From NCBI RefSeq assembly GCF_018882205.1, contig NZ_JACVOU010000001.1, forward strand, positions 372,001-436,000: DNA of 64,000 bases, in the 5' to 3' direction. The notes below the pieces were generated by a model. It saw only the letters and a list, made by a program, of their open reading frames with translations. It did no database searches and was not told where the DNA came from. Made by a program: the position numbers and the translations under genes. Shown here piece by piece: positions 1-64,000 of this stretch. The stretch comes from Polynucleobacter bastaniensis. GTDB taxonomy: Bacteria > Pseudomonadota > Gammaproteobacteria > Burkholderiales > Burkholderiaceae. The number at the start of each line of letters is the position of its first letter. Position 1 is the first letter of the stretch.

Positions 1-722
1 TATGCCGTAATAGAAACCTTGCTATCAACCACTAAGCTTCTACCCTCTGGCAGTTTAACTACTACGTCAGGCTGAAGACGTGAGCCATCCGTCTGAGTAT
101 GACTATCTTGTACAAGGTACTCCTCACCTTTACGCAGGCCTGAAGATTCGAGAATAGACTCTAAAACCAATTCACCCCAATTACCTTGTATCTTCGAGTC
201 ACCCTTGAGCGCCTGGGTCAGCGAACGCGTTTCATCTGACATACGTAAATTCAGATTGGCTAGACGCTCGATTTCACTCTTGAGGGCAAAGCGTTCGCGT
301 GCTTCATTTCCGTAGGAGGTATTTACCTGCTCTTTAAATTCTGAAAGCTTAGTTTGTAGAGGCTTTAGAAGGGCATCTAAGCTAGTCAGGTTTTGCTCAG
401 TAAAGCGCTTAGACTTATCTTCCAAAATTTCATTAGCCAGATTTTTGAATTGGCTAGTCAGTGCTTCTTTAGCTTCATTGAGAGATTCAATTCTTCCTAA
501 GCCCTGTTTACGCTCGGAGTCTAGTGCTGCCTCAAGTCGAATGGCATTCTGTAATGCCTGATCACGCTCAGCTCTTAAGTTGGCAGAAAGCGCAGCATCA
601 TGTTCAGTTTGCTGCTCAACTCTAGTGAGGGTTGAGCGTAGATTGAGCGCATAGACTAAAAGGCCTGCACATAAACCGAATGGCAGGCCAAATAGTAGAA
701 GAGAGCTTAAATCAAAAGTCAC
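1..722 (-). CDS. rmuC: DNA recombination protein RmuC, partial (3' end outside window)
   Basis: About 240 N-terminal codons are visible and the C-terminus lies left of base 1. The frame opens at a GTG (722-720) and encodes a short N-tail, one hydrophobic helix (about residues 5-26), then a long charged helical region rich in E, Q, K and A that looks like a coiled coil. The conserved RmuC core follows (GNWGELVLESILESSGL, later LPEGRSLVVDSKVS). RmuC proteins are membrane-anchored, have a nuclease-like fold and limit DNA inversion at short inverted repeats. The GTG start is the only start that keeps the membrane anchor. Identification rests on the core motifs and is firm; the exact start is less so. 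Confidence 0.88.
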   Translation of the reverse strand, partial: MTFDLSSLLLFGLPFGLCAGLLVYALNLRSTLTRVEQQTEHDAALSANLRAERDQALQNAIRLEAALDSERKQGLGRIESLNEAKEALTSQFKNLANEILEDKSKRFTEQNLTSLDALLKPLQTKLSEFKEQVNTSYGNEARERFALKSEIERLANLNLRMSDETRSLTQALKGDSKIQGNWGELVLESILESSGLRKGEEYLVQDSHTQTDGSRLQPDVVVKLPEGRSLVVDSKVSITA

Positions 723-750
723 AAATACGAGCTATGTTGGTTTTGTGTAA

Positions 751-1059
751 TTAGCCTTGTACAAGCTTTTTCAACTCACCGCTTTCGAACATTTCAGTCA
801 TGATGTCTGAACCACCAATGAATTCGCCATTGATGTAAAGCTGAGGAATGGTTGGCCAGTTAGCAAATTCTTTAATGCCCTGACGAATTGCTTCATCTTC
901 CAGAACGTTAACAGTGTGAAGATTCTCAACACCGCTTGCACGCAAAATATTGATCGCATTTCCGGAAAAGCCGCATTGTGGAAACTGGGCATTGCCCTTC
1001 ATAAACAATACAACGGGATGGCTAGTAACGATTTCTTGAATTTTTGCTTGGGTGTCCAT
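751..1059 (-). CDS. grxD: monothiol glutaredoxin, Grx4 family
   Basis: A 102-residue protein with the monothiol active site CGFS at residues 29-32 (QCGFSGNA), the WPTIPQLYI segment with its cis-proline, and the GGSDI glutathione-binding turn. Grx4-type glutaredoxins bind a [2Fe-2S] cluster through this cysteine and glutathione and deliver Fe-S clusters in the cytoplasm, often with BolA. The length is typical. A TAGGAA-type ribosome site precedes the ATG. The gene is 28 bases from the rmuC start on the same strand. No BolA homologue is in the window. Confidence 0.95.
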
Positions 1060-1164
1060 ATTTTTTCCTAAATTGATACCATTTAAAGGTGATGATTTAC
1101 TGCTAATAATAATGAGGTAATTTTAAGGCTATCTAAAGAAAAGGGTTAATTTCGATTGTCAGTT

Positions 1165-2013
1165 TTAGAGGCTTTTTCGTCCAGAAGCTACTCGGCAGTG
1201 GCCTGCAAAATCGAGGTGTGCCTGCACATCTATCAAACCCGCTACTTTCATGAGCCCCATAACAGCGTCAGATTGATCAAAGCCATGCTCGACGGCAATT
1301 AAGCCGCCAGGTTTTAGGTATTGATCTGCCCCTGCAATAATGATTTCTAGGCAGCCTAGACCGCTACCGTAATCAGTCAACGCAGATACAGGCTCAAAGC
1401 GGAGGTCCCCTTGAGTGAGGTGGGGGTCTTGATGAGCGATGTAGGGCGGATTACTCACAATCACATCAAATTGGCTTGCTTCAGTTAATGCCGCATACCA
1501 ACTACCCAGTAAAAACTGGACTTGATCTAATAGGTTCAAAGACTGGGCATTTTGCTTTGCAATAGCCAAAGCCTCAGTCGATTGATCTGATGCAATCAGG
1601 GATGTCAGTGGTGCAGAGCTTGCGATAGAGAGTGCAATAGCACCAGATCCAGTACCCAGATCCAACACCTTGGTGGGTTTATTGAGTTTAGTAATTTCAG
1701 TAAGGGCAATCTCTACGAGGAGTTCAGTTTCTGGGCGGGGAATAAGTATCCCAGGGCCAACCTCTAACTCAATATTATGAAAACCCTTTTTGCCTAAGAT
1801 GTATGCAATAGGTTCCCCAAGAACTCTTCTGGAGACTAGACTTTCCCATTCTAGAAAAGCTGGCGCATTCAAACTCATATCATCACGAGATAGCAAGGCA
1901 GAGCGTGGAAGTTGGTAGTGCTTGTCTAGGATGTAGGCCAGCAATATCCGTGCTTCATTGCTTGGCAATGCGCAGTTACTAATTAATTCGCCTAAAGGCT
2001 GGTTGACGCTCAT
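1165..2013 (-). CDS. prmC: peptide chain release factor N5-glutamine methyltransferase
   Basis: PrmC (HemK) methylates the glutamine of the GGQ motif of release factors RF1 and RF2 using S-adenosylmethionine. Visible are the SAM-binding motif DLGTGSGAIA and the catalytic NPPY (residues about 188-191 counted from the ATG), after the small helical N-terminal domain expected for the family. It follows prfA, its substrate gene. Two starts are possible: a TTG at 2040 overlapping the prfA stop, or the ATG at 2013. I chose the ATG because it gives 282 residues, the usual family size. Neither has a convincing Shine-Dalgarno site, so translational coupling to prfA is likely. Confidence 0.93.
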   Translation of the reverse strand: MSVNQPLGELISNCALPSNEARILLAYILDKHYQLPRSALLSRDDMSLNAPAFLEWESLVSRRVLGEPIAYILGKKGFHNIELEVGPGILIPRPETELLVEIALTEITKLNKPTKVLDLGTGSGAIALSIASSAPLTSLIASDQSTEALAIAKQNAQSLNLLDQVQFLLGSWYAALTEASQFDVIVSNPPYIAHQDPHLTQGDLRFEPVSALTDYGSGLGCLEIIIAGADQYLKPGGLIAVEHGFDQSDAVMGLMKVAGLIDVQAHLDFAGHCRVASGRKSL

Positions 2014-2026
2014 CCCTTGGGTGGAA

Positions 2027-3106
2027 TTAATTATCGCCAAGTGCTGCTAGAAGCTCGGCTTGGTGTTCTGATGCCAAGGCATTGCAAAGGTCATCAAGGT
2101 CACCATCCATCATGGCATCAATTTTGTACAGCGTGAGATTGATGCGGTGGTCGGTAATTCGACCTTGTGGAAAGTTATAGGTCCGAATACGATCACTGCG
2201 ATCACCAGTGCCAACTAAAGACTTTCTGGTCTGAGCTTCTAGCTGATGTTTTTCTCGTTCACGCGCATCCATGATGCGTGATACAAGAACCTTCATCGCT
2301 TGTTCACGATTGCGGTGCTGACTGCGATCATCTTGGCACTCAACGACAGTTCCGGTCGGCAAGTGGGTGATACGCACAGCAGAATCCGTTTTATTAATAT
2401 GCTGACCACCAGCACCTGAAGCTCTAAAAGTATCGATGCGTAATTCAGCAGGGTTAATTTTTACCGCTTCCAATTCATCGGCTTCTGGCATCACTGCCAC
2501 TGTGCAAGCTGAAGTATGTATACGCCCCTGTGTTTCTGTTTGGGGAACGCGTTGTACGCGATGACCACCAGACTCAAATTTGAGGCGTGAGTATACCGAT
2601 TGCCCGACAAGACGCAGAACCACTTCTTTGTAGCCACCCAGATCGGACTCGGCAGCATTCACTACTTCTACTTTCCAGCCTTGGCGCTCAGCAAAGCGCG
2701 TATACATTCGCAGTAAGTCGCTGGCAAAGAGGGCGCTTTCGTCACCGCCAGTACCCGCACGAATTTCTAAAAAGACATTGCGTTCGTCGTTGACGTCTTT
2801 GGGTAGGAGTAGTTTTTGAAGAATGCTTTCAAGCTCTTCCATAGTAGCTTGAGCTTGTTTCTGCTCTTCATCAGCAAAGTCCTTCATATCAGGATCCTTA
2901 CGCATCTCTTCTGCAGCTTGTGCGTCAGCCTCAGCCTGTTTGTATAGGCCAAATTGCTCCACTACCGTCGCAATATCAGAATGCTCACGTGTGAGCTTCC
3001 GATAGTAGTCCATATCCTTGGTGGACTCTTCGGTAGTTAATAAAGAATTGAGTTCGGCTAAGCGCGTATCTAGGTGGTCTAGCTTAGCCCGCATGCTGGG
3101 CTTCAT
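2027..3106 (-). CDS. prfA: peptide chain release factor 1
   Basis: RF1 (359 residues) recognises UAA and UAG stop codons and triggers peptide release. The peptidyl-transferase GGQ motif is at 233-235 ([10 protein letters not shown]). The stop-codon recognition PxT tripeptide is at 188-190 (PQT, in [10 protein letters not shown]), which marks RF1 rather than RF2 (SPF). The start [10 protein letters not shown] aligns with the family start. The ATG abuts the hemA stop with no gap (TAG-ATG), so hemA-prfA-prmC reads as one operon, a conserved proteobacterial order. Q235 is the expected target of PrmC encoded next door. Confidence 0.97.
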
Positions 3107-4423
3107 CTAATGGTCTTCTGGCTTGGAGTGTGAGGCGAATAATTTGGGAAGTAACTTAATCAGCGCTTCACGCTCAGCGCCATTGGAGTGTTGCAAAGCA
3201 TGTAATGAGCCATGTAAGAACTTATTGGTTAAGCCTTGAGCCATCGCATTGAGAACTTCTTGGGGATCCTCACCACGCATTAATCGTTTCATAGCACGAT
3301 CAAGTTCAAGCTGCCTTAGGTGTTCGCTTTGTTGCTGTATATCCTGAATGAGTGGCACAGTCTTACGACCTTGCATCCAGTGCATGAAATTACCAACCCG
3401 ATCTTCAATGATCGCTTCAGCCTGACTCACTGCTGCTTGGCGTAAAGAAGCCCCCGTCTGAATCATTACACCCAAATCATCGACTGTATACAAATAGATG
3501 TCATTTAAGCGGCTAATCTCTTGCTCAAAGTCACGAGGAACCGCTAGATCAATCATCACCATTGGTTTGCGGCGACGTTGCTTAAGAGCGCTCTCTACCA
3601 TACCTAAACCAATAATCGGCAGTGATGATGCTGTACTCGAAATGATGATGTCAAATTCATGTAATCGACTTGGCAGATCTGAGAGCTTGAATGATTCCGC
3701 CTCAACATCTTGAATGGAAATCGAATCTGCTAATTCTTGTCCGCGTTCAATCGTACGATTAGCAATTGCCACTGCTTTAGGCTTGCGTGCCACGAAATGG
3801 GTAGCACATAAAGTGATCATGTCACCAGCGCCGATAAATAGAACACGTTGATCAGCAATACTTTCAAAAATGCGCTCAGCTAATCGGACGGATGCTGCCG
3901 CCATGGAAATCGAGTGCGCACCAATTTCTGTGGAGCCACGAACTTCTTTTGCAACAGCAAAGGTTTTCTGAAAGAGTTGATTGAGATACGTACCAAGAAC
4001 GCCTGCATCATTTGCAGAACGCACAGCATCTTTCATCTGCCCCAAGATTTGGGTTTCGCCAATCACCATAGAATCTAAGCCACAAGCCACTCGAAAAGCA
4101 TGGCGTACCGCATCAGACTGCGGTAGTGAGTAAATGTGTGGCTCTAAACTGCTTGGAGCAAGTTGTTGGGTTTTGGCCAACCAATCAAAAGTGGCTTCAT
4201 GCAACAGGCTCGCTGCATCTGCATCATTAGCGGCGCAGTAGAGCTCGGTGCGATTGCAGGTAGACAGAATTGTGGCCTCAGGCAGGCCGGCCTGATTCGC
4301 ACCAACGAGATGCTGGCGAAGATCGTGCAACGCTTCTTGAAGAAATTCAGGGTCAAAGGCGACCTTTTCCCGAATGGCGACTGGCGCTGTGTGATGATTG
4401 ATGCCGAGTGTCAACAACTTCAT
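3107..4423 (-). CDS. hemA: glutamyl-tRNA reductase
   Basis: HemA reduces glutamyl-tRNA(Glu) to glutamate-1-semialdehyde, the first committed step of C5 tetrapyrrole synthesis. The N-terminal catalytic domain has the family start [15 protein letters not shown] and the nucleophilic cysteine in STCNRTE (C56). An NADPH-binding segment (FIGAGDM) and a C-terminal helical dimerisation domain follow. At 438 residues it is normal length. A TATAAT hexamer lies only 8-13 bases upstream of the ATG on this strand (4431-4436). If it is the -10 box, the transcript would be nearly leaderless. The divergent GlsB-like frame starts within about 45 bases. Confidence 0.97.
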
Positions 4424-4466
4424 AATGGTGATTATAGATTTGATGTCAGTAACAATGGGGGTGGCA

Positions 4467-4724
4467 ATGGGGTTTTTAGCTTTTCTGGTGATCGGCGGCT
4501 TAACTGGCGTATTTACCTTGGTTTTTTACCCAGGAAAACGCCAATCTAAGCCCAAGATTCAGAAATACCTCATGGCAGTCTTGGTTGGTAGTATTGCTAC
4601 CTTAGCTAGCTCCTATATAGGGCAATTTGTAGGCTTATTTCAGTCGGGTCAGATGCTGGAGTGGCTCAGTGCCATAGTGGCAGCATGTTTGGCTGGCTAC
4701 CTCTATGCGGCAGTTAGTCGTTAA
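4467..4724 (+). CDS. GlsB/YeaQ/YmgE-like small membrane protein
   Basis: A small hydrophobic protein with three predicted membrane helices: the N-terminal [16 protein letters not shown], a central [16 protein letters not shown] and a C-terminal [16 protein letters not shown] short basic loop with PGKR separates the first two. This layout and the glycine spacing match the GlsB/YeaQ/YmgE (transglycosylase-associated) family, whose biochemical role is poorly defined. The frame is open from 4398, with further in-frame ATGs at 4425, 4443 and 4455. I prefer 4467 because a G-rich stretch precedes it, the result begins MGF as family members do, and it clears hemA. Moderately sure of the family, unsure of the start. 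Confidence 0.6.
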
Positions 4725-4738
4725 TTAAAGAGCTTGGC

Positions 4739-5497
4739 TTAAGGAGGGGCGCTGGGTATGGGCTCGCTGGAGCTAACCCAGAAAATAGGAGTTTTTTGGT
4801 GCTTCACGAGCCACTCATTGGTTTTAGTGAAGTGCCCACAACTTGCCTGTGCACCAGGCTCTAGAAAGGGTCGATCTGTTTTATAGACCCCTAATCCAGA
4901 GGGGTGTGAGGATTGCAGAATCAATTGATCTTGGGTAGCCTCAATCAGGGCTAACTTGGATTGGGCATGACCACCCCACAGCATCCAAACCAGATGGGGC
5001 TTTTGCTGCGCTAAAGCGCTTATCAGTCGATCAATGAGAGGTTTCCAGCCCAGATTAGCGTGACTGCCTGCTTCACCTAATTGGACGCTCAGAGCGGTAT
5101 TGAGAAGCAAGACGCCTTGCTCAGCCCAGACATGAAGATCGCCATTGGGAAGGGCGTCAAAACCTTCCAGCGCCAGCGCTTTGCTGATGTTGCGTAAGGA
5201 ACTCGGAAATTGGCGAGAATTTGTTGGAATACTGCTCGGTATCGAAAAAGCCAAGCCCTGCGCTAGTCCAGGGGAGTGATATGGATCTTGCCCCAAGATG
5301 ACTACCTTCACTTGATTAAGTGGAGTTAGCGTTAGTGCTTTGAAGAAATTGTGAGGTTCTGGACAAATCTTCCCGACCTCTTTATTGAGCTCAGCTCTCA
5401 GATTGGTCTGCAGTATTTGCCACTCAGGAGATTCAAAATAATCCCCGAGTAGGGGGCGCCAATCTTCTGGAATGTCAGCCGCAGAAAATGAATGCAT
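4739..5497 (-). CDS. ung: uracil-DNA glycosylase
   Basis: Family 1 uracil-DNA glycosylase (252 residues) that removes uracil from DNA as the first step of base excision repair. The water-activating motif GQDPYH is at about 69-74 with catalytic D71, the LLLNTALSV strand follows, and the leucine-loop motif SHPSGLGVYK carries the catalytic histidine (H198). The ATG overlaps the stop of the upstream M61 peptidase gene by one base (TAATG), so the two are probably translationally coupled. Length and motif order are normal. Confidence 0.96.
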   Translation of the reverse strand: MHSFSAADIPEDWRPLLGDYFESPEWQILQTNLRAELNKEVGKICPEPHNFFKALTLTPLNQVKVVILGQDPYHSPGLAQGLAFSIPSSIPTNSRQFPSSLRNISKALALEGFDALPNGDLHVWAEQGVLLLNTALSVQLGEAGSHANLGWKPLIDRLISALAQQKPHLVWMLWGGHAQSKLALIEATQDQLILQSSHPSGLGVYKTDRPFLEPGAQASCGHFTKTNEWLVKHQKTPIFWVSSSEPIPSAPP

Positions 5498-7281
5498 TAC
5501 TCAGCTGGTGTGAGGATGTATTGGTTTGGAATTTGATCGTCCTCAAGAACAGTCATGCACTCGTGCTCTAAATCATCTCGGTAAAAGCAAATCTGAATGA
5601 CTTGTCCCGAGATTAAGCTAGATAACACTGTATCCCAACGAGCAGCGGTAATACGCTCACCATTGATGCTAGCTAAAAGATCTCCGGTAGCTAGACCAGC
5701 CAATTGCGCGGCACCACCGTCGAGTACGTGGGTCACTTTTAGCCAGCCGCCCACTTCAGCATGACGCAAGCCAAGTTGTAATTTAATTTGCTCAAGCTTG
5801 GAATGAGTTTTTTGTTTTACTGAAATAGCTTGGGAATCAATCCATTTTTGAATGGGAATATCTTCAGCGCCAAAAATATAGCGAAATTGAAATTCGTTCC
5901 AGGTTTTAGAGAATCCCTTCCCAAGCAGTTTGAGTATCAACTCGTCCAAGCCGTCTTCAGCAATGCCATCTTGCGTGACTCCATGGGTTTGCCAAATGAG
6001 ACGCATCAAATCATCTAAGGACTGGCGGTTATTTGTAAAAGCCCGAATCTTGAGATCTAAACCCAAAGCGAGCAAGGCGCCCTTGCCGTAATAGCTAACG
6101 ACTGCATTCGGTGTGTTCTCGTCAGCTTGGTAGTACTTAGTCCAAGTATCAAAAGAGCTGTCAGCTAGGCTTTGCTTGAATCTACCAGGCCCACGCAAGA
6201 TACCATTCCAATTATTAGCAACTAACTTAAGGTAAGCCTTCAGGTCAATGCGTTTACTGCGGAATAATTGCAAGTCATCGTAGTAACTCGTAAAGCCTTC
6301 AAATAACCACAGCAAACGAGTATGGTTTCTGCGATCGAGTTGATAGGGTTGAAATGCTTTTGGCTGAATACGTTTGACTAACCAAGCGTGGAAGTATTCA
6401 TGGCTACAGAGACCTAGAAATTCACGATAAGATTCTTCATCTAATGGGGTATCCAATTGAGGAATTTGATCACGACGACATAGAAGAGCTGTGCTATTGC
6501 GATGCTCGAGTCCGCCATAGCCAGAGAGGACTGCATTCACTAGAAATAAATAATTCTGGAAAGGTGCTTTTTTAGTCTTTGGTTCAAAGAGGTTAATAGT
6601 GCAGGTACAGATTGCCTGAAGATCTTTTGCTAGACGCTCCAGATCAACTTCATAAATACAGCCTTGAATAGCCATAGCGTGTGACACGCCATTTGATTGC
6701 CAGTGTGCAATCTGGAACTCACCCATCGCAACCGGATGATCTAAGAGATCATCATAATTTTTAGCGAGATAAAAGCCGTAACCTTGATCATCCACTTTGG
6801 CTGGTCGTAAGCCTGTCTGAACAGTCCAGGCATTTGCATGGCTATCCTTGGGTGGAACCAGGACTACAGCACAGGGTAGAGATTCTTGATCTTTAACTAC
6901 TAAACACAAACTACTTGGGTTGATAAAAGCACGCTCAGTGTCTAGATAGGCGGCCCGTACTGAAGAATCAAATGCATATACCGTAGTGAGTATTTCTACA
7001 GGACCAGTTACTTTTGGTAGGCGCCATTGATCATTATCGATGCGCTCTAAGACCAGCGCTTCATTCGGCTGATCAAGCGCAAACGCTTCGATCGTTTCAA
7101 TTTGCTTGCTGAAATCGCGTATTAAATAGCTTCCCGGAATCCATGCGGGCATTTGTAGGATCTGTCCATTGGGCGAGGGATTCTCAATGTGTAACTTCAC
7201 ATGAAAACGGTGACCATATAAATCCGCCGACCAAATGGTGTACTGGATTGCTGGTAGATCAGAGGTATTTAATTTGTTCAT
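5497..7281 (-). CDS. M61 family (glycyl) aminopeptidase with PDZ domain
   Basis: A 594-residue peptidase of the M61 family. It has an N-terminal beta domain, a zinc-binding HEYFH motif at 294-298 (HExxH type, in CSHEYFHAWLVKR), a GGLEH element just before it, the glutamate-containing LFEGFTSYY downstream, and a C-terminal PDZ domain (about 500-580, with LATGDLLASINGERI). M61 enzymes cleave N-terminal glycine and alanine from peptides. No signal peptide is evident, so a cytoplasmic location is likely. It lies 12 bases after dsbC and overlaps ung by one base. The physiological substrate cannot be read from the sequence. Confidence 0.9.
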   Translation of the reverse strand: MNKLNTSDLPAIQYTIWSADLYGHRFHVKLHIENPSPNGQILQMPAWIPGSYLIRDFSKQIETIEAFALDQPNEALVLERIDNDQWRLPKVTGPVEILTTVYAFDSSVRAAYLDTERAFINPSSLCLVVKDQESLPCAVVLVPPKDSHANAWTVQTGLRPAKVDDQGYGFYLAKNYDDLLDHPVAMGEFQIAHWQSNGVSHAMAIQGCIYEVDLERLAKDLQAICTCTINLFEPKTKKAPFQNYLFLVNAVLSGYGGLEHRNSTALLCRRDQIPQLDTPLDEESYREFLGLCSHEYFHAWLVKRIQPKAFQPYQLDRRNHTRLLWLFEGFTSYYDDLQLFRSKRIDLKAYLKLVANNWNGILRGPGRFKQSLADSSFDTWTKYYQADENTPNAVVSYYGKGALLALGLDLKIRAFTNNRQSLDDLMRLIWQTHGVTQDGIAEDGLDELILKLLGKGFSKTWNEFQFRYIFGAEDIPIQKWIDSQAISVKQKTHSKLEQIKLQLGLRHAEVGGWLKVTHVLDGGAAQLAGLATGDLLASINGERITAARWDTVLSSLISGQVIQICFYRDDLEHECMTVLEDDQIPNQYILTPAE

Positions 7282-7293
7282 CAGGATTGCCTC

Positions 7294-8019
7294 TTACTTC
7301 AGACTGCTAAATTTCTTTTCAATGTCGGTGATTTGAACCGCGCCAGGAAAGCGACTGCCATCAGTAAAGAAAATAGTAGGTGTACCTGTAATGCCATAGG
7401 TTTTAGCGAAGGCCATGTTTTTATCTAAAGGCGTGGTGCAGTCGCTTTTGCCGCTGGGTGCAATGCCATTGATCATCCAATCGATGTAGGCTTTCTGGGG
7501 GTCTGCGGCACACCAAATTTGTTTCGACTTTTGAGCAGAGTCTGCTGACAGAATTGGGATAAGGTAGGTATAGACCGTCACGTTATCTAGTTGCTGCAAA
7601 GATTTATCTAAACGCTTGCAGTAGCCGCAATTCGGATCAGAAAAGACTGCTAACTGTCGACTACCATTGCCGCGTACTACTTTTAAAGCATTTGATGAAT
7701 TGAGTTCAGACCATTTGATGCGATTGAGGTCCGCCTGTTTTTGCTCGGTAATATTTTTCCCAGTAGCGATCTCAATAATTTCGCCCTGGATTAAGTATTT
7801 GCTATTGGCATCGGTATAAAACACCTCATTTCCAACTAGGACCTCGTATATACCTGGAATGGGTGATTGAGAAACTCCTTTAATCTTCGTGTTTGCACCA
7901 ATCTTCTTTTGCAGTTCAGATCGGACTTGCTGTTCCGATTGCGCGTTGACCACTCCCGCTAAAAATATGATAGAGCAAGCTAAAGCAAGAGTAGAAAGTA
8001 ATTTATTCAAAATCAGCAT
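7294..8019 (-). CDS. dsbC: thiol:disulfide interchange protein DsbC
   Basis: Periplasmic disulfide isomerase. A Sec signal peptide covers about residues 1-26 (hydrophobic LLSTLALACSIIFLAGVV, cleavage near VNA-QS). A small DsbC-type dimerisation domain follows, then a thioredoxin fold with the active site CGYC at 131-134 and the cis-proline loop TGTPTIFF. A second cysteine pair (WCAADP and SDCTTP) matches the structural disulfide of DsbC. The 241-residue length is typical. Its start overlaps the end of the UbiH-like gene by 17 bases, giving a run of ubiH-like, dsbC, M61 peptidase and ung. Confidence 0.93.
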   Translation of the reverse strand: MLILNKLLSTLALACSIIFLAGVVNAQSEQQVRSELQKKIGANTKIKGVSQSPIPGIYEVLVGNEVFYTDANSKYLIQGEIIEIATGKNITEQKQADLNRIKWSELNSSNALKVVRGNGSRQLAVFSDPNCGYCKRLDKSLQQLDNVTVYTYLIPILSADSAQKSKQIWCAADPQKAYIDWMINGIAPSGKSDCTTPLDKNMAFAKTYGITGTPTIFFTDGSRFPGAVQITDIEKKFSSLK

Positions 8020-9277
8020 CTCCGAGAGCGCGTTCGATGAGGCGCCGTTTGATGAAGTGGCTGCGATTGACGATACCCAGCCCCCAATTACGTAATTGCT
8101 TTTCAGTGTTACTGCTAGCTGAGAAAAGTTTTTTAAGTTTGTCTGTTACCCAAAGTAATGCGCTGGTATCACCTTGACGTTGGCGCTCGTAGCGACGTAG
8201 TAGCACTATGTCATTTGGTAGTCGAAAAGATTCTCGTTTACTAAGTACATGAAGTAGTGATGCAACATCTCTGAGGCCTAAATTTAAACCTTGTCCTGCT
8301 AGTGGATGAATGACATGAGCCGCATCTCCAATCAGAACCACTTTCGGATTTTCTGCTGGGCCAATAAAGCGACTCGCCTGAATTTTTCTAAGAGGGAAAG
8401 TGGCTGGTACTGAGTTGAGCGAGAGCTCTCCAAGTTGAGTAGCTATTGCGCCATTAGCAATCGAGGAGAACTTTTCAGCCCACCCTGCAAAATCGAGTTT
8501 TAAAAGATTCTCGGCATTTTCTGGTGAGGTTGACCATACCATCGACACTTGTTTATTTGGTAGCGGTAGCATCGCCACAATATCGCCGCCTGGTAAAAAC
8601 CATTGATAAGCAGTTTCTAAATGAGCGCTACTGCAAATCCAATTAGCTACCACGGCATTTTGTACGTAGCTTTCCTCTTTTGCAGGAATGCCTAACTCTG
8701 AGCGGATGGGTGAATTAGCACCATCAGCAGCAATCAGGAGCTGGGCTCTCAAACTTGAACCATCTTTCAGATGGAGTAGAACTCCATCAGCAATCACTTG
8801 AATGTTTTTGACTGCGCCATTAATGCGCTCTAATTTACTTTGGAAGCGTGAGGCTTGATCTAGGGTGTGCTCGATCACATTCGATTCGCCGATCCAGGCT
8901 AGCTGGGGAACGCCTGCCTCAAAAGCGGATAGATGCAGCTGATCCTGCTTTTCGCCACGATCGCCGAAAATTCGCATATCTCGAACCGCTTGTAAGCGGC
9001 TGTGATCAACCGCATCCCAAACTTGTAGATGAGCCAATAATTTTTGCGTGCCGGGAGAAAAAGCATAAATACGTTGGCCCCACTGACTACCTTCGGGGGC
9101 TGAAACCACTTGCCCTAAGTCGGGGGCAATCTGAACCGTATGTAGTCCAAGTTGCGCTAGACCTAAGGCACAAGCCTTGCCTACTATGCCTCCGCCGACT
9201 ACAGCAATATCTACAGTCCGTATTTGAGAGGTATTTTTGGGCATTTTTGCCAAGGTATTTGCATGAACTTCTGACAT
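8003..9277 (-). CDS. UbiH/UbiF/VisC/COQ6 family FAD-dependent hydroxylase
   Basis: A 424-residue flavoprotein monooxygenase. The N-terminal Rossmann motif [16 protein letters not shown] binds the FAD ADP moiety; an internal [12 protein letters not shown] (DG motif) and a C-terminal [18 protein letters not shown] (GD motif) complete the family pattern. These enzymes hydroxylate the ring in aerobic ubiquinone synthesis. I cannot tell UbiH, UbiI and UbiF apart from motifs alone. Two other ubiquinone genes, coq7 and ispB, lie elsewhere in the window. The ATG at 9277 is used; an in-frame ATG at 9244 is a possible alternative. Confidence 0.9.
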
Positions 9278-9316
9278 ATCTCGATGATATCGAAACTAGC
9301 CCTTTACAATACGACC

Positions 9317-10411
9317 ATGTCTTTGAAATGTGGCATCGTCGGCCTGCCTAACGTCGGCAAATCTACCCTCTTTAACGCGCTTACCAAAGCTGGAATCGCG
9401 GCGGAAAACTATCCTTTCTGCACGATCGAGCCCAATGTGGGTGTGGTCGAGGTTCCTGACCCTCGTCTTGCCGCTTTGGCTAAGATCGTCAAGCCTGAAC
9501 GCATCCTGCCTGCCGCTGTCGAATTCGTCGATATTGCGGGATTGGTAGCTGGCGCCTCTAAAGGTGAAGGTCTGGGGAATCAATTCTTAGCCAATATTCG
9601 TGAAACTGACGCTATTACCCATGTGGTGCGTTGTTTCGAGGATGCTAATGTGATCCACGTAGCCGGCAAGATTGATCCAATCTCCGATATTGGGGTGATT
9701 GATACCGAATTAGCCTTGTCAGATTTAACTACGGTTGAAAAAACGCTACAGCGCTCAAGTAAGGCGGCTAAGTCAGGAAATGACAAAGAGGCTACAGCCC
9801 TAGTCGCTGTCTTGACCAAAGTGCAAGCCCATTTAGATCAAGCTCAGCCGGTACGCAGCATGAATCTGACTGAAGGAGAGAACTTGATCTTAAAGCCGCT
9901 CTGCTTAATCACAGCAAAGCCGGCAATGTATATCGCCAACGTTAAAGAGGATGGTTTTGAAAACAATCCGCATTTAGATTCGGTGATTCAGCATGCGGCC
10001 AAAGAAGGTGCTCCCGTAGTGGCGGTGTGCGCCGCCATTGAGGCTGAGATTGCTGACTTGGATGATGCCGACAAAGCGGAGTTTCTTGCCGACCTAGGCA
10101 TGGAAGAGTCTGGATTAGATCGCGTGATTCGTGCGGGTTATAAGTTACTGGGTTTACAGACCTACTTCACTGCTGGTGTTAAAGAGGTTCGCGCCTGGAC
10201 CATTCATCAAGGTGATACTGCTCCCCAGGCTGCAGGGGTTATACATACGGACTTTGAGCGTGGCTTCATTCGTGCACAAACTATTGCATATGAAGACTTT
10301 GTTCAATTTAAGGGTGAGCCTGGCGCCAAAGAGGCTGGCAAGATGCGTGCCGAAGGTAAGGAGTATGTCGTTAAAGATGGCGATGTCCTGAACTTCCTCT
10401 TTAACGTTTGA
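9317..10411 (+). CDS. ychF: redox-regulated GTPase/ATPase YchF
   Basis: Obg-family P-loop NTPase. The P-loop is GLPNVGKST, the switch region carries CTIEPNVG, the G3 segment is [19 protein letters not shown], and the C-terminal TGS-like domain ends in FLFNV. YchF homologues bind ATP in preference to GTP and associate with ribosomes. I start at the ATG at 9317 ([14 protein letters not shown]), giving 364 residues as in E. coli (363). An upstream in-frame start would add eleven untypical residues. The gene is divergent from the UbiH-like gene and followed by a strong intrinsic terminator at 10427-10455. Confidence 0.97.
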
Positions 10412-10426
10412 AGCATCATCTCAAAG

Positions 10427-10455
10427 AAAAAGCCCTTATCAGTAAGGGCTTTTTT
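10427..10455. terminator. intrinsic terminator after ychF, probably bidirectional
   Basis: A perfect 12-bp stem (10427-10438 with 10443-10454) closes a TCAG tetraloop. The stem begins with five A and ends with a T run, so it can terminate ychF and also the convergent regulator gene on the minus strand. Confidence 0.93.
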
Positions 10456-10473
10456 ACTTTCTTGGGAGATAAA

Positions 10474-10824
10474 TCAACCCGCTTTGACAGCCTTTTCTAG
10501 GCACTTAGAAATTTCTTCATAACGCTTGATGGCAAGCTTGGTAGGCACTACCTCTTTTTTGCGCCCATCTTGATTCGCTGCCATCTTGATGTAGCCCATG
10601 GCACTCAGATTCTTGAGGCGACCGTGTAGTGTGGCTTGAGAGCCATACCCCGACAGAGAAATTAAATCACCAACCAATAGAGATTGCTTGGCATGAAAGC
10701 TCAAAATGATTTTGTCCAAAAGACTTTCTTCAATAGCGTCGAGTTTTTTGCCAGGGTTAATTCGATCAAGAACATCGATCAGGTTTAAAAAGCGAATATA
10801 GCAAGAGGATTTAGTGGTGGACAT
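10474..10824 (-). CDS. winged-helix (MarR-like) transcriptional regulator
   Basis: A small regulator of about 116 residues with a helix-turn-helix segment: LLVGDLISLSGYGSQATLHGRLKNLSAMGYI, split as DLISLSGYGSQA and LHGRLKNLSAMGY, followed by a wing (ANQDGRKKEVVPTKLA) and a C-terminal helix. The LxxLxxxGYI plus wing layout resembles MarR-like proteins, but I cannot name a subfamily or ligand. An ATG at 10872 could add 16 residues. I prefer 10824 because a 16-base near-palindrome (10851-10866) lies just upstream and would otherwise be coding. The gene is divergent from the MASE1-like membrane gene. Confidence 0.75.
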   Translation of the reverse strand: MSTTKSSCYIRFLNLIDVLDRINPGKKLDAIEESLLDKIILSFHAKQSLLVGDLISLSGYGSQATLHGRLKNLSAMGYIKMAANQDGRKKEVVPTKLAIKRYEEISKCLEKAVKAG

Positions 10825-10850
10825 TGTTTGATGCGTTAAGTTAAGTGTAG

Positions 10851-10866
10851 TTAGCCCTAGGGTTAA
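10851..10866. promoter_or_regulatory. near-perfect 16-bp palindrome, candidate operator
   Basis: TTAGCCCTAGGGTTAA is symmetric at seven of eight base pairs around its centre. It sits between the divergent winged-helix regulator and the MASE1-like gene, 27 bases upstream of the preferred regulator start. An operator for the regulator is an inference from position and symmetry only. Confidence 0.4.
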
Positions 10867-10935
10867 TACCATTGTAGACCTATTAATCTTGTTTGTAACT
10901 TGTATGTATTAATAGAATCAACCATACTCGTAGTA

Positions 10936-11490
10936 ATGAATAAGTTAAGTCACGAATGGATGGTTGGATTTATCGTGAGCGTGCTTGCTTACTCAAGCCT
11001 TTTTTACATTAACGCTTGGCTTACAACGCACCTGAGCTATGGTCTTGGCGTCAATTGGATTTATCTTCCGGCCGGCTTACGTCTATTTTTGACGCTCATC
11101 TTTGGCCTATCTGGTGCGGTTGGTATTGCCATTGCTTCATTTTTAATTTGTTTTTTTGGGCAATTTCCACTCGAGCTCACCACCTACATTGGTATCGGCT
11201 TGATATCTGGCTTTGCTCCCTATTTAGCAAGACTCTTTGTGATGAGCAATATCAGCATCTCATCCGATTTAAGTAACTTGAGCCTACAGAAACTGGCAAT
11301 TTGTATTTTGATATACGCCACCCTAAGTTCAGGCTTACACCAATGGTGGTTCGCAGTTCGAGGCCTTGATGAGGCAGGAACTCTCAATCACTTTTTGGTG
11401 ATGTTGATTGGCGACGTACTCGGGGCGGTAATACTGATCGGACCTGTTAAATATGGCCTAGATCTAATGAGGCTTTCTAAATCGAATTAA
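10936..11490 (+). CDS. MASE1-like integral membrane protein, stand-alone
   Basis: A 184-residue protein made almost entirely of membrane helices (about five or six). The segment [17 protein letters not shown], the glycine-rich following helix and the late [17 protein letters not shown] resemble the MASE1 sensory membrane domain (PAG after the second helix and a D-x-x-G-x-x-x-x-x-P near the end). MASE1 domains normally sit in front of GGDEF, EAL or kinase domains; no output domain is present here. The start is the ATG at 10936; an upstream TTG at 10900 is less likely. Its stop overlaps the convergent trpC stop by four bases. The family call is tentative. Confidence 0.6.
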
Positions 11491-12290
11491 CTAAATAGCT
11501 TGCTTAATGCATCGCCTGGATCATCTGCCCTCATAAAAGCCTCACCTACCAAGAATGCATTGATCTGATGATCACGCATCAATTGCACATCCGCACGATT
11601 CATGATTCCAGATTCGGTAACCAGAGTTTTCCCAGTGGGAACCATTGACAGTAAGGACAGTGTTGTTTGAAGGGTCACTTCAAAAGTCTTCAGATTGCGA
11701 TTATTAATTCCAAGTAATGGTGTTTTTAATTCAAGGGCTTGTTCTAATTCAGGAGCGTTATGAACCTCTACGAGAACATCAAGACCGAGTTCGTGAGCAC
11801 AGGCTTCTAGCTCCTTCATTTGATTAAGCTCTAAGCAGGCCACAATGAGTAAAATAGCATCAGCACCGATTGCCCTTGCTTCATAGACTTGATAAGGATC
11901 AATCGTAAAGTCTTTGCGTAAGACGGGAATACTGCAGGCAGCTCTTGCGACTTGAAGATAAGCATTAGCCCCCTGAAAATAATCCCGGTCAGTGAGAACA
12001 GAGAGGCAGGCAGCCCCATTTTTTTCATAGGATTGAGCAATTTCAGCTGGCTGAAAATTTTCTCGCAAGATTCCTTTGCTAGGGCTGGCTTTCTTAATCT
12101 CAGTAATCACGCCGGCTTTACCTGCTGCAATCTTTCCTTCGATAGATTGAATAAAGCCCCGTGGTTTTAGTTGCGCGTCACGATTATTTTCTTCAGCCTG
12201 ATCACGTTGATTGGCTAAAGAGATTTTTTTCGAATCGGTAGCGATCTCTATTTTCTTGGTAGCAACAATTTTGTCGAGGATATCGCTCAT
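11487..12290 (-). CDS. trpC: indole-3-glycerol phosphate synthase
   Basis: TrpC closes the indole ring from CdRP in tryptophan synthesis. This 267-residue TIM barrel shows [13 protein letters not shown] near residue 60, [51 protein letters not shown] and VTESGI, all canonical. It is a stand-alone TrpC without a fused TrpF. It is the last gene of rpe-trpE-trpG-trpD-trpC and lies 11 bases after trpD. trpF, trpB and trpA are not in the window. Confidence 0.97.
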
Positions 12291-12301
12291 AAAAATCTTT
12301 A

Positions 12302-13324
12302 TTAATATTGGGTTGCAGCTACAAACTGGTCTAGCTTTTGACGGGCAGCACCAGAGGCAATAGCTGCTTGCGCCATCTGAATACCGCTAGCAATACTGGG
12401 TGCTACATCGGCTACATAAAGTACCGCACCTGCATTGAGGCAAACAATGTCACTTGCTGGGCCAGATTTTTTATTGAGTACATCTAAAACAATCGCTTTA
12501 GATTCCTCGGCATCGGCCACCTTAAAACTGCTAGTAAGCGCTTTACTTAAACCAAAGTCTTTTGGATGAATCTCGTATTCACGAACCTGACCATCCTTTA
12601 ATTCACCTACTAAGGTTGGGCCCTCGAGAGAAATCTCATCTAAGCCATCACGACCATAAACTACTAATGCATGATCCATTCCCATCGCTTGCAATACACG
12701 CGCCTGAATGCCAACTAAGTCTGCATGAAATACACCCATGAGGATGCGCTTGGCATCTGCTGGGTTTGTAAGGGGTCCTAGAATATTAAAAATCGTGCGC
12801 ACACCTAAATCTTTGCGAATCGGCACCACATTTTTCATTGCAGGGTGATGGTTTGGTGCAAACATAAAGCCCGCACCTACATCAGAAATACACTTTGCAA
12901 CCTGCTCAGGTGAGAGCGAGAGCTTAACGCCAAAAGATTCCAGAATATCTGCGCTACCTGATTTGCTACTCACGCTACGATTGCCATGCTTAGCAATCTT
13001 TGCACCAGCCGCTGCGGCCACAAACATGGCGGCTGTAGAGATATTGAAAGTGTGAGCCCCATCTCCACCCGTACCGACTACATCAACTAAATTTTTTCTA
13101 TCCTCTACGTGTACTGGCGTTGCGAACTCACGCATAACTTGCGCAGCTGCGGCAATTTCACCTACAGTCTCCTTTTTGGTACGCAGGGCAACGAGTAGGC
13201 CAGCAACTAAAGTGGGTGGCATTTCACCGCTCATGATCAGACGCATCATGGCAGTCATCTCATCATGAGAAAGTTCGCGATGTTCAATGCAACGCTGTAG
13301 TGCTTGCTGTGGAGTAATGGACAT
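12302..13324 (-). CDS. trpD: anthranilate phosphoribosyltransferase
   Basis: TrpD transfers the phosphoribosyl group of PRPP to anthranilate. The 340-residue protein has the helical N-domain ([18 protein letters not shown]), the PRPP loop [36 protein letters not shown], the anthranilate-contact region [22 protein letters not shown]-type (HHPAMK) and [13 protein letters not shown]. Length is normal. It follows trpG by 24 bases and precedes trpC by 11 bases. Confidence 0.97.
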
Positions 13325-13348
13325 GGAAATCGACCTAGTGCTTGTAAT

Positions 13349-13915
13349 TTATTTGGCTTGCAAGAAGTTCTTTAGCAGTGCATGACCATGCTCAGAAAGA
13401 ATCGATTCTGGGTGGAATTGCACGCCTTCTACCGCCAGTTCTTTATGGCGTACACCCATAATTTCACCATCAGAAGATGAGGCTGTTACCTCAAGAACTG
13501 CTGGCAATGAACTCTTTTCAATTGCAAGTGAGTGATAACGCGTCACTTTGAATGGGTTGGGTAAATCTTTGAAAATACCGACGCCAGTATGGTGAATATC
13601 ATCGGTCTTGCCATGCATGACCTTCTGGGCGCGAATAATCTTGCCGCCAAACGCCTCACCAATCGCTTGGTGTCCAAGGCAGACGCCTAGGATTGGAATC
13701 TCTCCGGCATACCGTTGAATTGTGGCTACAGAAATTCCTGCTTCAGCTGGACTGCAAGGCCCAGGGGAAATGCAAATACGTGCAGGATTGATCTTGGCAA
13801 TCTCTTCAACAGAGATTTCATCATTGCGGAAGACCTTTACCTCTTCACCAAGTTCTGCAAAATACTGAACGAGGTTGTAGGTAAATGAATCGTAGTTATC
13901 AATCATGAGGAGCAT
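13349..13915 (-). CDS. trpG: anthranilate synthase glutamine amidotransferase component
   Basis: Class I glutamine amidotransferase supplying ammonia to TrpE. Visible are the start [19 protein letters not shown], the oxyanion element [11 protein letters not shown], the nucleophile elbow [15 protein letters not shown] (cysteine near residue 79) and the His-Glu pair VQFHPESIL. At 188 residues it is full length. TrpG proteins of this type may also serve PabB. Its start overlaps the trpE end by 17 bases, which suits equimolar subunit synthesis. Confidence 0.96.
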
Positions 13916-15404
13916 CGAGTCCTCCTTGTACTAAATCAGCCGCCATTAAAACTGCTCGAGCTTTCACTTCAGTTTCTTTCCACTCAGCAGTGGGATCAGA
14001 GTCTGCTACTACACCAGCACCTGCTTGAGAATGCAATACGCCATTACGAATCACGCCAGTACGAATGGCAATGGCCACATCCATATCTCCTGAGAAGGAG
14101 AGGTAGCCTACTGCGCCACCATAAACGCCGCGCTTTACAATTTCCATCTCATCAATAATTTCCATCGCCCGAATTTTTGGGGCGCCCGATAAGGTGCCGG
14201 CAGGAAAGGTTGCGCGCAGAACGTCCATATTGCTCATATTGTCTAATAGCTCGCCTTCAACAGAGCTCACAATATGCTGTACGTGAGAATATTTTTCAAT
14301 CGACATCGAATCAGTTACTTTGACAGTACCTGTCTTTGCAATACGACCCACATCGTTACGCGCCAAGTCAATCAACATGACATGTTCAGCAATCTCTTTT
14401 GGGTCGGCCAGTAATTCTGTAGCAAGGCGTTCATCTTCTTCGGGTGTCGCACCACGAGGACGTGTGCCAGCTAGCGGACGAATCGTCACAATCTTCTGAC
14501 TTTCACGTTGCTCTTGGCGCACTAAGATCTCTGGAGATGAGCCGACTACCTGTAGATCACCAAAGTCATAGAAGTACATATAAGGCGATGGATTTAAAGA
14601 GCGCAATGCACGGTATAAGGCGAGCGGTGAATCTGTAAAGGGTTTGCTAATACGCTGGCCAATCACAACCTGCATGCAATCGCCAGCCAAAATATATTCT
14701 TTAGTTTTAAGAACAGCATTTTCAAAATCGGCTGCCTTGAACTTACGGATCAATTCTGTTTTAGTGCTTGGTAAAGAGGCCGGCATGCTCACAGGTTTAC
14801 TTAAGCAAGCAAGTAACTCTTTTAATCGAGCTTGGCCCTTTTCAAAGCTATCTTTCACGCTCGGGTCTGCATAGACAATTAAATAAATACGACCTGCAAC
14901 GTTATCAACCACTGCTAACTCTTCGGTGAGCATCAATTGAATATCGGGTACACCCAATTCATCTGGCAGATGGTGTTTTGCTAAACGCGATTCAATGTAA
15001 CGAACCGTGTCATAGCCAAAGTAGCCAGCAAGCCCACCACAGAAGCGTGGGAGACCGGCTTGTACTGCTACTTTGAAGCGCTTGAAATAAGCGTCTACAA
15101 AATCTAATGGGTTGTCATGATTACTTTCAAGCACCTTGTCATTGAAGAGTACTTCAGTGAGTGGGGCATCAGGTGTACCTACTGTTCTTAAAACAGTTTT
15201 TGCAGGTAGGCCAATAAAAGAGAAGCGTCCAAAGCGTTCACCACCTAAGACGGATTCAAGTAGATAGGTATTCTTTTGTCCAAAGGCTTGAGTGAGCTTG
15301 ACGTATAGAGAGAGTGGCGTCTCTAAGTCTGCTAAAACTTCTTTCACTAATGGAATACGATTGAAACCCTGTTTTGCGAGGGCAAGAAATTCTTCGTGCT
15401 GCAT
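13899..15404 (-). CDS. trpE: anthranilate synthase component I
   Basis: TrpE converts chorismate and ammonia to anthranilate. The 501-residue protein carries the N-terminal domain with [19 protein letters not shown], which includes the LLES tryptophan-feedback element, and the chorismate-binding domain with [55 protein letters not shown] and RTGV. Its ATG shares one base with the upstream rpe stop (TAATG), and it overlaps trpG. Feedback inhibition by tryptophan is expected from the LLES motif. I did not find a leader-peptide attenuator. Confidence 0.97.
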
Positions 15405-16129
15405 TACGCTTTTCCTGACGTCGCTAGTTCTGCGCGCATCGCCTTAATCACATCGGCATAATTTTCTTTGCCAAAGATTGCAGAACCAGCAACAAAAGTA
15501 TCTGCACCAGCTTTGGCTACTTCTGCAATGTTGTCAACCTTAATTCCGCCATCCACTTCAAGACGAATGTGGCGACCAGTTTCTTGTTGATAACGATCTA
15601 GGCGCGCACGTACTTGAGCAATCTTATCTAGGGTGCTCGGAATAAATGACTGACCACCAAACCCGGGATTTACGGACATCAATAGAACCAGATCAAGTAA
15701 ATCAAGTGTGTGATCTAAGTGATGAAGTGGTGTTGCTGGGTTTAAAACCAACCCAGCCTGACAACCTTGATCGCGAATCAAATTAATTGTACGGTTCACA
15801 TGAGGACTTGCCTCTGGATGAAAACTAATCAGGTTTGCACCTGCTTTTGCAAAATCGGGAATCAGGCGATCTACTGGTTCCACCATGAGGTGCACATCAA
15901 TCATCGCTGGCTTACCATCTTTTGTAGCATGTGGGCGAATTGCCTCGCAAACCAAGGGGCCAATAGTCAGGTTGGGGACGTAGTGGTTGTCCATCACATC
16001 AAAGTGAATCCAGTCTGCACCCGCCATGAGAACATCCTGAACTTCCTTGCCTAGGCAGGCAAAGTCGGCCGACAAAATGGAGGGGGCAATGACAAACTGG
16101 CTATTTGAGGGTGATTTCTGGCTATCCAT
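15404..16129 (-). CDS. rpe: ribulose-phosphate 3-epimerase
   Basis: Rpe interconverts ribulose-5-phosphate and xylulose-5-phosphate. Motifs are [33 protein letters not shown] with the metal-binding His and Asp, [24 protein letters not shown] and [12 protein letters not shown]. Its 241 residues include a short N-terminal tail. It heads the trp cluster and overlaps trpE by one base. In many Burkholderiales a phosphoglycolate phosphatase gene (gph) lies between rpe and trpE; it is absent at this spot. Confidence 0.97.
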
Positions 16130-16178
16130 CCCTAGATTCTAGCTTGCAGTTGGGCTTAGGATGGAGCAGAATTCGAGC

Positions 16179-16553
16179 ATGAATCCTCATGAAATCAGCA
16201 TTACAGTCAAAACCCAGTACTTGGCCGACCAGTCTGACCCCGATAATCGTCAGTTTGCCTTTGCCTACACGGTCACTATTAAAAACACCGGCACAGCCAG
16301 CATCCAGTTAATTGCACGCCATTGGTTTATTACCGATGGGGAAAATGATGTCCAAGAGGTGCGTGGTCTGGGGGTGGTAGGTCAACAACCCCTTTTGCGG
16401 GCAGGGGAGCAGTTCGAGTACACCAGCTGGGCCACTTTACCGACGCCGGCTGGAACCATGCGTGGGGAGTATTTCTGTGTCACTGAAGAAGCTCAGTTTT
16501 TCCAGGCCCCAATTCCTGAATTTGCCTTAGTAATGCCCAGAACCTTGCACTAG
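16179..16553 (+). CDS. apaG: ApaG (Co2+/Mg2+ efflux protein) domain protein
   Basis: A 124-residue immunoglobulin-like beta-sandwich protein. The family pattern is clear: IKNTGTASIQLIARHWFITDG, the V-x-G-x-GVVGQQP turn, LRAGEQFEYTSW and GTMRGEYF. ApaG is linked to apaH and cobalt resistance in enterobacteria, but its biochemical role is uncertain. I start at the ATG at 16179 (MNPHEISITV), matching the usual length. An in-frame ATG at 16161 would add six residues. The gene is divergent from rpe with a very short spacer, so promoters must overlap. Confidence 0.93.
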   Translation: MNPHEISITVKTQYLADQSDPDNRQFAFAYTVTIKNTGTASIQLIARHWFITDGENDVQEVRGLGVVGQQPLLRAGEQFEYTSWATLPTPAGTMRGEYFCVTEEAQFFQAPIPEFALVMPRTLH

Positions 16554-16566
16554 ATTCCCAAACCCC

Positions 16567-16680
16567 CTATTTTTTGCCCTTACCAGTCCACAGGACAATA
16601 AAAAGCAGGAGGACTAAGGCAAGGCCACCCTCCAAGGCAAATAAGATCATGGGGTATTCATCGAGTACATTGGCAATCAT
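16567..16680 (-). CDS. candidate 37-residue single-pass membrane protein
   Basis: An unbroken minus-strand frame from ATG (16680-16678) to TAG. It encodes a short acidic N-tail (MIANVLDEYP), one strongly hydrophobic helix (about residues 11-32, with ALVLLLFIVLW) and a basic end (TGKGKK). The order acidic-hydrophobic-basic is what a real microprotein with a cytoplasmic C-terminus would show. It fills the 125-base gap between apaG and the preferred mltA start, and its start codon overlaps the mltA ATG head to head (CATG). No strong ribosome site is visible. I do not recognise a named family. Confidence 0.5.
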   Translation of the reverse strand: MIANVLDEYPMILFALEGGLALVLLLFIVLWTGKGKK

Positions 16681-17833
16681 GATTTCTATATCCAAATTAA
16701 TAAGTCGCAAAAATATTTCACAAGTCTTTGTCTGCAGTGTATTCGCTGTCAGTATCGCCAGCTTATTAGTCGCTTGCTCTACGCCTCCTACCCGAGGATC
16801 TGCTTATCGAGCTAGTGGTGCTGCCCCAACTATCTATAGCTCCTCGATCGCTAGCTTCCGATCCGTCTCATGGCAAGACTTACCTGGTTGGCAGGAAGAT
16901 GATTTAACCCAGGCTTGGCCAGCCTGGCTCAAGAGCTGTGATGCCCTGCGTAAACGCAATAGTGAAATAAATTGGCGCCAGGCTTGCACCCAGGCCGCAA
17001 CGATTCCAGGCCGTGATGAGCGTGCAATTCGCCAATATTTTGAGGTGAATTTTCAGGCATACGAAGTACGCAATAGCGCTACAGGCAGCGAATCTGGGCT
17101 AATCACAGGTTATTACGAGCCTGTCATGAATGGCTCCCAGACCCGCACAGCTGCTTACCCTGTTCCCTTGTACGGCCTGCCAAATGCCTGGAAAGGCTCA
17201 AAGCCAAGTCCTGCGCCAGCACGTGCAGAACTCATGAGTTCTGGAGTACTCCGGGGTTCAGAAATAGCCTGGGTGCGAGACCCTGTTGCTGCTGCTTTTA
17301 TGCAAATTCAAGGCTCTGGAAAAATTCGCATAGAGGATGGGCGCGTATTGCGACTTGGTTATGCCGGCACCAATGATCAACCGTTCAAGTCTTTTGCCCA
17401 GTGGTTGCTTGATCGCAAGGAGATCACGCGCGGTGAGGCAACGATGCAGGGTATTTCTGCATGGGCCAAGCGCAACCCAGGCCGAGTAGACGAGATGCTC
17501 AATGCCAATCCTCGATTTGTGTTTTTTAAAGAGTTGCCGGGTAATGTTAGTGCTGATCTTGGCCCCAATGGTGCTTTAGGAGTGCCTTTAACAGCTGAAC
17601 GTAGTATTGCCATTGATCTCAAGGCGATGCCCTTAGGTGCACCTGTCTTCTTAAGCACTACTAAACCCTTGAGCAGTCAAACCTTACAAAAGTTAGTGAT
17701 GGCACAAGATACAGGCAAGGCCATTGTGGGCGGGGTACGAGCAGATTACTATTGGGGATCAGGAGATTCTGCAGGTGAGTTAGCGGGACGCATGAAGCAA
17801 GATGGCAAGATGTGGCTATTGTTGCCACGCTGA
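16679..17833 (+). CDS. mltA: membrane-bound lytic murein transglycosylase A
   Basis: MltA cleaves peptidoglycan glycan strands with formation of 1,6-anhydromuramic acid. With the ATG at 16679 the 384-residue protein has a lipoprotein signal peptide ending in the lipobox LVAC, so it should be anchored in the outer membrane. The MltA core shows GLITGYYEPVMNGS, the AFMQIQGSGKIRI segment and the C-terminal 3D domain with the catalytic aspartate in AQDTGKAIVGGVRADYYWG. Longer in-frame starts (16574, 16649) exist but would bury the signal peptide and run over the antisense 37-codon frame. Confidence 0.93.
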   Translation: MISISKLISRKNISQVFVCSVFAVSIASLLVACSTPPTRGSAYRASGAAPTIYSSSIASFRSVSWQDLPGWQEDDLTQAWPAWLKSCDALRKRNSEINWRQACTQAATIPGRDERAIRQYFEVNFQAYEVRNSATGSESGLITGYYEPVMNGSQTRTAAYPVPLYGLPNAWKGSKPSPAPARAELMSSGVLRGSEIAWVRDPVAAAFMQIQGSGKIRIEDGRVLRLGYAGTNDQPFKSFAQWLLDRKEITRGEATMQGISAWAKRNPGRVDEMLNANPRFVFFKELPGNVSADLGPNGALGVPLTAERSIAIDLKAMPLGAPVFLSTTKPLSSQTLQKLVMAQDTGKAIVGGVRADYYWGSGDSAGELAGRMKQDGKMWLLLPR

Positions 17834-17858
17834 ACAAATTATTTTTTGAAAGAGATCG

Positions 17859-18635
17859 ATGACCTACAACACCATATTGACTGAAGTAGATGGCAAAGTT
17901 GCCGTCATTACTCTCAATCGTCCTCAGGTATTAAATGCTCTCAATGATGAGTTAATGAATGAGTTAGGTAAGGCGTTGTTAGGCTTTGATACTGACGACA
18001 AGATTGGTTGCATCATCATCACCGGTAGTGAAAAAGCGTTTGCCGCTGGTGCAGATATTGCAACGATGGCGAAATATGGATTTGCCGATGTTTATCGTAG
18101 CGGCTTTATTTCTCGTAACTGGGAAGAGATCAAAAAAGTACGTAAGCCAGTGATTGCAGCAGTGTCTGGATATGCTCTTGGTGGTGGTTGTGAGTTGGCG
18201 ATGATGTGCGACACCATCATGGCCGCTGATAATGCAAAGTTTGCTCAACCAGAGGTGAAGTTGGGAATCATCCCTGGCGCTGGTGGTACACAACGTTTAC
18301 CGCGCGCAGTCTCAAAAGCAAAAGCTATGGATTTAGCGCTGACCGGCCGGATGATGGATGCGGCTGAAGCCGAGCGCTCTGGTCTTGTCGCCCGTATTTT
18401 CCCGCAAGCAGATTTACTAAAAGAAGTGAAAGCGATTGCTAAGACTATTGCGGATATGCCACTGTTAACTGCGATGATGGTGAAAGAGGCAATCAATGCC
18501 GCATACGAAACTACGCTATCAGAAGGTATGCACCTTGAGCGTCGTTTGTTCCACTCTTGCTTTGCAACTCATGATCAAAAAGAGGGTATGGCAGCTTTTA
18601 TGGAAAAGCGTCCAGCGAAATTTACGAACTCGTAA
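17859..18635 (+). CDS. enoyl-CoA hydratase (crotonase family)
   Basis: A 258-residue crotonase fold enzyme that probably hydrates enoyl-CoA in beta-oxidation. The oxyanion-hole segments are [10 protein letters not shown] and [12 protein letters not shown]. Both catalytic glutamates of true hydratases are present, E112 (GGGCE) and E132 ([20 protein letters not shown]). A GAAAGAGA ribosome site precedes the ATG. Sequence similarity in style is to FadB1x/PaaF-type short-chain hydratases; the physiological substrate is unknown. It faces the M20 amidohydrolase gene with a 22-base gap and no terminator. Confidence 0.93.
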
Positions 18636-18657
18636 AAATTTCAGCACTCAGAGTTAA

Positions 18658-19851
18658 TTATTTTTCTAAGTAGCGTTGAGCTAGCTTGACCCAGTAGCTA
18701 ACGCCTACGGGGATCAGTGCGTCATTAAAGTCATACGAAGGATTATGAAGATGACATGGGCCCATGCCATGACCTACCGAGCGGTGATCGCCATCACCGT
18801 TACCTAGAAATACGTAGCAACCTGGTTTCTCTAGCAGCATGAATGCAAAGTCTTCTGCGCCCATGGTTGGATCGATAGAGGTATTGACGTTTTGCGCTCC
18901 AACCAGCTCACTCATGACCTCGCTTGCAAAATGCACTTCCTTGTCATGATTAATGAGCGGAGGATAGTTACGCGCAAATCTAACTTCTGCTTGACAGTCA
19001 AATGCGCTAGCTACATTGTGTGAGATCTCTCTCAAACGTTGTTCAATTAAATCTAGGACTTCGATAGTAAATGTGCGAACGGTTCCACCAATAAACGCGC
19101 TATCCGGTATCACGTTGCTCGTCTCGCCCGCATGGAACTGCGTTACCGATAACACAGCCGCATCTACTGGGCGCTTATTGCGTGTAATGATGCTTTGGAA
19201 TGCTTGCACAACTTGAGTGCCAGCAAGTAAGGGGTCAGCGCTATTGTGTGGCAAGGCGGCATGTCCACCCTTACCTCGAATGGTGATTTCAAAAGTATTG
19301 CTAGAAGCCATCATCGGCCCAGACGTCACGCCAAAATGACCTTCAGCAAGCCCTGGCCAGTTATGCAGACCAAAGACAGCATCGCAAGGAAATTGTTTAA
19401 AGAGTCCATCCTTAATCATTTCTTGTGCGCCGGCACCACCCTCTTCCGCGGGCTGAAAAATAAAAATGACTGAACCGGTAAAGTCTCGATGATTGGATAA
19501 GTATTGAGCGGCACCCAAGAGCATGGCAGTGTGACCATCATGGCCACAGGCATGCATCTTGCCGGGATTCTTTGAAGTATGTTCAAAGTTGTTATGTTCT
19601 TGTAATGGCAGTGCATCCATGTCGGCTCGTAATCCAACCATCTTGCCTGGACCCAGTTCCCCATCCAGTCTTCCAACCACTCCAGTTTTTCCAAGGCCGC
19701 GATAAACTGTGATTCCCCAGCTCGAAAGTGCTTCGGCTACCAGATCAGACGTACGATTTTCTTCAAAACGCAATTCTGGATGCGCATGAATATTGCGGCG
19801 AATCTCTTGAATAGCTGATGCGGAGTCTATGATTTCTGGAAGTAATCGCAT
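18658..19851 (-). CDS. M20 family amidohydrolase (HipO/IAA-amino acid hydrolase type)
   Basis: A 397-residue zinc-type peptidase/amidohydrolase. Motifs: RRNIHAHPELRFEE, GLRADMDALP, KMHACGHDGHTAMLLGAAQYL with metal-ligand His, PAEEGGAGAQEMI with the catalytic Glu, GLHNWP, and GAEDFAFML. A lid/dimerisation domain is inserted in the middle (residues about 185-290). Relatives hydrolyse N-acyl amino acids such as hippurate. The substrate cannot be assigned; sitting beside bioD does not imply a biotin role. Single-gene unit convergent with the crotonase gene. Confidence 0.92.
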   Translation of the reverse strand: MRLLPEIIDSASAIQEIRRNIHAHPELRFEENRTSDLVAEALSSWGITVYRGLGKTGVVGRLDGELGPGKMVGLRADMDALPLQEHNNFEHTSKNPGKMHACGHDGHTAMLLGAAQYLSNHRDFTGSVIFIFQPAEEGGAGAQEMIKDGLFKQFPCDAVFGLHNWPGLAEGHFGVTSGPMMASSNTFEITIRGKGGHAALPHNSADPLLAGTQVVQAFQSIITRNKRPVDAAVLSVTQFHAGETSNVIPDSAFIGGTVRTFTIEVLDLIEQRLREISHNVASAFDCQAEVRFARNYPPLINHDKEVHFASEVMSELVGAQNVNTSIDPTMGAEDFAFMLLEKPGCYVFLGNGDGDHRSVGHGMGPCHLHNPSYDFNDALIPVGVSYWVKLAQRYLEK

Positions 19852-19870
19852 AACTTCATCTTATCTGAAT

Positions 19871-20593
19871 TTACTCAGGCAGTTTTATATGTTCTGCAGC
19901 AAACTCTAAGGCCTCAATGGAATAGGGGGCATTCTCTAATTTCTGCATCTGCTGAGGAAGAGTCGGAATAGAGCCTAAAAAAGGTGCAAAAATTCGATCC
20001 TTCAAGGTCTGAATATTTTCAGCCAATAGGGGCATTTCCTCTGAAAGTGTATTGGCAACCCAGCCCGCAATCGTTAACTGACGTGACACAATTGCCTCGC
20101 AAGTGAGTAGGGCATGATTAATGCAACCCAAGCGCATGCCCACAACGAGAATGACGGGTAAATCCATCGCCTGCGCTACATCCCCCAAATCTTCCTGCTC
20201 ATTTAATGGGACTAAAAACCCACCTGCGCCTTCCACTACTGCTGAATCAAATACTGAGGTCAATGTATTGAATTCATCTAATATTCTGGTGGCATCTAAA
20301 TGCACCTTATTTTTCTGAGCAACGAGATGAGGTGCTGCTGCTACATCTAGAATAAATGGACAGAGACTTTGCTCGCGAGAATGTAATCCTGAAGCAATGC
20401 GCAATGTCTCTAGGTCTTCATTGAGTTTTTGACCGCTAGTGTCAACATAAGTTCCTGCAACCACGGGTTTGAAGCCCACCGTGTGAATACCAGCTTCCCT
20501 CAGTTTAAGAATGAGTGCGCCGCTGACCAAAGTTTTGCCAACTTCAGTATCAGTGCCCGTAACAAAAAAACCGTTGGATGTACTCAGTGTCAT
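19871..20593 (-). CDS. bioD: dethiobiotin synthase
   Basis: BioD closes the ureido ring of dethiobiotin using ATP and CO2. The P-loop is GFFVTGTDTEVGKTLVSG near the N-terminus, and VEGAGGFLVPL is the second conserved motif. I start at the ATG at 20593, which overlaps the bioF stop by one base (TGATG), giving 240 residues; a TTG directly upstream would add one residue. Last gene of bioA-bioF-bioD. Confidence 0.95.
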   Translation of the reverse strand: MTLSTSNGFFVTGTDTEVGKTLVSGALILKLREAGIHTVGFKPVVAGTYVDTSGQKLNEDLETLRIASGLHSREQSLCPFILDVAAAPHLVAQKNKVHLDATRILDEFNTLTSVFDSAVVEGAGGFLVPLNEQEDLGDVAQAMDLPVILVVGMRLGCINHALLTCEAIVSRQLTIAGWVANTLSEEMPLLAENIQTLKDRIFAPFLGSIPTLPQQMQKLENAPYSIEALEFAAEHIKLPE

Positions 20594-21819
20594 CAATTGC
20601 TTTTTACTTCTTGCTCAATCATCTGCAATGTCTTGATCAGTTCGCGTACATCATCAACGCTATGGTTTGCAGAAAAAGTGATGCGCAGGCGCGAGCTACC
20701 AACGGGAACGGTGGGCGGCCGAATTGCTGGTATCCAATAACCCGCCTCATCTAAGAGCTTGGCGGCTGCCAATGCGCTGGCATTGCTTCCTAAGATCACG
20801 GGCTGTATTGGGGTGGATGAAGGTGTTTTTTCCCAATTTTGGAAAGTCATTTCATCACGCCAAATCTGAATCAGTTGATTTAATTGTTTGCGACGCGCAA
20901 TACCTTCCTTGCCTTCGATGAGCTCCAAACTGGTAAGTAGAGTGTGTGCAATCGCTGGCGGCGTAGCAGTACTGTAAATGTAGGGACGCCCTTTTTGGAT
21001 AAGCCATTCAATAAAGGGTGCGGCGGCACAAATAAATGCACCACTAACACCAGCTGCTTTGCCAAGCGTACCAATGTAAATAATTCTTTCGGAATGCACG
21101 CCCGATTGCTCCAGAATGCCATGGCCCCGCTCGCCAAGCACGCCAAAGCCATGCGCATCATCTACCAGGAGTAGCGCATCATATTGTTCGGCAAGATGCA
21201 GTAGATTTTTTACGGGCGCGATATCCCCATCCATACTGAAAACACCATCGACCACAATCAATTTGAGTGAGTGCGTATCTTGCTGTAATGCTTCTTCTAG
21301 AAAGTCGAGATTTTGGTGATCAAATAAAGTCACTTTGGCTTTAGTTTGTGAGCTTGCTAGACGTACACCATCAATTAAAGAAGCATGATTGAGTTTGGCC
21401 GAATAAATACTGACTTCACCTGGATTGGCAAGTCTACTGAGGCCGGTAATAGCGTTGATGTTTGCAAGATAGCCGGTACTAACAAACAATGCTCTTGCAT
21501 TGGGAATATGCTTACTCTCACAAGCCGCTAATTTTTTTTCAAGCAAATCGTGCGCAACGCTATGGCCACTGATTAAGTGTGATGCACCGCTACCAACCCC
21601 ATATCGTTTTGCGCCTTCCGCAAGCGCAATAACTAATTCAGGGTGATTAGCTAGGCCTAAGTAGTCGTTACTACAAAACGCTTTGAGTTCTCGTTGATCA
21701 ACCTGGGCCCTGGTATCGCAAGGTGATGCGCTGGTGCGCAACTTACGTCTAAGCAACTGCGCATCTAGATCGGCGATCTGGTGCTCTGCCATATCTCGAG
21801 CTTTAAAGTTTGTACTCAT
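20593..21819 (-). CDS. bioF: 8-amino-7-oxononanoate synthase
   Basis: PLP enzyme joining alanine and pimeloyl thioester to make KAPA. The 408-residue alpha-oxoamine synthase has AFCSNDYLGLANHPE, the GSGASHLISGHS turn, VDDAHGFGVLGERGHG and the PLP-lysine motif GTLGKAAGVSGAFI. A poorly conserved N-terminal tail precedes the core. Its start overlaps the bioA stop (ATGA) and its stop overlaps bioD. The pimeloyl-forming genes bioC and bioH are not in the window. Confidence 0.95.
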   Translation of the reverse strand: MSTNFKARDMAEHQIADLDAQLLRRKLRTSASPCDTRAQVDQRELKAFCSNDYLGLANHPELVIALAEGAKRYGVGSGASHLISGHSVAHDLLEKKLAACESKHIPNARALFVSTGYLANINAITGLSRLANPGEVSIYSAKLNHASLIDGVRLASSQTKAKVTLFDHQNLDFLEEALQQDTHSLKLIVVDGVFSMDGDIAPVKNLLHLAEQYDALLLVDDAHGFGVLGERGHGILEQSGVHSERIIYIGTLGKAAGVSGAFICAAAPFIEWLIQKGRPYIYSTATPPAIAHTLLTSLELIEGKEGIARRKQLNQLIQIWRDEMTFQNWEKTPSSTPIQPVILGSNASALAAAKLLDEAGYWIPAIRPPTVPVGSSRLRITFSANHSVDDVRELIKTLQMIEQEVKSN

Positions 21820-23162
21820 GCCAGCACTTGATTGAGAGCGCGCTGTACAGAGGCACCCATTTGTATCGTTTCTTCTGAAGAGAGAATATACGGTGGCATA
21901 ACGTAAATCGTATTAGCAATGGGTCTAATAAGAATACCTTCCTCCATCCCTGCTGAAAACATCTCTCGTGAAAAAGTATTTTTACGCTGGAGTGATTCAG
22001 GTTTAACATCAAATGCTAGGATCATGCCCTGCTGACGCCAATGTTCGATGCGAGGGTCTAATTTTACCCAAGCAAATGCACTAGCGAGATCTTTGCTGCG
22101 TCCAATATTTTTTTCAAGAACAGATTCAGTTTCGAAGATTTCTAAGCAGGCTAGGGCGGCAGCGCATGCTAATGGGTTACCTGTGTAGGAATGCGAGTGT
22201 AAGAAACCTTGCTGTAGTTGATCGCCATAAAAAGTACGATAAATTTTGTCAGTCGTCATGGAGAGTGACAAGGGAAGATATCCCCCGCTGATTCCTTTAG
22301 AGAGTGTCAGAAAGTCTGGCCAAATTCCTGCATGCTCACAAGCAAAAAACTTTCCTGATCGACCGCAGCCTATCGCGATCTCATCGGCGATGAGGTGGAT
22401 GTTGTAGTGATCACAGAGTGATCTTACAAGGTGCAAATATTCAGGCGAGTACATTGCCATTTGCCCAGCACATTGCACGAGTGGTTCAATAATGATCGCG
22501 GCAATATTGTGATGCTCTGTCTTTAGCAACTCTTCTAATTTTTCTGCTGCCTGTACGGCAACATCGCCAGCACTTTCACCAGGCTGTGCTTTGCGTGCAT
22601 CAGGTGAGGGCACGGTAAAAACATCTTGCAATAGTGATCCATATGCTTCTCGAAAGATCGCAACATCAGTGACTGCTAATGCACCTAAAGTTTCACCGTG
22701 GTAACCATTTTCTAGACAGACAAATTTTTTCTTTTGAGCTTGATTGTTTAGTCGCCAGTAGTGATGACTCATCTTTAAAGCAATCTCTACCGCAGACGCA
22801 CCATCGGATGCAAAAAACACGTGACCCAAATTGCCTTGAGTCAAAGCGGCTAGTCTCTCGGATAGCTCCACAACAGGAGGGTGGGTAAATCCGGCGAGCA
22901 TGACATGCTCAATTTTTTCAAGCTGACTTGTAATGGCTTGGTTGATGCGCGGATTGGAATGGCCAAACAGGTTAGTCCACCAGGAGCTAATGCAATCTAG
23001 GAGGGCATTGCCTTGATCATCAAAGAGCCAAGCACCCTTACCTTTAGTAATGGCAATTAATGGCAATGACTCGTGATGCTTCATCTGAGTGCAGGGATGC
23101 CAAACGGCATCTAGGCTGCGATCAACCAGAGAGGTTTGATTTGGATCAGAAATAAGCTTCAT
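21816..23162 (-). CDS. bioA: adenosylmethionine-8-amino-7-oxononanoate aminotransferase
   Basis: Class III PLP aminotransferase making DAPA from KAPA with S-adenosylmethionine as amino donor. The 448-residue protein shows WHPCTQMKHHE at the N-terminus (BioA-specific), SSWWTNLFGHSNPRIN, HGETLGALAVTD, LIADEIAIGCGRSGKFFACEHAGIWPD-type (DEIAIGCGR) and the PLP-lysine motif LTLSKGISGGYLPLS. First gene of the minus-strand bio operon; it is divergent from bioB across an 89-base spacer. Confidence 0.96.
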   Translation of the reverse strand: MKLISDPNQTSLVDRSLDAVWHPCTQMKHHESLPLIAITKGKGAWLFDDQGNALLDCISSWWTNLFGHSNPRINQAITSQLEKIEHVMLAGFTHPPVVELSERLAALTQGNLGHVFFASDGASAVEIALKMSHHYWRLNNQAQKKKFVCLENGYHGETLGALAVTDVAIFREAYGSLLQDVFTVPSPDARKAQPGESAGDVAVQAAEKLEELLKTEHHNIAAIIIEPLVQCAGQMAMYSPEYLHLVRSLCDHYNIHLIADEIAIGCGRSGKFFACEHAGIWPDFLTLSKGISGGYLPLSLSMTTDKIYRTFYGDQLQQGFLHSHSYTGNPLACAAALACLEIFETESVLEKNIGRSKDLASAFAWVKLDPRIEHWRQQGMILAFDVKPESLQRKNTFSREMFSAGMEEGILIRPIANTIYVMPPYILSSEETIQMGASVQRALNQVLA

Positions 23163-23251
23163 GTTTGGTATTTGACCACTAGTTTTTCCTAATTAAGGCC
23201 TGCATCTGTTATGTTTATGCCTTGAATTGATCTATTTTCTGGAATTCGACC
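23163..23251. promoter_or_regulatory. divergent bioA/bioB intergenic region
   Basis: This 89-base spacer must hold promoters for bioAFD and bioB. It is AT-rich. I see no match to the long inverted repeat of the enterobacterial BirA operator and no convincing -35/-10 pair, so regulation cannot be read from it. Confidence 0.5.
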
Positions 23252-24289
23252 ATGCAGGCCACCCAAACTATTGAAAAACCCCTCACCCAAGTTAAATTTC
23301 AAAAGGATTTACATAAAGAGGTTGACGCTTTGGGTGCTTGGTCGGTAGCCCAGGTTGAGGCTCTATTTACTCTGCCATTTAGTGATTTGATGTTCAAGGC
23401 ACAAGAGACCCATCGTGCCAATTTCCCTGATGGTGATGTGGAATTGGCTACGCTTTTGTCAATCAAGACCGGCGGTTGTCCCGAGGATTGTGGATATTGT
23501 CCTCAGGCGGCTCGTTATGACACTGATGTCAAGGCAAACAAGTTGATGGATTTAGATGAGGTGCTTGAGGCTGCCAAAGCTGCCAAAGCTGCCGGATCAA
23601 ACCGTTTTTGTATGGGCGCCGCTTGGCGGGAGCCTAAAGATCGCGATATTGAAAAAGTCGCCGCCATGATTAAGGGTGTCAAGGCTTTGGGCCTTGAAAC
23701 CTGTGCGACCTTGGGGATGCTAGAGCCCAATCAGGCTCAGGCTCTCCAAGAGGCGGGCTTAGACTTTTACAATCACAACCTTGATACCAGCGAAGACTTC
23801 TATCGCTCAGTGATCTCTACTCGGGGTTATCAAGACCGTTTGGACACGATTTCTAATGTGCGTGCTGTGGGTATGTCAGTGTGTTGTGGCGGCATTGTGG
23901 GCATGGGCGAGTCCCGTGAACAACGTGCAGCTTTCTTGGCGCGTTTGGCTAACTTAAATCCATATCCAGAGTCAGTTCCGATCAACCATTTGGTTCCTGT
24001 AGCAGGAACCCCTTTGGCGGATCAGAAGCCCTTGGATCCACTTGAATTCGTGAGAACTATTGCTGTAGCTCGTATCACTATGCCGCGTGCACGAGTGCGC
24101 CTCTCAGCTGGACGTCAGGAGCTGGGTAGGGCAGTTCAGGCCATGTGTTTCCAGGCTGGCGCCAATTCAATTTTCTATGGTGAGCAACTACTCACTACCG
24201 GTAATCCTGAGGCAGAGCAAGACTGTGAGCTCTTGGCGGAGTTAGGTTTGAAGACTAAGCAGAGTAGCAAAACAGAGGTTTTAGTCTAG
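23252..24289 (+). CDS. bioB: biotin synthase
   Basis: Radical SAM enzyme that inserts sulfur into dethiobiotin. The [4Fe-4S] cysteines are C76, C80 and C83 ([12 protein letters not shown]), and the [13 protein letters not shown] and SVPINHLVP segments are canonical. The C-terminal [24 protein letters not shown] carries the arginine ligand region of the [2Fe-2S] cluster. At 345 residues it is normal. An in-frame 9-base tandem repeat encodes an AAKAAKAA helix at about residues 107-114. It is 12 bases from coq7, so co-transcription is possible although coq7 serves ubiquinone. Confidence 0.97.
23570..23593 (+). repeat. 9-base in-frame tandem repeat inside bioB
   Basis: GCTGCCAAA occurs twice in tandem, followed by a partial third copy (GCTGCC). 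It encodes alanine-lysine helix turns and preserves the frame. Confidence 0.85.
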
Positions 24290-24301
24290 TTTCTCAGGCT
24301 T

Positions 24302-24931
24302 ATGGCACTAATTGATCGCTTCATTACTGAGTTTGATACAGCCCTACGTTCGGTAGTCGGGGGCGCTCATGCTCATCGCCCAATGCCGGGTTCCGATACC
24401 CCATCAAGCGGACTATTGGATGCCAAAGAGCGTGAACATGCAGCTGGATTAATGCGTGTGAATCATGTTGGCGAGGTCTGCGCTCAAGCTCTTTATCAAG
24501 CTCAAAAATTAGTAGCTCGCAACCCTGAAATTCGGCAGATGTTAGATGGCTCTGGCCAAGAAGAAATGGATCACTTGGCTTGGTGCGAAACACGCCTCCA
24601 AGAGCTGGGATCACACACTAGTTACCTCAACCCAATTTGGTATGCGGGATCCTTTGCAATCGGCATGGCTGCTGGCTTAGCGGGCGATAAGTGGAGTCTA
24701 GGGTTTGTTGCTGAAACAGAAAAGCAGGTAGAAAATCACCTCGAAAGTCATCTCGAAAAATTACCTGCAGAAGATGAGCGTTCTCGCGCAATTGTTAAGC
24801 AAATGCGCATCGATGAAATTGAGCATGGGCAAGCCGCAATTTTGGCTGGTGGAGCGGTCTTACCGAAACCCATTCAGGATCTAATGCAGGTAATGTCAAA
24901 AGTGATGACAAGCACTGCTTACAAAATTTAG
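24302..24931 (+). CDS. coq7: demethoxyubiquinone hydroxylase (Coq7-type)
   Basis: Di-iron carboxylate enzyme that hydroxylates 2-polyprenyl-3-methyl-6-methoxy-1,4-benzoquinol late in ubiquinone synthesis. Iron ligands appear as [14 protein letters not shown] (E in helix 1), EEMDHLAW (ExxH), VENHLESHL and [11 protein letters not shown] (second ExxH). A hydrophobic membrane-contact helix ([14 protein letters not shown]) lies between. At 209 residues it is the usual bacterial Coq7 size. The ATG at 24302 has no strong ribosome site. Confidence 0.95.
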
Positions 24932-25113
24932 TTCTAAATTATTTATTTCGGATATTTTTCTTTGAAGTACTGTTCATTAATACAGTATATTTATCTATTA
25001 TTAGGCTTAATAGCTAAGACCTATTCTTAAGTATATTTTCCAAGCCATTGTTTCAAGTAGCATTTTTATAAGCACCATTTTATCAACACATTACGCTAAG
25101 TGTTTGTAATCAC

Positions 25114-25127
25114 TAGGAAATTTCCTA
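25114..25127. promoter_or_regulatory. 14-bp perfect palindrome upstream of the mra promoter
   Basis: TAGGAAATTTCCTA is a perfect inverted repeat ending 19 bases before the candidate -35 box. The position fits an activator or repressor site, but no cognate regulator can be named. Confidence 0.4.
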
Positions 25128-25146
25128 AAAAATAAGCCAAAAACAC

Positions 25147-25175
25147 TTGACCCTCTTAATACGATCCTCTAAAGT
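25147..25175 (+). promoter_or_regulatory. candidate sigma70 promoter of the dcw cluster (Pmra)
   Basis: TTGACC (25147-25152), a 17-base spacer and TAAAGT (25170-25175). The -35 matches five of six consensus bases and the -10 four of six. The -10 abuts the first MraZ box, so bound MraZ would block the polymerase. Confidence 0.6.
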
Positions 25176-25199
25176 GGGAGGAAGTGTGAAAAAGTGGGG
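25175..25199 (+). promoter_or_regulatory. three 10-bp-phased MraZ binding boxes
   Basis: TGGGA (25175-25179), TGTGA (25185-25189) and TGGGG (25195-25199), each separated by exactly five bases. This is the TGGGN-N5 direct-repeat array known for MraZ in E. coli; the middle box is degenerate. It ends three bases before the mraZ ATG, so it can also contribute the G-rich ribosome site. Confidence 0.8.
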
Positions 25200-25202
25200 T
25201 AA

Positions 25203-25634
25203 ATGGTGTTCCAAGGTGCGTCAGCTCTCAATTTAGATGCAAAAGGCCGCATGTCAGTGCCGGCAAAGCATCGTGACGCCTTGTTAGTTCAAGGTGAGGG
25301 TCGAATTACGCTCACAAAACACCCCGACGGATGCCTGCTGCTATTCCCCCGACCCGAGTGGGAAACTTTTCGTTCACGTGTAGCGCAATTGCCGATGGAT
25401 GCCCATTGGTGGCGCCGTATTTTTCTTGGCAATGCTGCAGAGGTCGATTTGGATAGCGCCGGAAGAATTTTGGTGAGCCCAGAGTTGCGATCAGCCGCCG
25501 GTATTGAAAAAGAAGTGATGCTGCTCGGCATGGGTAGCCATCTAGAGTTGTGGGACGCCGCTACTTACGCTGCAAAAGAACAGGCTGCCATTGCACAAGG
25601 TATGCCTGAAGCCCTGAAGCAATTTAATTTTTGA
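25203..25634 (+). CDS. mraZ: transcriptional regulator MraZ
   Basis: A 143-residue protein with two AbrB-like half-domains. The first carries the DxKGR motif ([17 protein letters not shown]), the second [13 protein letters not shown], which is the standard MraZ signature. MraZ forms a ring and represses the dcw promoter by binding TGGGN repeats, and such an array lies directly upstream. It opens the cluster and is 12 bases from rsmH. Autoregulation is therefore expected here. Confidence 0.97.
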
Positions 25635-25646
25635 TGACAGGGTGCC

Positions 25647-26597
25647 ATGAACATAACTCATCGCCCAGTATTACTGGCCGAGGCGGTGACGGCGCTGGTC
25701 AGTGGGCCACTCATCACCTCGCCCACAGCTCCAAAAAATCTACTAGTGATCGATGGAACCTTTGGGCGCGGTGGTCATACTCAAGCCTTGTTAGCGCAAC
25801 TGCCTCCAAATGCGCGAATGATTTCTTTCGACAAGGATTTGGATGCGATCGCAGTGGCGGAAAAAATCAAGGACTCTCGTTTACGCATCGTGCACGACAG
25901 TTTTGCGCAGATGGATCAGTATGCGGACCCAGAGTCAGTCGATGGAATTCTGTTGGATCTGGGCATCAGCTCTCCACAAGTAGACGAAGCGCATCGTGGA
26001 TTTTCTTTTCGCAAAGATGGTCCACTCGATATGCGCATGAACACGGATCATGGTTTGACGGCAGCAGAATGGTTGGAACAAGCATCGCAAGAGGACATCA
26101 CCCGCGTGATTAAGACTTATGGTGAGGAACGTTTTGCATTTCAGATCGCAAAAGCTATCGTGGCTAAGCGAGAAGAAGGCCTATCTCCCAAAACAACCTT
26201 GCAATTAGCAAGCCTAGTGGCTAGCGTCGTTCGTACCAGAGAGCTTGGTCAAGATCCTGCGACTCGTACATTCCAAGCACTCCGTATTTTTATTAATCGT
26301 GAGTTAGAAGATTTAGAGCTCGGATTAAAGGCGGCACTCCATTTGCTAAAGCCAGGTGCGCGCTTAGCAGTAATTAGCTTTCATTCTCTCGAAGATCGAA
26401 TTGTGAAGCAGTTCCTGCAGTCACACGCTAAAGTTGAAGTACCTCGAGGTTTGCCTGTCCGCGATCGAGATTTACCGCAAAGTGACTTAGAGATCATTGG
26501 ACGCCTTAAGCCAAGCGATGAAGAGGTTCGAGAAAATCCCCGTGCTCGTTCGGCCATCATGCGCATTGCTGAAAAACGTATAGGAGTGTTAGCTTGA
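25647..26597 (+). CDS. rsmH: 16S rRNA (cytosine(1402)-N4)-methyltransferase
   Basis: RsmH (MraW) methylates N4 of C1402 in the 16S rRNA decoding site. The 316-residue protein begins with [10 protein letters not shown], has the SAM motif [52 protein letters not shown] and the terminal [15 protein letters not shown]. The frame order after mraZ is conserved across bacteria. Its stop overlaps the ftsL start (TTGA). Confidence 0.97.
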
Positions 26598-26860
26598 ATC
26601 GCGCTACGCTTACCCTGCTGGTCTTGCTATTAGTTTGCGCACTATCTTTGGTAGCTGCGCAGCAGCGTGCACGTCAATTATTTATTTCCTTAGATCGCGC
26701 ACAAATCGAGGAGCGCAAGCTTAATCAAGACTGGCTACGTTTGGAGTATGAGCAGCGAAATCTATCGAAGTCTGCACGAATTCGTGATCTTGCTCGTAAT
26801 CAGTTACATATGACCCCTATATCTCCAGAGCGTACTTTGTACTTAAAGGAGACTAGATGA
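26594..26860 (+). CDS. ftsL: cell division protein FtsL
   Basis: A bitopic division protein of 88 residues: a very short cytoplasmic tail, one membrane helix (about 4-21, [18 protein letters not shown]) and a periplasmic coiled-coil with leucine and charged heptads (about 22-75). FtsL joins FtsQ and FtsB and activates FtsWI. The start is a TTG at 26594, supported by an AGGAG Shine-Dalgarno nine bases upstream and the TTGA overlap with rsmH. It overlaps ftsI by four bases. Confidence 0.9.
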
Positions 26861-28629
26861 GGACTGTAGGTTTTTCAACTACACCCAATTTAGTATTGCG
26901 TCTGCCAATGTGGCGGTCACGCTTAATGCTGTTCATGTTGTTCTTCGTTTTTATGTTGTTGCTAATCCGTGCTTTTTGGATTCAGGGCCCAGGAAATGCT
27001 TTTTATGAAGCCAAGGGTGTACGCGGCACACAGCGCGAACTAGAGCTACCCGCTTCTCGTGGAAAGATATTGGATCGTAATGGACAAGTGATTGCTACGA
27101 GCTTAGAGGCAAAGTCAGTGATTGCTTATAACGATACTGTGCCCGACGATTTAGCTGCGGATAAGGTTCAGAAGTTAGCAAAACTATTGCAGCTAAGTGA
27201 ATCTGAATTACGTAGAAAGTTAAAAGAAGATCGTAAGCAGATTTTTTTGAAGCGCCAAGTGGATCCAGTAGTTGCGCAACAGATTAAGGAATTAGAAATC
27301 CCGGGGATTGGTTTAAATAAGGAATACCGTCGCTTTTACCCAGAGGGTGAAGCGATGGCGCACGTTGTTGGCTTTACAAGCGTGGAAGATCGTGGCCAAG
27401 AGGGCATGGAGCTTTCAAGAGAAAAAGAATTGGCTGGGCATCCGGGTGCTCGTCGAGTAGTGGTTGATCGTCTCGGTCGCGTTGTTGAAGATGTTGCCAT
27501 TTTGCAGTTACCTCAAAACGGCAAGGATTTACAACTTTCTATAGACAGCAAGATTCAATTTCTGGCTTATAACGCTGTTAAAAATGCAGTTGAGCAGCAC
27601 CGGGCGAGTGCTGGTGGTGCTGTCGTATTGGATACGCAGACCGGCGAGATTCTCGCTTTAGCAAACTACCCAAGCTTTAACCCAAACGATCGTAAGAAGT
27701 TGACGGGTGAGCAGTTACGTAATCGTGTTTTAACTGACACCTTTGAGCCTGGCTCAACAATGAAGCCCTTAACCGTAGCGATTGCTTTGGAGAAGGGTGC
27801 CATCACTCCTAATACAAATATGGTGATTGGTGCTAAATATTTGGTAGGTCCAAAACCGATTACGGATACCCACCCTTATAGCAACTTAACGATTTCTCAA
27901 ATTATTCAAAAATCCAGCAATATTGGTACCGCCAAAATTGCGATGAATAATTTATCTGCCGAAGAGATGTGGAATTTTTATACATCTGTTGGTCTTGGTC
28001 AGGCGCCGAAGATTGGTTTTCCTGGTGCGGTAGCTGGCACAGTCCATCCTTATAAAAAGTGGATGCCAACAGATCAGGCAAGGATTGCGTTTGGTTATGG
28101 GATTTCAGGATCACTCTTTCAGATTGCTCGCGCGTACACCATTTTTGCTCGTGATGGCGAATTGGTTCCTCTCACGATTGAGCGCAGTCCGGAGTTTAAG
28201 CCTGGAACGCATATTATTTCTGCCAAGACAGCCATTGAGATGCGCAACATGATGGAGTCAGTAACAGAGTCTGGTGGAACAGCCATTAAAGCGCAAGCTG
28301 AAGGTTATCGAGTTGGTGGAAAAACAGGTACAGCACATAAATTAGTAGGCAAGAGCTACGCTAATAAATACCGCGCTTACTTTGCAGGTCTTGCGCCAAT
28401 TAGTGCACCACGTATTGTGGTTGCCGTCATGATTGATGAGCCGACTGGTGGCAGTCATTATGGTGGTGATGTTGCTGCACCAGTCTTCTCTACTATTGTG
28501 AGTGAGACACTGCGTACCTTGAATGTATTACCAGATAGCAATCTGAAGCAGATGACGCTGCAGGATAAAAATCCTACAGAAATTCAAACTGCTGCAGTCA
28601 AAACAAATGCAGCGGTTTTAAAAAGATGA
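26857..28629 (+). CDS. ftsI: peptidoglycan D,D-transpeptidase FtsI (PBP3)
   Basis: Septal class B penicillin-binding protein. It has one N-terminal membrane anchor (about residues 25-45), a pedestal dimerisation domain starting ASRGKILDRNGQVIA and a transpeptidase domain. The catalytic serine is in PGSTMKP (SxxK, about residue 300), with KSSNIG (SxN) near 351 and KTGT near 489. It cross-links septal peptidoglycan with FtsW, also in this cluster. The start overlaps ftsL and the stop overlaps murEF (ATGA). Confidence 0.97.
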   Translation: MRTVGFSTTPNLVLRLPMWRSRLMLFMLFFVFMLLLIRAFWIQGPGNAFYEAKGVRGTQRELELPASRGKILDRNGQVIATSLEAKSVIAYNDTVPDDLAADKVQKLAKLLQLSESELRRKLKEDRKQIFLKRQVDPVVAQQIKELEIPGIGLNKEYRRFYPEGEAMAHVVGFTSVEDRGQEGMELSREKELAGHPGARRVVVDRLGRVVEDVAILQLPQNGKDLQLSIDSKIQFLAYNAVKNAVEQHRASAGGAVVLDTQTGEILALANYPSFNPNDRKKLTGEQLRNRVLTDTFEPGSTMKPLTVAIALEKGAITPNTNMVIGAKYLVGPKPITDTHPYSNLTISQIIQKSSNIGTAKIAMNNLSAEEMWNFYTSVGLGQAPKIGFPGAVAGTVHPYKKWMPTDQARIAFGYGISGSLFQIARAYTIFARDGELVPLTIERSPEFKPGTHIISAKTAIEMRNMMESVTESGGTAIKAQAEGYRVGGKTGTAHKLVGKSYANKYRAYFAGLAPISAPRIVVAVMIDEPTGGSHYGGDVAAPVFSTIVSETLRTLNVLPDSNLKQMTLQDKNPTEIQTAAVKTNAAVLKR

Positions 28630-31625
28630 CGGCAATGGTCTATATTGAACCCCATCTCTTAATCTCACATTTACGTGATCTCACTTCAGCGAATGCCAAA
28701 GTGACTGCGGATAGTCGTCAAATTCATTCTGGCGATATCTTCTTTGCATACTCTGTTGGTCATGGTAATGCGCTACGAGATGGTCGCGATTACATTACGG
28801 CTGCCTTAGCAAATGGTGCTGCGGCAGTAGTATTCGATCCTGCTGATGGTATTGAGAATGAATACTTAGACCACCCAGAATGTTTCCCCGTTGAGAATTT
28901 AGCAGTCTTGGCTGGAGAGCTCTGCGCAGAGTGGTATGACCACCCAAGCAAAAATCTCAATGTCATCGGCGTCACAGGTACCAATGGAAAAACCAGTATT
29001 ACTCAGTGGCTGGCGCAGGCTATGGATGAACCTAATCATCGCACTGCAGTATTGGGCACATTAGGTACTGGGTTTCCGGGTGCACTAATTCAGACTGGTT
29101 ACACCACGCCAGATGCACCGCAATTGCAAACCCAACTAAAAGAATTATTTGATACAGGCGCTAAAACTCTTGCTATAGAGATTTCTTCTCATGCATTAGA
29201 TCAAGGCCGTGTTACTGGCTTAGATATACGAAGTGCGGTATTTACCAATTTGACGCAAGATCACTTGGATTACCACGGCACGATGGGAGAGTACGCCGCA
29301 GCAAAAGCAAAACTCTTTAAGTTTCCCCAGCTTGAAAATGCCATCATCAATTTTGATGATGCATTCGGGCGAGAGTTGGCGATGAAACTTCTTGCTAGCG
29401 ATGGTCCTCAAGTATGGGGCTACGCCTTAAGTAGTCAAGCATTTGTTGGATTTGAAAAATTTGGCGAACGTCTAAAGCGTAGCTATACAGAAAACACTGT
29501 ATTTACAAACGCTAGTTATGAATCTCAATTTAATTGCGATGCCCTAGGTTTAAGCGCTGTTCAGCTTGCAGTATTGGGTGAATTTAATCTTAGTAATTGC
29601 CTTGCTGTTTGGACAGTCCTTTTGGCACAGGGCTTAAGCCCAAGTGAGGCCTCTAAGCGTATGAGCAAGCTGAGTACTGTTCCAGGTCGCATGGAACTGA
29701 TGCACTTGAATAAAACGCAAAGAACTGAGGGTCCATTGATTGTGGTGGATTATGCACACACACCAGATGCCCTCAGTAAAGCATTGAACGCATTACGCCC
29801 AATTGCAAATCAACGTAATGGAAAAGTCTGGTGCGTTTTTGGTTGCGGCGGTGACCGAGACTCAGGTAAACGTGCCCGAATGGGTCGTGTGGCGCAAGAG
29901 TTTGCTGATCACATTGTGATTACAAGCGATAACCCTAGATCTGAGAATCCAGCATCCATTATTGCCATGATTGAATCTGGTATGTCAGGTGATTTGGGCA
30001 ATGTTCAAATGCTACCTGATAGAGCGGCCGCTATTATGGCTGCGGTACGACATGCCGATGTCAAAGACATCGTCTTGGTAGCAGGTAAAGGCCATGAGTC
30101 TACTCAAGAAATCAATGGCAAAAAATTTGATTTTTCTGATCAAGAACACATTCGTTTAGCAGCAGGGGGGCAGCGTATGAGTGCGCCTATGACTACGCTT
30201 GCTCAAGTTCATGCCATGTTGCCAGACAGCCAGCTGATTCATGCTGATCAGGAATCTGCTCGAGAGATCCTAATTTCTCGTATTGGTAGTGATAGTCGCC
30301 AGATTCAGTCTAGTGAATTATTCATTGCCTTGGCGGGAGAACGTTTTGAAGCGCATAATTTTTTGGATGATGTCGCCAAGGCAGGTGCAAGTGCAGCACT
30401 TATTAGTCAAAAAGAAAAGTGCCCTACAAACTTAGCTGCAGTATGTGTCCAGGATGTTAAGCAAGGTTTGGGTGAATTAGCAAAGGCATGGCGTGCACAG
30501 TTTTCTATCCCAGTAGCTTTAGTGACTGGATCAAATGGTAAGACTACTGTAAAAGAGATGATTGCCTCTATCTTCAAGGTAGCTGCCGGTGAAGAATGTA
30601 CCTTAGTGACCAAGGGCAACTTCAATAACGATATTGGACTGCCTTTAACTTTACTGCGCATGCGACCGACTGATCGCCTAGCAGTGATTGAGTTAGGTAT
30701 GAATCATCCTGGTGAAACGGCAGAGTTAGCGGTCATTGCTCAAGCCAATATTGCCCTAATTAATAACGCTCAACGTGAGCATCAAGAATTTATGGCGACT
30801 GTGGAAGCTGTTGCGAAAGAGCATGCAGCTGCCTTGAGCGCACTCCCTGCGAATGGTGTCGCAGTATTTCCGGCAGATTCTGAATTTTCTGATGTTTGGT
30901 ATCAAGCTGCTGCAGGGCGCAAGGTAATTGATTTTGCTTTATCTACTAAGGCTGCGTCAGCTACGGCCTCTGTTACTGGCAAGGTATTGGCTAGCGGAAA
31001 AATTGAAATTGCAACTGAATTCGGCAAAATTGAAGTCCAGCTCAACACTTTAGGAAACCACAATGTTAGTAATGCCCTAGCCGCTAGTGCAGTTGCTTTA
31101 GGTGCCGGTTTAAGTTTGGAGCAAATTCAAGTGGGTCTGGAATCTTTTGTCCCAGTAAATGGACGCATGCAATCAAAACCTTTAAATGTAGGCCGCACTC
31201 TGATTGACGACAGTTATAACGCCAACCCCGATTCTGTAAGAGCTGCTATTGATGCACTGAAACAGTCTGGAAATACTTCGTGGTTGGTATTGGGCGATAT
31301 GGGTGAGGTGGGCGATCAAGGCCCTGCCTTCCATGAGGAAGTCGGCGCCTACGCTGCTGAGCAGGGTGTCAGTAGGTTATTTGCACTCGGAGAGCAGTGC
31401 AAATTTGCGGTGCAAGGGTTTAATGAGTCAGAGAACTTTTTGCTTACCAGTAGCGCTACTCATTTCGCAACATTAGATCACCTACTTGAAGAGCTCAATG
31501 CAGCACTAGTAGATCAAGAGTCGAGCAAGCACATGCATTTAGATATTTTGGTAAAGGGATCTCGTTTTATGCGTATGGAGCGTGTAGTGCAGGCCTTATT
31601 AGAGGAGGCTAAAACATGCTCTTAA
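28626..31625 (+). CDS. murE-murF: MurE-MurF fusion: mDAP-adding and D-Ala-D-Ala-adding ligases
   Basis: One 999-codon frame encodes two consecutive Mur ligases. The MurE half (about 1-515) has the ATP site [10 protein letters not shown] near residue 115 and DNPR ([11 protein letters not shown]) near 435, the signature for meso-diaminopimelate. The MurF half (about 520-999) has [14 protein letters not shown], the ATP site [13 protein letters not shown] near 633 and [16 protein letters not shown] short linker ([14 protein letters not shown]) joins them, with no stop or frameshift. Together they would convert UDP-MurNAc-L-Ala-D-Glu to the pentapeptide, with mDAP then D-Ala-D-Ala added. MurE-MurF fusions are known in Bordetella. 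Overlaps mraY by 10 bases. Confidence 0.95.
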
Positions 31626-32785
31626 TGTTGGCGCAATGGCTACAAGATGATTTTGGATTTTTCCGAGTCTTTAGCTACATCACTTTTAGAGCGGTGATGG
31701 CAACCGTGACTGCTTTGTTGATTGGCTTGGCAGCTGGCCCGTGGGTTATTCGGAAGTTGACTGCATTAAAGATGGGTCAAGCGGTTCGTACTGATGGCCC
31801 ACAAACTCATTTGGTGAAATCAGGTACCCCTACTATGGGTGGCGTATTAATTCTGTTGGGTATTTTTATCTCCTGCACGCTGTGGGCTGATCTGAGCAAT
31901 CGTTTTATCTGGATTGTGATGATTGTGACTTTTGGATTTGGCTTGATTGGTTGGGTAGACGATTACCGCAAAGTAGCACGTAAAGATCCCAAAGGAATGG
32001 CCTCAAGAGAAAAATTCTTTTGGCAAACTTTGATTGGCTTATTTGCTGCTATTTATTTGGCTTTCTCTGTATCCGAAGTGAATAATCTCAAAGTTTTGCA
32101 GCTGTTCTTTGATTGGCTCAAGAGTGGCTTTGCTTTGAACTTGCCAGCTAAATCAAACTTACTCATTCCTTTCATGAAAGAAGTGAGTTACCCACTAGGT
32201 GTCATGGGCTTCATCATTTTGAGTTATTTGGTGATTGTTGGAAGTAGTAACGCCGTTAATTTAACGGACGGACTAGATGGTCTAGTGATCATGCCGGTAA
32301 TTTTAGTTGGCGCTGCTCTAGGCGCATTTGCTTATGTAATGGGTAATGCGATTTACGCAAAGTATTTATTGTTTCCTTATATTCCCGGCGCAGGTGAGCT
32401 CATGATTTTCTGTGGCGCTATGGGGGGTGCGGGATTGGCCTTTCTTTGGTACAACACGCATCCTGCACAAGTATTTATGGGTGACGTTGGCGCACTCGCA
32501 TTGGGTGGTGCACTTGGAACTATCGCCGTGATTGTTCGTCAGGAAATCGTACTCTTTGTTATGGGCGGGATCTTCGTCGCAGAAACACTGTCAGTGATGC
32601 TGCAAGTTTTCTGGTTCAAATTTACTAAGAAGCGTTTCGGTGAAGGCCGTCGTATTTTTAGGATGGCCCCACTGCATCACCATTTCGAATTGGGTGGCTG
32701 GCGCGAAACGCAAGTTGTGGTTCGCTTCTGGATCATCACTATTTTATTAGTCCTCATTGGCCTCTCCAGCCTGAAATTAAGGTAA
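31616..32785 (+). CDS. mraY: phospho-N-acetylmuramoyl-pentapeptide-transferase
   Basis: Integral membrane enzyme of about ten helices that transfers phospho-MurNAc-pentapeptide to undecaprenyl phosphate to make lipid I. The family motifs are [18 protein letters not shown] (the DD pair), [12 protein letters not shown] and the HHH motif [13 protein letters not shown]. The 389-residue length is as in other betaproteobacteria. The ATG lies inside the end of murEF, so translation is probably coupled. Confidence 0.97.
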
Positions 32786-32795
32786 GCCAAAGAAT

Positions 32796-34415
32796 ATGAA
32801 TAACTTAGACCAGGCCTTTGCTAACCCAGCTCTCATCGCAGATGAGGGTTATCAGGCACCCCAACATTTCTTGATCTTAGGATTGGGTGAATCTGGCTAT
32901 GCGATGGCCAAGTGGTGTTTGCGGAATGCTGCAAAGGTCAGTCTGGCTGATACGCGTGATCGTGAAAAGCTGAATGAGCGACAAAAAGCCTGGTTGGCGG
33001 ATCTTGAATTTGCGGGACTTCAAGAAGCTTATTTTGGCTCTTTAGATGAACTTAATTTAAAGACTGTTGAAGTTATTGGAATGAGTCCTGGTCTATCGCC
33101 ATTTCAAGAGCCGGCAGCTTCTTTCTTAGCTAAAGCACAAGAATTGAGTATTGATATCTGGGGGGAATTGGAATTCTTTGCCAGAGCTATTGCTGCACTG
33201 GATCGTATGGCTCAGATTGAGCAGTCTCAATATAAGCCTGCTGTATTGGCTATCACTGGAACAAATGGAAAGACAACTACAACGGCATTGACAGGGCAGT
33301 TATGTGAACGGGCCGGCAAGAGAGTTGCTGTAGCTGGCAATATTAGCCCAGCAGCTTTAGATAAGTTGATGTCGTGTTTGGATGGGTCTGATCAAGTTGC
33401 CGACATGCCTGAGATATGGGTACTCGAGCTGTCTAGCTTCCAGCTGGTTTATACGAGAACCTTCAATGCAACAGCAGCGACCGTACTGAACATTACGCAA
33501 GATCACTTGGATTGGCATGGTGATATGCAGGCTTATGTTGATGCAAAAGCCAATATCTTTGGACAAGACAGTATTTGCATCTTGAATCGTGATGATGCGC
33601 TGGTCATGAATCTGCTTACTGACGAGCAGAAATCCAATAAATCCGTCATTACTTTCGGTGCCGGCCGTCCTGATGAGCAGGGTGCTTTTGGAATCGAACA
33701 TGATCTGCGGGCTGGTGGAATTGATTGGTTGGTCTGTGCTGAAGTAGATGAAGATTTTGAGCCTCAACCAAAGCGTCGCCGTAAAGCAGTGGTGGTAGAG
33801 GATGAGCCATTAAGGCTCAAGCGTTTGATTCCGGCTGATGCTTTGCGGATTCGCGGTCGCCACAATGCTTTAAATGCCTTAGCTGCTCTAGCCTTGGCGC
33901 GATCAGCTGGCTTGCCTATGAATATGCTTTTACATGGTTTACGTGATTACCATGGCGAGCCTCATCGCGTTCAAAGTGTTTCGATTGTGTCGAATGTTGA
34001 ATATGTGGACGATAGCAAGGGCACTAACGTAGGAGCAACAGTAGCCGCTTTGAATGGTCTCAGCGCTAATGAGTCTGGCAAGCGGATCTGGTTGATTGCT
34101 GGCGGTGAAGGTAAGGGCCAAGACTTTAGCCCCTTACGTGAGCCTGCATTACGTTTTGTAAAAGGTGTCTTCCTTATTGGTAAAGATGCCCCAATGATTG
34201 CTGAAGCTTTGGGTGACTCCGTATCTTATGTCGTGAGTGAGACTCTGCAAAATGCTGTAGCGCAAGCCGCAAAACAAGCTCAGTCAGGCGATATTGTTTT
34301 GTTATCACCAGCTTGCGCTAGCTTTGATCAGTTTAGTGATTACGTGGCGCGTGCTGAGGCGTTTGTCGCTGAAGTTCAAGAATTGGGAATGCAATTCGAA
34401 GGAGCTGATGCATGA
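32796..34415 (+). CDS. murD: UDP-N-acetylmuramoylalanine--D-glutamate ligase
   Basis: MurD adds D-Glu to UDP-MurNAc-L-Ala. It has an N-terminal dinucleotide-like domain (LILGLGESGYAMAKWC), the ATP site ITGTNGKTTTTALTG (about residue 155), ITQDHLDWHGDM, RGRHNALNALAALALA, DDSKGTNVGAT and LLSPACASFDQF. At 539 residues it is longer than the E. coli enzyme (about 438). Part of the excess is a charged insert around residues 318-345 with a PKRRRK basic patch next to acidic stretches. The function of the insert is unknown. Confidence 0.96.
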   Translation: MNNLDQAFANPALIADEGYQAPQHFLILGLGESGYAMAKWCLRNAAKVSLADTRDREKLNERQKAWLADLEFAGLQEAYFGSLDELNLKTVEVIGMSPGLSPFQEPAASFLAKAQELSIDIWGELEFFARAIAALDRMAQIEQSQYKPAVLAITGTNGKTTTTALTGQLCERAGKRVAVAGNISPAALDKLMSCLDGSDQVADMPEIWVLELSSFQLVYTRTFNATAATVLNITQDHLDWHGDMQAYVDAKANIFGQDSICILNRDDALVMNLLTDEQKSNKSVITFGAGRPDEQGAFGIEHDLRAGGIDWLVCAEVDEDFEPQPKRRRKAVVVEDEPLRLKRLIPADALRIRGRHNALNALAALALARSAGLPMNMLLHGLRDYHGEPHRVQSVSIVSNVEYVDDSKGTNVGATVAALNGLSANESGKRIWLIAGGEGKGQDFSPLREPALRFVKGVFLIGKDAPMIAEALGDSVSYVVSETLQNAVAQAAKQAQSGDIVLLSPACASFDQFSDYVARAEAFVAEVQELGMQFEGADA

Positions 34416-35683
34416 GTTTGAAGGAAAAACTTTTTCCTGAGAATCATTTAGGTCTTGGTCGCTTCTGGAACTTCTCTAGAGGCGGGATAGATAATTTCCG
34501 CAGTGGCTTGAGAGATGCGGTATCTGGCGTTGAGCAAACGCGCTCACGCATGATGGACTATGACCAGCTGTTGGTTTGGGCGGTGTTATCTCTAGCCCTC
34601 ATCGGTTTAGTGATGGTGTATTCAGCCTCCATTACGTTGGCAGATGGACCTAAGTACGCAAATTACAGCAGTAACTTCTTCTTAATCCGTCATTGCATTT
34701 CATTAGCTATTGCGATTAGTGTTGCTATTTGGGTGTTTAAGATTCCAACTCACGTATGGGATCGCTATTCGCCAATCATTTTTGGATTCACTGTCTTACT
34801 ATTAATCGCTGTGCTCATCCCTGGCATTGGAAAAGGCGTGAATGGTGCCAAGCGTTGGATTCCATTAGGCCTCATGAACTTCCAGCCATCTGAATTAATG
34901 AAGTTTGCGGCTGTGATATTTGCTGCAAGCTATACAGTTCAACGCCAAGAATATCTCCACTCATTTGTTAAAGGCATGCTGCCGATGGGTATTGCTGTTG
35001 CCTTAGTTGGTGGTTTACTAATGGCTGAGCCAGATATGGGCGCGCTCGTAGTGATATCGCTCATTGCATTTGGAATTTTATTTTTAGGCGGCATCAACGC
35101 TAAATTATTTGGTGGATTATTGGCGGTCGGAATTTTAAGTGCCGTGACAATTATTGCCTTCTCACCTTTTCGTCAAAAGCGCATCATGGCTTTTATTGAT
35201 CCTTGGCAAGTTGATAATGCCGCAAATAAAGGCTACCAGTTAACCCACTCTTTGATGGCATTTGGTCGTGGTGAATGGTTTGGCCTTGGCCTAGGCGGTA
35301 GCGTTGAAAAATTACATTACCTACCTGAAGCGCATACCGATTTCATCATGGCGGTGATTGGTGAAGAGCTCGGATTTGTCGGTGTAGTGGTAATGATCTT
35401 CTTGTTCTACTGGATCGTACGTCGCGCATTCCTGATTGGTCGTACTGCATTGCAGTTGGATCGCAGTTTTGCGGGTCTCGCTGCCAAAGGTGTTGCGATA
35501 TGGATTGGTTGGCAAGCATTTATTAATATGGGTGTGAACTTAGGTTTGCTTCCTACAAAAGGCTTAACACTCCCACTAGTGAGTTATGGTGGCTCAGGAA
35601 TCTTGATGAATGCCATTGCCATAGCAATGCTACTTCGGATTGATTACGAAAACCGAATCTTAATGCGGGGTGGCAAGCTATGA
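34412..35683 (+). CDS. ftsW: peptidoglycan glycosyltransferase FtsW
   Basis: SEDS-family polytopic membrane protein (about ten helices) that polymerises septal glycan from lipid II with FtsI. The first 50 or so residues are a charged cytoplasmic tail, then LALIGLVMVYSAS opens the first helix. The SEDS signatures GKGVNGAKRWIPLG, the catalytic-Asp region FLGG and LLMAEPDMGALVV, HTDFIMAVIGEELGF and KGLTLPLVSYGGSG are present. It overlaps murD and murG by four bases each (ATGA). Confidence 0.97.
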   Translation: MSLKEKLFPENHLGLGRFWNFSRGGIDNFRSGLRDAVSGVEQTRSRMMDYDQLLVWAVLSLALIGLVMVYSASITLADGPKYANYSSNFFLIRHCISLAIAISVAIWVFKIPTHVWDRYSPIIFGFTVLLLIAVLIPGIGKGVNGAKRWIPLGLMNFQPSELMKFAAVIFAASYTVQRQEYLHSFVKGMLPMGIAVALVGGLLMAEPDMGALVVISLIAFGILFLGGINAKLFGGLLAVGILSAVTIIAFSPFRQKRIMAFIDPWQVDNAANKGYQLTHSLMAFGRGEWFGLGLGGSVEKLHYLPEAHTDFIMAVIGEELGFVGVVVMIFLFYWIVRRAFLIGRTALQLDRSFAGLAAKGVAIWIGWQAFINMGVNLGLLPTKGLTLPLVSYGGSGILMNAIAIAMLLRIDYENRILMRGGKL

Positions 35684-36753
35684 CTAAGCCATCCATCTTA
35701 ATTATGGCCGGCGGTACTGGGGGGCATATTTTCCCAGGGCTAGCTGTTGCCCAATACCTGCGAATTTGTGGCTGGAATGTATCTTGGCTTGGTAATCAAG
35801 CCGGTATGGAATATCGCCTAGTAAAAGCCTGCGATTTCCCATTTGAGGCGGTGAACTTTGGTGGCTTGCGTGGCAAAGGTATCAAAGCGACATTGATGTT
35901 GCCATTTAATCTTGCTAGAGCCTGTATGCAGAGTTGGAAGATCATGCACCGCATCAAACCAAATGTAGTTTTAGGTATGGGTGGATACATTACATTTCCT
36001 GGCGGCTTGATGACGAAATTCTTGAAAAAGCCATTGGTTTTGCATGAGGCTAATTCCGTAGCAGGAAGTGCTAATCGGGCTTTAGCCAAAATTGCTATGC
36101 GTACCTTGACTGGATTCCCAGATACGATTGCGCACGCTGAGTGGGTAGGTAATCCAATTCGTGAAGAATTTGAAACTGTAGGTGCGCCAGCAAAACGCTA
36201 TGAAGAGCGTAGCGGTCCTCTATCTATTTTGGTTGTGGGTGGAAGTTTAGGCGCCGCCGCCTTAAATGAAGTTATCCCAGCAGCCTTGGCATTAATGGAT
36301 AAGGATGCACGTCCACATGTCATTCACCAGGCAGGCGATAAACATCTTGTAGATCTACAACAGCGTTATGCCAACTTAGGCCTTGCTGCTGATATTCGTC
36401 CTTTTATTGATGACATGCCAAGCGCATATGCTCAAGCAGATCTGGTGATCTGCCGCTCTGGTGCAATGACCGTTTCAGAGATCGCAGCTTGTGGTGTTGC
36501 ATCCTGCTTGATTCCATTTCCATATGCGATTGATGATCACCAGACTGCAAATGCGCGATTCTTATCTGATGCCGATGCGGCCATTTTGTTGCCACAACAA
36601 GATCTCAACCCACAGGATCTGGCATCTATGATTCAAAACTTTAGTCGCCAAGATTTACAAGTGATAGCTAAGCGTGCTCATGCTTTAGCTAAGCCTCATG
36701 CAACTCAGCGTGTGGCTGAAGTATGTGCAGACTGTGCAGGAGTGGGTATATGA
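35680..36753 (+). CDS. murG: UDP-GlcNAc:lipid I N-acetylglucosaminyltransferase
   Basis: MurG adds GlcNAc to lipid I at the cytoplasmic face, giving lipid II. The 357-residue GT-B glycosyltransferase has the N-terminal [14 protein letters not shown], a membrane-associating hydrophobic patch, [41 protein letters not shown] and the UDP-binding [17 protein letters not shown] with downstream DDHQTANA. Its stop overlaps the murC ATG. Confidence 0.97.
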
Positions 36754-38186
36754 AACATATCGTGCAGCAAATCCATTTTGTTGGCATCGGCGGCGCAGGC
36801 ATGAGCGGCATTGCCGAAGTCTTACTGAATCTGGGATATCAAGTATCTGGATCTGACTTAGCTGAAGGCGCTGTAACAAAGCGCCTAAAAGATTTGGGTG
36901 CAGTGATTCATATTGGCCATGACCCTAAAAATATTGGTACCGCAGAGGCGGTAGTAATTTCGACTGCAGTTGCGGGTAACAATCCAGAAGTGCTAGCTGC
37001 TCGTGCAGCTAAAGTTCCTGTAATTCAGCGGGCTGTCATGCTCGGGGAGCTGATGCGCTTGAAGCAGGGTATTGCAATTGCAGGCACTCATGGCAAAACA
37101 ACGACGACTAGTTTAGTTGCCTCAGTCTTGGCTGAAGGTGGTTTAGATCCAACCTTCGTTATTGGTGGTAAGTTAAATTCTGCTGGTGCTAATGCACGCT
37201 TAGGTCAGGGTGACTTTATTGTGGTTGAGGCAGATGAGTCTGATGCCTCGTTCTTGCAATTATTTCCTGCGATGGAGGTGGTTACCAATATCGATGCTGA
37301 TCATATGGATACGTATCAGCATGACATGGCGAGATTAAAGCAGGCTTTTGTTCAGTTTATTCAGCGTATGCCTTTTTACGGTGTTGCTGTTCTGTGCATT
37401 GATGATACCAACGTTCGAGACATTATTCCGTTTGTGTCACAGCCAGTATTACGCTATGGCTTATCTGATGATGCAGATATTCGTGCAAGTAATGTACGTG
37501 CCGAAGGTACTCGCATGCACTTTACGGTTGATCGTAAAACTGTGCGCCGTCATGGGAATAAGCCAGGTCGCCTTGAGGTGCAATTAAATTTGCCCGGCCT
37601 GCACAATGTTCAAAATGCATTAGCAGCAATTGGTATTGCAACAGAATTGGGTGTTAGTGATGAGGCTATTGTGAAATCCTTATCTGAATTTAGTGGCGTT
37701 GGTCGCCGCTTCCAAAGGTATGGAGAAATTCCTTTGGCCTCTGGCGGAAGCTTCACATTGATTGATGATTACGGGCACCATCCCGTTGAGATGGCAGCTA
37801 CTTTATCTGCAGCCCGTGGCGCTTATCCAGACCGTCGCTTGGTATTAGCATTCCAACCTCATCGCTTTACGAGAACGCGCGATTGCTTTGGTGAGTTTGT
37901 ACAAGTGCTAAAAAACTTTGATGCACTCGTATTAACCGAAGTTTATCCAGCTGGTGAGGCAAAGATTCCAGGTGCGGATGGTCAAAGTCTTATGAAAGCT
38001 GCTCTTGCTGCTGATAAAACTACTATCCCCTCCTTAAATGCTGCAGCTGTGGCATTTGCGTCAAGCGTTGCTGAGATACCTGAAAAACTTAGCGCTGTAT
38101 TGCGTGATGGTGATGTCTTAATCACGATGGGTGCAGGCTCGATCTCTGGTTTGCCTAATGTATTGACGGGGACGAAACATGTCTAA
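36750..38186 (+). CDS. murC: UDP-N-acetylmuramate--L-alanine ligase
   Basis: MurC adds L-alanine to UDP-MurNAc. I start at the ATG at 36750 ([20 protein letters not shown]), which overlaps the murG TGA; an upstream in-frame start would add nine untypical residues. The 478-residue protein has the Rossmann-like [14 protein letters not shown], the ATP motif [50 protein letters not shown] and [10 protein letters not shown]. It overlaps ddl by eight bases. Confidence 0.97.
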
Positions 38187-39192
38187 TCAAAACATGCAAA
38201 TGCATTCATGGGGCGAGCGTGTAAAGAATGATCTCGCTCACCTAGATGTCAAATCATTGGGTCGAGTAGGCGTCTTGCTTGGCGGCCGTTCTGGTGAGAG
38301 GGAGATTTCCTTGATGTCAGGCAACGGTGTGCTGGAAGCCCTGCTCTCTAAAGGGGTTGATGCACATCCATTTGATCCAGGACTACGTTGCCCAACTGAG
38401 CTAGCTCAAGAAAAATTTGACCGCGTGTTTATTTCTTTGCATGGACGTTATGGCGAGGATGGCACTATCCAGGGATTGCTCGATCTATTAGGCTTGCCTT
38501 ATACCGGTAGCGGTGTACTGGCATCCGCATTAGCGATTGACAAAATTGCGACCAAGCTTGTTTGGCTTAGTAGTGGTCTTTCAACCCCTGAATTTGAAGA
38601 GCTGAAAGCCGACAGCGACTGGAATGCTGTCGGGAAGCATTTAGGCTTACCATTAATTGTGAAGCCGGCACATGAAGGTTCTTCACTTGGCTTAACTAAA
38701 GTGAAATCCGTTGAAGAATTACCTGCTGCCTATGAGTTGGCGGCGGGAATGGATAAAAAGGTAATTGCTGAGACTTGTATTGTTGGCGATGAGTTGACTT
38801 GCCCGTTAGTTGGATTTGGAGCAGACGCTGAAGCCTTGCCCGTGATTAAAATTATTCCACCAGAAGCTAACTATGATTTTCATAATAAGTATTTCTCTGA
38901 TGAGACCAAATACCTATGCCCAACTGGGCTTGCGCCAGAAGTAAATAAAGCAGTTCAAGAATTGGCCTTAGCCTCTTATCGTGCGCTTGGATGCAAAACT
39001 TGGGGTCGAGCTGATGTGATGCTCGATCAAAAAACTGGCAAACCTTATCTCTTGGAGATGAACACCTCTCCAGGCATGACCTCGCATTCTTTGGTTCCGA
39101 TGGCGGCAAAAGCAGCTGGTATTGAGTATGCCGAACTAGTTCTCTGGGTCATTAGCCAAACCTTAAAAAGCAAAGGGGCTACTCAAGCATGA
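38179..39192 (+). CDS. ddl: D-alanine--D-alanine ligase
   Basis: ATP-grasp ligase producing the D-Ala-D-Ala used by the MurF domain. Motifs: [17 protein letters not shown] near the N-terminus, [35 protein letters not shown], the ATP-grasp loop [13 protein letters not shown] and the metal site [15 protein letters not shown]. The 337 residues include an N-terminal tail of about 25 residues before the core. It overlaps murC at one end and ftsQ at the other. DdlA or DdlB subtype is not assigned. Confidence 0.96.
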
Positions 39193-40055
39193 GTTGGATG
39201 AGCGCCTTTATAAACGGTTTCGGTGAAGTGTTTACTTCATTGGCATCTCCTCTTTGGAATCATGCAGAGCGGATGCAAAAGCTGAGCCGTTTCTTGATGC
39301 GCTGTTTTGCAGTCATGGTTTTCCTTGGAATTTTGGTGTGGTTGAGCCAGCAGCCGGTATTTGCATTACGCCAAGTGGTAATAGAGCCGGTGGTTGGTCA
39401 AACGCTCAAACATATTAATAAGCCTGTAGTTAAACAGCAGGTCTTAGAGACTGTCCAAGGTAACTTCTTTAGCGTGAGATTAGAAGATGTGAAGCGTGGC
39501 TTTGAGTCGATGCCTTGGGTGCGACATGCCAACGTTCGCAGAGTTTGGCCTAACGGATTGATTGTGAGCATTGAAGAGCAAAAACCTTTTGGTACTTGGG
39601 GTGGTGCTGATAGTCATACCTTAATGAATACCCATGGAGAGCTCTTTGCTGGGCGCGTCTCTGATGTGGGAGATGGCATTTCTTTGGTTGATTTCTCGGG
39701 GCCAGACGATGCCAGCAAAGAAGTGATGCGTTTATACGAGAGGGCGAACGCTTGGTTTAAGCCTTGGAGCGCAGAAGTGAAAAGCTTAACCCTTTCTGAT
39801 CGCTATGCCTGGCATGTGAAGTTATCGAATGGCATGAAGGTGGAGTTCGGTCGGGATGAAGAGAATTCTGACAAAACATTAACTGAAGATCGTGTGGCAC
39901 GCCTCTTTAAGTATTGGCCGCAGGTTCAAGAGAAGTGGGCTAACCGAGTAGATGCAATCGATCTGCGCTATGCAAATGGTTTTGCAGTGCATCTTGCTTC
40001 GGCAAGTTTGAAAAAAAATGAAGCTGATGGCAAAAAAAGCGAACAGAAGCAATAA
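39189..40055 (+). CDS. ftsQ: cell division protein FtsQ
   Basis: Bitopic division protein. It has a cytoplasmic tail (about 1-35), one membrane helix ([17 protein letters not shown], about 38-54), a periplasmic POTRA domain (LRQVVIEP onward; [23 protein letters not shown] is the classic FtsQ segment) and a beta domain ending near residue 275 before a lysine-rich tail. FtsQ binds FtsB and FtsL. Normal length (288). Its ATG overlaps the ddl stop and the gene precedes ftsA by nine bases. Confidence 0.95.
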
Positions 40056-40064
40056 GGAATGAGA

Positions 40065-41294
40065 ATGAGTAAAGACAACCGAGATTTATTGGTCGGATTA
40101 GATATTGGAACCTCCAAGGTGGTTGCTTTGGTTGCTGAGTTAGCGCCAGATGGCCAATTTAATGTGGTTGGCGTTGGCCAAACTGCATCCAAGGGCTTGA
40201 AGAAGGGTGTGGTTGTCAATATTGAGGCTACTGTTCAGTCTATTCAGAAAGCGCTTGAGGAAGCTGAAGTCATGGCCGACCGCCAGATTGTGCAGGTCTT
40301 TACGGGTATTGCTGGAAATCACATTGTGAGCTTCAACTCTAGCGGTATGGTGGCAATACGCGATAAAGAGGTTAGCGCTGGCGATGTAGAACGCGTTTTA
40401 GAAACTGCCAAAGCAATCAATATTCCAACCGATCAACAAATCCTTCATATTCTTGTTCAAGAATTCATTATTGATGGCCAAGAAGATGTACGTGAGCCTA
40501 TTGGCATGAGTGGTTTACGCTTGGAAGTAAAAGTACATATCGTTACTGGTGCTGTTAGTGCCGCACAAAATATTGTGAAGTGTGTGCGTCGTTGTGGTTT
40601 AGAGGTAAACGATTTAATTTTGCAGCCTTTGGCTTCGAGCTTAGCTGTATTAACTGAAGATGAAAAAGAATTGGGTGTTGTTTTAGTAGACATTGGTGGT
40701 GGTACAACCGATATTGCAATTTACTGCCAAGGCTCTATTCGACATACTGCAGTGATTCCAATTGCAGGTGATCAAATTACCAATGACATTGCAATGGCAT
40801 TGCGTACACCAACTATTGATGCTGAAGATCTTAAGATTCAATATGGTATTGCTCGCCAAGATATGGCAGATCCAGCCACCATGATTGATGTCCCAGGCGT
40901 TGGTGATCGTGAGCCACGCCCGATGTCAAAGCAAGCCTTGGCTGCAGTAATCGAGCCACGGGTTGAAGAGCTATTTACATTGGTTCGAGGCGTAGTCCGT
41001 GATTCTGGTTACGAAGATATGGTGTCTTCCGGAATCGTGTTGACTGGTGGCACCTCTTTAATGCCGGGAATGGTTGAGCTTGCTGAGCAAGTATTTTTGC
41101 GTCCAGCACGTATTGGTACGCCGGAGTACCGCGGGTACCTGCACGAGGTTTTGCGTAGCCCCCGTTTTGCTACCAGCATCGGTTTATTAATGGAAGGCCA
41201 GGCGCAGCTATTGCGTGGCCGTCGAGCATCACAATCAGGCGCGTTACAAAGTGTGATTGCGCGCATGAAGGAATGGTTCGCAGGAAATTTTTAA
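40065..41294 (+). CDS. ftsA: cell division protein FtsA
   Basis: Actin-like ATPase that tethers FtsZ to the membrane. The phosphate-binding loops are LVGLDIGTSKVVALVAE and VLVDIGGGTTDIAIY; the adenosine motif is IVLTGGTSLMPGMVELAE. The C-terminus ends in the amphipathic membrane-targeting helix (SVIARMKEWFAGNF). Two ATGs lie six bases apart. I chose 40065 because AAGGA sits at normal spacing from it but abuts the first (40059). Confidence 0.97.
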   Translation: MSKDNRDLLVGLDIGTSKVVALVAELAPDGQFNVVGVGQTASKGLKKGVVVNIEATVQSIQKALEEAEVMADRQIVQVFTGIAGNHIVSFNSSGMVAIRDKEVSAGDVERVLETAKAINIPTDQQILHILVQEFIIDGQEDVREPIGMSGLRLEVKVHIVTGAVSAAQNIVKCVRRCGLEVNDLILQPLASSLAVLTEDEKELGVVLVDIGGGTTDIAIYCQGSIRHTAVIPIAGDQITNDIAMALRTPTIDAEDLKIQYGIARQDMADPATMIDVPGVGDREPRPMSKQALAAVIEPRVEELFTLVRGVVRDSGYEDMVSSGIVLTGGTSLMPGMVELAEQVFLRPARIGTPEYRGYLHEVLRSPRFATSIGLLMEGQAQLLRGRRASQSGALQSVIARMKEWFAGNF

Positions 41295-41339
41295 GTTTTT
41301 CGTCGTCGTCAATGTAGTACTTATTACCTTGGAGGGTAT

Positions 41340-42680
41340 ATGGAATTTGAAATGTTAGATCAAGAAACAGCGGGTAAAACCATTATTAAAGTGGTTGGAG
41401 TTGGTGGTGCAGGTGGTAATGCAGTTCAGCACATGATTCGTCGCGGTGTTAACGGCGTAGAGTTTATTTGCATGAACACCGATGCTGGCGCTTTACAGCG
41501 TTCTGAGGCATCTGTGAATTTGCAACTAGGCTCTAGCGGACTCGGTGCTGGCGCAAAACCTGAAATCGGAGCAGCTTCTGCTGAAGAAGCGCGTGCACGT
41601 ATTGCAGATACATTACAAGGTGCACACATGGTGTTTATTACTGCCGGTATGGGTGGTGGCACGGGCACAGGTGCAGCGCCAATCGTTGCTCAGGTTGCTA
41701 AAGAGATGGGTATTTTGACTGTTGGTGTGATCAGTAAGCCGTTTGATTTTGAGGGCGTTAAGCGTCTCAAGGTTGCAGAGAATGGCGCTATCGAACTCGA
41801 GGCATATGTTGATTCACTGATTGTAGTTCTCAATGAAAAGCTCTTTGAAGTGATGGGTGAAGATGCAGAGTTTGATAAGGCATTTGCATGTGCTGATGAT
41901 GTATTGCATAACGCTGTTTCAGGTATTGCAGAAATCATTAACGTACAAGGTTTGATCAACGTCGACTTTGAGGATGTGAAAACAGTGATGGGCGAACAAG
42001 GCAAAGCAATGATGGGAACTGCAACAGTTTCTGGCATGGACCGTGCACGCTTAGCTGCTGAGGCTGCAGTTGCTTCGCCACTACTCGAGGGCGTCGATTT
42101 ATCTGGCGCACGTGGTGTATTGGTCAATATCACCGCTAGCCGTTCATTGAAGTTGTCTGAAACTCGTGAAGTGATGGCAGCGATTCGTGGCTATGCTGCA
42201 GATGATGCTACTGTGATCTTTGGTACTGTCTATGATGAGAGCTTAGGTGATGCATTGCGCGTTACTGTTGTTGCTACGGGTTTGAATAATCCACAAGCTC
42301 GTCAACATCATCAACCGGAAGTAGTTTGGAGACAAGCTACTGGTACGCATGATGCGATGCCAACGATGGCTGACTTAAACAGCTTTGCTCCAGCAAGTGC
42401 TTCAGCGGCAATGAGCAAAGTAAATCTTGACTCAGCTTTGAGCACGAGCGCAGGTTTGGCAATGACAGGTATAGGAAGCGCTCCTGCGATTGCTACTCAA
42501 CCAGCAACTAGCGGTGTTGATTACAGTCAATATGATTTGCCACGTGTATTCCGTAGTTCACGGGAAGCTACACCAGCCCCTACATTGGGTGCTGATAGCT
42601 CGCCACAGGCTAAAAATATGCTGGATAAAGGGGCTGATTACTACGAAATCCCAGCTTTTTTAAGAAAGCAAGCAGACTAA
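41340..42680 (+). CDS. ftsZ: cell division protein FtsZ
   Basis: Tubulin-like GTPase that forms the Z ring. Features in order: [16 protein letters not shown], the GTP tubulin signature [12 protein letters not shown] (about 104-115), the [12 protein letters not shown]7-loop region, a variable linker rich in Ala, Ser and Thr (about 320-425) and the C-terminal peptide [13 protein letters not shown] that binds FtsA and ZipA-type partners. A strong GGAGGG ribosome site lies just upstream. At 446 residues it is slightly long because of the linker. It ends the cluster. Confidence 0.98.
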
Positions 42681-42710
42681 ACCACTGCTTAATACAATAG
42701 GTCTTGCAGA

Positions 42711-42761
42711 ATGCCAGCGCGGCGCCCCTCCGGACGACGAATCCCGCGCTAGCGTTGGCAT
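42711..42761 (+). ncRNA. GC-rich structured element between ftsZ and the peroxiredoxin gene
   Basis: ATGCCA (42711-42716) pairs perfectly with TGGCAT (42756-42761). The pairing can extend as ATGCCAGCG with CGTTGGCAT (one G-U), or ATGCCA can stack on GCGCGG paired with CCGCGC across a bulge. The 51 bases are far richer in G+C than their surroundings. No T run follows, so it is not a normal terminator. It sits in the spacer 30 bases upstream of the peroxiredoxin ATG. A leader RNA, processing site or protein site is possible; I cannot identify a known class. Confidence 0.4.
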
Positions 42762-42791
42762 ACTCATGACAACTATTTAATTGGAGACTTT

Positions 42792-43292
42792 ATGATCGCA
42801 GTCGGACAAAAATTACCAAACGCTACTCTTTATGAGTTTTTAGATGAAGCCAGCGAGGGTTGCGCTATTGGACCAAACGCCTTTGAAGTTGAAAAACTCA
42901 CTGCTGGTAAAAAGATAGTGATCTTTGCATTACCTGGTGCATTCACGCCAACTTGTTCAGCAAAGCACGTTCCTAGCTATGTTGAGCACTTTGATGCAAT
43001 TAAAGCAAAAGGCGTTGATGAAATTTGGTGCATCTCAGTAAATGACCCATTTGTGATGGGTGCCTGGGGCCGAGATCAAAAGGTTGGCAAAAAGATTCGC
43101 ATGTTAGGTGATGGCAGTGCTGAATTTACTAAGAAACTTGGCCTAGAGCTAGATTTGATTGCTCGTGGTTTGGGTATTCGTTCAGATCGCTACGCCATGA
43201 TTGTTGAAGATGGTGTCGTAACAACCTTGGATCGCGAAGCACCTGGCAAGTTTGAAGTAAGCGATGCCGCTTCAATCTTGAAAAAGCTTTAA
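42792..43292 (+). CDS. peroxiredoxin, Prx5 family
   Basis: A 166-residue thiol peroxidase. The peroxidatic cysteine C55 sits in LPGAFTPTCSAKHVPSY, the Prx5 pattern. WCISVNDPFVMGAWG and LGIRSDRYAMIVEDGVV are further Prx5-type segments. It would reduce hydroperoxides in the cytoplasm using glutathione, glutaredoxin or thioredoxin; the donor is not evident. A TTGGAGACTTT ribosome site precedes the ATG. It lies between ftsZ and lpxC and may have its own leader (see the hairpin just upstream). Confidence 0.93.
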   Translation: MIAVGQKLPNATLYEFLDEASEGCAIGPNAFEVEKLTAGKKIVIFALPGAFTPTCSAKHVPSYVEHFDAIKAKGVDEIWCISVNDPFVMGAWGRDQKVGKKIRMLGDGSAEFTKKLGLELDLIARGLGIRSDRYAMIVEDGVVTTLDREAPGKFEVSDAASILKKL

Positions 43293-43322
43293 TAAATCAT
43301 TCCTGAATTTAGATAAACCATA

Positions 43323-44234
43323 ATGAAGCAACGCACAATCGCTACTCCGATTAAAACCGTGGGTATTGGTTTGCACTCTGGGCGTAAGGTGACTTTGTCT
43401 ATTAAGCCTGCGCCGGTAAATTCAGGGATTGCATTTGTACGTGTAGATACCCCAGAGCAGTCGCTTGTACCAGCCACTGCTCTGGCGGTTTGCGATACCC
43501 GTCTAGCCTCAGTGATACAAAAAGATGGCGTGCGCGTTTCCACCGTGGAACATTTACTTTCAGCTTGTGCAGGCCTAGGACTTGATAATTTGTTGATTGA
43601 ACTTGATGGTGAAGAAGTGCCCATCATGGATGGTAGTGCAGCCTCATTTTTATTCCTAATGGAATCAGCCGGTATAGCTGAACAAGAAGCCTCCAGACAG
43701 TTTGTAGTGATTAAAAAATCTGTAGAAGTGAAGGAGGGGGACAAGCTTGCGCGCCTAGAGCCTTTCTTTGGTTTTAAGTTGGATTTCACAATCGACTTTA
43801 AACATCCGGCAGTAGATAAAACTGGTCAGCGCTTTGTGGTGGATTTTGCTGAGCATGCTTATCGCAGCGAGATTGGTCGTGCTCGCACTTTTGGTTTTGC
43901 TCACGAGGTTGAGGCCTTGCGAGAGATGGGTTTAGCGCGAGGCGGAAGCTTGGATAACGCGATTGTGCTCGATGAGCATCGCATTCTGAATAACGAAGAG
44001 TTACGTTATGAAGATGAGTTCGTACGTCATAAAATCTTGGATGCTATTGGTGACCTGTATCTAGTTGGGCATCCGATCGTGGGTTCCTATGTTGCTGAAA
44101 AATCAGGACATGCCTTGAATAACGCACTCTTGCGCAAGCTTTTGGAAGATCCTAGCTCTTATGAAATTAGCAGTTTTCCAGAAAATAAGGCTCCCGCAGC
44201 CTATTCCAAAGAGAGTCAACCCCTCTTTTTCTAG
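43323..44234 (+). CDS. lpxC: UDP-3-O-acyl-N-acetylglucosamine deacetylase
   Basis: LpxC performs the committed step of lipid A synthesis. The zinc site is visible: H77 in [15 protein letters not shown] and H236 with D240 in [15 protein letters not shown]. The catalytic glutamate is in [14 protein letters not shown]. The start [19 protein letters not shown] is the family start and 303 residues is standard. Its position after ftsZ is common in proteobacteria. The stop is two bases from the convergent dciA stop. Confidence 0.97.
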
Positions 44235-44236
44235 GT

Positions 44237-44740
44237 TTATTTAGGCTTGCTCTGAAGTAGGCGTTCAACTGCCTTACGTAGCTCCGAATCCGGCGCTAAT
44301 TTATCCAATAATGATTCCCAAGAAGCCCTAGCAACTGCATTAAAGCCTTTAGGTTTTTGGTTGGCTTGGGGCCCCTCGCGGTGCATGATTTCCCAGGTGG
44401 GTGGCGATGGCTTAAGGCGCACCTTAATGCTAGCGCAGAGAACACCTTTTTTTGCTAACTCTTTGATTAAACTAGGTAAAACTTGCTGAAGCCGAGTCGC
44501 AATACTCGCCCCATTAACTAGTAGAAAGAGCTCATTTTGAGCTCCAGAACGCCATCCGGCCTCAATTTTGGGTGCTAAATTTTCTAAATCCAACTCAAAG
44601 AGAGCGGCTTTCAAGGCAATTTTGAGCTTGGCTAAATCTTCAGTTTTGGCCAAAATTCCGCTTAGACCCTCGGACTCACGCAAATACTCCAACCACTCAT
44701 GGGCGGCTTTTGTACGGATAGGTTTGGGAGCAAAGTTCAT
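44237..44740 (-). CDS. dciA: DciA-like (DUF721) protein
   Basis: A 167-residue protein of the DUF721/DciA family, the ancestral loader or operator of the DnaB replicative helicase. The family-like core is the segment from AALFELDLENLAP through GAQNELFLLVNGASIATRLQQVLPSLIKELAKKG and ASIKVRLKP, a compact KH-like alpha-beta fold; the flanks are basic and probably disordered. It is divergent from secA, a frequent neighbour in proteobacteria, which supports the call. Sequence conservation in this family is low, so the name is given with reserve. Confidence 0.75.
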   Translation of the reverse strand: MNFAPKPIRTKAAHEWLEYLRESEGLSGILAKTEDLAKLKIALKAALFELDLENLAPKIEAGWRSGAQNELFLLVNGASIATRLQQVLPSLIKELAKKGVLCASIKVRLKPSPPTWEIMHREGPQANQKPKGFNAVARASWESLLDKLAPDSELRKAVERLLQSKPK

Positions 44741-44794
44741 ATAAAAAGAGGGTGCGGGTGATAAACTCGAGGTCTTAATTTACTTCAATATCCC

Positions 44795-47560
44795 ATGGTA
44801 ATCGGTCTTCTTAAAACCCTGGTCGGCAGTCGTAACGACCGCCTCTTAAAACAGTATCGCAAAGTAGTTGCCAAAGTTAGCGCTTTCGAGCCTAGCATGC
44901 AAGCTTTGGATGCCGCCGCACTGCAAGCAAAAACTGCTGAGTTCAAGTCACGTTTAGCTGCGGGTGAGTCATTGGATGATATTGCTCCAGAAGCTTTCGC
45001 TGTAGTTCGTGAAGCAAGTACACGCGTGATGAAGATGCGCCATTTTGATGCACAGATGATGGGTGGTCTCGCATTACATCAAGGCAAAATTGCTGAAATG
45101 GGCACTGGTGAAGGTAAGACTTTAACCGCTACGCTTCCAGTATATTTGAATGCTCTTACAGGTAAGGGTGTCCATGTCATTACAGTAAATGATTACTTGG
45201 CTCAGCGCGATGCTGAGTGGATGTCAACGCTTTATAACTTCTTAGGCATGAAAGTGGGTGTGAATCTATCGCAAATGGATCACACCACTAAGCAAGAGGC
45301 TTATGCAGCTGACATTACCTACGGAACCAATAATGAGTTTGGTTTTGATTACCTTCGTGACAATATGGTCCAAGACTTGGGTCAGCGTGTTCAGCGTGGC
45401 CTAGCCTATGCAATTGTTGACGAGGTAGATTCTATTTTGATTGATGAGGCACGCACCCCATTGATCATTTCGGGTCAGGCAGAAGATCACACTGATTTGT
45501 ATATCAAGATTAATGCATTGCCTGCTTACTTAGAGCGCCAAATCGGTGAAGAGAAAGCAGATGGTACAGGTGTTGAAAAGCCAGGCGATTATTGGGTTGA
45601 TGAAAAGTCCCATCAAGTCTATTTAACAGAGCGCGGCCATGACAAGGCAGAGACAGTCTTAGTTGAGATTGGCGCCTTGAATGATGGCGGCTCTTTGTAC
45701 TCACCGCAAAATATTACTTTGATGCACCACGTGTACGCAGCATTGCGTGCGCATACACTGTACAACCGCGATCAGCAATATGTCGTTCAAAATAATGAAG
45801 TTATCATTGTTGATGAGTTCACTGGACGCTTAATGCAGGGTCGTCGTTGGTCTGATGGTTTGCATCAAGCTGTAGAGGCAAAAGAAGGTGTGCAGATTCA
45901 GAATGAGAATCAGACGCTAGCCACAATCACTTTTCAGAACTACTTCCGTATGTACGGCAAGTTGGCCGGTATGACTGGTACTGCCGATACTGAAGCTTAT
46001 GAGTTCAAGGAAATCTATAGTCTTGAGACGGTAGTCATTCCCCCAAATCGGATTAGCCAAAGAAAAGATCGTCAAGATCAGATCTATAAGACATCGCGCG
46101 AGCGCTACGACGCAGTGATTAAGGATATTGAGGATTGTTACAAGCGTGGTCAACCTGTCTTGGTAGGTACAACTTCGATTGAGAATTCAGAATTAATCGC
46201 AGGCCTACTGGATCAACGTCAGTTACCGCATCAAGTATTGAATGCGAAACAGCATGCTCGCGAAGCTGAGATCATTGCTCAAGCTGGTAGACCTAAGATG
46301 ATCACTATTGCTACCAATATGGCAGGCCGTGGAACAGATATCGTTTTAGGTGGAAATGTTGGCAAACAATCTTCTTTGATTGAAGCGGATGCCGGTCTAC
46401 CTGATGTAGAAAAAGCAGCCAAGATTAAGACTTTGCAGGATGAATGGCAAAGCTTGCATGATCAAGTATTAGTTGCTGGTGGTTTGCACATTATTGGTAC
46501 TGAGCGCCACGAGAGCCGTCGTATCGATAATCAGCTTCGTGGTCGCGCTGGTCGTCAGGGTGATCCAGGATCCTCCCGATTCTATCTTTCCCTAGATGAT
46601 TCGCTTTTACGTATTTTTGCTGGAGATCGGCTGCGTGCAGTCATGGATCGCCTCAAGATGCCGGATGGCGAGCCGATTGAAGCAGGCATGGTAACTCGCT
46701 CCATTGAATCTGCTCAGCGCAAGGTTGAAGGTCGCAACTTTGATATTCGTAAGCAATTGTTGGAATACGACGATGTTGCTAATGATCAGCGTAAAGAAAC
46801 TTATCGCCTCAGAAATGAGGTTCTCGAAAGTGCCGATGTTGGTGAGTTGATTGCCAACTTGCGCGAAGATGTATTGCGTGGCATTTGCGCTCCATATATT
46901 CCCATGGAGTCTATGGAAGAGCAGTGGGACTTACTTGGTCTAGAGAAGGCGTTAGCCAGCGACTGGGGTTTAACGGTTGACCTGAAAAATTGGGTTGAAA
47001 ATGCTATATCCATGGACGATGAGCAAATTGTTGATCGCGTTCTAGAGGCAGCAACAGAAACTTATGATGCAAAAGTAGAGCTCTCTGGACGCACATCTTT
47101 CGCTGGGTTTGAGCGCTCAGTTTTACTTTACAGCTTAGATACCCATTGGCGTGAACATTTGGCTGCCTTGGACCATTTGCGCCAAGGCATCCATTTACGT
47201 GGTTATGCTCAAAAGGATCCAAAGCAGGAGTACCGTCGTGAAGCATTTGAGCTCTATGGTGAGTTACTCAATGTCATCAAGAATGATGTTGTGAAGAGCA
47301 TTATGACAGTGCAGATTCGTAGTGCCAGTGAGTTGGATGAGGCCGCAGAGTCAATCAATGAGGATTTAGCCAAACTCTCAGATGTACAGTATCAACATGC
47401 CGATGCAGATCTTGAGGTTGCTGGGTCGACTGGCGATCGTGGTGCAGCCATCGCAATAGCTCCTGCGCCATTACGTGCTGGTCCTAAGGTGGGTCGCAAT
47501 GATCCTTGCACCTGTGGAAGTGGTAAGAAGTACAAGAACTGCTGCGGCGCATTAAGTTAG
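44795..47560 (+). CDS. secA: protein translocase subunit SecA
   Basis: Motor ATPase of the Sec pathway, 921 residues. Walker A is in [14 protein letters not shown] (about 103-110) and Walker B is [20 protein letters not shown]. Preprotein cross-linking and helical scaffold domains follow, with [14 protein letters not shown] and [23 protein letters not shown] in the second nucleotide-binding domain. The C-terminus has the zinc and SecB-binding motif [14 protein letters not shown]. No secM-like arrest leader is visible in the 54-base spacer to dciA. Confidence 0.98.
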
Positions 47561-47578
47561 ATTGATTGGGATTAAATA

Positions 47579-47600
47579 GAGCTGCCAGATCGGGCAGCTC
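47579..47600 (+). other. stable hairpin between secA and argJ without a T run
   Basis: GAGCTGCC (47579-47586) pairs perfectly with GGCAGCTC (47593-47600) around a six-base loop. No T tract follows on the plus strand. It may be a factor-dependent or weak terminator for secA, or an mRNA-stabilising structure in the argJ leader. Confidence 0.5.
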
Positions 47601-47629
47601 GGCAATGCCTCATCTACAATTGTCAGATC

Positions 47630-48865
47630 ATGACAGTTAACTTACCGCTCCCCCAAAAAGACCAACTAAAGCCGATTAAAGGTTTTCAGATGGGTATCGC
47701 TGAAGCAGGAATCAAAAAAGCCAATCGCAAGGATTTATTGGTAATGACCTTGGACCCTGGCTCACAAGTAGCCGGTGTTTTCACCTTAAACCGCTTCTGC
47801 GCTGCGCCAGTTCAGGTTTGCCGAGAGCATTTGGCTTTGGATGGCGCAAAGGGCGAGATTCGGGCGCTGGTAGTGAACACGGGTAATGCCAATGCAGGTA
47901 CCGGTGAACGGGGCATGCAAGATGCCTTAGCAACTTGTGCCGAGTTAGCAAAAGAGCTCAAGCTCAACTCAGAACAAATTCTGCCGTTTTCAACCGGCGT
48001 GATTCTAGAACCACTGCCAATTGATAAATTGATTTCTGCTTTACCGAAAGCAGTCGCCAATCTAGGCGAAGACCATTGGTTTGATGCGGCAGAAGCCATC
48101 ATGACAACGGATACGCAGCCTAAAGCGACGTCGATGACTGTAGAGACTCCAGCTGGCCCCGTGACCATTACTGGTATCTGCAAGGGTGCAGGAATGATTC
48201 ACCCGAATATGGCGACCATGTTGGGATTTATCGCAACTGATGTTGGTTTTGCGCCGAACCTACTTACTGCCTTGACTCAAGAGATTGCAGATCAGTCATT
48301 TAACGCAATTACGATTGATGGCGATACCTCGACCAATGACTCATTCATCATTATGGCAACTGGTCAATCAGCCGTGCAGATTAAATCAAGGGATGATGTT
48401 ACGTATGACTTAGTTCGGACTGCATTAATTGATCTTGCACGCAAGCTTGCTCAAATGATAGTGAGAGATGGTGAGGGCGCAACAAAATTTATTACGATTG
48501 ATGTGCGAGGTGGCAAGACTAAAGAAGAGTGCCGCTTGGTAGCAGAGGCAATTGCCCACTCCCCTTTAGTAAAGACGGCCTTCTTTGCTAGCGATCCAAA
48601 CCTAGGCCGTATCCTTGCTGCGATTGGATATGCTGGCATTACGGATCTTGATGTGAACCAAGTACAAATGTGGCTCGGAGATGTATGGGTTGCCAAGAAT
48701 GGTGGCCGCAACCCTGATTACCAAGAGGCTGATGGTCAAAGGGTGATGCAGGCGCCAGAAATTACTGTCAAGATTGACTTGGGTCGTGGATTAGCGCAAG
48801 AAATAATGTGGACCTGTGACTTATCTCATGACTACGTTTCCATTAATGCTGATTACCGCTCATAG
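47630..48865 (+). CDS. argJ: bifunctional ornithine acetyltransferase/N-acetylglutamate synthase
   Basis: ArgJ recycles the acetyl group from N-acetylornithine to glutamate in arginine synthesis. The self-cleavage motif is clear: [14 protein letters not shown], with the autoproteolytic nucleophile Thr196 giving alpha and beta chains. Other family segments are [53 protein letters not shown] and [16 protein letters not shown]. At 411 residues it is normal. Whether it is mono- or bifunctional cannot be decided from sequence. DUF815 and mutT genes follow closely. Confidence 0.96.
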
Positions 48866-48876
48866 GAATTCGTGAA

Positions 48877-49737
48877 ATGAATGAAAAATTAGAGCAACTC
48901 TTAAGTCATCTTGAGACGTTTCTGCCTAAAGCATTGACCGAAGAGCAGTGGAAATCTTCGACTGCTTTTAGATGGCGTCGTCGCGATAGCATATTTGGAA
49001 GCATTGGATTTTTGCAACCAGTGAAGCATGTGGCTGATATCTCCTTTGAAGATCTAAAAAATATCGATCGTCAACGTGATGCGATTCGTGATAATACGAA
49101 AAATTTTATTCAGAAGAAACCTGCTAATAATATTTTGTTAACGGGCGCACGTGGTACAGGAAAGTCATCGCTTATTAAAGCTTGCTTGCATGAGTTTGCT
49201 AGCCAGGGCTTGCGCTTGGTTGAGGTTGAAAAAGAGCATCTAGCTGACTTGGCTGATATCACCGATTTATTGGCTGATCGACCAGAGCGATTCATTATTT
49301 TTTGTGATGACCTCTCATTTGAAAATGGTGAGTCTGGTTATAAGGCGATGAAGTCTGCTTTAGATGGCTCTGTGTCAGCTCAGGTAGACAATATTTTGAT
49401 TTATGCCACTTCTAACCGACGCCATCTCTTGCCTGAGTATATGAAAGACAATGAGAGTTATGTTCATGGCGATGACGGAGAAATTCATCCAGGCGAAGTG
49501 GTGGAGGAAAAAATTTCGCTATCAGAGCGTTTTGGCTTGTGGCTCTCTTTCTATCCACCAAAACAAGATGAGTATCTAGAAATTGTGGCCCATTGGTTAC
49601 GCCATTTTGGTTTGAGTGATCCGCAGATTGAGGGTGCTAGAGCCGAAGCATTGGTTTGGGCTTTAGAGCGTGGCTCACGTTCTGGTCGCGTAGCTTGGCA
49701 GTTTGCTAAGCACTGGGCCGGCTCGCATACTGCTTAA
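48877..49737 (+). CDS. ATP-binding protein, DUF815 (AAA+) family
   Basis: A 286-residue AAA+ ATPase of unknown role. The P-loop is LLTGARGTGKSSLIKA (about residues 88-103), Walker B is FIIFCDDLSF, and IYATSNRRHLLPEYMKDN is a sensor 1-like segment characteristic of DUF815. The conserved FRWRRR near the N-terminus is also typical. It lies between argJ and mutT with spacings of 11 and 8 bases. This order is common in Burkholderiales but does not reveal a function. Confidence 0.88.
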   Translation: MNEKLEQLLSHLETFLPKALTEEQWKSSTAFRWRRRDSIFGSIGFLQPVKHVADISFEDLKNIDRQRDAIRDNTKNFIQKKPANNILLTGARGTGKSSLIKACLHEFASQGLRLVEVEKEHLADLADITDLLADRPERFIIFCDDLSFENGESGYKAMKSALDGSVSAQVDNILIYATSNRRHLLPEYMKDNESYVHGDDGEIHPGEVVEEKISLSERFGLWLSFYPPKQDEYLEIVAHWLRHFGLSDPQIEGARAEALVWALERGSRSGRVAWQFAKHWAGSHTA

Positions 49738-49745
49738 TTATTTTC

Positions 49746-50162
49746 ATGAGTGACTCTCATCGCCCTGTGACAGAAGTTGCTGCCGGAATTCTGTTGGATG
49801 CGGAAGGTCGTTTTCTTATGGGTCAGCGTCCAGAGGGCAAACCTTATGCTGGCTACTGGGAAGTACCGGGCGGAAAAATTGAAGCCGGTGAATCTGTATT
49901 CGCAGCACTAAAACGTGAATTGCAAGAAGAGCTTGGAATAGACATTGAATCTAGCGAAGAGTTAGTTACCTTAGAGCATGACTATCCACATGCTTATGTA
50001 CGGTTACATGTCAGCATCATTCGAAAATGGTCTGGAGTACCTACAGGTTGTGAGGGCCAGGCGCTCTCTTGGCAGTTGCTTGGAGATGGACTTCCGACTG
50101 TAGAGCCCTTATTGCCCGCAGCATGGCCCATGCTGGAAAAGCTCAAACAGCTAAAGATTTAG
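49746..50162 (+). CDS. mutT: NUDIX hydrolase, MutT/8-oxo-dGTP diphosphatase type
   Basis: A 138-residue Nudix enzyme. The Nudix box is GGKIEAGESVFAALKRELQEELGI (G-x5-E-x7-REUxEExGU), residues about 39-62. The N-terminal VTEVAAGILLDAEGRFLMGQRPEGKPYAGYWEVPGG-type region (RPEGKPYAGYWE) is typical of MutT enzymes that clear oxidised guanine nucleotides. Its stop overlaps the convergent zapD stop by four bases. No thiamine phosphate synthase domain is fused. Confidence 0.9.
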   Translation: MSDSHRPVTEVAAGILLDAEGRFLMGQRPEGKPYAGYWEVPGGKIEAGESVFAALKRELQEELGIDIESSEELVTLEHDYPHAYVRLHVSIIRKWSGVPTGCEGQALSWQLLGDGLPTVEPLLPAAWPMLEKLKQLKI

Positions 50163-50911
50163 AGCTGGCAGAGGGTGAGTCTAAAAGGCACATCCTCATT
50201 AATGGTCTGCGACTTTTTATCTTGATCGATCTTCAGAAAGCGAATCGATAGTAGATATTTATTGGCGCTGATTTCTGAGAAGAGGGTGTCATCTTCAACA
50301 GCAATGCGCATTAATTGATATACCTTGCCTGATGGAGCCTGTTGATAAGCACCATGATGTGCTACAACATCTTTAGCCTCGCCAGACTGGCGCAGTAGTC
50401 TTAAGAAAATTTGGCAAGCTTCATGCCATGGCAAAAGTGGCGCAACATACTTGTCTAATAACTCCCTACGTTGAGTAGAGGAAGTATTTTTCCAGGCATG
50501 ATAGCTAGGTAAATCAATTGGACTTGTCCCACCAGGAATATTTAATCGAGTCCGAATAGCATTCAGCCACTCACTCTCAGTAATTGCAGCGTTAGGCTTA
50601 CCCACAGACTGATTAATATTTTGCGCAGCTTTGTCAATTTCAGAAAGAGTTTGTGTAAGCGCTTCTTGGTCCACTTTTTGGGAAGACTTTAAACCATTTA
50701 AAGTGTATTTTTGACGTTCAAATTCTTTGAGGAGCAGGGATTTGATATCGCCTCGAGAACCAATATCACCTAAGTCAAACAACATGGCAATAGCATTGTG
50801 GTGTAGCTCGGGATCATCGGATCGGAGGAAGTGATTAAAGCGGGCGAACAAATACTCTAGCCGAAGCATGCTTCGAACTAATTCATTGAAGGGGTACTCG
50901 TAAACAATCAC
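50159..50911 (-). CDS. zapD: cell division protein ZapD
   Basis: ZapD (YacF) bundles FtsZ filaments and supports Z-ring assembly. The 250-residue protein starts MIVYEYPFNELVRSMLRLEYLF, the family signature, followed by a mostly helical domain and a C-terminal beta domain (KVYQLMRIAV and LSIRFLKI). The start codon is GTG. It follows coaE by 11 bases in the minus-strand run of prepilin peptidase, coaE and zapD, a common proteobacterial order. Confidence 0.94.
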   Translation of the reverse strand: MIVYEYPFNELVRSMLRLEYLFARFNHFLRSDDPELHHNAIAMLFDLGDIGSRGDIKSLLLKEFERQKYTLNGLKSSQKVDQEALTQTLSEIDKAAQNINQSVGKPNAAITESEWLNAIRTRLNIPGGTSPIDLPSYHAWKNTSSTQRRELLDKYVAPLLPWHEACQIFLRLLRQSGEAKDVVAHHGAYQQAPSGKVYQLMRIAVEDDTLFSEISANKYLLSIRFLKIDQDKKSQTINEDVPFRLTLCQL

Positions 50912-50922
50912 AAGCCTATATT

Positions 50923-51609
50923 CTATGACGAACTTAAAGGTTCTTCTAAAATTTTGAGCAATTGTTGGTGTAGTTTTAAAACTGCTGGTTTGAGCTCATC
51001 TAAGCCACCCTGATTTTCAATAACAGTATTGGCCAGTGTTAGACGATCATTTCTGGTAGTTTGTGCTTTGAGAATATTTTCCACATCGGAGCGTGTCATA
51101 TTGTTGCGGTGCATCACTCGTTGAATTTGGGTTTCTTCTGGGCAATCCACCACCACAAGATGGTCAATGAACTTGATCCAAAATCCAGATTCAATTAGCA
51201 GGGGAACCACAAAAACCAGGTAGGGCACTCCAGACTTCGCTAGTTCAAGAGCTTGCTTGGCAGTTTCCTCTTGAATTAAGGGGTGGGTGATTTGCTCTAA
51301 AACCTGGCGTGCGCTAGGATCTTCGAATACTACAGACCGCATTTTGGGTCGATCAAGAGCGCCTTGGGGATCAATAAAGTCGGCACCGAAAGCCTTGGTA
51401 ATCAATGGAATGGCTCTTCCACCAGGAGCAGTGATTTGATGTGCGATCTTATCTGTATCAATGATCCCGGCTCCATGCCCACCCAGCAGGTTACCCACTT
51501 CCGTTTTGCCAGACCCAATGCCACCTGTTAAGCCAATGAGAGGAATTTCCCCTTTCAAGGCTTTTAGATCAGATTGGGCAGAATCCAAGTTTGAATGAGT
51601 TGAGACCAT
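50923..51609 (-). CDS. coaE: dephospho-CoA kinase
   Basis: CoaE phosphorylates dephospho-CoA in the last step of CoA synthesis. The P-loop is GLTGGIGSGKTEVGNLL, the substrate motif IDTDKIAHQI follows, and the LID/CoA regions show HPLIQEE, FVVPLLIESGFW and VDCPEETQIQRVMHRN. An N-terminal tail of about 22 residues precedes the P-loop. If the ATG at 51609 is used, the gene overlaps the upstream prepilin peptidase gene by 46 bases. A TTG at 51588 is a possible shorter start. Confidence 0.95.
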   Translation of the reverse strand: MVSTHSNLDSAQSDLKALKGEIPLIGLTGGIGSGKTEVGNLLGGHGAGIIDTDKIAHQITAPGGRAIPLITKAFGADFIDPQGALDRPKMRSVVFEDPSARQVLEQITHPLIQEETAKQALELAKSGVPYLVFVVPLLIESGFWIKFIDHLVVVDCPEETQIQRVMHRNNMTRSDVENILKAQTTRNDRLTLANTVIENQGGLDELKPAVLKLHQQLLKILEEPLSSS

Positions 51610-52064
51610 AACAACTCAATGATGCCAGCAATAACTAAAAAGGGGCCAAAAGGAAATGCTTCCCGTAAATGGTCTCTTCGCAATTTGAGCCAAATGATGC
51701 CACCCAGCACCCCTGTAACAGAAGCCATAAGGAGGATGCTAGGTAGGGTGCTCCAGCCTAGCCATGCACCCAGCGCCGCTAAGAGCTTCGCGTCACCCAT
51801 ACCAATCCCATCCCGGCTTTTCAGGAGGCGATAGCTAGTATTTAATGCCCATAAAAAACCATACCCTAGAAATGCTCCAATAAATGCTGAGCTTGGGGTA
51901 GTAAAGCGCAAGTCTGAGAATGCGTTAAAAGCAATCCCTAGAATAATCAAGGGGAGGGTGATTACATTCGGCAGGCGGAAAGTGCGCCAATCAATATAAG
52001 CTAAGTACAGCAAAGCCAGTATCAGCAGAGATTGAATTATCAAGATACTTACTGTGGGATCCAC
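51564..52064 (-). CDS. single-domain prepilin peptidase (A24 family)
   Basis: A 166-residue membrane aspartic peptidase of about six helices. The catalytic aspartates are in IDWRTFRLPN (near residue 26) and GIGMGDAKLLAALGAWLGW (near 90). The N-terminal methyltransferase-type domain with paired CxxC motifs found in full PilD/GspO is absent, so this is a cut-down form closer to TadV or short GspO proteins. The GTG start shares one base with the GspF-like stop (TAGTG). Expected role is cleavage of type IV pilin-like leader peptides. Confidence 0.85.
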   Translation of the reverse strand: MDPTVSILIIQSLLILALLYLAYIDWRTFRLPNVITLPLIILGIAFNAFSDLRFTTPSSAFIGAFLGYGFLWALNTSYRLLKSRDGIGMGDAKLLAALGAWLGWSTLPSILLMASVTGVLGGIIWLKLRRDHLREAFPFGPFLVIAGIIELLWSQLIQTWILPNLI

Positions 52065-53122
52065 TAAACGATTTGCCCTAAGTTAAAAATGGGTAGATAT
52101 AGGATTATGACTAAGCTGCCAATAATGGCGCCAACAAATAGAATTAATGCGGGCTCTAAACTTTGACTGAGTGCACTGAGTCGGCTACTTAGCTGGGAGC
52201 CCAGTGTGATAGCACGCTTATTAAGCATCTCAGCCAATGCGCCACTTTCAGCGCCGATGTGAAGTAGCAGTAATGTCTCTACATCAAGAATTCTTGACTG
52301 AGGATCGGCTCGTTTGAGTGATTCTCCCAAGGGCCAGCCACGAGTAAGATGTTTAAATATCTCGGCACTAAAGTCATGACTCACCCAGTGATTGGAGGAT
52401 TGTGCGGTAACTCTCAGAGCATCTGGGAGCGGTAAACCCGTTTCCAATAAATGGCCCAAGGTACGACACCAGTGACTCAGCGTTGCCAGTCTAAAGAGAT
52501 TGCCAAAGAATGGCATGCGCAATAAGAGGGCATCACAGTATTTTTGGAGTGAGCTTAATTTGAGCCAGGTATACACAAAGCCTGTAGCCATTAAGAGAAT
52601 GCCCAGCAATATTTCTATAAAGTAATTTTGGACACCTGTTGAGATAGAGATGAGGACTCTGGTTGGGGTTGGTAGCTCAGCCTGAAAATGTCCAAAGACT
52701 TCTTTAAACACCGGCACAACCCAGATCATCATCACCAAGACAAGTAGAAAAGATGTTCCTAAAGTAATGATGGGATACGTTAGGGACTGCTGTATTTTTC
52801 TTCGTAGCTCAATCTGGGCTTCGAGTTGTTGTGAAATTGTGCGTAGCGCCAAGCCAAGATCACCGGTTCTCTCGCTAACCCTGATGAGATTAGAAAATTC
52901 TGGGGAGAATTTTCCATCTTGTGCGCTTAGGCAAAAAGAAAAGCTATTGCCCTTTTGAAGCTGTGTACGAACATCCTCTAGCCAAGCCTGCCAGGATTTT
53001 GGTGCAGATTGAATTAGTAGCTGGATGGCATTAAGCAAGGGAAGTCCAGCCTGAAGCAGGGCGAGCATCTGCTCTGCAAAATGGAGTTGCTCAGATTTGC
53101 TAAGTGTTTTTTTGAAAAGCAT
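52064..53122 (-). CDS. type II secretion/type IV pilus inner-membrane protein (GspF/PilC)
   Basis: Platform protein of 352 residues with two repeated cytoplasmic GspF domains. The first (about 10-130) has FAEQMLALLQAGLPLLNAI, the second (about 205-325) has SHWCRTLGHLLETGLPLPDAL. Three hydrophobic helices lie around 115-140, 165-190 and 320-345. It is shorter than the roughly 400-residue PilC. It sits between the GspE-like ATPase and the prepilin peptidase. No pilin gene is adjacent, so PilC or GspF cannot be distinguished. Confidence 0.88.
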   Translation of the reverse strand: MLFKKTLSKSEQLHFAEQMLALLQAGLPLLNAIQLLIQSAPKSWQAWLEDVRTQLQKGNSFSFCLSAQDGKFSPEFSNLIRVSERTGDLGLALRTISQQLEAQIELRRKIQQSLTYPIITLGTSFLLVLVMMIWVVPVFKEVFGHFQAELPTPTRVLISISTGVQNYFIEILLGILLMATGFVYTWLKLSSLQKYCDALLLRMPFFGNLFRLATLSHWCRTLGHLLETGLPLPDALRVTAQSSNHWVSHDFSAEIFKHLTRGWPLGESLKRADPQSRILDVETLLLLHIGAESGALAEMLNKRAITLGSQLSSRLSALSQSLEPALILFVGAIIGSLVIILYLPIFNLGQIV

Positions 53123-53127
53123 TCAGA

Positions 53128-54198
53128 CTAATGCCAAGTGCCAAGCTCGGCATCTAGCGATATCTGATCTACTAAGCCGGACTTGAGTAGTTGCATTCCT
53201 GCTGAGTGGATATCAAGCGCTTGAGCTGATTCAAATAAATGTTTGCTTCCCAGCACCTCATGGACGCCAATACGTCCAAAATAGCCAGATCCCTTACAAA
53301 GCTTACAAGGCGCCTTACTCAGGTTGAGATTACATTGATTGCAGAGTTTACGAATTAATCTTTGAGAACTGACGCAGCGAAGACAAGATTTAATAGACTC
53401 TTGATCTACCCCGAGGCTTTTAAGTCGGCTTAATGCACCAATGGCATTACGTGTATGAAGAGTACTTAAAACTAAATGCCCGGTTTGTGCTGCCTGAATA
53501 GCAAGCTGTGCACTGGCGGAATCCCGTATTTCACCAATCATGATGACGTCTGGATCTTGGCGCAGGAGTGCGCGAATAATAGTTAGAAAATCTAACCCTG
53601 CTTTTGGGTGATAAGCTACTTGATTTATTCCAGGTAGTCGAATTTCAATCGGATCTTCAACCGAGCAAATATTGCGTTGCACGTGATTCAATGAGCTCAA
53701 ACAGCTGTACAAGGTTCGCGTCTTACCGCTTCCGGTAGGCCCCGTCACCAGAATCAATCCATTGGTTTGGCTAATGGACTCTTGAACTATTCCTAGTTGC
53801 TCTGGCAGTAAGCCAATTTGATCCAGCGCCAACTCTTCCAAACGGCTAGGCAAAATACGTACAACCGCTTTTTCACCATGCAAGGTGGGAAGAATGGATA
53901 CTCGGCAATCGATATTGGGGTGGCTAAAGTCATAGCCAATCACAAGGCGACCATCTTGAGGAAGACGTTTTTCTGCAATATCAAGACGTGCCAATATTTT
54001 GATGCGCGTGATTAGACGTTCATGAAAATCAATGGGGTATTGGTTTTGTAGAGTGAGGCGACCATCGATCCTCGTGCGCACTACTGTTTCTTGAGATCTC
54101 GCCTCAATATGAATATCCGTAGCCCGATTATTTAATGCATTAACAGCGATGTCATGCCAAGTCCGAATAATGTGAGAGTCATGCAGTAAGTCGCTCAA
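53128..54198 (-). CDS. type II secretion/type IV pilus assembly ATPase (GspE/PilB), short form
   Basis: Secretion ATPase of 356 residues. DIHIEARSQETVVRTRIDG opens the N2 domain, Walker A is GPTGSGKTRTLYS, the Asp box is EDPIEIRLPGINQV, Walker B is RQDPDVIMIGEIRD and the His box is HLVLSTLHTRNAIGAL. A four-cysteine zinc motif (CNQCNLN and CKLC) is near the C-terminus. The N-terminal N1 domain of full PilB is missing. The start is a TTG overlapping the CorC-like stop (TTGA), with no ATG nearby. Confidence 0.88.
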   Translation of the reverse strand: MSDLLHDSHIIRTWHDIAVNALNNRATDIHIEARSQETVVRTRIDGRLTLQNQYPIDFHERLITRIKILARLDIAEKRLPQDGRLVIGYDFSHPNIDCRVSILPTLHGEKAVVRILPSRLEELALDQIGLLPEQLGIVQESISQTNGLILVTGPTGSGKTRTLYSCLSSLNHVQRNICSVEDPIEIRLPGINQVAYHPKAGLDFLTIIRALLRQDPDVIMIGEIRDSASAQLAIQAAQTGHLVLSTLHTRNAIGALSRLKSLGVDQESIKSCLRCVSSQRLIRKLCNQCNLNLSKAPCKLCKGSGYFGRIGVHEVLGSKHLFESAQALDIHSAGMQLLKSGLVDQISLDAELGTWH

Positions 54199-55484
54199 TC
54201 TTGGTTCGTTTGAGCGAGGGGCTGGTATAGCTTCACTGTTTTTACGCCCTGCTCATCAAACTGCACGATTTCCATCACCACGCCAGCAATTCGAATGCTG
54301 ACATCGTAATCAGGAATAGCTTCGAGCTTTTCTAGAATTAGACCATTTAAGGTGCGCGGCCCATCGAGTGGGAGATCCAACTTCAGAAGGCGATTTAAAT
54401 CTCGCAATGAGGCGGTACCGCTAGCAAGGTAAGTTCCATCAGCAAGCCAATGAGGTTCATTAGATAGATTAGAGAACGAGGTAGTGAACTCGCCGATAAG
54501 TTCCTCAACAATGTCTTCAAAAGTTACTAGACCGAGGACTTCGCCATATTCATTTACGACTAAGCTAAGTCGCTGTTGGTTGTCTTGGAAAAATTGCATC
54601 TGCTGCAGAACAGGCGTACCACTAGGAATAAAATAGGGCACGTTGAGCAGAGATCTGAAGTCTTCATGATGAAGCTCTGCATTACCTAGTAATGAGAGTG
54701 CTTTTTTTACAGATAGAATGCCGACAATGCGCTCAGAGTCGCCATCACATACTGGAAGTTTGTTGTGATAGCAGGTTTCTAATTGTTCTATCACCTCGTC
54801 AATTGGCCGAGAGAGATCTAATACTTCGATTTTGGAACGCGGTGTCATCACATCATCAACCAAAATATTTTCAAGATTGAAAAGATTTAGCAAGATATTG
54901 CGATGGTGTGCAGAAACAAATCGATTAGATTCTAAAACTAAGCTACGCAACTCTTCTTTGCTCATGACTCCCTTGTCAGTTGAAGCTTGTAATCCTGAGA
55001 CCTTCATCAACCCTGATACAAAGCTATTAATGAACCAGAGTAGTGGTTTGAGTACAAAGGTGAGAGGAAGAATGAGCCAGCCAACATTACTCGCAATTTT
55101 TTCTGGAAAGGCTGCGCCGATTACTTTTGGAGTGATCTCACTAAAAATAATGATGAGTAGAGCAACAACCAAGGTGGCAATGGATAACACCAGGCCGCTA
55201 TCGCCAAAAATATGTAAAGCAATACCAGTAACTAAAATTGGTAGGATGGTATTGATGAGGTTATTAGATATCAGCAATACTGAAAGCAGTGAATCCATTC
55301 GCTTTAATAGTCGTTCGGCAAGTGCAGCTCCAGCATTACCACCATGAGCCATGGCCCGCAGGCGATGACGATTGGATGACAGCATGCTGGTTTCGGCCAT
55401 CGAAAAGAAGCCGGATAGTGCGAGTAAAAATAGGACTAATGCGACTTGGCTAATAAAAGGCCAATCATCAAAAAAAGTGTCCAT
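54195..55484 (-). CDS. HlyC/CorC family transporter-like protein (DUF21-CBS-CorC)
   Basis: A membrane protein of about 429 residues. The N-terminal DUF21/CNNM domain has three or four helices and the family AETSMLSSNRHRLRAMA. A pair of CBS domains follows (DDVMTPRSKIEVLDL; VLGLVTFEDIVEELIGE) and a CorC_HlyC domain ends the protein. Family members are linked to magnesium and cobalt efflux; the hemolysin label is historical. I start at the ATG at 55484; an upstream TTG at 55517 would add eleven residues. It heads the minus-strand run with gspE-like, gspF-like, peptidase, coaE and zapD. Confidence 0.88.
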   Translation of the reverse strand: MDTFFDDWPFISQVALVLFLLALSGFFSMAETSMLSSNRHRLRAMAHGGNAGAALAERLLKRMDSLLSVLLISNNLINTILPILVTGIALHIFGDSGLVLSIATLVVALLIIIFSEITPKVIGAAFPEKIASNVGWLILPLTFVLKPLLWFINSFVSGLMKVSGLQASTDKGVMSKEELRSLVLESNRFVSAHHRNILLNLFNLENILVDDVMTPRSKIEVLDLSRPIDEVIEQLETCYHNKLPVCDGDSERIVGILSVKKALSLLGNAELHHEDFRSLLNVPYFIPSGTPVLQQMQFFQDNQQRLSLVVNEYGEVLGLVTFEDIVEELIGEFTTSFSNLSNEPHWLADGTYLASGTASLRDLNRLLKLDLPLDGPRTLNGLILEKLEAIPDYDVSIRIAGVVMEIVQFDEQGVKTVKLYQPLAQTNQD

Positions 55485-55601
55485 CAGTTGTGCCTGCAAA
55501 GAATAAGGAACAACCAATATAGCAAAGTGCCATTTCGCTCGCTATAGCTATATCGGAATCCTGTGAGAATTTATCCCTCAATCTGTGTCAGAATCTTCTG
55601 C

Positions 55602-56096
55602 ATGTCTAGCCTTGGATCAATCGAGTATTGCGTTATATCCGCCCCTTTTGGGCATCTAGGCGTGCAAACAGAGCTAGTGGACGGGAGTTTGATGATCTCA
55701 AAAATCGATTATCTGCCGCCAGATACTGCCTTGATTTCCCCGGGAAATGCCTTGGCGAAAGCTTTCTCAAAGCAGTGTGCTCAATACTTCAATGACGCTT
55801 CATCAACATTTGATGTCCCGCTCAAGCCTGCCGGAACAGCCCACCAGCAAAAAGTCTGGAATGCTACTCTGGGCATTGAGGTGGGAAAGGTAATGACCTA
55901 TGGGGAGATTGCAAAAAAGATTAAAAGTGGGCCTCGTGCAGTTGGGACCGCTTGCGGTGCCAATCCTTACCCTTTGGTGACCCCTTGCCATAGAGTAGTT
56001 TCCGCTCAAGGTCTTGGGGGTTTTATGAAAGAGAATAGTCCGGGCTTTTATCGCCAGATCAAAATTTGGCTTTTAAAGCACGAGGGTGTGCTCTAA
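55602..56096 (+). CDS. ogt: methylated-DNA--[protein]-cysteine S-methyltransferase
   Basis: Repairs O6-alkylguanine by suicide transfer to its own cysteine. The active site PCHRVVS is present after NPYPLVT, with the helix-turn-helix TYGEIAKKIKSGPRAVGTACGANP. I start at the ATG at 55602 (MSSLGSIEYCV), giving 164 residues, the size of Ogt. An upstream GTG at 55563 would add 13 residues. No Ada regulatory domain is present. Its stop overlaps the convergent squalene synthase-like stop by four bases. Confidence 0.93.
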   Translation: MSSLGSIEYCVISAPFGHLGVQTELVDGSLMISKIDYLPPDTALISPGNALAKAFSKQCAQYFNDASSTFDVPLKPAGTAHQQKVWNATLGIEVGKVMTYGEIAKKIKSGPRAVGTACGANPYPLVTPCHRVVSAQGLGGFMKENSPGFYRQIKIWLLKHEGVL

Positions 56097-57070
56097 GTAT
56101 TTTTTGCTGAGAGTTTTCTGAGTTGCTTAGATGCCGCATAAAAGAATGATTTCATCAGGAGTTCATTCCCAGTCGCGATCTTTGTGAAGGCATAAAAAAT
56201 CCAAACAGAATTTCTAGAAAGTTTTACCTCAGACTGATTACTAAATTCTTTTCTACTGGCAATTTTTTCAAGTGTCATTACGGCAAGCCCAAAGGCTAGG
56301 AAGCAGAAGCGCCTCATGCCTATTTCATTCTCCGGAAGCAAAATAATGTAGCTCATAGAGTCTTGAAGTTTTTCATAGGCAATCTTCAGAAGCTCTACTT
56401 GGCTCATCTGCGCTGGCTTCCAGGAAACGCCACGTGCACGATCTGCTGGTGAGTCTTTTAAAATATTGGTCATTTGCAAGGCTTGACCAAAAGCGATGGC
56501 TAATTGCTCATGTCCTTGAATGCGTTTTGCAAACTCTGGCGAGTAATGGCTAAAGATGTTTGTGAGCAACTCTCCCACTACGCCAGCTACCACGTAGCAA
56601 TACTCTTCAAATTCTGCAAGGTCTCTTAAACCCTCTTGCTTTTGTCGACTATGAAAATGGGACATACCATCAGACATAATCGAAACACAGCGGCTAATAG
56701 CTGTCCGATCTCTATCCGGGAAAGTATGTAGAATCCGCAGAACAGTAGGGGTGTGCGCAATTAAATCCAGCTCATCAATATTGGAGTAGCCTCTTAAGGC
56801 ATCTAGGCAGGGGCTTACAAATGACGCTACTGGAATAGTCCCTAGCGTTGCCTCCAAAAATAGCTTAGATAAATTCTGCTTTTCTGCTGGATTGAGCTCA
56901 GCCGCATCCTCGATTGTATCGACAATACGGCACAGCAAGTAGGTGTTGCCAACTACCACCTCAATCTCTGGTGGCAAGAGAGGAATGGTGAGCGCAAAAG
57001 TGCGCGATACAGAACCCAAAATCGCTTTTTGATAGGCTAAATCGCTATTGGGGTTCTCTTTAGGGTGCAT
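56093..57070 (-). CDS. squalene/phytoene synthase family protein (probable squalene synthase)
   Basis: A 325-residue prenyl-condensing enzyme. The first aspartate-rich motif is in CRIVDTIEDAAE (DTIED) and the second is in MTNILKDSPADRARG (D-x3-D form). SRTFALTIPLLPPE at the N-terminus is typical of squalene synthases that join two farnesyl diphosphates. A related HpnC/HpnD pair or hopene cyclase is not in the window. The ATG at 57070 is preferred over a GTG at 57082 because a GGGGTG site is well placed for it. Function as squalene synthase is probable, not proven. Confidence 0.82.
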   Translation of the reverse strand: MHPKENPNSDLAYQKAILGSVSRTFALTIPLLPPEIEVVVGNTYLLCRIVDTIEDAAELNPAEKQNLSKLFLEATLGTIPVASFVSPCLDALRGYSNIDELDLIAHTPTVLRILHTFPDRDRTAISRCVSIMSDGMSHFHSRQKQEGLRDLAEFEEYCYVVAGVVGELLTNIFSHYSPEFAKRIQGHEQLAIAFGQALQMTNILKDSPADRARGVSWKPAQMSQVELLKIAYEKLQDSMSYIILLPENEIGMRRFCFLAFGLAVMTLEKIASRKEFSNQSEVKLSRNSVWIFYAFTKIATGNELLMKSFFYAASKQLRKLSAKNT

Positions 57071-57132
57071 GGCGGAATTCACCCCTGAATTATGTCAGAC
57101 CAGCATGCCCAAATTTAACCCTAATTGCTTAA

Positions 57133-57159
57133 ATGACATAAGTAACAAAGCCATATAAT
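57133..57159 (+). promoter_or_regulatory. candidate promoter of the sodium:solute symporter gene
   Basis: A perfect TATAAT (57154-57159) lies 30 bases before the ATG. ATGACA (57133-57138, five of six) is a possible -35 box but the spacer is only 15 bases. AAGGAG (57173-57178) is the ribosome site. Confidence 0.5.
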
Positions 57160-57188
57160 TTGTGCAAATTCCAAGGAGAAATTAGGCG

Positions 57189-58622
57189 ATGTTGATTTGG
57201 TTTGTCATCATCTATTGGGTGGTTTCTGTAGGTATCGGCCTATGGGCTGCGCTTAGAGTCAAAAATACTGCTGACTTTGCCGCAGCAGGTCATAGTCTTC
57301 CTTTGCCTATTGTTACCGCTACCGTATTTGCCACTTGGTTTGGCTCGGAGGCAGTTTTAGGCATTCCTGCAACCTTCTTAAAAGAGGGTTTAGGCGGAAT
57401 CGTATCTGACCCCTTTGGCTCATCCTTATGCCTCATATTGGTGGGCCTTTTTTTTGCTCGTCACCTCTATAACCGTCGAATGCTTACTATCGGTGATTTC
57501 TTTAGAGAGAAATACGGTCGTACGGTTGAAGTGCTGGTGACCCTTTGTATTGTGATTTCGTATTTAGGTTGGGTTTCAGCTCAAATTAAAGCACTCGGCT
57601 TGGTTTTTAATGTAGTTTCCGATGGCAGTATTACGCAAACTGCCGGTATGTTGATTGGTGCTGGGAGTGTGCTGATTTATACCTTGTTTGGCGGTATGTG
57701 GTCGGTAGCCATAACCGATTTCATCCAGATGATCATTATTGTGGTGGGCATGCTCTATATCGGTGGAGAAATGACAACCCAAGCTGGAGGGGTGGGTATC
57801 GTTTTCGATCATGCACTCGCAGCAGGTCAATTTTCTAATTTTTGGCCTGATATGAACTTAGCCTCCATTCTGGGTTTTACTGCGGCTTTGTGCACCATGA
57901 TGTTAGGCTCCATTCCCCAGCAGGATGTCTTTCAGCGGATTACCTCTTCTAAAAACGTCAACATTGCTGTTCAGGCAGCCTTATTGGGTGGAGTCTTGTA
58001 TTTCGTATTTGCTTTTGTGCCGCTATACCTGGCTTATTCAGCAACCATCATTAGTCCTGATTTGGTAAAGCAGTACATAGACAGTGATCCACAAATGATT
58101 TTGCCTAAGCTTATCCTTAATCATGCTCCACTGATTGCACAGGTCATGTTTTTTGGCGCCTTACTGTCAGCAATTAAAAGTTGTGCCAGTGCCACTTTGT
58201 TAGCGCCCTCTGTCACTTTCGCTGAAAATATTGTGCGAGGGTTTTTTAAGCATTTAACTGATCAGCACTTACTGAAGATTATGCGAATCACCGTTCTCTG
58301 TTTTACGGTAGCGGTTACCTTTTTTGCAATTAATTCAGAACTATCTATTTTTAAGATGGTTGAAAATGCCTACAAGATCACCCTAGTGGCAGCTTTTGTT
58401 CCCCTGGCATTCGGCGTGTATTGGTCAAGAGCAAATTCTTTGGGCGGTTTGTTAGCTGTTTTAGGGGGTTTGGTGACTTGGATTAGCTGCGAAATCATTG
58501 CCCCGACAGCAATTCTGCCTCCTCAATTGGCTGGTCTTTTAGTCAGTATTGTCGGCATGCTATTGGGTGGATTGATAGCAAGACCGAGTCCAATAACAAG
58601 CTTGGGCGCATTGGATAAGTAG
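57189..58622 (+). CDS. sodium:solute symporter (SSS) family protein
   Basis: A 477-residue polytopic membrane protein with about 13 hydrophobic segments. Family features: NTADFAAAGHSLPLP, ATVFATWFGSEAVLGIPATF, the TM5-6 segment LIYTLFGGMWSVAITDFIQM and MMLGSIPQQDVFQRITSSKN. These resemble sodium-coupled transporters of the PutP/PanF group. The substrate cannot be assigned. It is divergent from the squalene synthase-like gene and 82 bases upstream of a ketopantoate reductase-like gene. Confidence 0.88.
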   Translation: MLIWFVIIYWVVSVGIGLWAALRVKNTADFAAAGHSLPLPIVTATVFATWFGSEAVLGIPATFLKEGLGGIVSDPFGSSLCLILVGLFFARHLYNRRMLTIGDFFREKYGRTVEVLVTLCIVISYLGWVSAQIKALGLVFNVVSDGSITQTAGMLIGAGSVLIYTLFGGMWSVAITDFIQMIIIVVGMLYIGGEMTTQAGGVGIVFDHALAAGQFSNFWPDMNLASILGFTAALCTMMLGSIPQQDVFQRITSSKNVNIAVQAALLGGVLYFVFAFVPLYLAYSATIISPDLVKQYIDSDPQMILPKLILNHAPLIAQVMFFGALLSAIKSCASATLLAPSVTFAENIVRGFFKHLTDQHLLKIMRITVLCFTVAVTFFAINSELSIFKMVENAYKITLVAAFVPLAFGVYWSRANSLGGLLAVLGGLVTWISCEIIAPTAILPPQLAGLLVSIVGMLLGGLIARPSPITSLGALDK

Positions 58623-58704
58623 GGCCTCAATATTTTATTGCACCCCTAAATGTTCTCCTCTAATATGAGATTAATTAAAAATTATTTATCTTTATGGAGT
58701 TCCT

Positions 58705-59724
58705 ATGAAAATCTGTGTGATCGGTGGGGGCGGTGCGATTGGCGGTTATCTTGCGGTCATGTTGGCTAGAGCTGGCAATGACGTAACGGTAGTCGCCCGT
58801 GGCGCAACCTTGGCGGCAATTAAAGAGCGTGGCCTTGCATTAATTATGGATGACCAGCCTGAGCCTTTGGTAGCAGAGGTAAAAGCGGTTGAAAAAATTC
58901 GGGATGCAGAAACGCCAGACGTGGTTATTTTGGCAGTAAAAGCCCATCAGGTTGAGCCGGTTATCGAAGATCTTGCTGCAATCATGGGACCGGAGACGAT
59001 TTTAATTCCGATGCAAAATGGAATCCCTTGGTGGTATTTCCAGAACTTGGGTGGCGACTATCAGGATCACTCCGTTGAAACGGTCGATGCGGGTGGTGTC
59101 GCTAAGAGTTCAATCAATCCTAACAACATTATTGGTTGCGTAGTGTATCCAGCAACCTTTACTCAAGCTCCTGGTGTGATTCGTCACGTGGAGGGTAATC
59201 GCTTCCCATTGGGCGAGTTGGACGGCAAGCAGACTGAGCGTATTCAGAAGGTGTCTGAAATGATGTCAGCTGCTAGCTTTAAGTCACCTATCCTAGAAGA
59301 TATTCGCTCAGAGATTTGGTTGAAATTGTGGGGCAACATGACCTTCAATCCAATCAGCTCTTTGACTCACGGAACATTGGAAGGCATTTGCCAATATCCA
59401 CTGACTAAAGAGTTAGCCCGCAATATGATGGCTGAAGCTCAAACTATTGCCGAGAAGTTGGGTGTCACTTTCCGCGTGGACATTGAACGTCGTATTGCTG
59501 GTGCAGAAAAAGTGGGCAAACACAAGACCTCTATGTTGCAGGATTTGGAAGCAGGTCGAAGCTTGGAGATTGATGCCTTATTAGGTTCTGTCATTGAGCT
59601 TGGCCAGATTACCAAAATACCAACACCTTGCCTCAATACAGTCTTTGCATTAACAAAGTACCTTGATGAAAATGTTCAAGCTTCTAAAGGAAGTTTGGCA
59701 TTGCCATCTGTTTCTGGCTACTAA
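58705..59724 (+). CDS. 2-dehydropantoate 2-reductase family protein
   Basis: A 339-residue NADPH-dependent reductase. The N-terminal Rossmann motif is VIGGGGAIGGYLAVMLARAGNDVTVVARG, VILAVKAHQVEPV and PMQNGIPWW follow, and the ApbA C-terminal domain includes KLWGNMTFNPISSLTHGT and the KTSMLQDLEAGRSLEIDALLG-type segment. It may be PanE of pantothenate synthesis, but paralogues of this family are common and it is longer than E. coli PanE (about 303). A GGAGTTCCT site precedes the ATG. A strong terminator follows. Confidence 0.88.
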   Translation: MKICVIGGGGAIGGYLAVMLARAGNDVTVVARGATLAAIKERGLALIMDDQPEPLVAEVKAVEKIRDAETPDVVILAVKAHQVEPVIEDLAAIMGPETILIPMQNGIPWWYFQNLGGDYQDHSVETVDAGGVAKSSINPNNIIGCVVYPATFTQAPGVIRHVEGNRFPLGELDGKQTERIQKVSEMMSAASFKSPILEDIRSEIWLKLWGNMTFNPISSLTHGTLEGICQYPLTKELARNMMAEAQTIAEKLGVTFRVDIERRIAGAEKVGKHKTSMLQDLEAGRSLEIDALLGSVIELGQITKIPTPCLNTVFALTKYLDENVQASKGSLALPSVSGY

Positions 59725-59770
59725 GAATCTGCCGCAATAGTTAGATTCAATACCTAAGTAATTGAATATT

Positions 59771-59807
59771 AAAAACCTCTCACCACTAAACATGGTGATG
59801 GGTTTTT
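59771..59807. terminator. bidirectional intrinsic terminator between panE-like and FAH genes
   Basis: AAAAACC pairs with GGTTTTT and TCACCA with TGGTGA around a seven-base loop, interrupted by one mismatch and one G-U. A and T runs at both ends suit termination of both convergent genes. Confidence 0.9.
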
Positions 59808-59846
59808 GTTTTGAGGCTTTGGTTTTAGATCAATAGCCTGAATAAT

Positions 59847-60614
59847 TTATTCGAAGCGATTATCTAGGCGGCCAACACCATCAATAATGATGCTGACATT
59901 GCTACCGGGCTTCATTGAGCCAACACCAACAGAAGTGCCGCAGGCGATGATGTCGCCAGCTTGCAGTGGCACATCTTGAGATATAAGGCTGACTAGTTTT
60001 GCTGCTGGAAAAATCATGTCAGAGACGGGGTAGTTCTGACGCTCTTGATCATTCAAAATGGTTTTGATTGTTAACTTGCTTGGATCTACATTAGTAGTGA
60101 TGTAAGGCCCGAAGACACCAAAGGTATTGAAACTCTTAGAGCGAGTCCACTGCGCGTAGCCAGGATCGCGATTCAAAATCTCGATTGCAGTGACATCATT
60201 AATACAGGTGTAACCAAAAATAGCATTGGCTGCTTGAGCCTCATCAGCTTCATGACAGGCTTTACCGATGACGATGCCAAGTTCACCTTCATAAACCACT
60301 TTTCCAGAGTAGGACTTGGGAGTGCGGATGATTTGATTGGCTGCCAAGAAAGAATTATTGCCTTTCAGAAAATATAAAGGCTCTGCTGGCACAGCATGCT
60401 CAAGCTTAGTAACAAGCGCATGAAAGTTATCCACCATAGCAACCATCTTAGATGGTATGCAGGGGATATCGATAGTGACATCGGATAGCTTTAATGTCTC
60501 GCCAGTGGCTTGCGGATGATTAAATAGATCACCGGTGTACACGGCAACCTGATCACCTTGTACTTGTCCTAAACCGGTCTTGCCTTGATGTTGAAACCTG
60601 AGCCATTGAGCCAT
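59847..60614 (-). CDS. fumarylacetoacetate hydrolase (FAH) family protein
   Basis: A 255-residue FAH-fold enzyme. Metal-site elements are YEGELGIVIGKACHE (E-x-E-like ligands), FGYTCINDVTA (ND ligand) and KSFNTFGVFGPYI. The GDIIACGTSVGVG and IDGVGRLDN ends are typical. Members split C-C bonds of beta-diketo acids or isomerise and decarboxylate 2-oxo acids, as in aromatic catabolism. The substrate is unknown. A CAGGAGG ribosome site precedes the ATG. It is divergent, with a 55-base spacer, from the GrdB-like gene. Confidence 0.88.
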   Translation of the reverse strand: MAQWLRFQHQGKTGLGQVQGDQVAVYTGDLFNHPQATGETLKLSDVTIDIPCIPSKMVAMVDNFHALVTKLEHAVPAEPLYFLKGNNSFLAANQIIRTPKSYSGKVVYEGELGIVIGKACHEADEAQAANAIFGYTCINDVTAIEILNRDPGYAQWTRSKSFNTFGVFGPYITTNVDPSKLTIKTILNDQERQNYPVSDMIFPAAKLVSLISQDVPLQAGDIIACGTSVGVGSMKPGSNVSIIIDGVGRLDNRFE

Positions 60615-60669
60615 AATGAATCCTCCTGATGGTTAATATTTATAAGCAATATCTTACAGGGATGGATTG

Positions 60670-61605
60670 ATGGCCAAGCAATCTGAATTACTATTTGCAC
60701 CTGAATTGGATCAGCCAATTCGCTATATTGAGCGTACCCGTAATTACTATCTTGGTTTGGGGTATGAGACGCCGTATATTTGGGCGCACTACCTGGATGT
60801 GCCTTTTACTCCATTGCAAAAGCCTCTGAATCAATCGACCCTGGGTTTGGTAACTACTGCCGTGCCCTTTGATGCCAGTAAGGGTCCACAAGGACCTGAC
60901 GCACCCTATAACGCTGAGGCTAAGTTTTATGACCCCTATATTTACGCAACTGATGAGAACGTAGACCTGCGTATTGCGCATGTCGGTGTTGATAGGCTCA
61001 ATGCCAATATGCAAGACAGTAACTGTTGGTTTCCAATTGGTGCCGCAAAGCGGGCTGTTGCAAAGGGGCGCATTCAATCCCTATCCCCACATTTTTACGG
61101 TTTGCCAACCAATCGCAGTCAGCGACATACTCTGGAAATTGATGCGCCTTTGATTCTGAGCAAAATGCGCGCAGACCATGTTGACCTTGCTGTATTAATT
61201 CCAAATTGCCCGATTTGTCACCAAAGTCAAAGCTTATTGGCGCGTTATTTGGAGGAGGCTGGTATCCCCACAGTCATCATGGGCGCGGCGAAAGATATTG
61301 TGGAGTATTGCGGTGTGCCACGCTTGCTCTTTAGCGACTTCCCGCTGGGCAATGCTGTAGCCCTCCCTAATGATGAGCAATCACAAGATTCCAATTTTGA
61401 ATTGGCTCTGCGTTTGCTAGAGAGTGCTCCAAGCGCACGCACAACAGTGCAGTCACCTTTGATCTGGGCTTCCGACCCCTCTTGGAAATTAGACTATTCC
61501 AATCTAGAGCGTCTGAGTGCGGAGGAAATAGCGCGATTACGTGATGAGGCTGAAAAAGCGCGTATTACTGCGCGTGACATCAGAATGAAAAGCGTTGGCG
61601 CTTAG
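60670..61605 (+). CDS. GrdB/PrdB-like reductase subunit homologue, Cys form (CPIC)
   Basis: A 311-residue protein resembling glycine/sarcosine/betaine reductase component B and D-proline reductase PrdB. Supporting segments: IAHVGVDRLNANMQDSN, FPIGAAKRAVAKGRIQSLSPHFYGL, VDLAVLIPNCPICHQSQSLLARYLEEAGIPTVIMG-type core and VPRLLFSDFPLGNAVALP. The redox pair is C180 and C183 (NCPICHQ), where reductases carry selenocysteine; no in-frame TGA is used here. A role in anaerobic amino acid reduction is unlikely in this aerobic setting. The function is unknown. An upstream TTG at 60667 would add one residue. Confidence 0.7.
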   Translation: MAKQSELLFAPELDQPIRYIERTRNYYLGLGYETPYIWAHYLDVPFTPLQKPLNQSTLGLVTTAVPFDASKGPQGPDAPYNAEAKFYDPYIYATDENVDLRIAHVGVDRLNANMQDSNCWFPIGAAKRAVAKGRIQSLSPHFYGLPTNRSQRHTLEIDAPLILSKMRADHVDLAVLIPNCPICHQSQSLLARYLEEAGIPTVIMGAAKDIVEYCGVPRLLFSDFPLGNAVALPNDEQSQDSNFELALRLLESAPSARTTVQSPLIWASDPSWKLDYSNLERLSAEEIARLRDEAEKARITARDIRMKSVGA

Positions 61606-62606
61606 GTCTGCCTAGACAGCGAGTATCTACACAAGGCATGTAGTGCGCTTGTTGCCTCATTTTGAGGAAACTCTTTAAGGCATTCAAGTGCGAGATCGAC
61701 TTCTCGCTTTGCAGTGGCTTGGGTGTAATCCAGTGCGCCAGAATTTTGAACTGCACTCAGAATCTGTTGGAAGACATCATCTGGCAAATCTTGATTTTGT
61801 TCGATTGCTGCACGAACGAGTAAGCGTTCTTCGGTAGTGCCATTCTCAAGAAGATGAATGAGCGGTAGCGTAGGCTTACCTTCTCTTAAGTCATCACCAG
61901 CATTTTTCCCCATTTGGGAGGCGTCGGCGGTGTAATCCAGTAGGTCATCCATTAATTGGAAGGCAGTGCCAATATGGCGACCAAAAGCGGCAGAGCGCTC
62001 CCTTTGTTTTTCATCAGCGCCGGCCAATATTGCCCCAAGCTCTGTAGATGCTTCAAATAATTTAGCAGTTTTATAGCGAATCACCCGTAAATAGCTCTCT
62101 TCATCGACCTCGGGGTCGTTCATATTGAGAAGCTGCAAAACCTCTCCTTCGGCTATCGTATTAGTGGCGTCGGACAGGATTTCCATAACTCGGAGGTCGT
62201 TGGGCCCCACCATCATCTGAAACGCTCTTGAATACAGAAAATCGCCTACCAGCACGCTCGCTGCATTGCCAAAAGCAGCATTAGCGGTCTCTCGACCTCT
62301 TCTGAGAGTGGATTCATCAACAACATCATCATGCAATAGAGTGGCCGTGTGGATAAATTCCACTACCGCTGACAGCTCTAGTGCATGTGGGTTTGCTTGA
62401 TTATTGGCTAAAGCTCTGTTGACTAGGAGTAGGAGGGCGGGTCTAACTCGTTTTCCGCCCGCCTGAATGATGTAAGTCGAGATTTGATCAATTAAGGCAA
62501 CTTTTGAGGCTAAACGCAGGCGAATAAGCTCATCTAAGGCCTTGAAATCTAAGGCAATTGGGGCCAAAATCAGGCTTAAGTCGTTGGTTTTGACAGTGCT
62601 CGTCAT
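61602..62606 (-). CDS. ispB: octaprenyl diphosphate synthase
   Basis: Trans-polyprenyl synthase making the C40 side chain of ubiquinone. The first aspartate motif is LLHDDVVDESTLRRGRETAN and the second is AFQLMDDLLDYTADASQMGKNAGDDLREGKPTLPL-type (QLMDDLLDY). GGKRVRPALLLLV is the upstream substrate motif. Length (334) fits IspB. The gene is divergent from rplU, as in many proteobacteria. The -35 box of the rplU promoter lies inside its first codons. Its stop overlaps the GrdB-like stop by four bases. Confidence 0.95.
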   Translation of the reverse strand: MTSTVKTNDLSLILAPIALDFKALDELIRLRLASKVALIDQISTYIIQAGGKRVRPALLLLVNRALANNQANPHALELSAVVEFIHTATLLHDDVVDESTLRRGRETANAAFGNAASVLVGDFLYSRAFQMMVGPNDLRVMEILSDATNTIAEGEVLQLLNMNDPEVDEESYLRVIRYKTAKLFEASTELGAILAGADEKQRERSAAFGRHIGTAFQLMDDLLDYTADASQMGKNAGDDLREGKPTLPLIHLLENGTTEERLLVRAAIEQNQDLPDDVFQQILSAVQNSGALDYTQATAKREVDLALECLKEFPQNEATSALHALCRYSLSRQT

Positions 62607-62618
62607 GCAAGATATAAT
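62590..62618 (+). promoter_or_regulatory. perfect-consensus sigma70 promoter for rplU-rpmA
   Basis: TTGACA (62590-62595), exactly 17 bases, then TATAAT (62613-62618). This is a full consensus match at ideal spacing. The -35 lies within the first codons of the divergent ispB gene. Predicted transcription start is near 62625. Confidence 0.92.
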
Positions 62619-62627
62619 AATCGGCTT

Positions 62628-62650
62628 AGCTCATCCAGGGTGGATTAGCT
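62628..62650 (+). promoter_or_regulatory. hairpin at the 5' end of the rplU leader
   Basis: AGCTCATCC (62628-62636) pairs with GGATTAGCT (62642-62650), one mismatch, around a five-base loop. It begins about three bases after the predicted transcript start, so it would cap the mRNA. Autoregulation by L21 or mRNA protection is possible but unproven. Confidence 0.5.
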
Positions 62651-62681
62651 TAAATGTAGATATTAATTGAGGTTTCACACC

Positions 62682-62993
62682 ATGTACGCGGTCATAAAAA
62701 CCGGTGGCAAACAGTATAAAGTTGCTGCAGGCGAAAAATTGAAAATAGAACAGATACCAGCGGAAATCGGCAGCGAAATCACTCTTGACCAAGTCTTAGC
62801 CGTAGGCGAAGGCGCTTCACTCAAATTGGGTGATCCATTGGTTAATGGTGCAGCTGTGATGGCCACTGTCGTCTCCCAGGGACGTCACGATAAAGTGACA
62901 ATCTTTAAGATGCGCCGTCGCAAGCATTATCAAAAGCACCAAGGCCATCGTCAGAATTACACAGAAATTCTGATTAACACGATTAAAGCCTAA
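62682..62993 (+). CDS. rplU: 50S ribosomal protein L21
   Basis: L21 is a 103-residue beta-rich protein that binds 23S rRNA near L20. The start [23 protein letters not shown] is the exact family start, so I use the ATG at 62682 rather than a TTG 15 bases upstream. [24 protein letters not shown] is the conserved basic C-terminal part. A single leader of about 57 bases follows the consensus promoter. rpmA follows by 34 bases. Confidence 0.98.
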
Positions 62994-63027
62994 TTTAGGC
63001 TAACGGCTCAATAGCAGGAGAAAAGAT

Positions 63028-63288
63028 ATGGCACAGAAAAAAGGCGGCGGCTCGACACGAAACGGCCGTGACTCAGAATCGAAACGCTTAGGCGTTAAAG
63101 TTTTTGGCGGCGAGCAAATTAATGCTGGCAGCATCATCATTCGTCAACGTGGTACTCGAGTGCATCCGGGTATGAACGTTGGTATTGGTAAAGATCACAC
63201 TTTGTTTGCCTTAGTTGACGGACAGGTGGAATTTGGCGTTAAGGGTGCTTTGAAGAAGGCCCAGGTTTCAGTTCTCCCGCGTTCATAA
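63028..63288 (+). CDS. rpmA: 50S ribosomal protein L27
   Basis: L27 (86 residues) reaches the peptidyl transferase centre with its N-terminal tail. The start [22 protein letters not shown] is canonical; no Firmicute-type cleavable extension is present. [23 protein letters not shown] is the conserved core. An AGGAG ribosome site lies upstream. A strong terminator follows, before obgE. Confidence 0.98.
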
Positions 63289-63345
63289 GACGCCTGACTG
63301 AGACACGTTTGATTCAGATTTATTCCGAATTTAACTCTTAGGAAC

Positions 63346-63372
63346 AGGCCTCGCTAAGCGAGGCCTTTTTTA
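63346..63372 (+). terminator. intrinsic terminator between rpmA and obgE
   Basis: AGGCCTCGC pairs perfectly with GCGAGGCCT around TAA, followed by a T run. It ends three bases before the obgE ATG, and its 3' arm contains the only GAGG near that start. Confidence 0.9.
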
Positions 63373-63375
63373 TTC

Positions 63376-64000
63376 ATGAAATTTATAGACGAAGCTCGTA
63401 TTGAAGTCATAGCCGGCCAAGGTGGCGCCGGGAGTGCTTCTATGCGCCGCGAAAAGTTTATCGAATTCGGTGGCCCTGATGGTGGAGACGGTGGCAAAGG
63501 CGGAAGCGTTTGGGCTACTGCGGATCGCAACATCAACACCTTGATTGACTATCGCTACGCTAAAACGCACACCGCAAAAAATGGTGAGCCCGGCCGTGGC
63601 GCTGATTGCTATGGTCGCGCAGGCGACGATATTGAGTTGCGTATGCCGGTGGGCACCATCATTTCTGATTACGAAACTGGTGAGCCGATTGCCGACTTAA
63701 CCACTCACGGTGAGCGTCTTTGCTTGGCGCAGGGCGGTGTTGGTGGCTGGGGAAATATTCACTTTAAGAGTAGTACGAACCGCGCTCCCCGCCAAAAGAC
63801 GAATGGTAAAGAGGGCGAGCGTCGTAAGCTCAAATTAGAATTAAAGGTATTGGCTGACGTAGGTTTGCTGGGTATGCCTAATGCTGGTAAATCGACTTTG
63901 ATTACCGCCGTATCTAATGCACGTCCAAAGATTGCAGACTATCCATTTACTACGCTGCACCCGAATTTAGGTGTAGTGCGTGTAGGTGCTGAGCGCAGCT
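63376..64000 (+). CDS. obgE: GTPase ObgE/CgtA, partial (3' end outside window)
   Basis: The first 208 codons of the Obg GTPase, which acts in 50S subunit maturation and stress responses. The glycine-rich Obg fold is visible ([29 protein letters not shown] at about 33-46; GGVGGWGN), then the GTPase domain begins with the P-loop GMPNAGKST at 166-174 and [12 protein letters not shown] (G2). The start [14 protein letters not shown] is the family start. The order rplU-rpmA-obgE is widely conserved, but a terminator separates obgE here. Confidence 0.97.

Follow-up and report, generated by a model that had tools for sequence, protein, structure and literature searches.

A small RNA hairpin lies on the forward strand just upstream of a peroxiredoxin gene (prx) across the genus Polynucleobacter, where it is conserved and its stem covaries. 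The element is a real and very well conserved leader RNA of putative function, and the hairpin probably regulates prx. It is located in the window (the whole stretch of 64,000 nucleotides of P. bastaniensis DNA that was analysed), where a sequence-only reading had pointed out a 51-base island of high G+C with ATGCCA/TGGCAT ends in the spacer between ftsZ and prx. The element appears to be the published candidate PBC-28-3, to which it was matched by description and not by letters, and the leader RNA has most likely already been published as a candidate. With the present analysis, the motif of that description grows from the 21 examples in print to 147 genomes. The analysis also defines its loop core, fixes its strand, places it probably close to the promoter, and makes it less likely that the loop simply masks the prx ribosome site. 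Such a leader could explain the tuning of an antioxidant enzyme in abundant, small-genome freshwater bacteria. The features of the locus are as follows, in window coordinates:

41340-42680, + strand: ftsZ, the upstream gene (PF00091 and PF12327)
42693-42698, + strand: TACAAT, putative -10 hexamer of the prx promoter (recurrent in the genus at a near-constant distance)
42711-42761, + strand: hairpin element, predicted 5' arm 42711-42725 and 3' arm 42746-42761 (fold, covariation, and G-U versus A-C strand counts)
42727-42740, + strand: near-invariant loop core, CCTCCGGACGACGA (core pattern in 109 of 110 genus loci; CCTCC in all A1 rows)
42783-42786, + strand: GGAG, Shine-Dalgarno sequence of prx (position; GGAG in 109 of 109 loci)
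42792-43292, + strand: prx, encoding a 166-aa peroxiredoxin of the Redoxin/AhpC-TSA family; presumed to be the gene under regulation (PF08534 and PF00578)

Gene neighbourhood and predicted fold

The open reading frames of the region are ordered murC, ddl, ftsQ, ftsA, ftsZ, prx, lpxC; the names of ftsZ, prx and lpxC were checked against Pfam, and those of murC, ddl, ftsQ and ftsA were assigned by reading of the frames. The Pfam scores of Prx (PF08534, 130.5 bits; PF00578, 40.5 bits) are both above the cut-offs, with no other Pfam matches, and its scores with the NCBIfam AhpC model are far under the cut-off. Its top named matches (99% identical) belong to a Burkholderiaceae bin and several Polynucleobacter strains. 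The P. bastaniensis genome contains 11 AhpC-TSA family matches, this prx among them, and none of the leaders of the 10 other genes (folded by first ATG) is marked by R1, the covariance model built here.

The hairpin element is contained in the 111-base spacer between the two Pfam-confirmed genes, and its stem ends about 30 nt from the prx ATG. The sequence-only reading was correct as to its composition: 36 of the 51 bases are G or C, and the G+C fraction reaches 0.706 in the 51-base segment 42700-42750, compared with 0.35 to 0.59 in the remaining segments from 42500 to 43000. The predicted fold of 42711-42761 is a single hairpin of -25.3 kcal/mol (z -2.83), which 3 of 200 shuffles equalled. 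The fold score alone is modest; chance is excluded because of the conservation and covariation across the genus. As had also been stated, the element is not a normal terminator, since the sequence 3' of the stem lacks the T run of an intrinsic terminator, and a terminator scan of 42550-43400 listed none at the hairpin. The further claim that it is not coding agrees with the 109 genus loci, in which we found no conserved reading frame: 18 have no covering frame and the frames of the remainder differ, so that an upstream open reading frame or attenuator is not supported. The hairpin does open with an ATG, and 42711-42752 forms a 13-codon frame (MPARRPSGRRIPR) in many close relatives. This frame has no visible ribosome site, and it is not conserved in the other clades.

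Covariation, strand and loop core

Covariation was assessed on two alignments: A1, with 28 diverse representatives, which was not fitted to the structure, and A2, with 77 distinct sequences aligned to R1 and thus structure-fitted. RNAalifold on A1 returned 12 pairs, 10 of them with compensatory changes, and no second conserved helix, i.e., a simple stem only. In A1, 94.3% of the cells are paired, a result that no more than 1 of 500 shuffles equalled. In A2, 97.3% of the cells pair, two-sided changes occur in 10 of the 12 pairs, and the two-sided cells number 110 versus 32 in shuffles; none of 500 shuffles equalled the alignment in any of the five measures used, and the paired fraction in slid controls is 20-46%. 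The covariance analysis that the sequence-only reading had proposed as a check therefore bears out a structured RNA. The A2 cells comprise 791 Watson-Crick, 107 G-U, 4 A-C and 21 other combinations, and the large excess of G-U over A-C indicates that the RNA is the + strand, in the same orientation as prx.

The loop is highly conserved and contains pyrimidine stretches. Its first block, CCTCC, does not vary across the 28 A1 rows, and its second is GACGACGA in most sequences, with single variants that include GACGATGA, GACGACTA and GACGACGC. Both blocks, CCUCC and GACGACGA in the RNA, stay nearly constant while the letters of the stem diverge among clades. The spacing between them, according to the pattern used, is 1, 3, 4 or 8 bases depending on the clade, and 1 in the P. 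bastaniensis element.

Distribution within Polynucleobacter

R1 matches 147 of the 151 Polynucleobacter genomes, the weakest best match having an E value of 5.8e-7, and Prx was detected in 149 of them, marginally (E 9.7e-4) in G056. The core CTCC...ACGA occurs upstream of prx in 109 of the 110 genus loci with upstream regions read; in the 110th (L153) the available sequence does not reach beyond prx, so this locus is not among the 109, and another such locus (L066) is part of no count. Comparison of the coordinates of Prx and R1 matches placed 36 further R1 matches directly upstream of prx. The last two (G100 and G128) are on contigs that differ from those of the listed prx match, and in G100 the prx contig stops at the gene. 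The four genomes missed by R1 are G061 and G123, which have no Prx match, G056, with the marginal Prx, and G028, where the contig ends 3 bases upstream of prx. Thus, among the 151 genomes we saw none in which the region preceding an intact prx is available but the element is missing.

Among the matches listed, there is one convincing R1 copy per genome. Some genomes show a second R1 match at E up to 1, and the three of these listed lie on the opposite strand at the same place. The P. bastaniensis genome contains no convincing second copy by R1 (next E values, 0.68 and 2.56); the match at E 0.68 (L224, G000:C4:175204-175269) is probably due to chance. A dispersed repeat was rejected, as blastn against the same genome found the element once, together with two 14-base chance matches. 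In one genome (locus L175) the spacer that separates the element from prx is longer and contains an extra inverted repeat whose middle is rich in T.

Relation to published motifs

The Rfam search that had likewise been proposed gave no family in 41500-43500 at E up to 1, and at the gathering score neither the window nor the 10 relative loci searched gave one (release 15); our alignment could seed such a family. The element is distinct from Polynucleobacter-1 (RF01718), listed by Weinberg et al. 2010 (PMC2864571), which is likewise a candidate structured RNA and is named after the same genus. That motif has 141 positions and was rejected as a candidate, with 0 matches at E up to 10, whether at the prx-leader locus or elsewhere in the P. 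bastaniensis genome.

In the portions of Brewer et al. 2021 (RNA Biol, PMC8632094) available to us, PBC-28-3 is described from 21 examples upstream of AhpC-like peroxiredoxin genes, in the same orientation as the gene, with a long covarying stem and a highly conserved loop with pyrimidine stretches. All of these properties are found in the Polynucleobacter element, which is now known from 147 genomes. The label 28, judging from the other motif labels in those portions, denotes Beta proteobacterium CB, there called similar to Polynucleobacter. The two descriptions appear to differ in one respect: the start codon is described as immediately next to PBC-28-3, whereas 30 nt separate the stem from the ATG in P. 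bastaniensis and the gap is wider in some clades. Protein binding was the interpretation preferred by those authors. Within the literature searched, the name PBC-28-3 occurs in no paper besides PMC8632094. According to the available text of PMC11109978, which defines a class termed 'PBC', members typically precede genes of nucleic-acid-binding proteins; the prx element shares with this class a structured element in the 5' leader of a single gene, but Prx has just the Redoxin and AhpC-TSA Pfam matches. The words Polynucleobacter and AhpC are absent from the same text. The portions of PMC8632094, PMC2864571, PMC11109978 and PMC7522526 available to us contain no mapping of the prx leader.

Promoter and place in the transcript

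The sequence-only reading had noted a TACAAT hexamer at 42693-42698 and proposed that a transcript initiated from it near the 5' edge of the island would make the island the leader of the prx mRNA. The hexamer is present and recurs upstream of the core in 82 of the 109 genus loci, compared with a shuffled rate of 0.029 (from 60 of those loci). Of 90 distinct regions, 76 have their best -10-like hexamer at a distance of 29-34 nt upstream of CTCC. The hexamer-to-CTCC distance has a standard deviation of 3.9 (a value that the 32-base search range itself limits, although hexamers of shuffled regions scatter across the full range), versus 6.8 for the distance from the ftsZ stop to the core (108 loci) and 18.5 for that from the core to the prx start, which spans 61-142 nt in the genus. 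A hexamer at such a near-constant distance suggests that a prx mRNA probably carries the hairpin at its 5' end, with transcription starting near 42705 by our inference, and supports the proposed leader. A scan of 42550-43400 found neither a two-hexamer sigma-70 promoter nor a -35 consensus, which counts against a strong promoter. As ftsZ is upstream in every inspected locus, synteny cannot show whether the element belongs to prx as a leader or to the 3' side of ftsZ.

Proposed mechanism and alternative explanations

We consider it about evenly balanced whether the element is a cis-acting hairpin of the prx 5' leader, expressed from a promoter just downstream of ftsZ, with a near-invariant loop that is recognised in trans. 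Under this mechanism, the promoter would yield a transcript whose stem starts a few bases from the 5' end and presents the loop CCUCC...GACGACGA; a factor acting in trans, probably an RNA-binding protein with a preference for loops of pyrimidines, would bind the loop and, depending on stress, alter how the prx mRNA is translated or degraded. Both the promoter and the action of the hairpin on prx are putative. Recognition of the loop by a trans factor would be the simplest remaining reading, and it agrees with the suggestion of protein binding in PMC8632094.

Since the loop CCUCC equals the anti-Shine-Dalgarno core, its pairing with the prx Shine-Dalgarno sequence was tested. A CUCC-GGAG pseudoknot that blocks ribosomes would constitute a self-contained translational switch, perhaps controlled by ligand or temperature. 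CUCC is complementary to GGAG in 109 of 109 loci, the best predicted duplex between the loop and downstream sequence spans GGAG in 48 of 98 distinct loci, and in most clades only a short distance separates the hairpin from the start codon downstream. However, CUCC and GGAG are both invariant in the 109 loci and thus show no covariation, the flanking letters add no pairing, and the duplex energies are no better than those of shuffled sequence (mean z -0.09). Moreover, GGAG is equally constant without such a partner at ftsZ (38 of the 38 sites found; the pattern missed 4 of 42 loci), and it occurs at the prx of other genera in 26 of 35 loci (L107, with no upstream sequence, being left out). A Shine-Dalgarno-sequestering pseudoknot is thus unsupported, and we regard this switch as unlikely. 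The same CCUCC could instead target the Shine-Dalgarno sequences of other mRNAs from a trans-acting small RNA, and small RNAs with CCUCC-type loops are known. This is the least probable of the explanations, as the 3' side lacks a terminator and the single convincing copy is next to prx.

The nearly constant loop, its covarying stem and the position ahead of a single gene would also suit a small-molecule riboswitch aptamer with hairpin architecture. We consider this improbable, given the simple stem, the lack of an expression platform such as a terminator in the scan of 42550-43400, and the preference of the authors of PMC8632094, in its available portions, for protein binding. It is likewise doubtful that the element is a generic 5'-terminal stability hairpin, or a 3'-end or processing hairpin of ftsZ, with no switch: its location at the probable 5' end, its long stem and its constant position within the ftsZ-prx spacer in the loci read would suit either, but a plain stability stem needs no loop held constant while the stem letters change, and no T run follows the stem.

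Returning to the trans-recognised leader hairpin, a more specific and speculative version is that a stress-responsive RNA-binding protein (e.g., one induced by cold or oxidants) has CCUCC...GACGACGA as its one dedicated target site, which would form a genus-specific post-transcriptional switch of prx. If true, this would be a one-peroxiredoxin switch in freshwater bacterioplankton, sited inside the cell-division cluster. The available portion of PMC7522526 reports that the peroxiredoxin protein Pnuc_0173 is raised at 4 °C, with a tabulated log2 change of 1.87, and gives +1.34 for it in the oxidative-stress section. We infer from gene order that Pnuc_0173 is the prx orthologue: Pnuc_0169 is ddl, and in the window ddl is followed by ftsQ, ftsA, ftsZ and prx. 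The FtsZ protein is also up in the cold (+1.04) in the same source, so the rise of the peroxiredoxin need not stem from the leader.

Occurrence outside the genus

The sequence-only reading had proposed a comparison across Burkholderiales. The convincing matches are confined to Polynucleobacter: no convincing R1 match was found outside the genus in the family, order and phylum scans or at the prx loci of other genera (best E, 0.02 to 0.8). In the family scan, 42 of 299 genomes match, of which 40 are Polynucleobacter and two are at E about 0.07; G141 shows a second weak match at another place (E 0.06). All 7 matching genomes of the 399 in the order scan are Polynucleobacter, as are 5 of the 7 among the 398 of the phylum scan, the other two being at E 0.02 and 0.10. 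The best E value at 36 non-Polynucleobacter prx loci, some without sequence upstream of prx, is 0.77. Within the reach of these scans the element is thus restricted to the genus; the large scans may have overlooked distant homologues, because they filter more strictly and score few candidates per genome. A viral or plasmid origin was rejected, as the exact 19-base core is absent from viral_contigs and plasmids gave no match.

A prx that is 70% identical to the query and adjoins ftsZ occurs in a metagenome bin titled Bordetella parapertussis (L075), a title that may be a mislabel. In four Limnobacter loci (L093, L101, L105 and L108) the spacer before prx is a different one that looks conserved; at about 100 nt from the gene it may form a TTTGCAGT...ACTGCAAA stem, perhaps an independent leader element.
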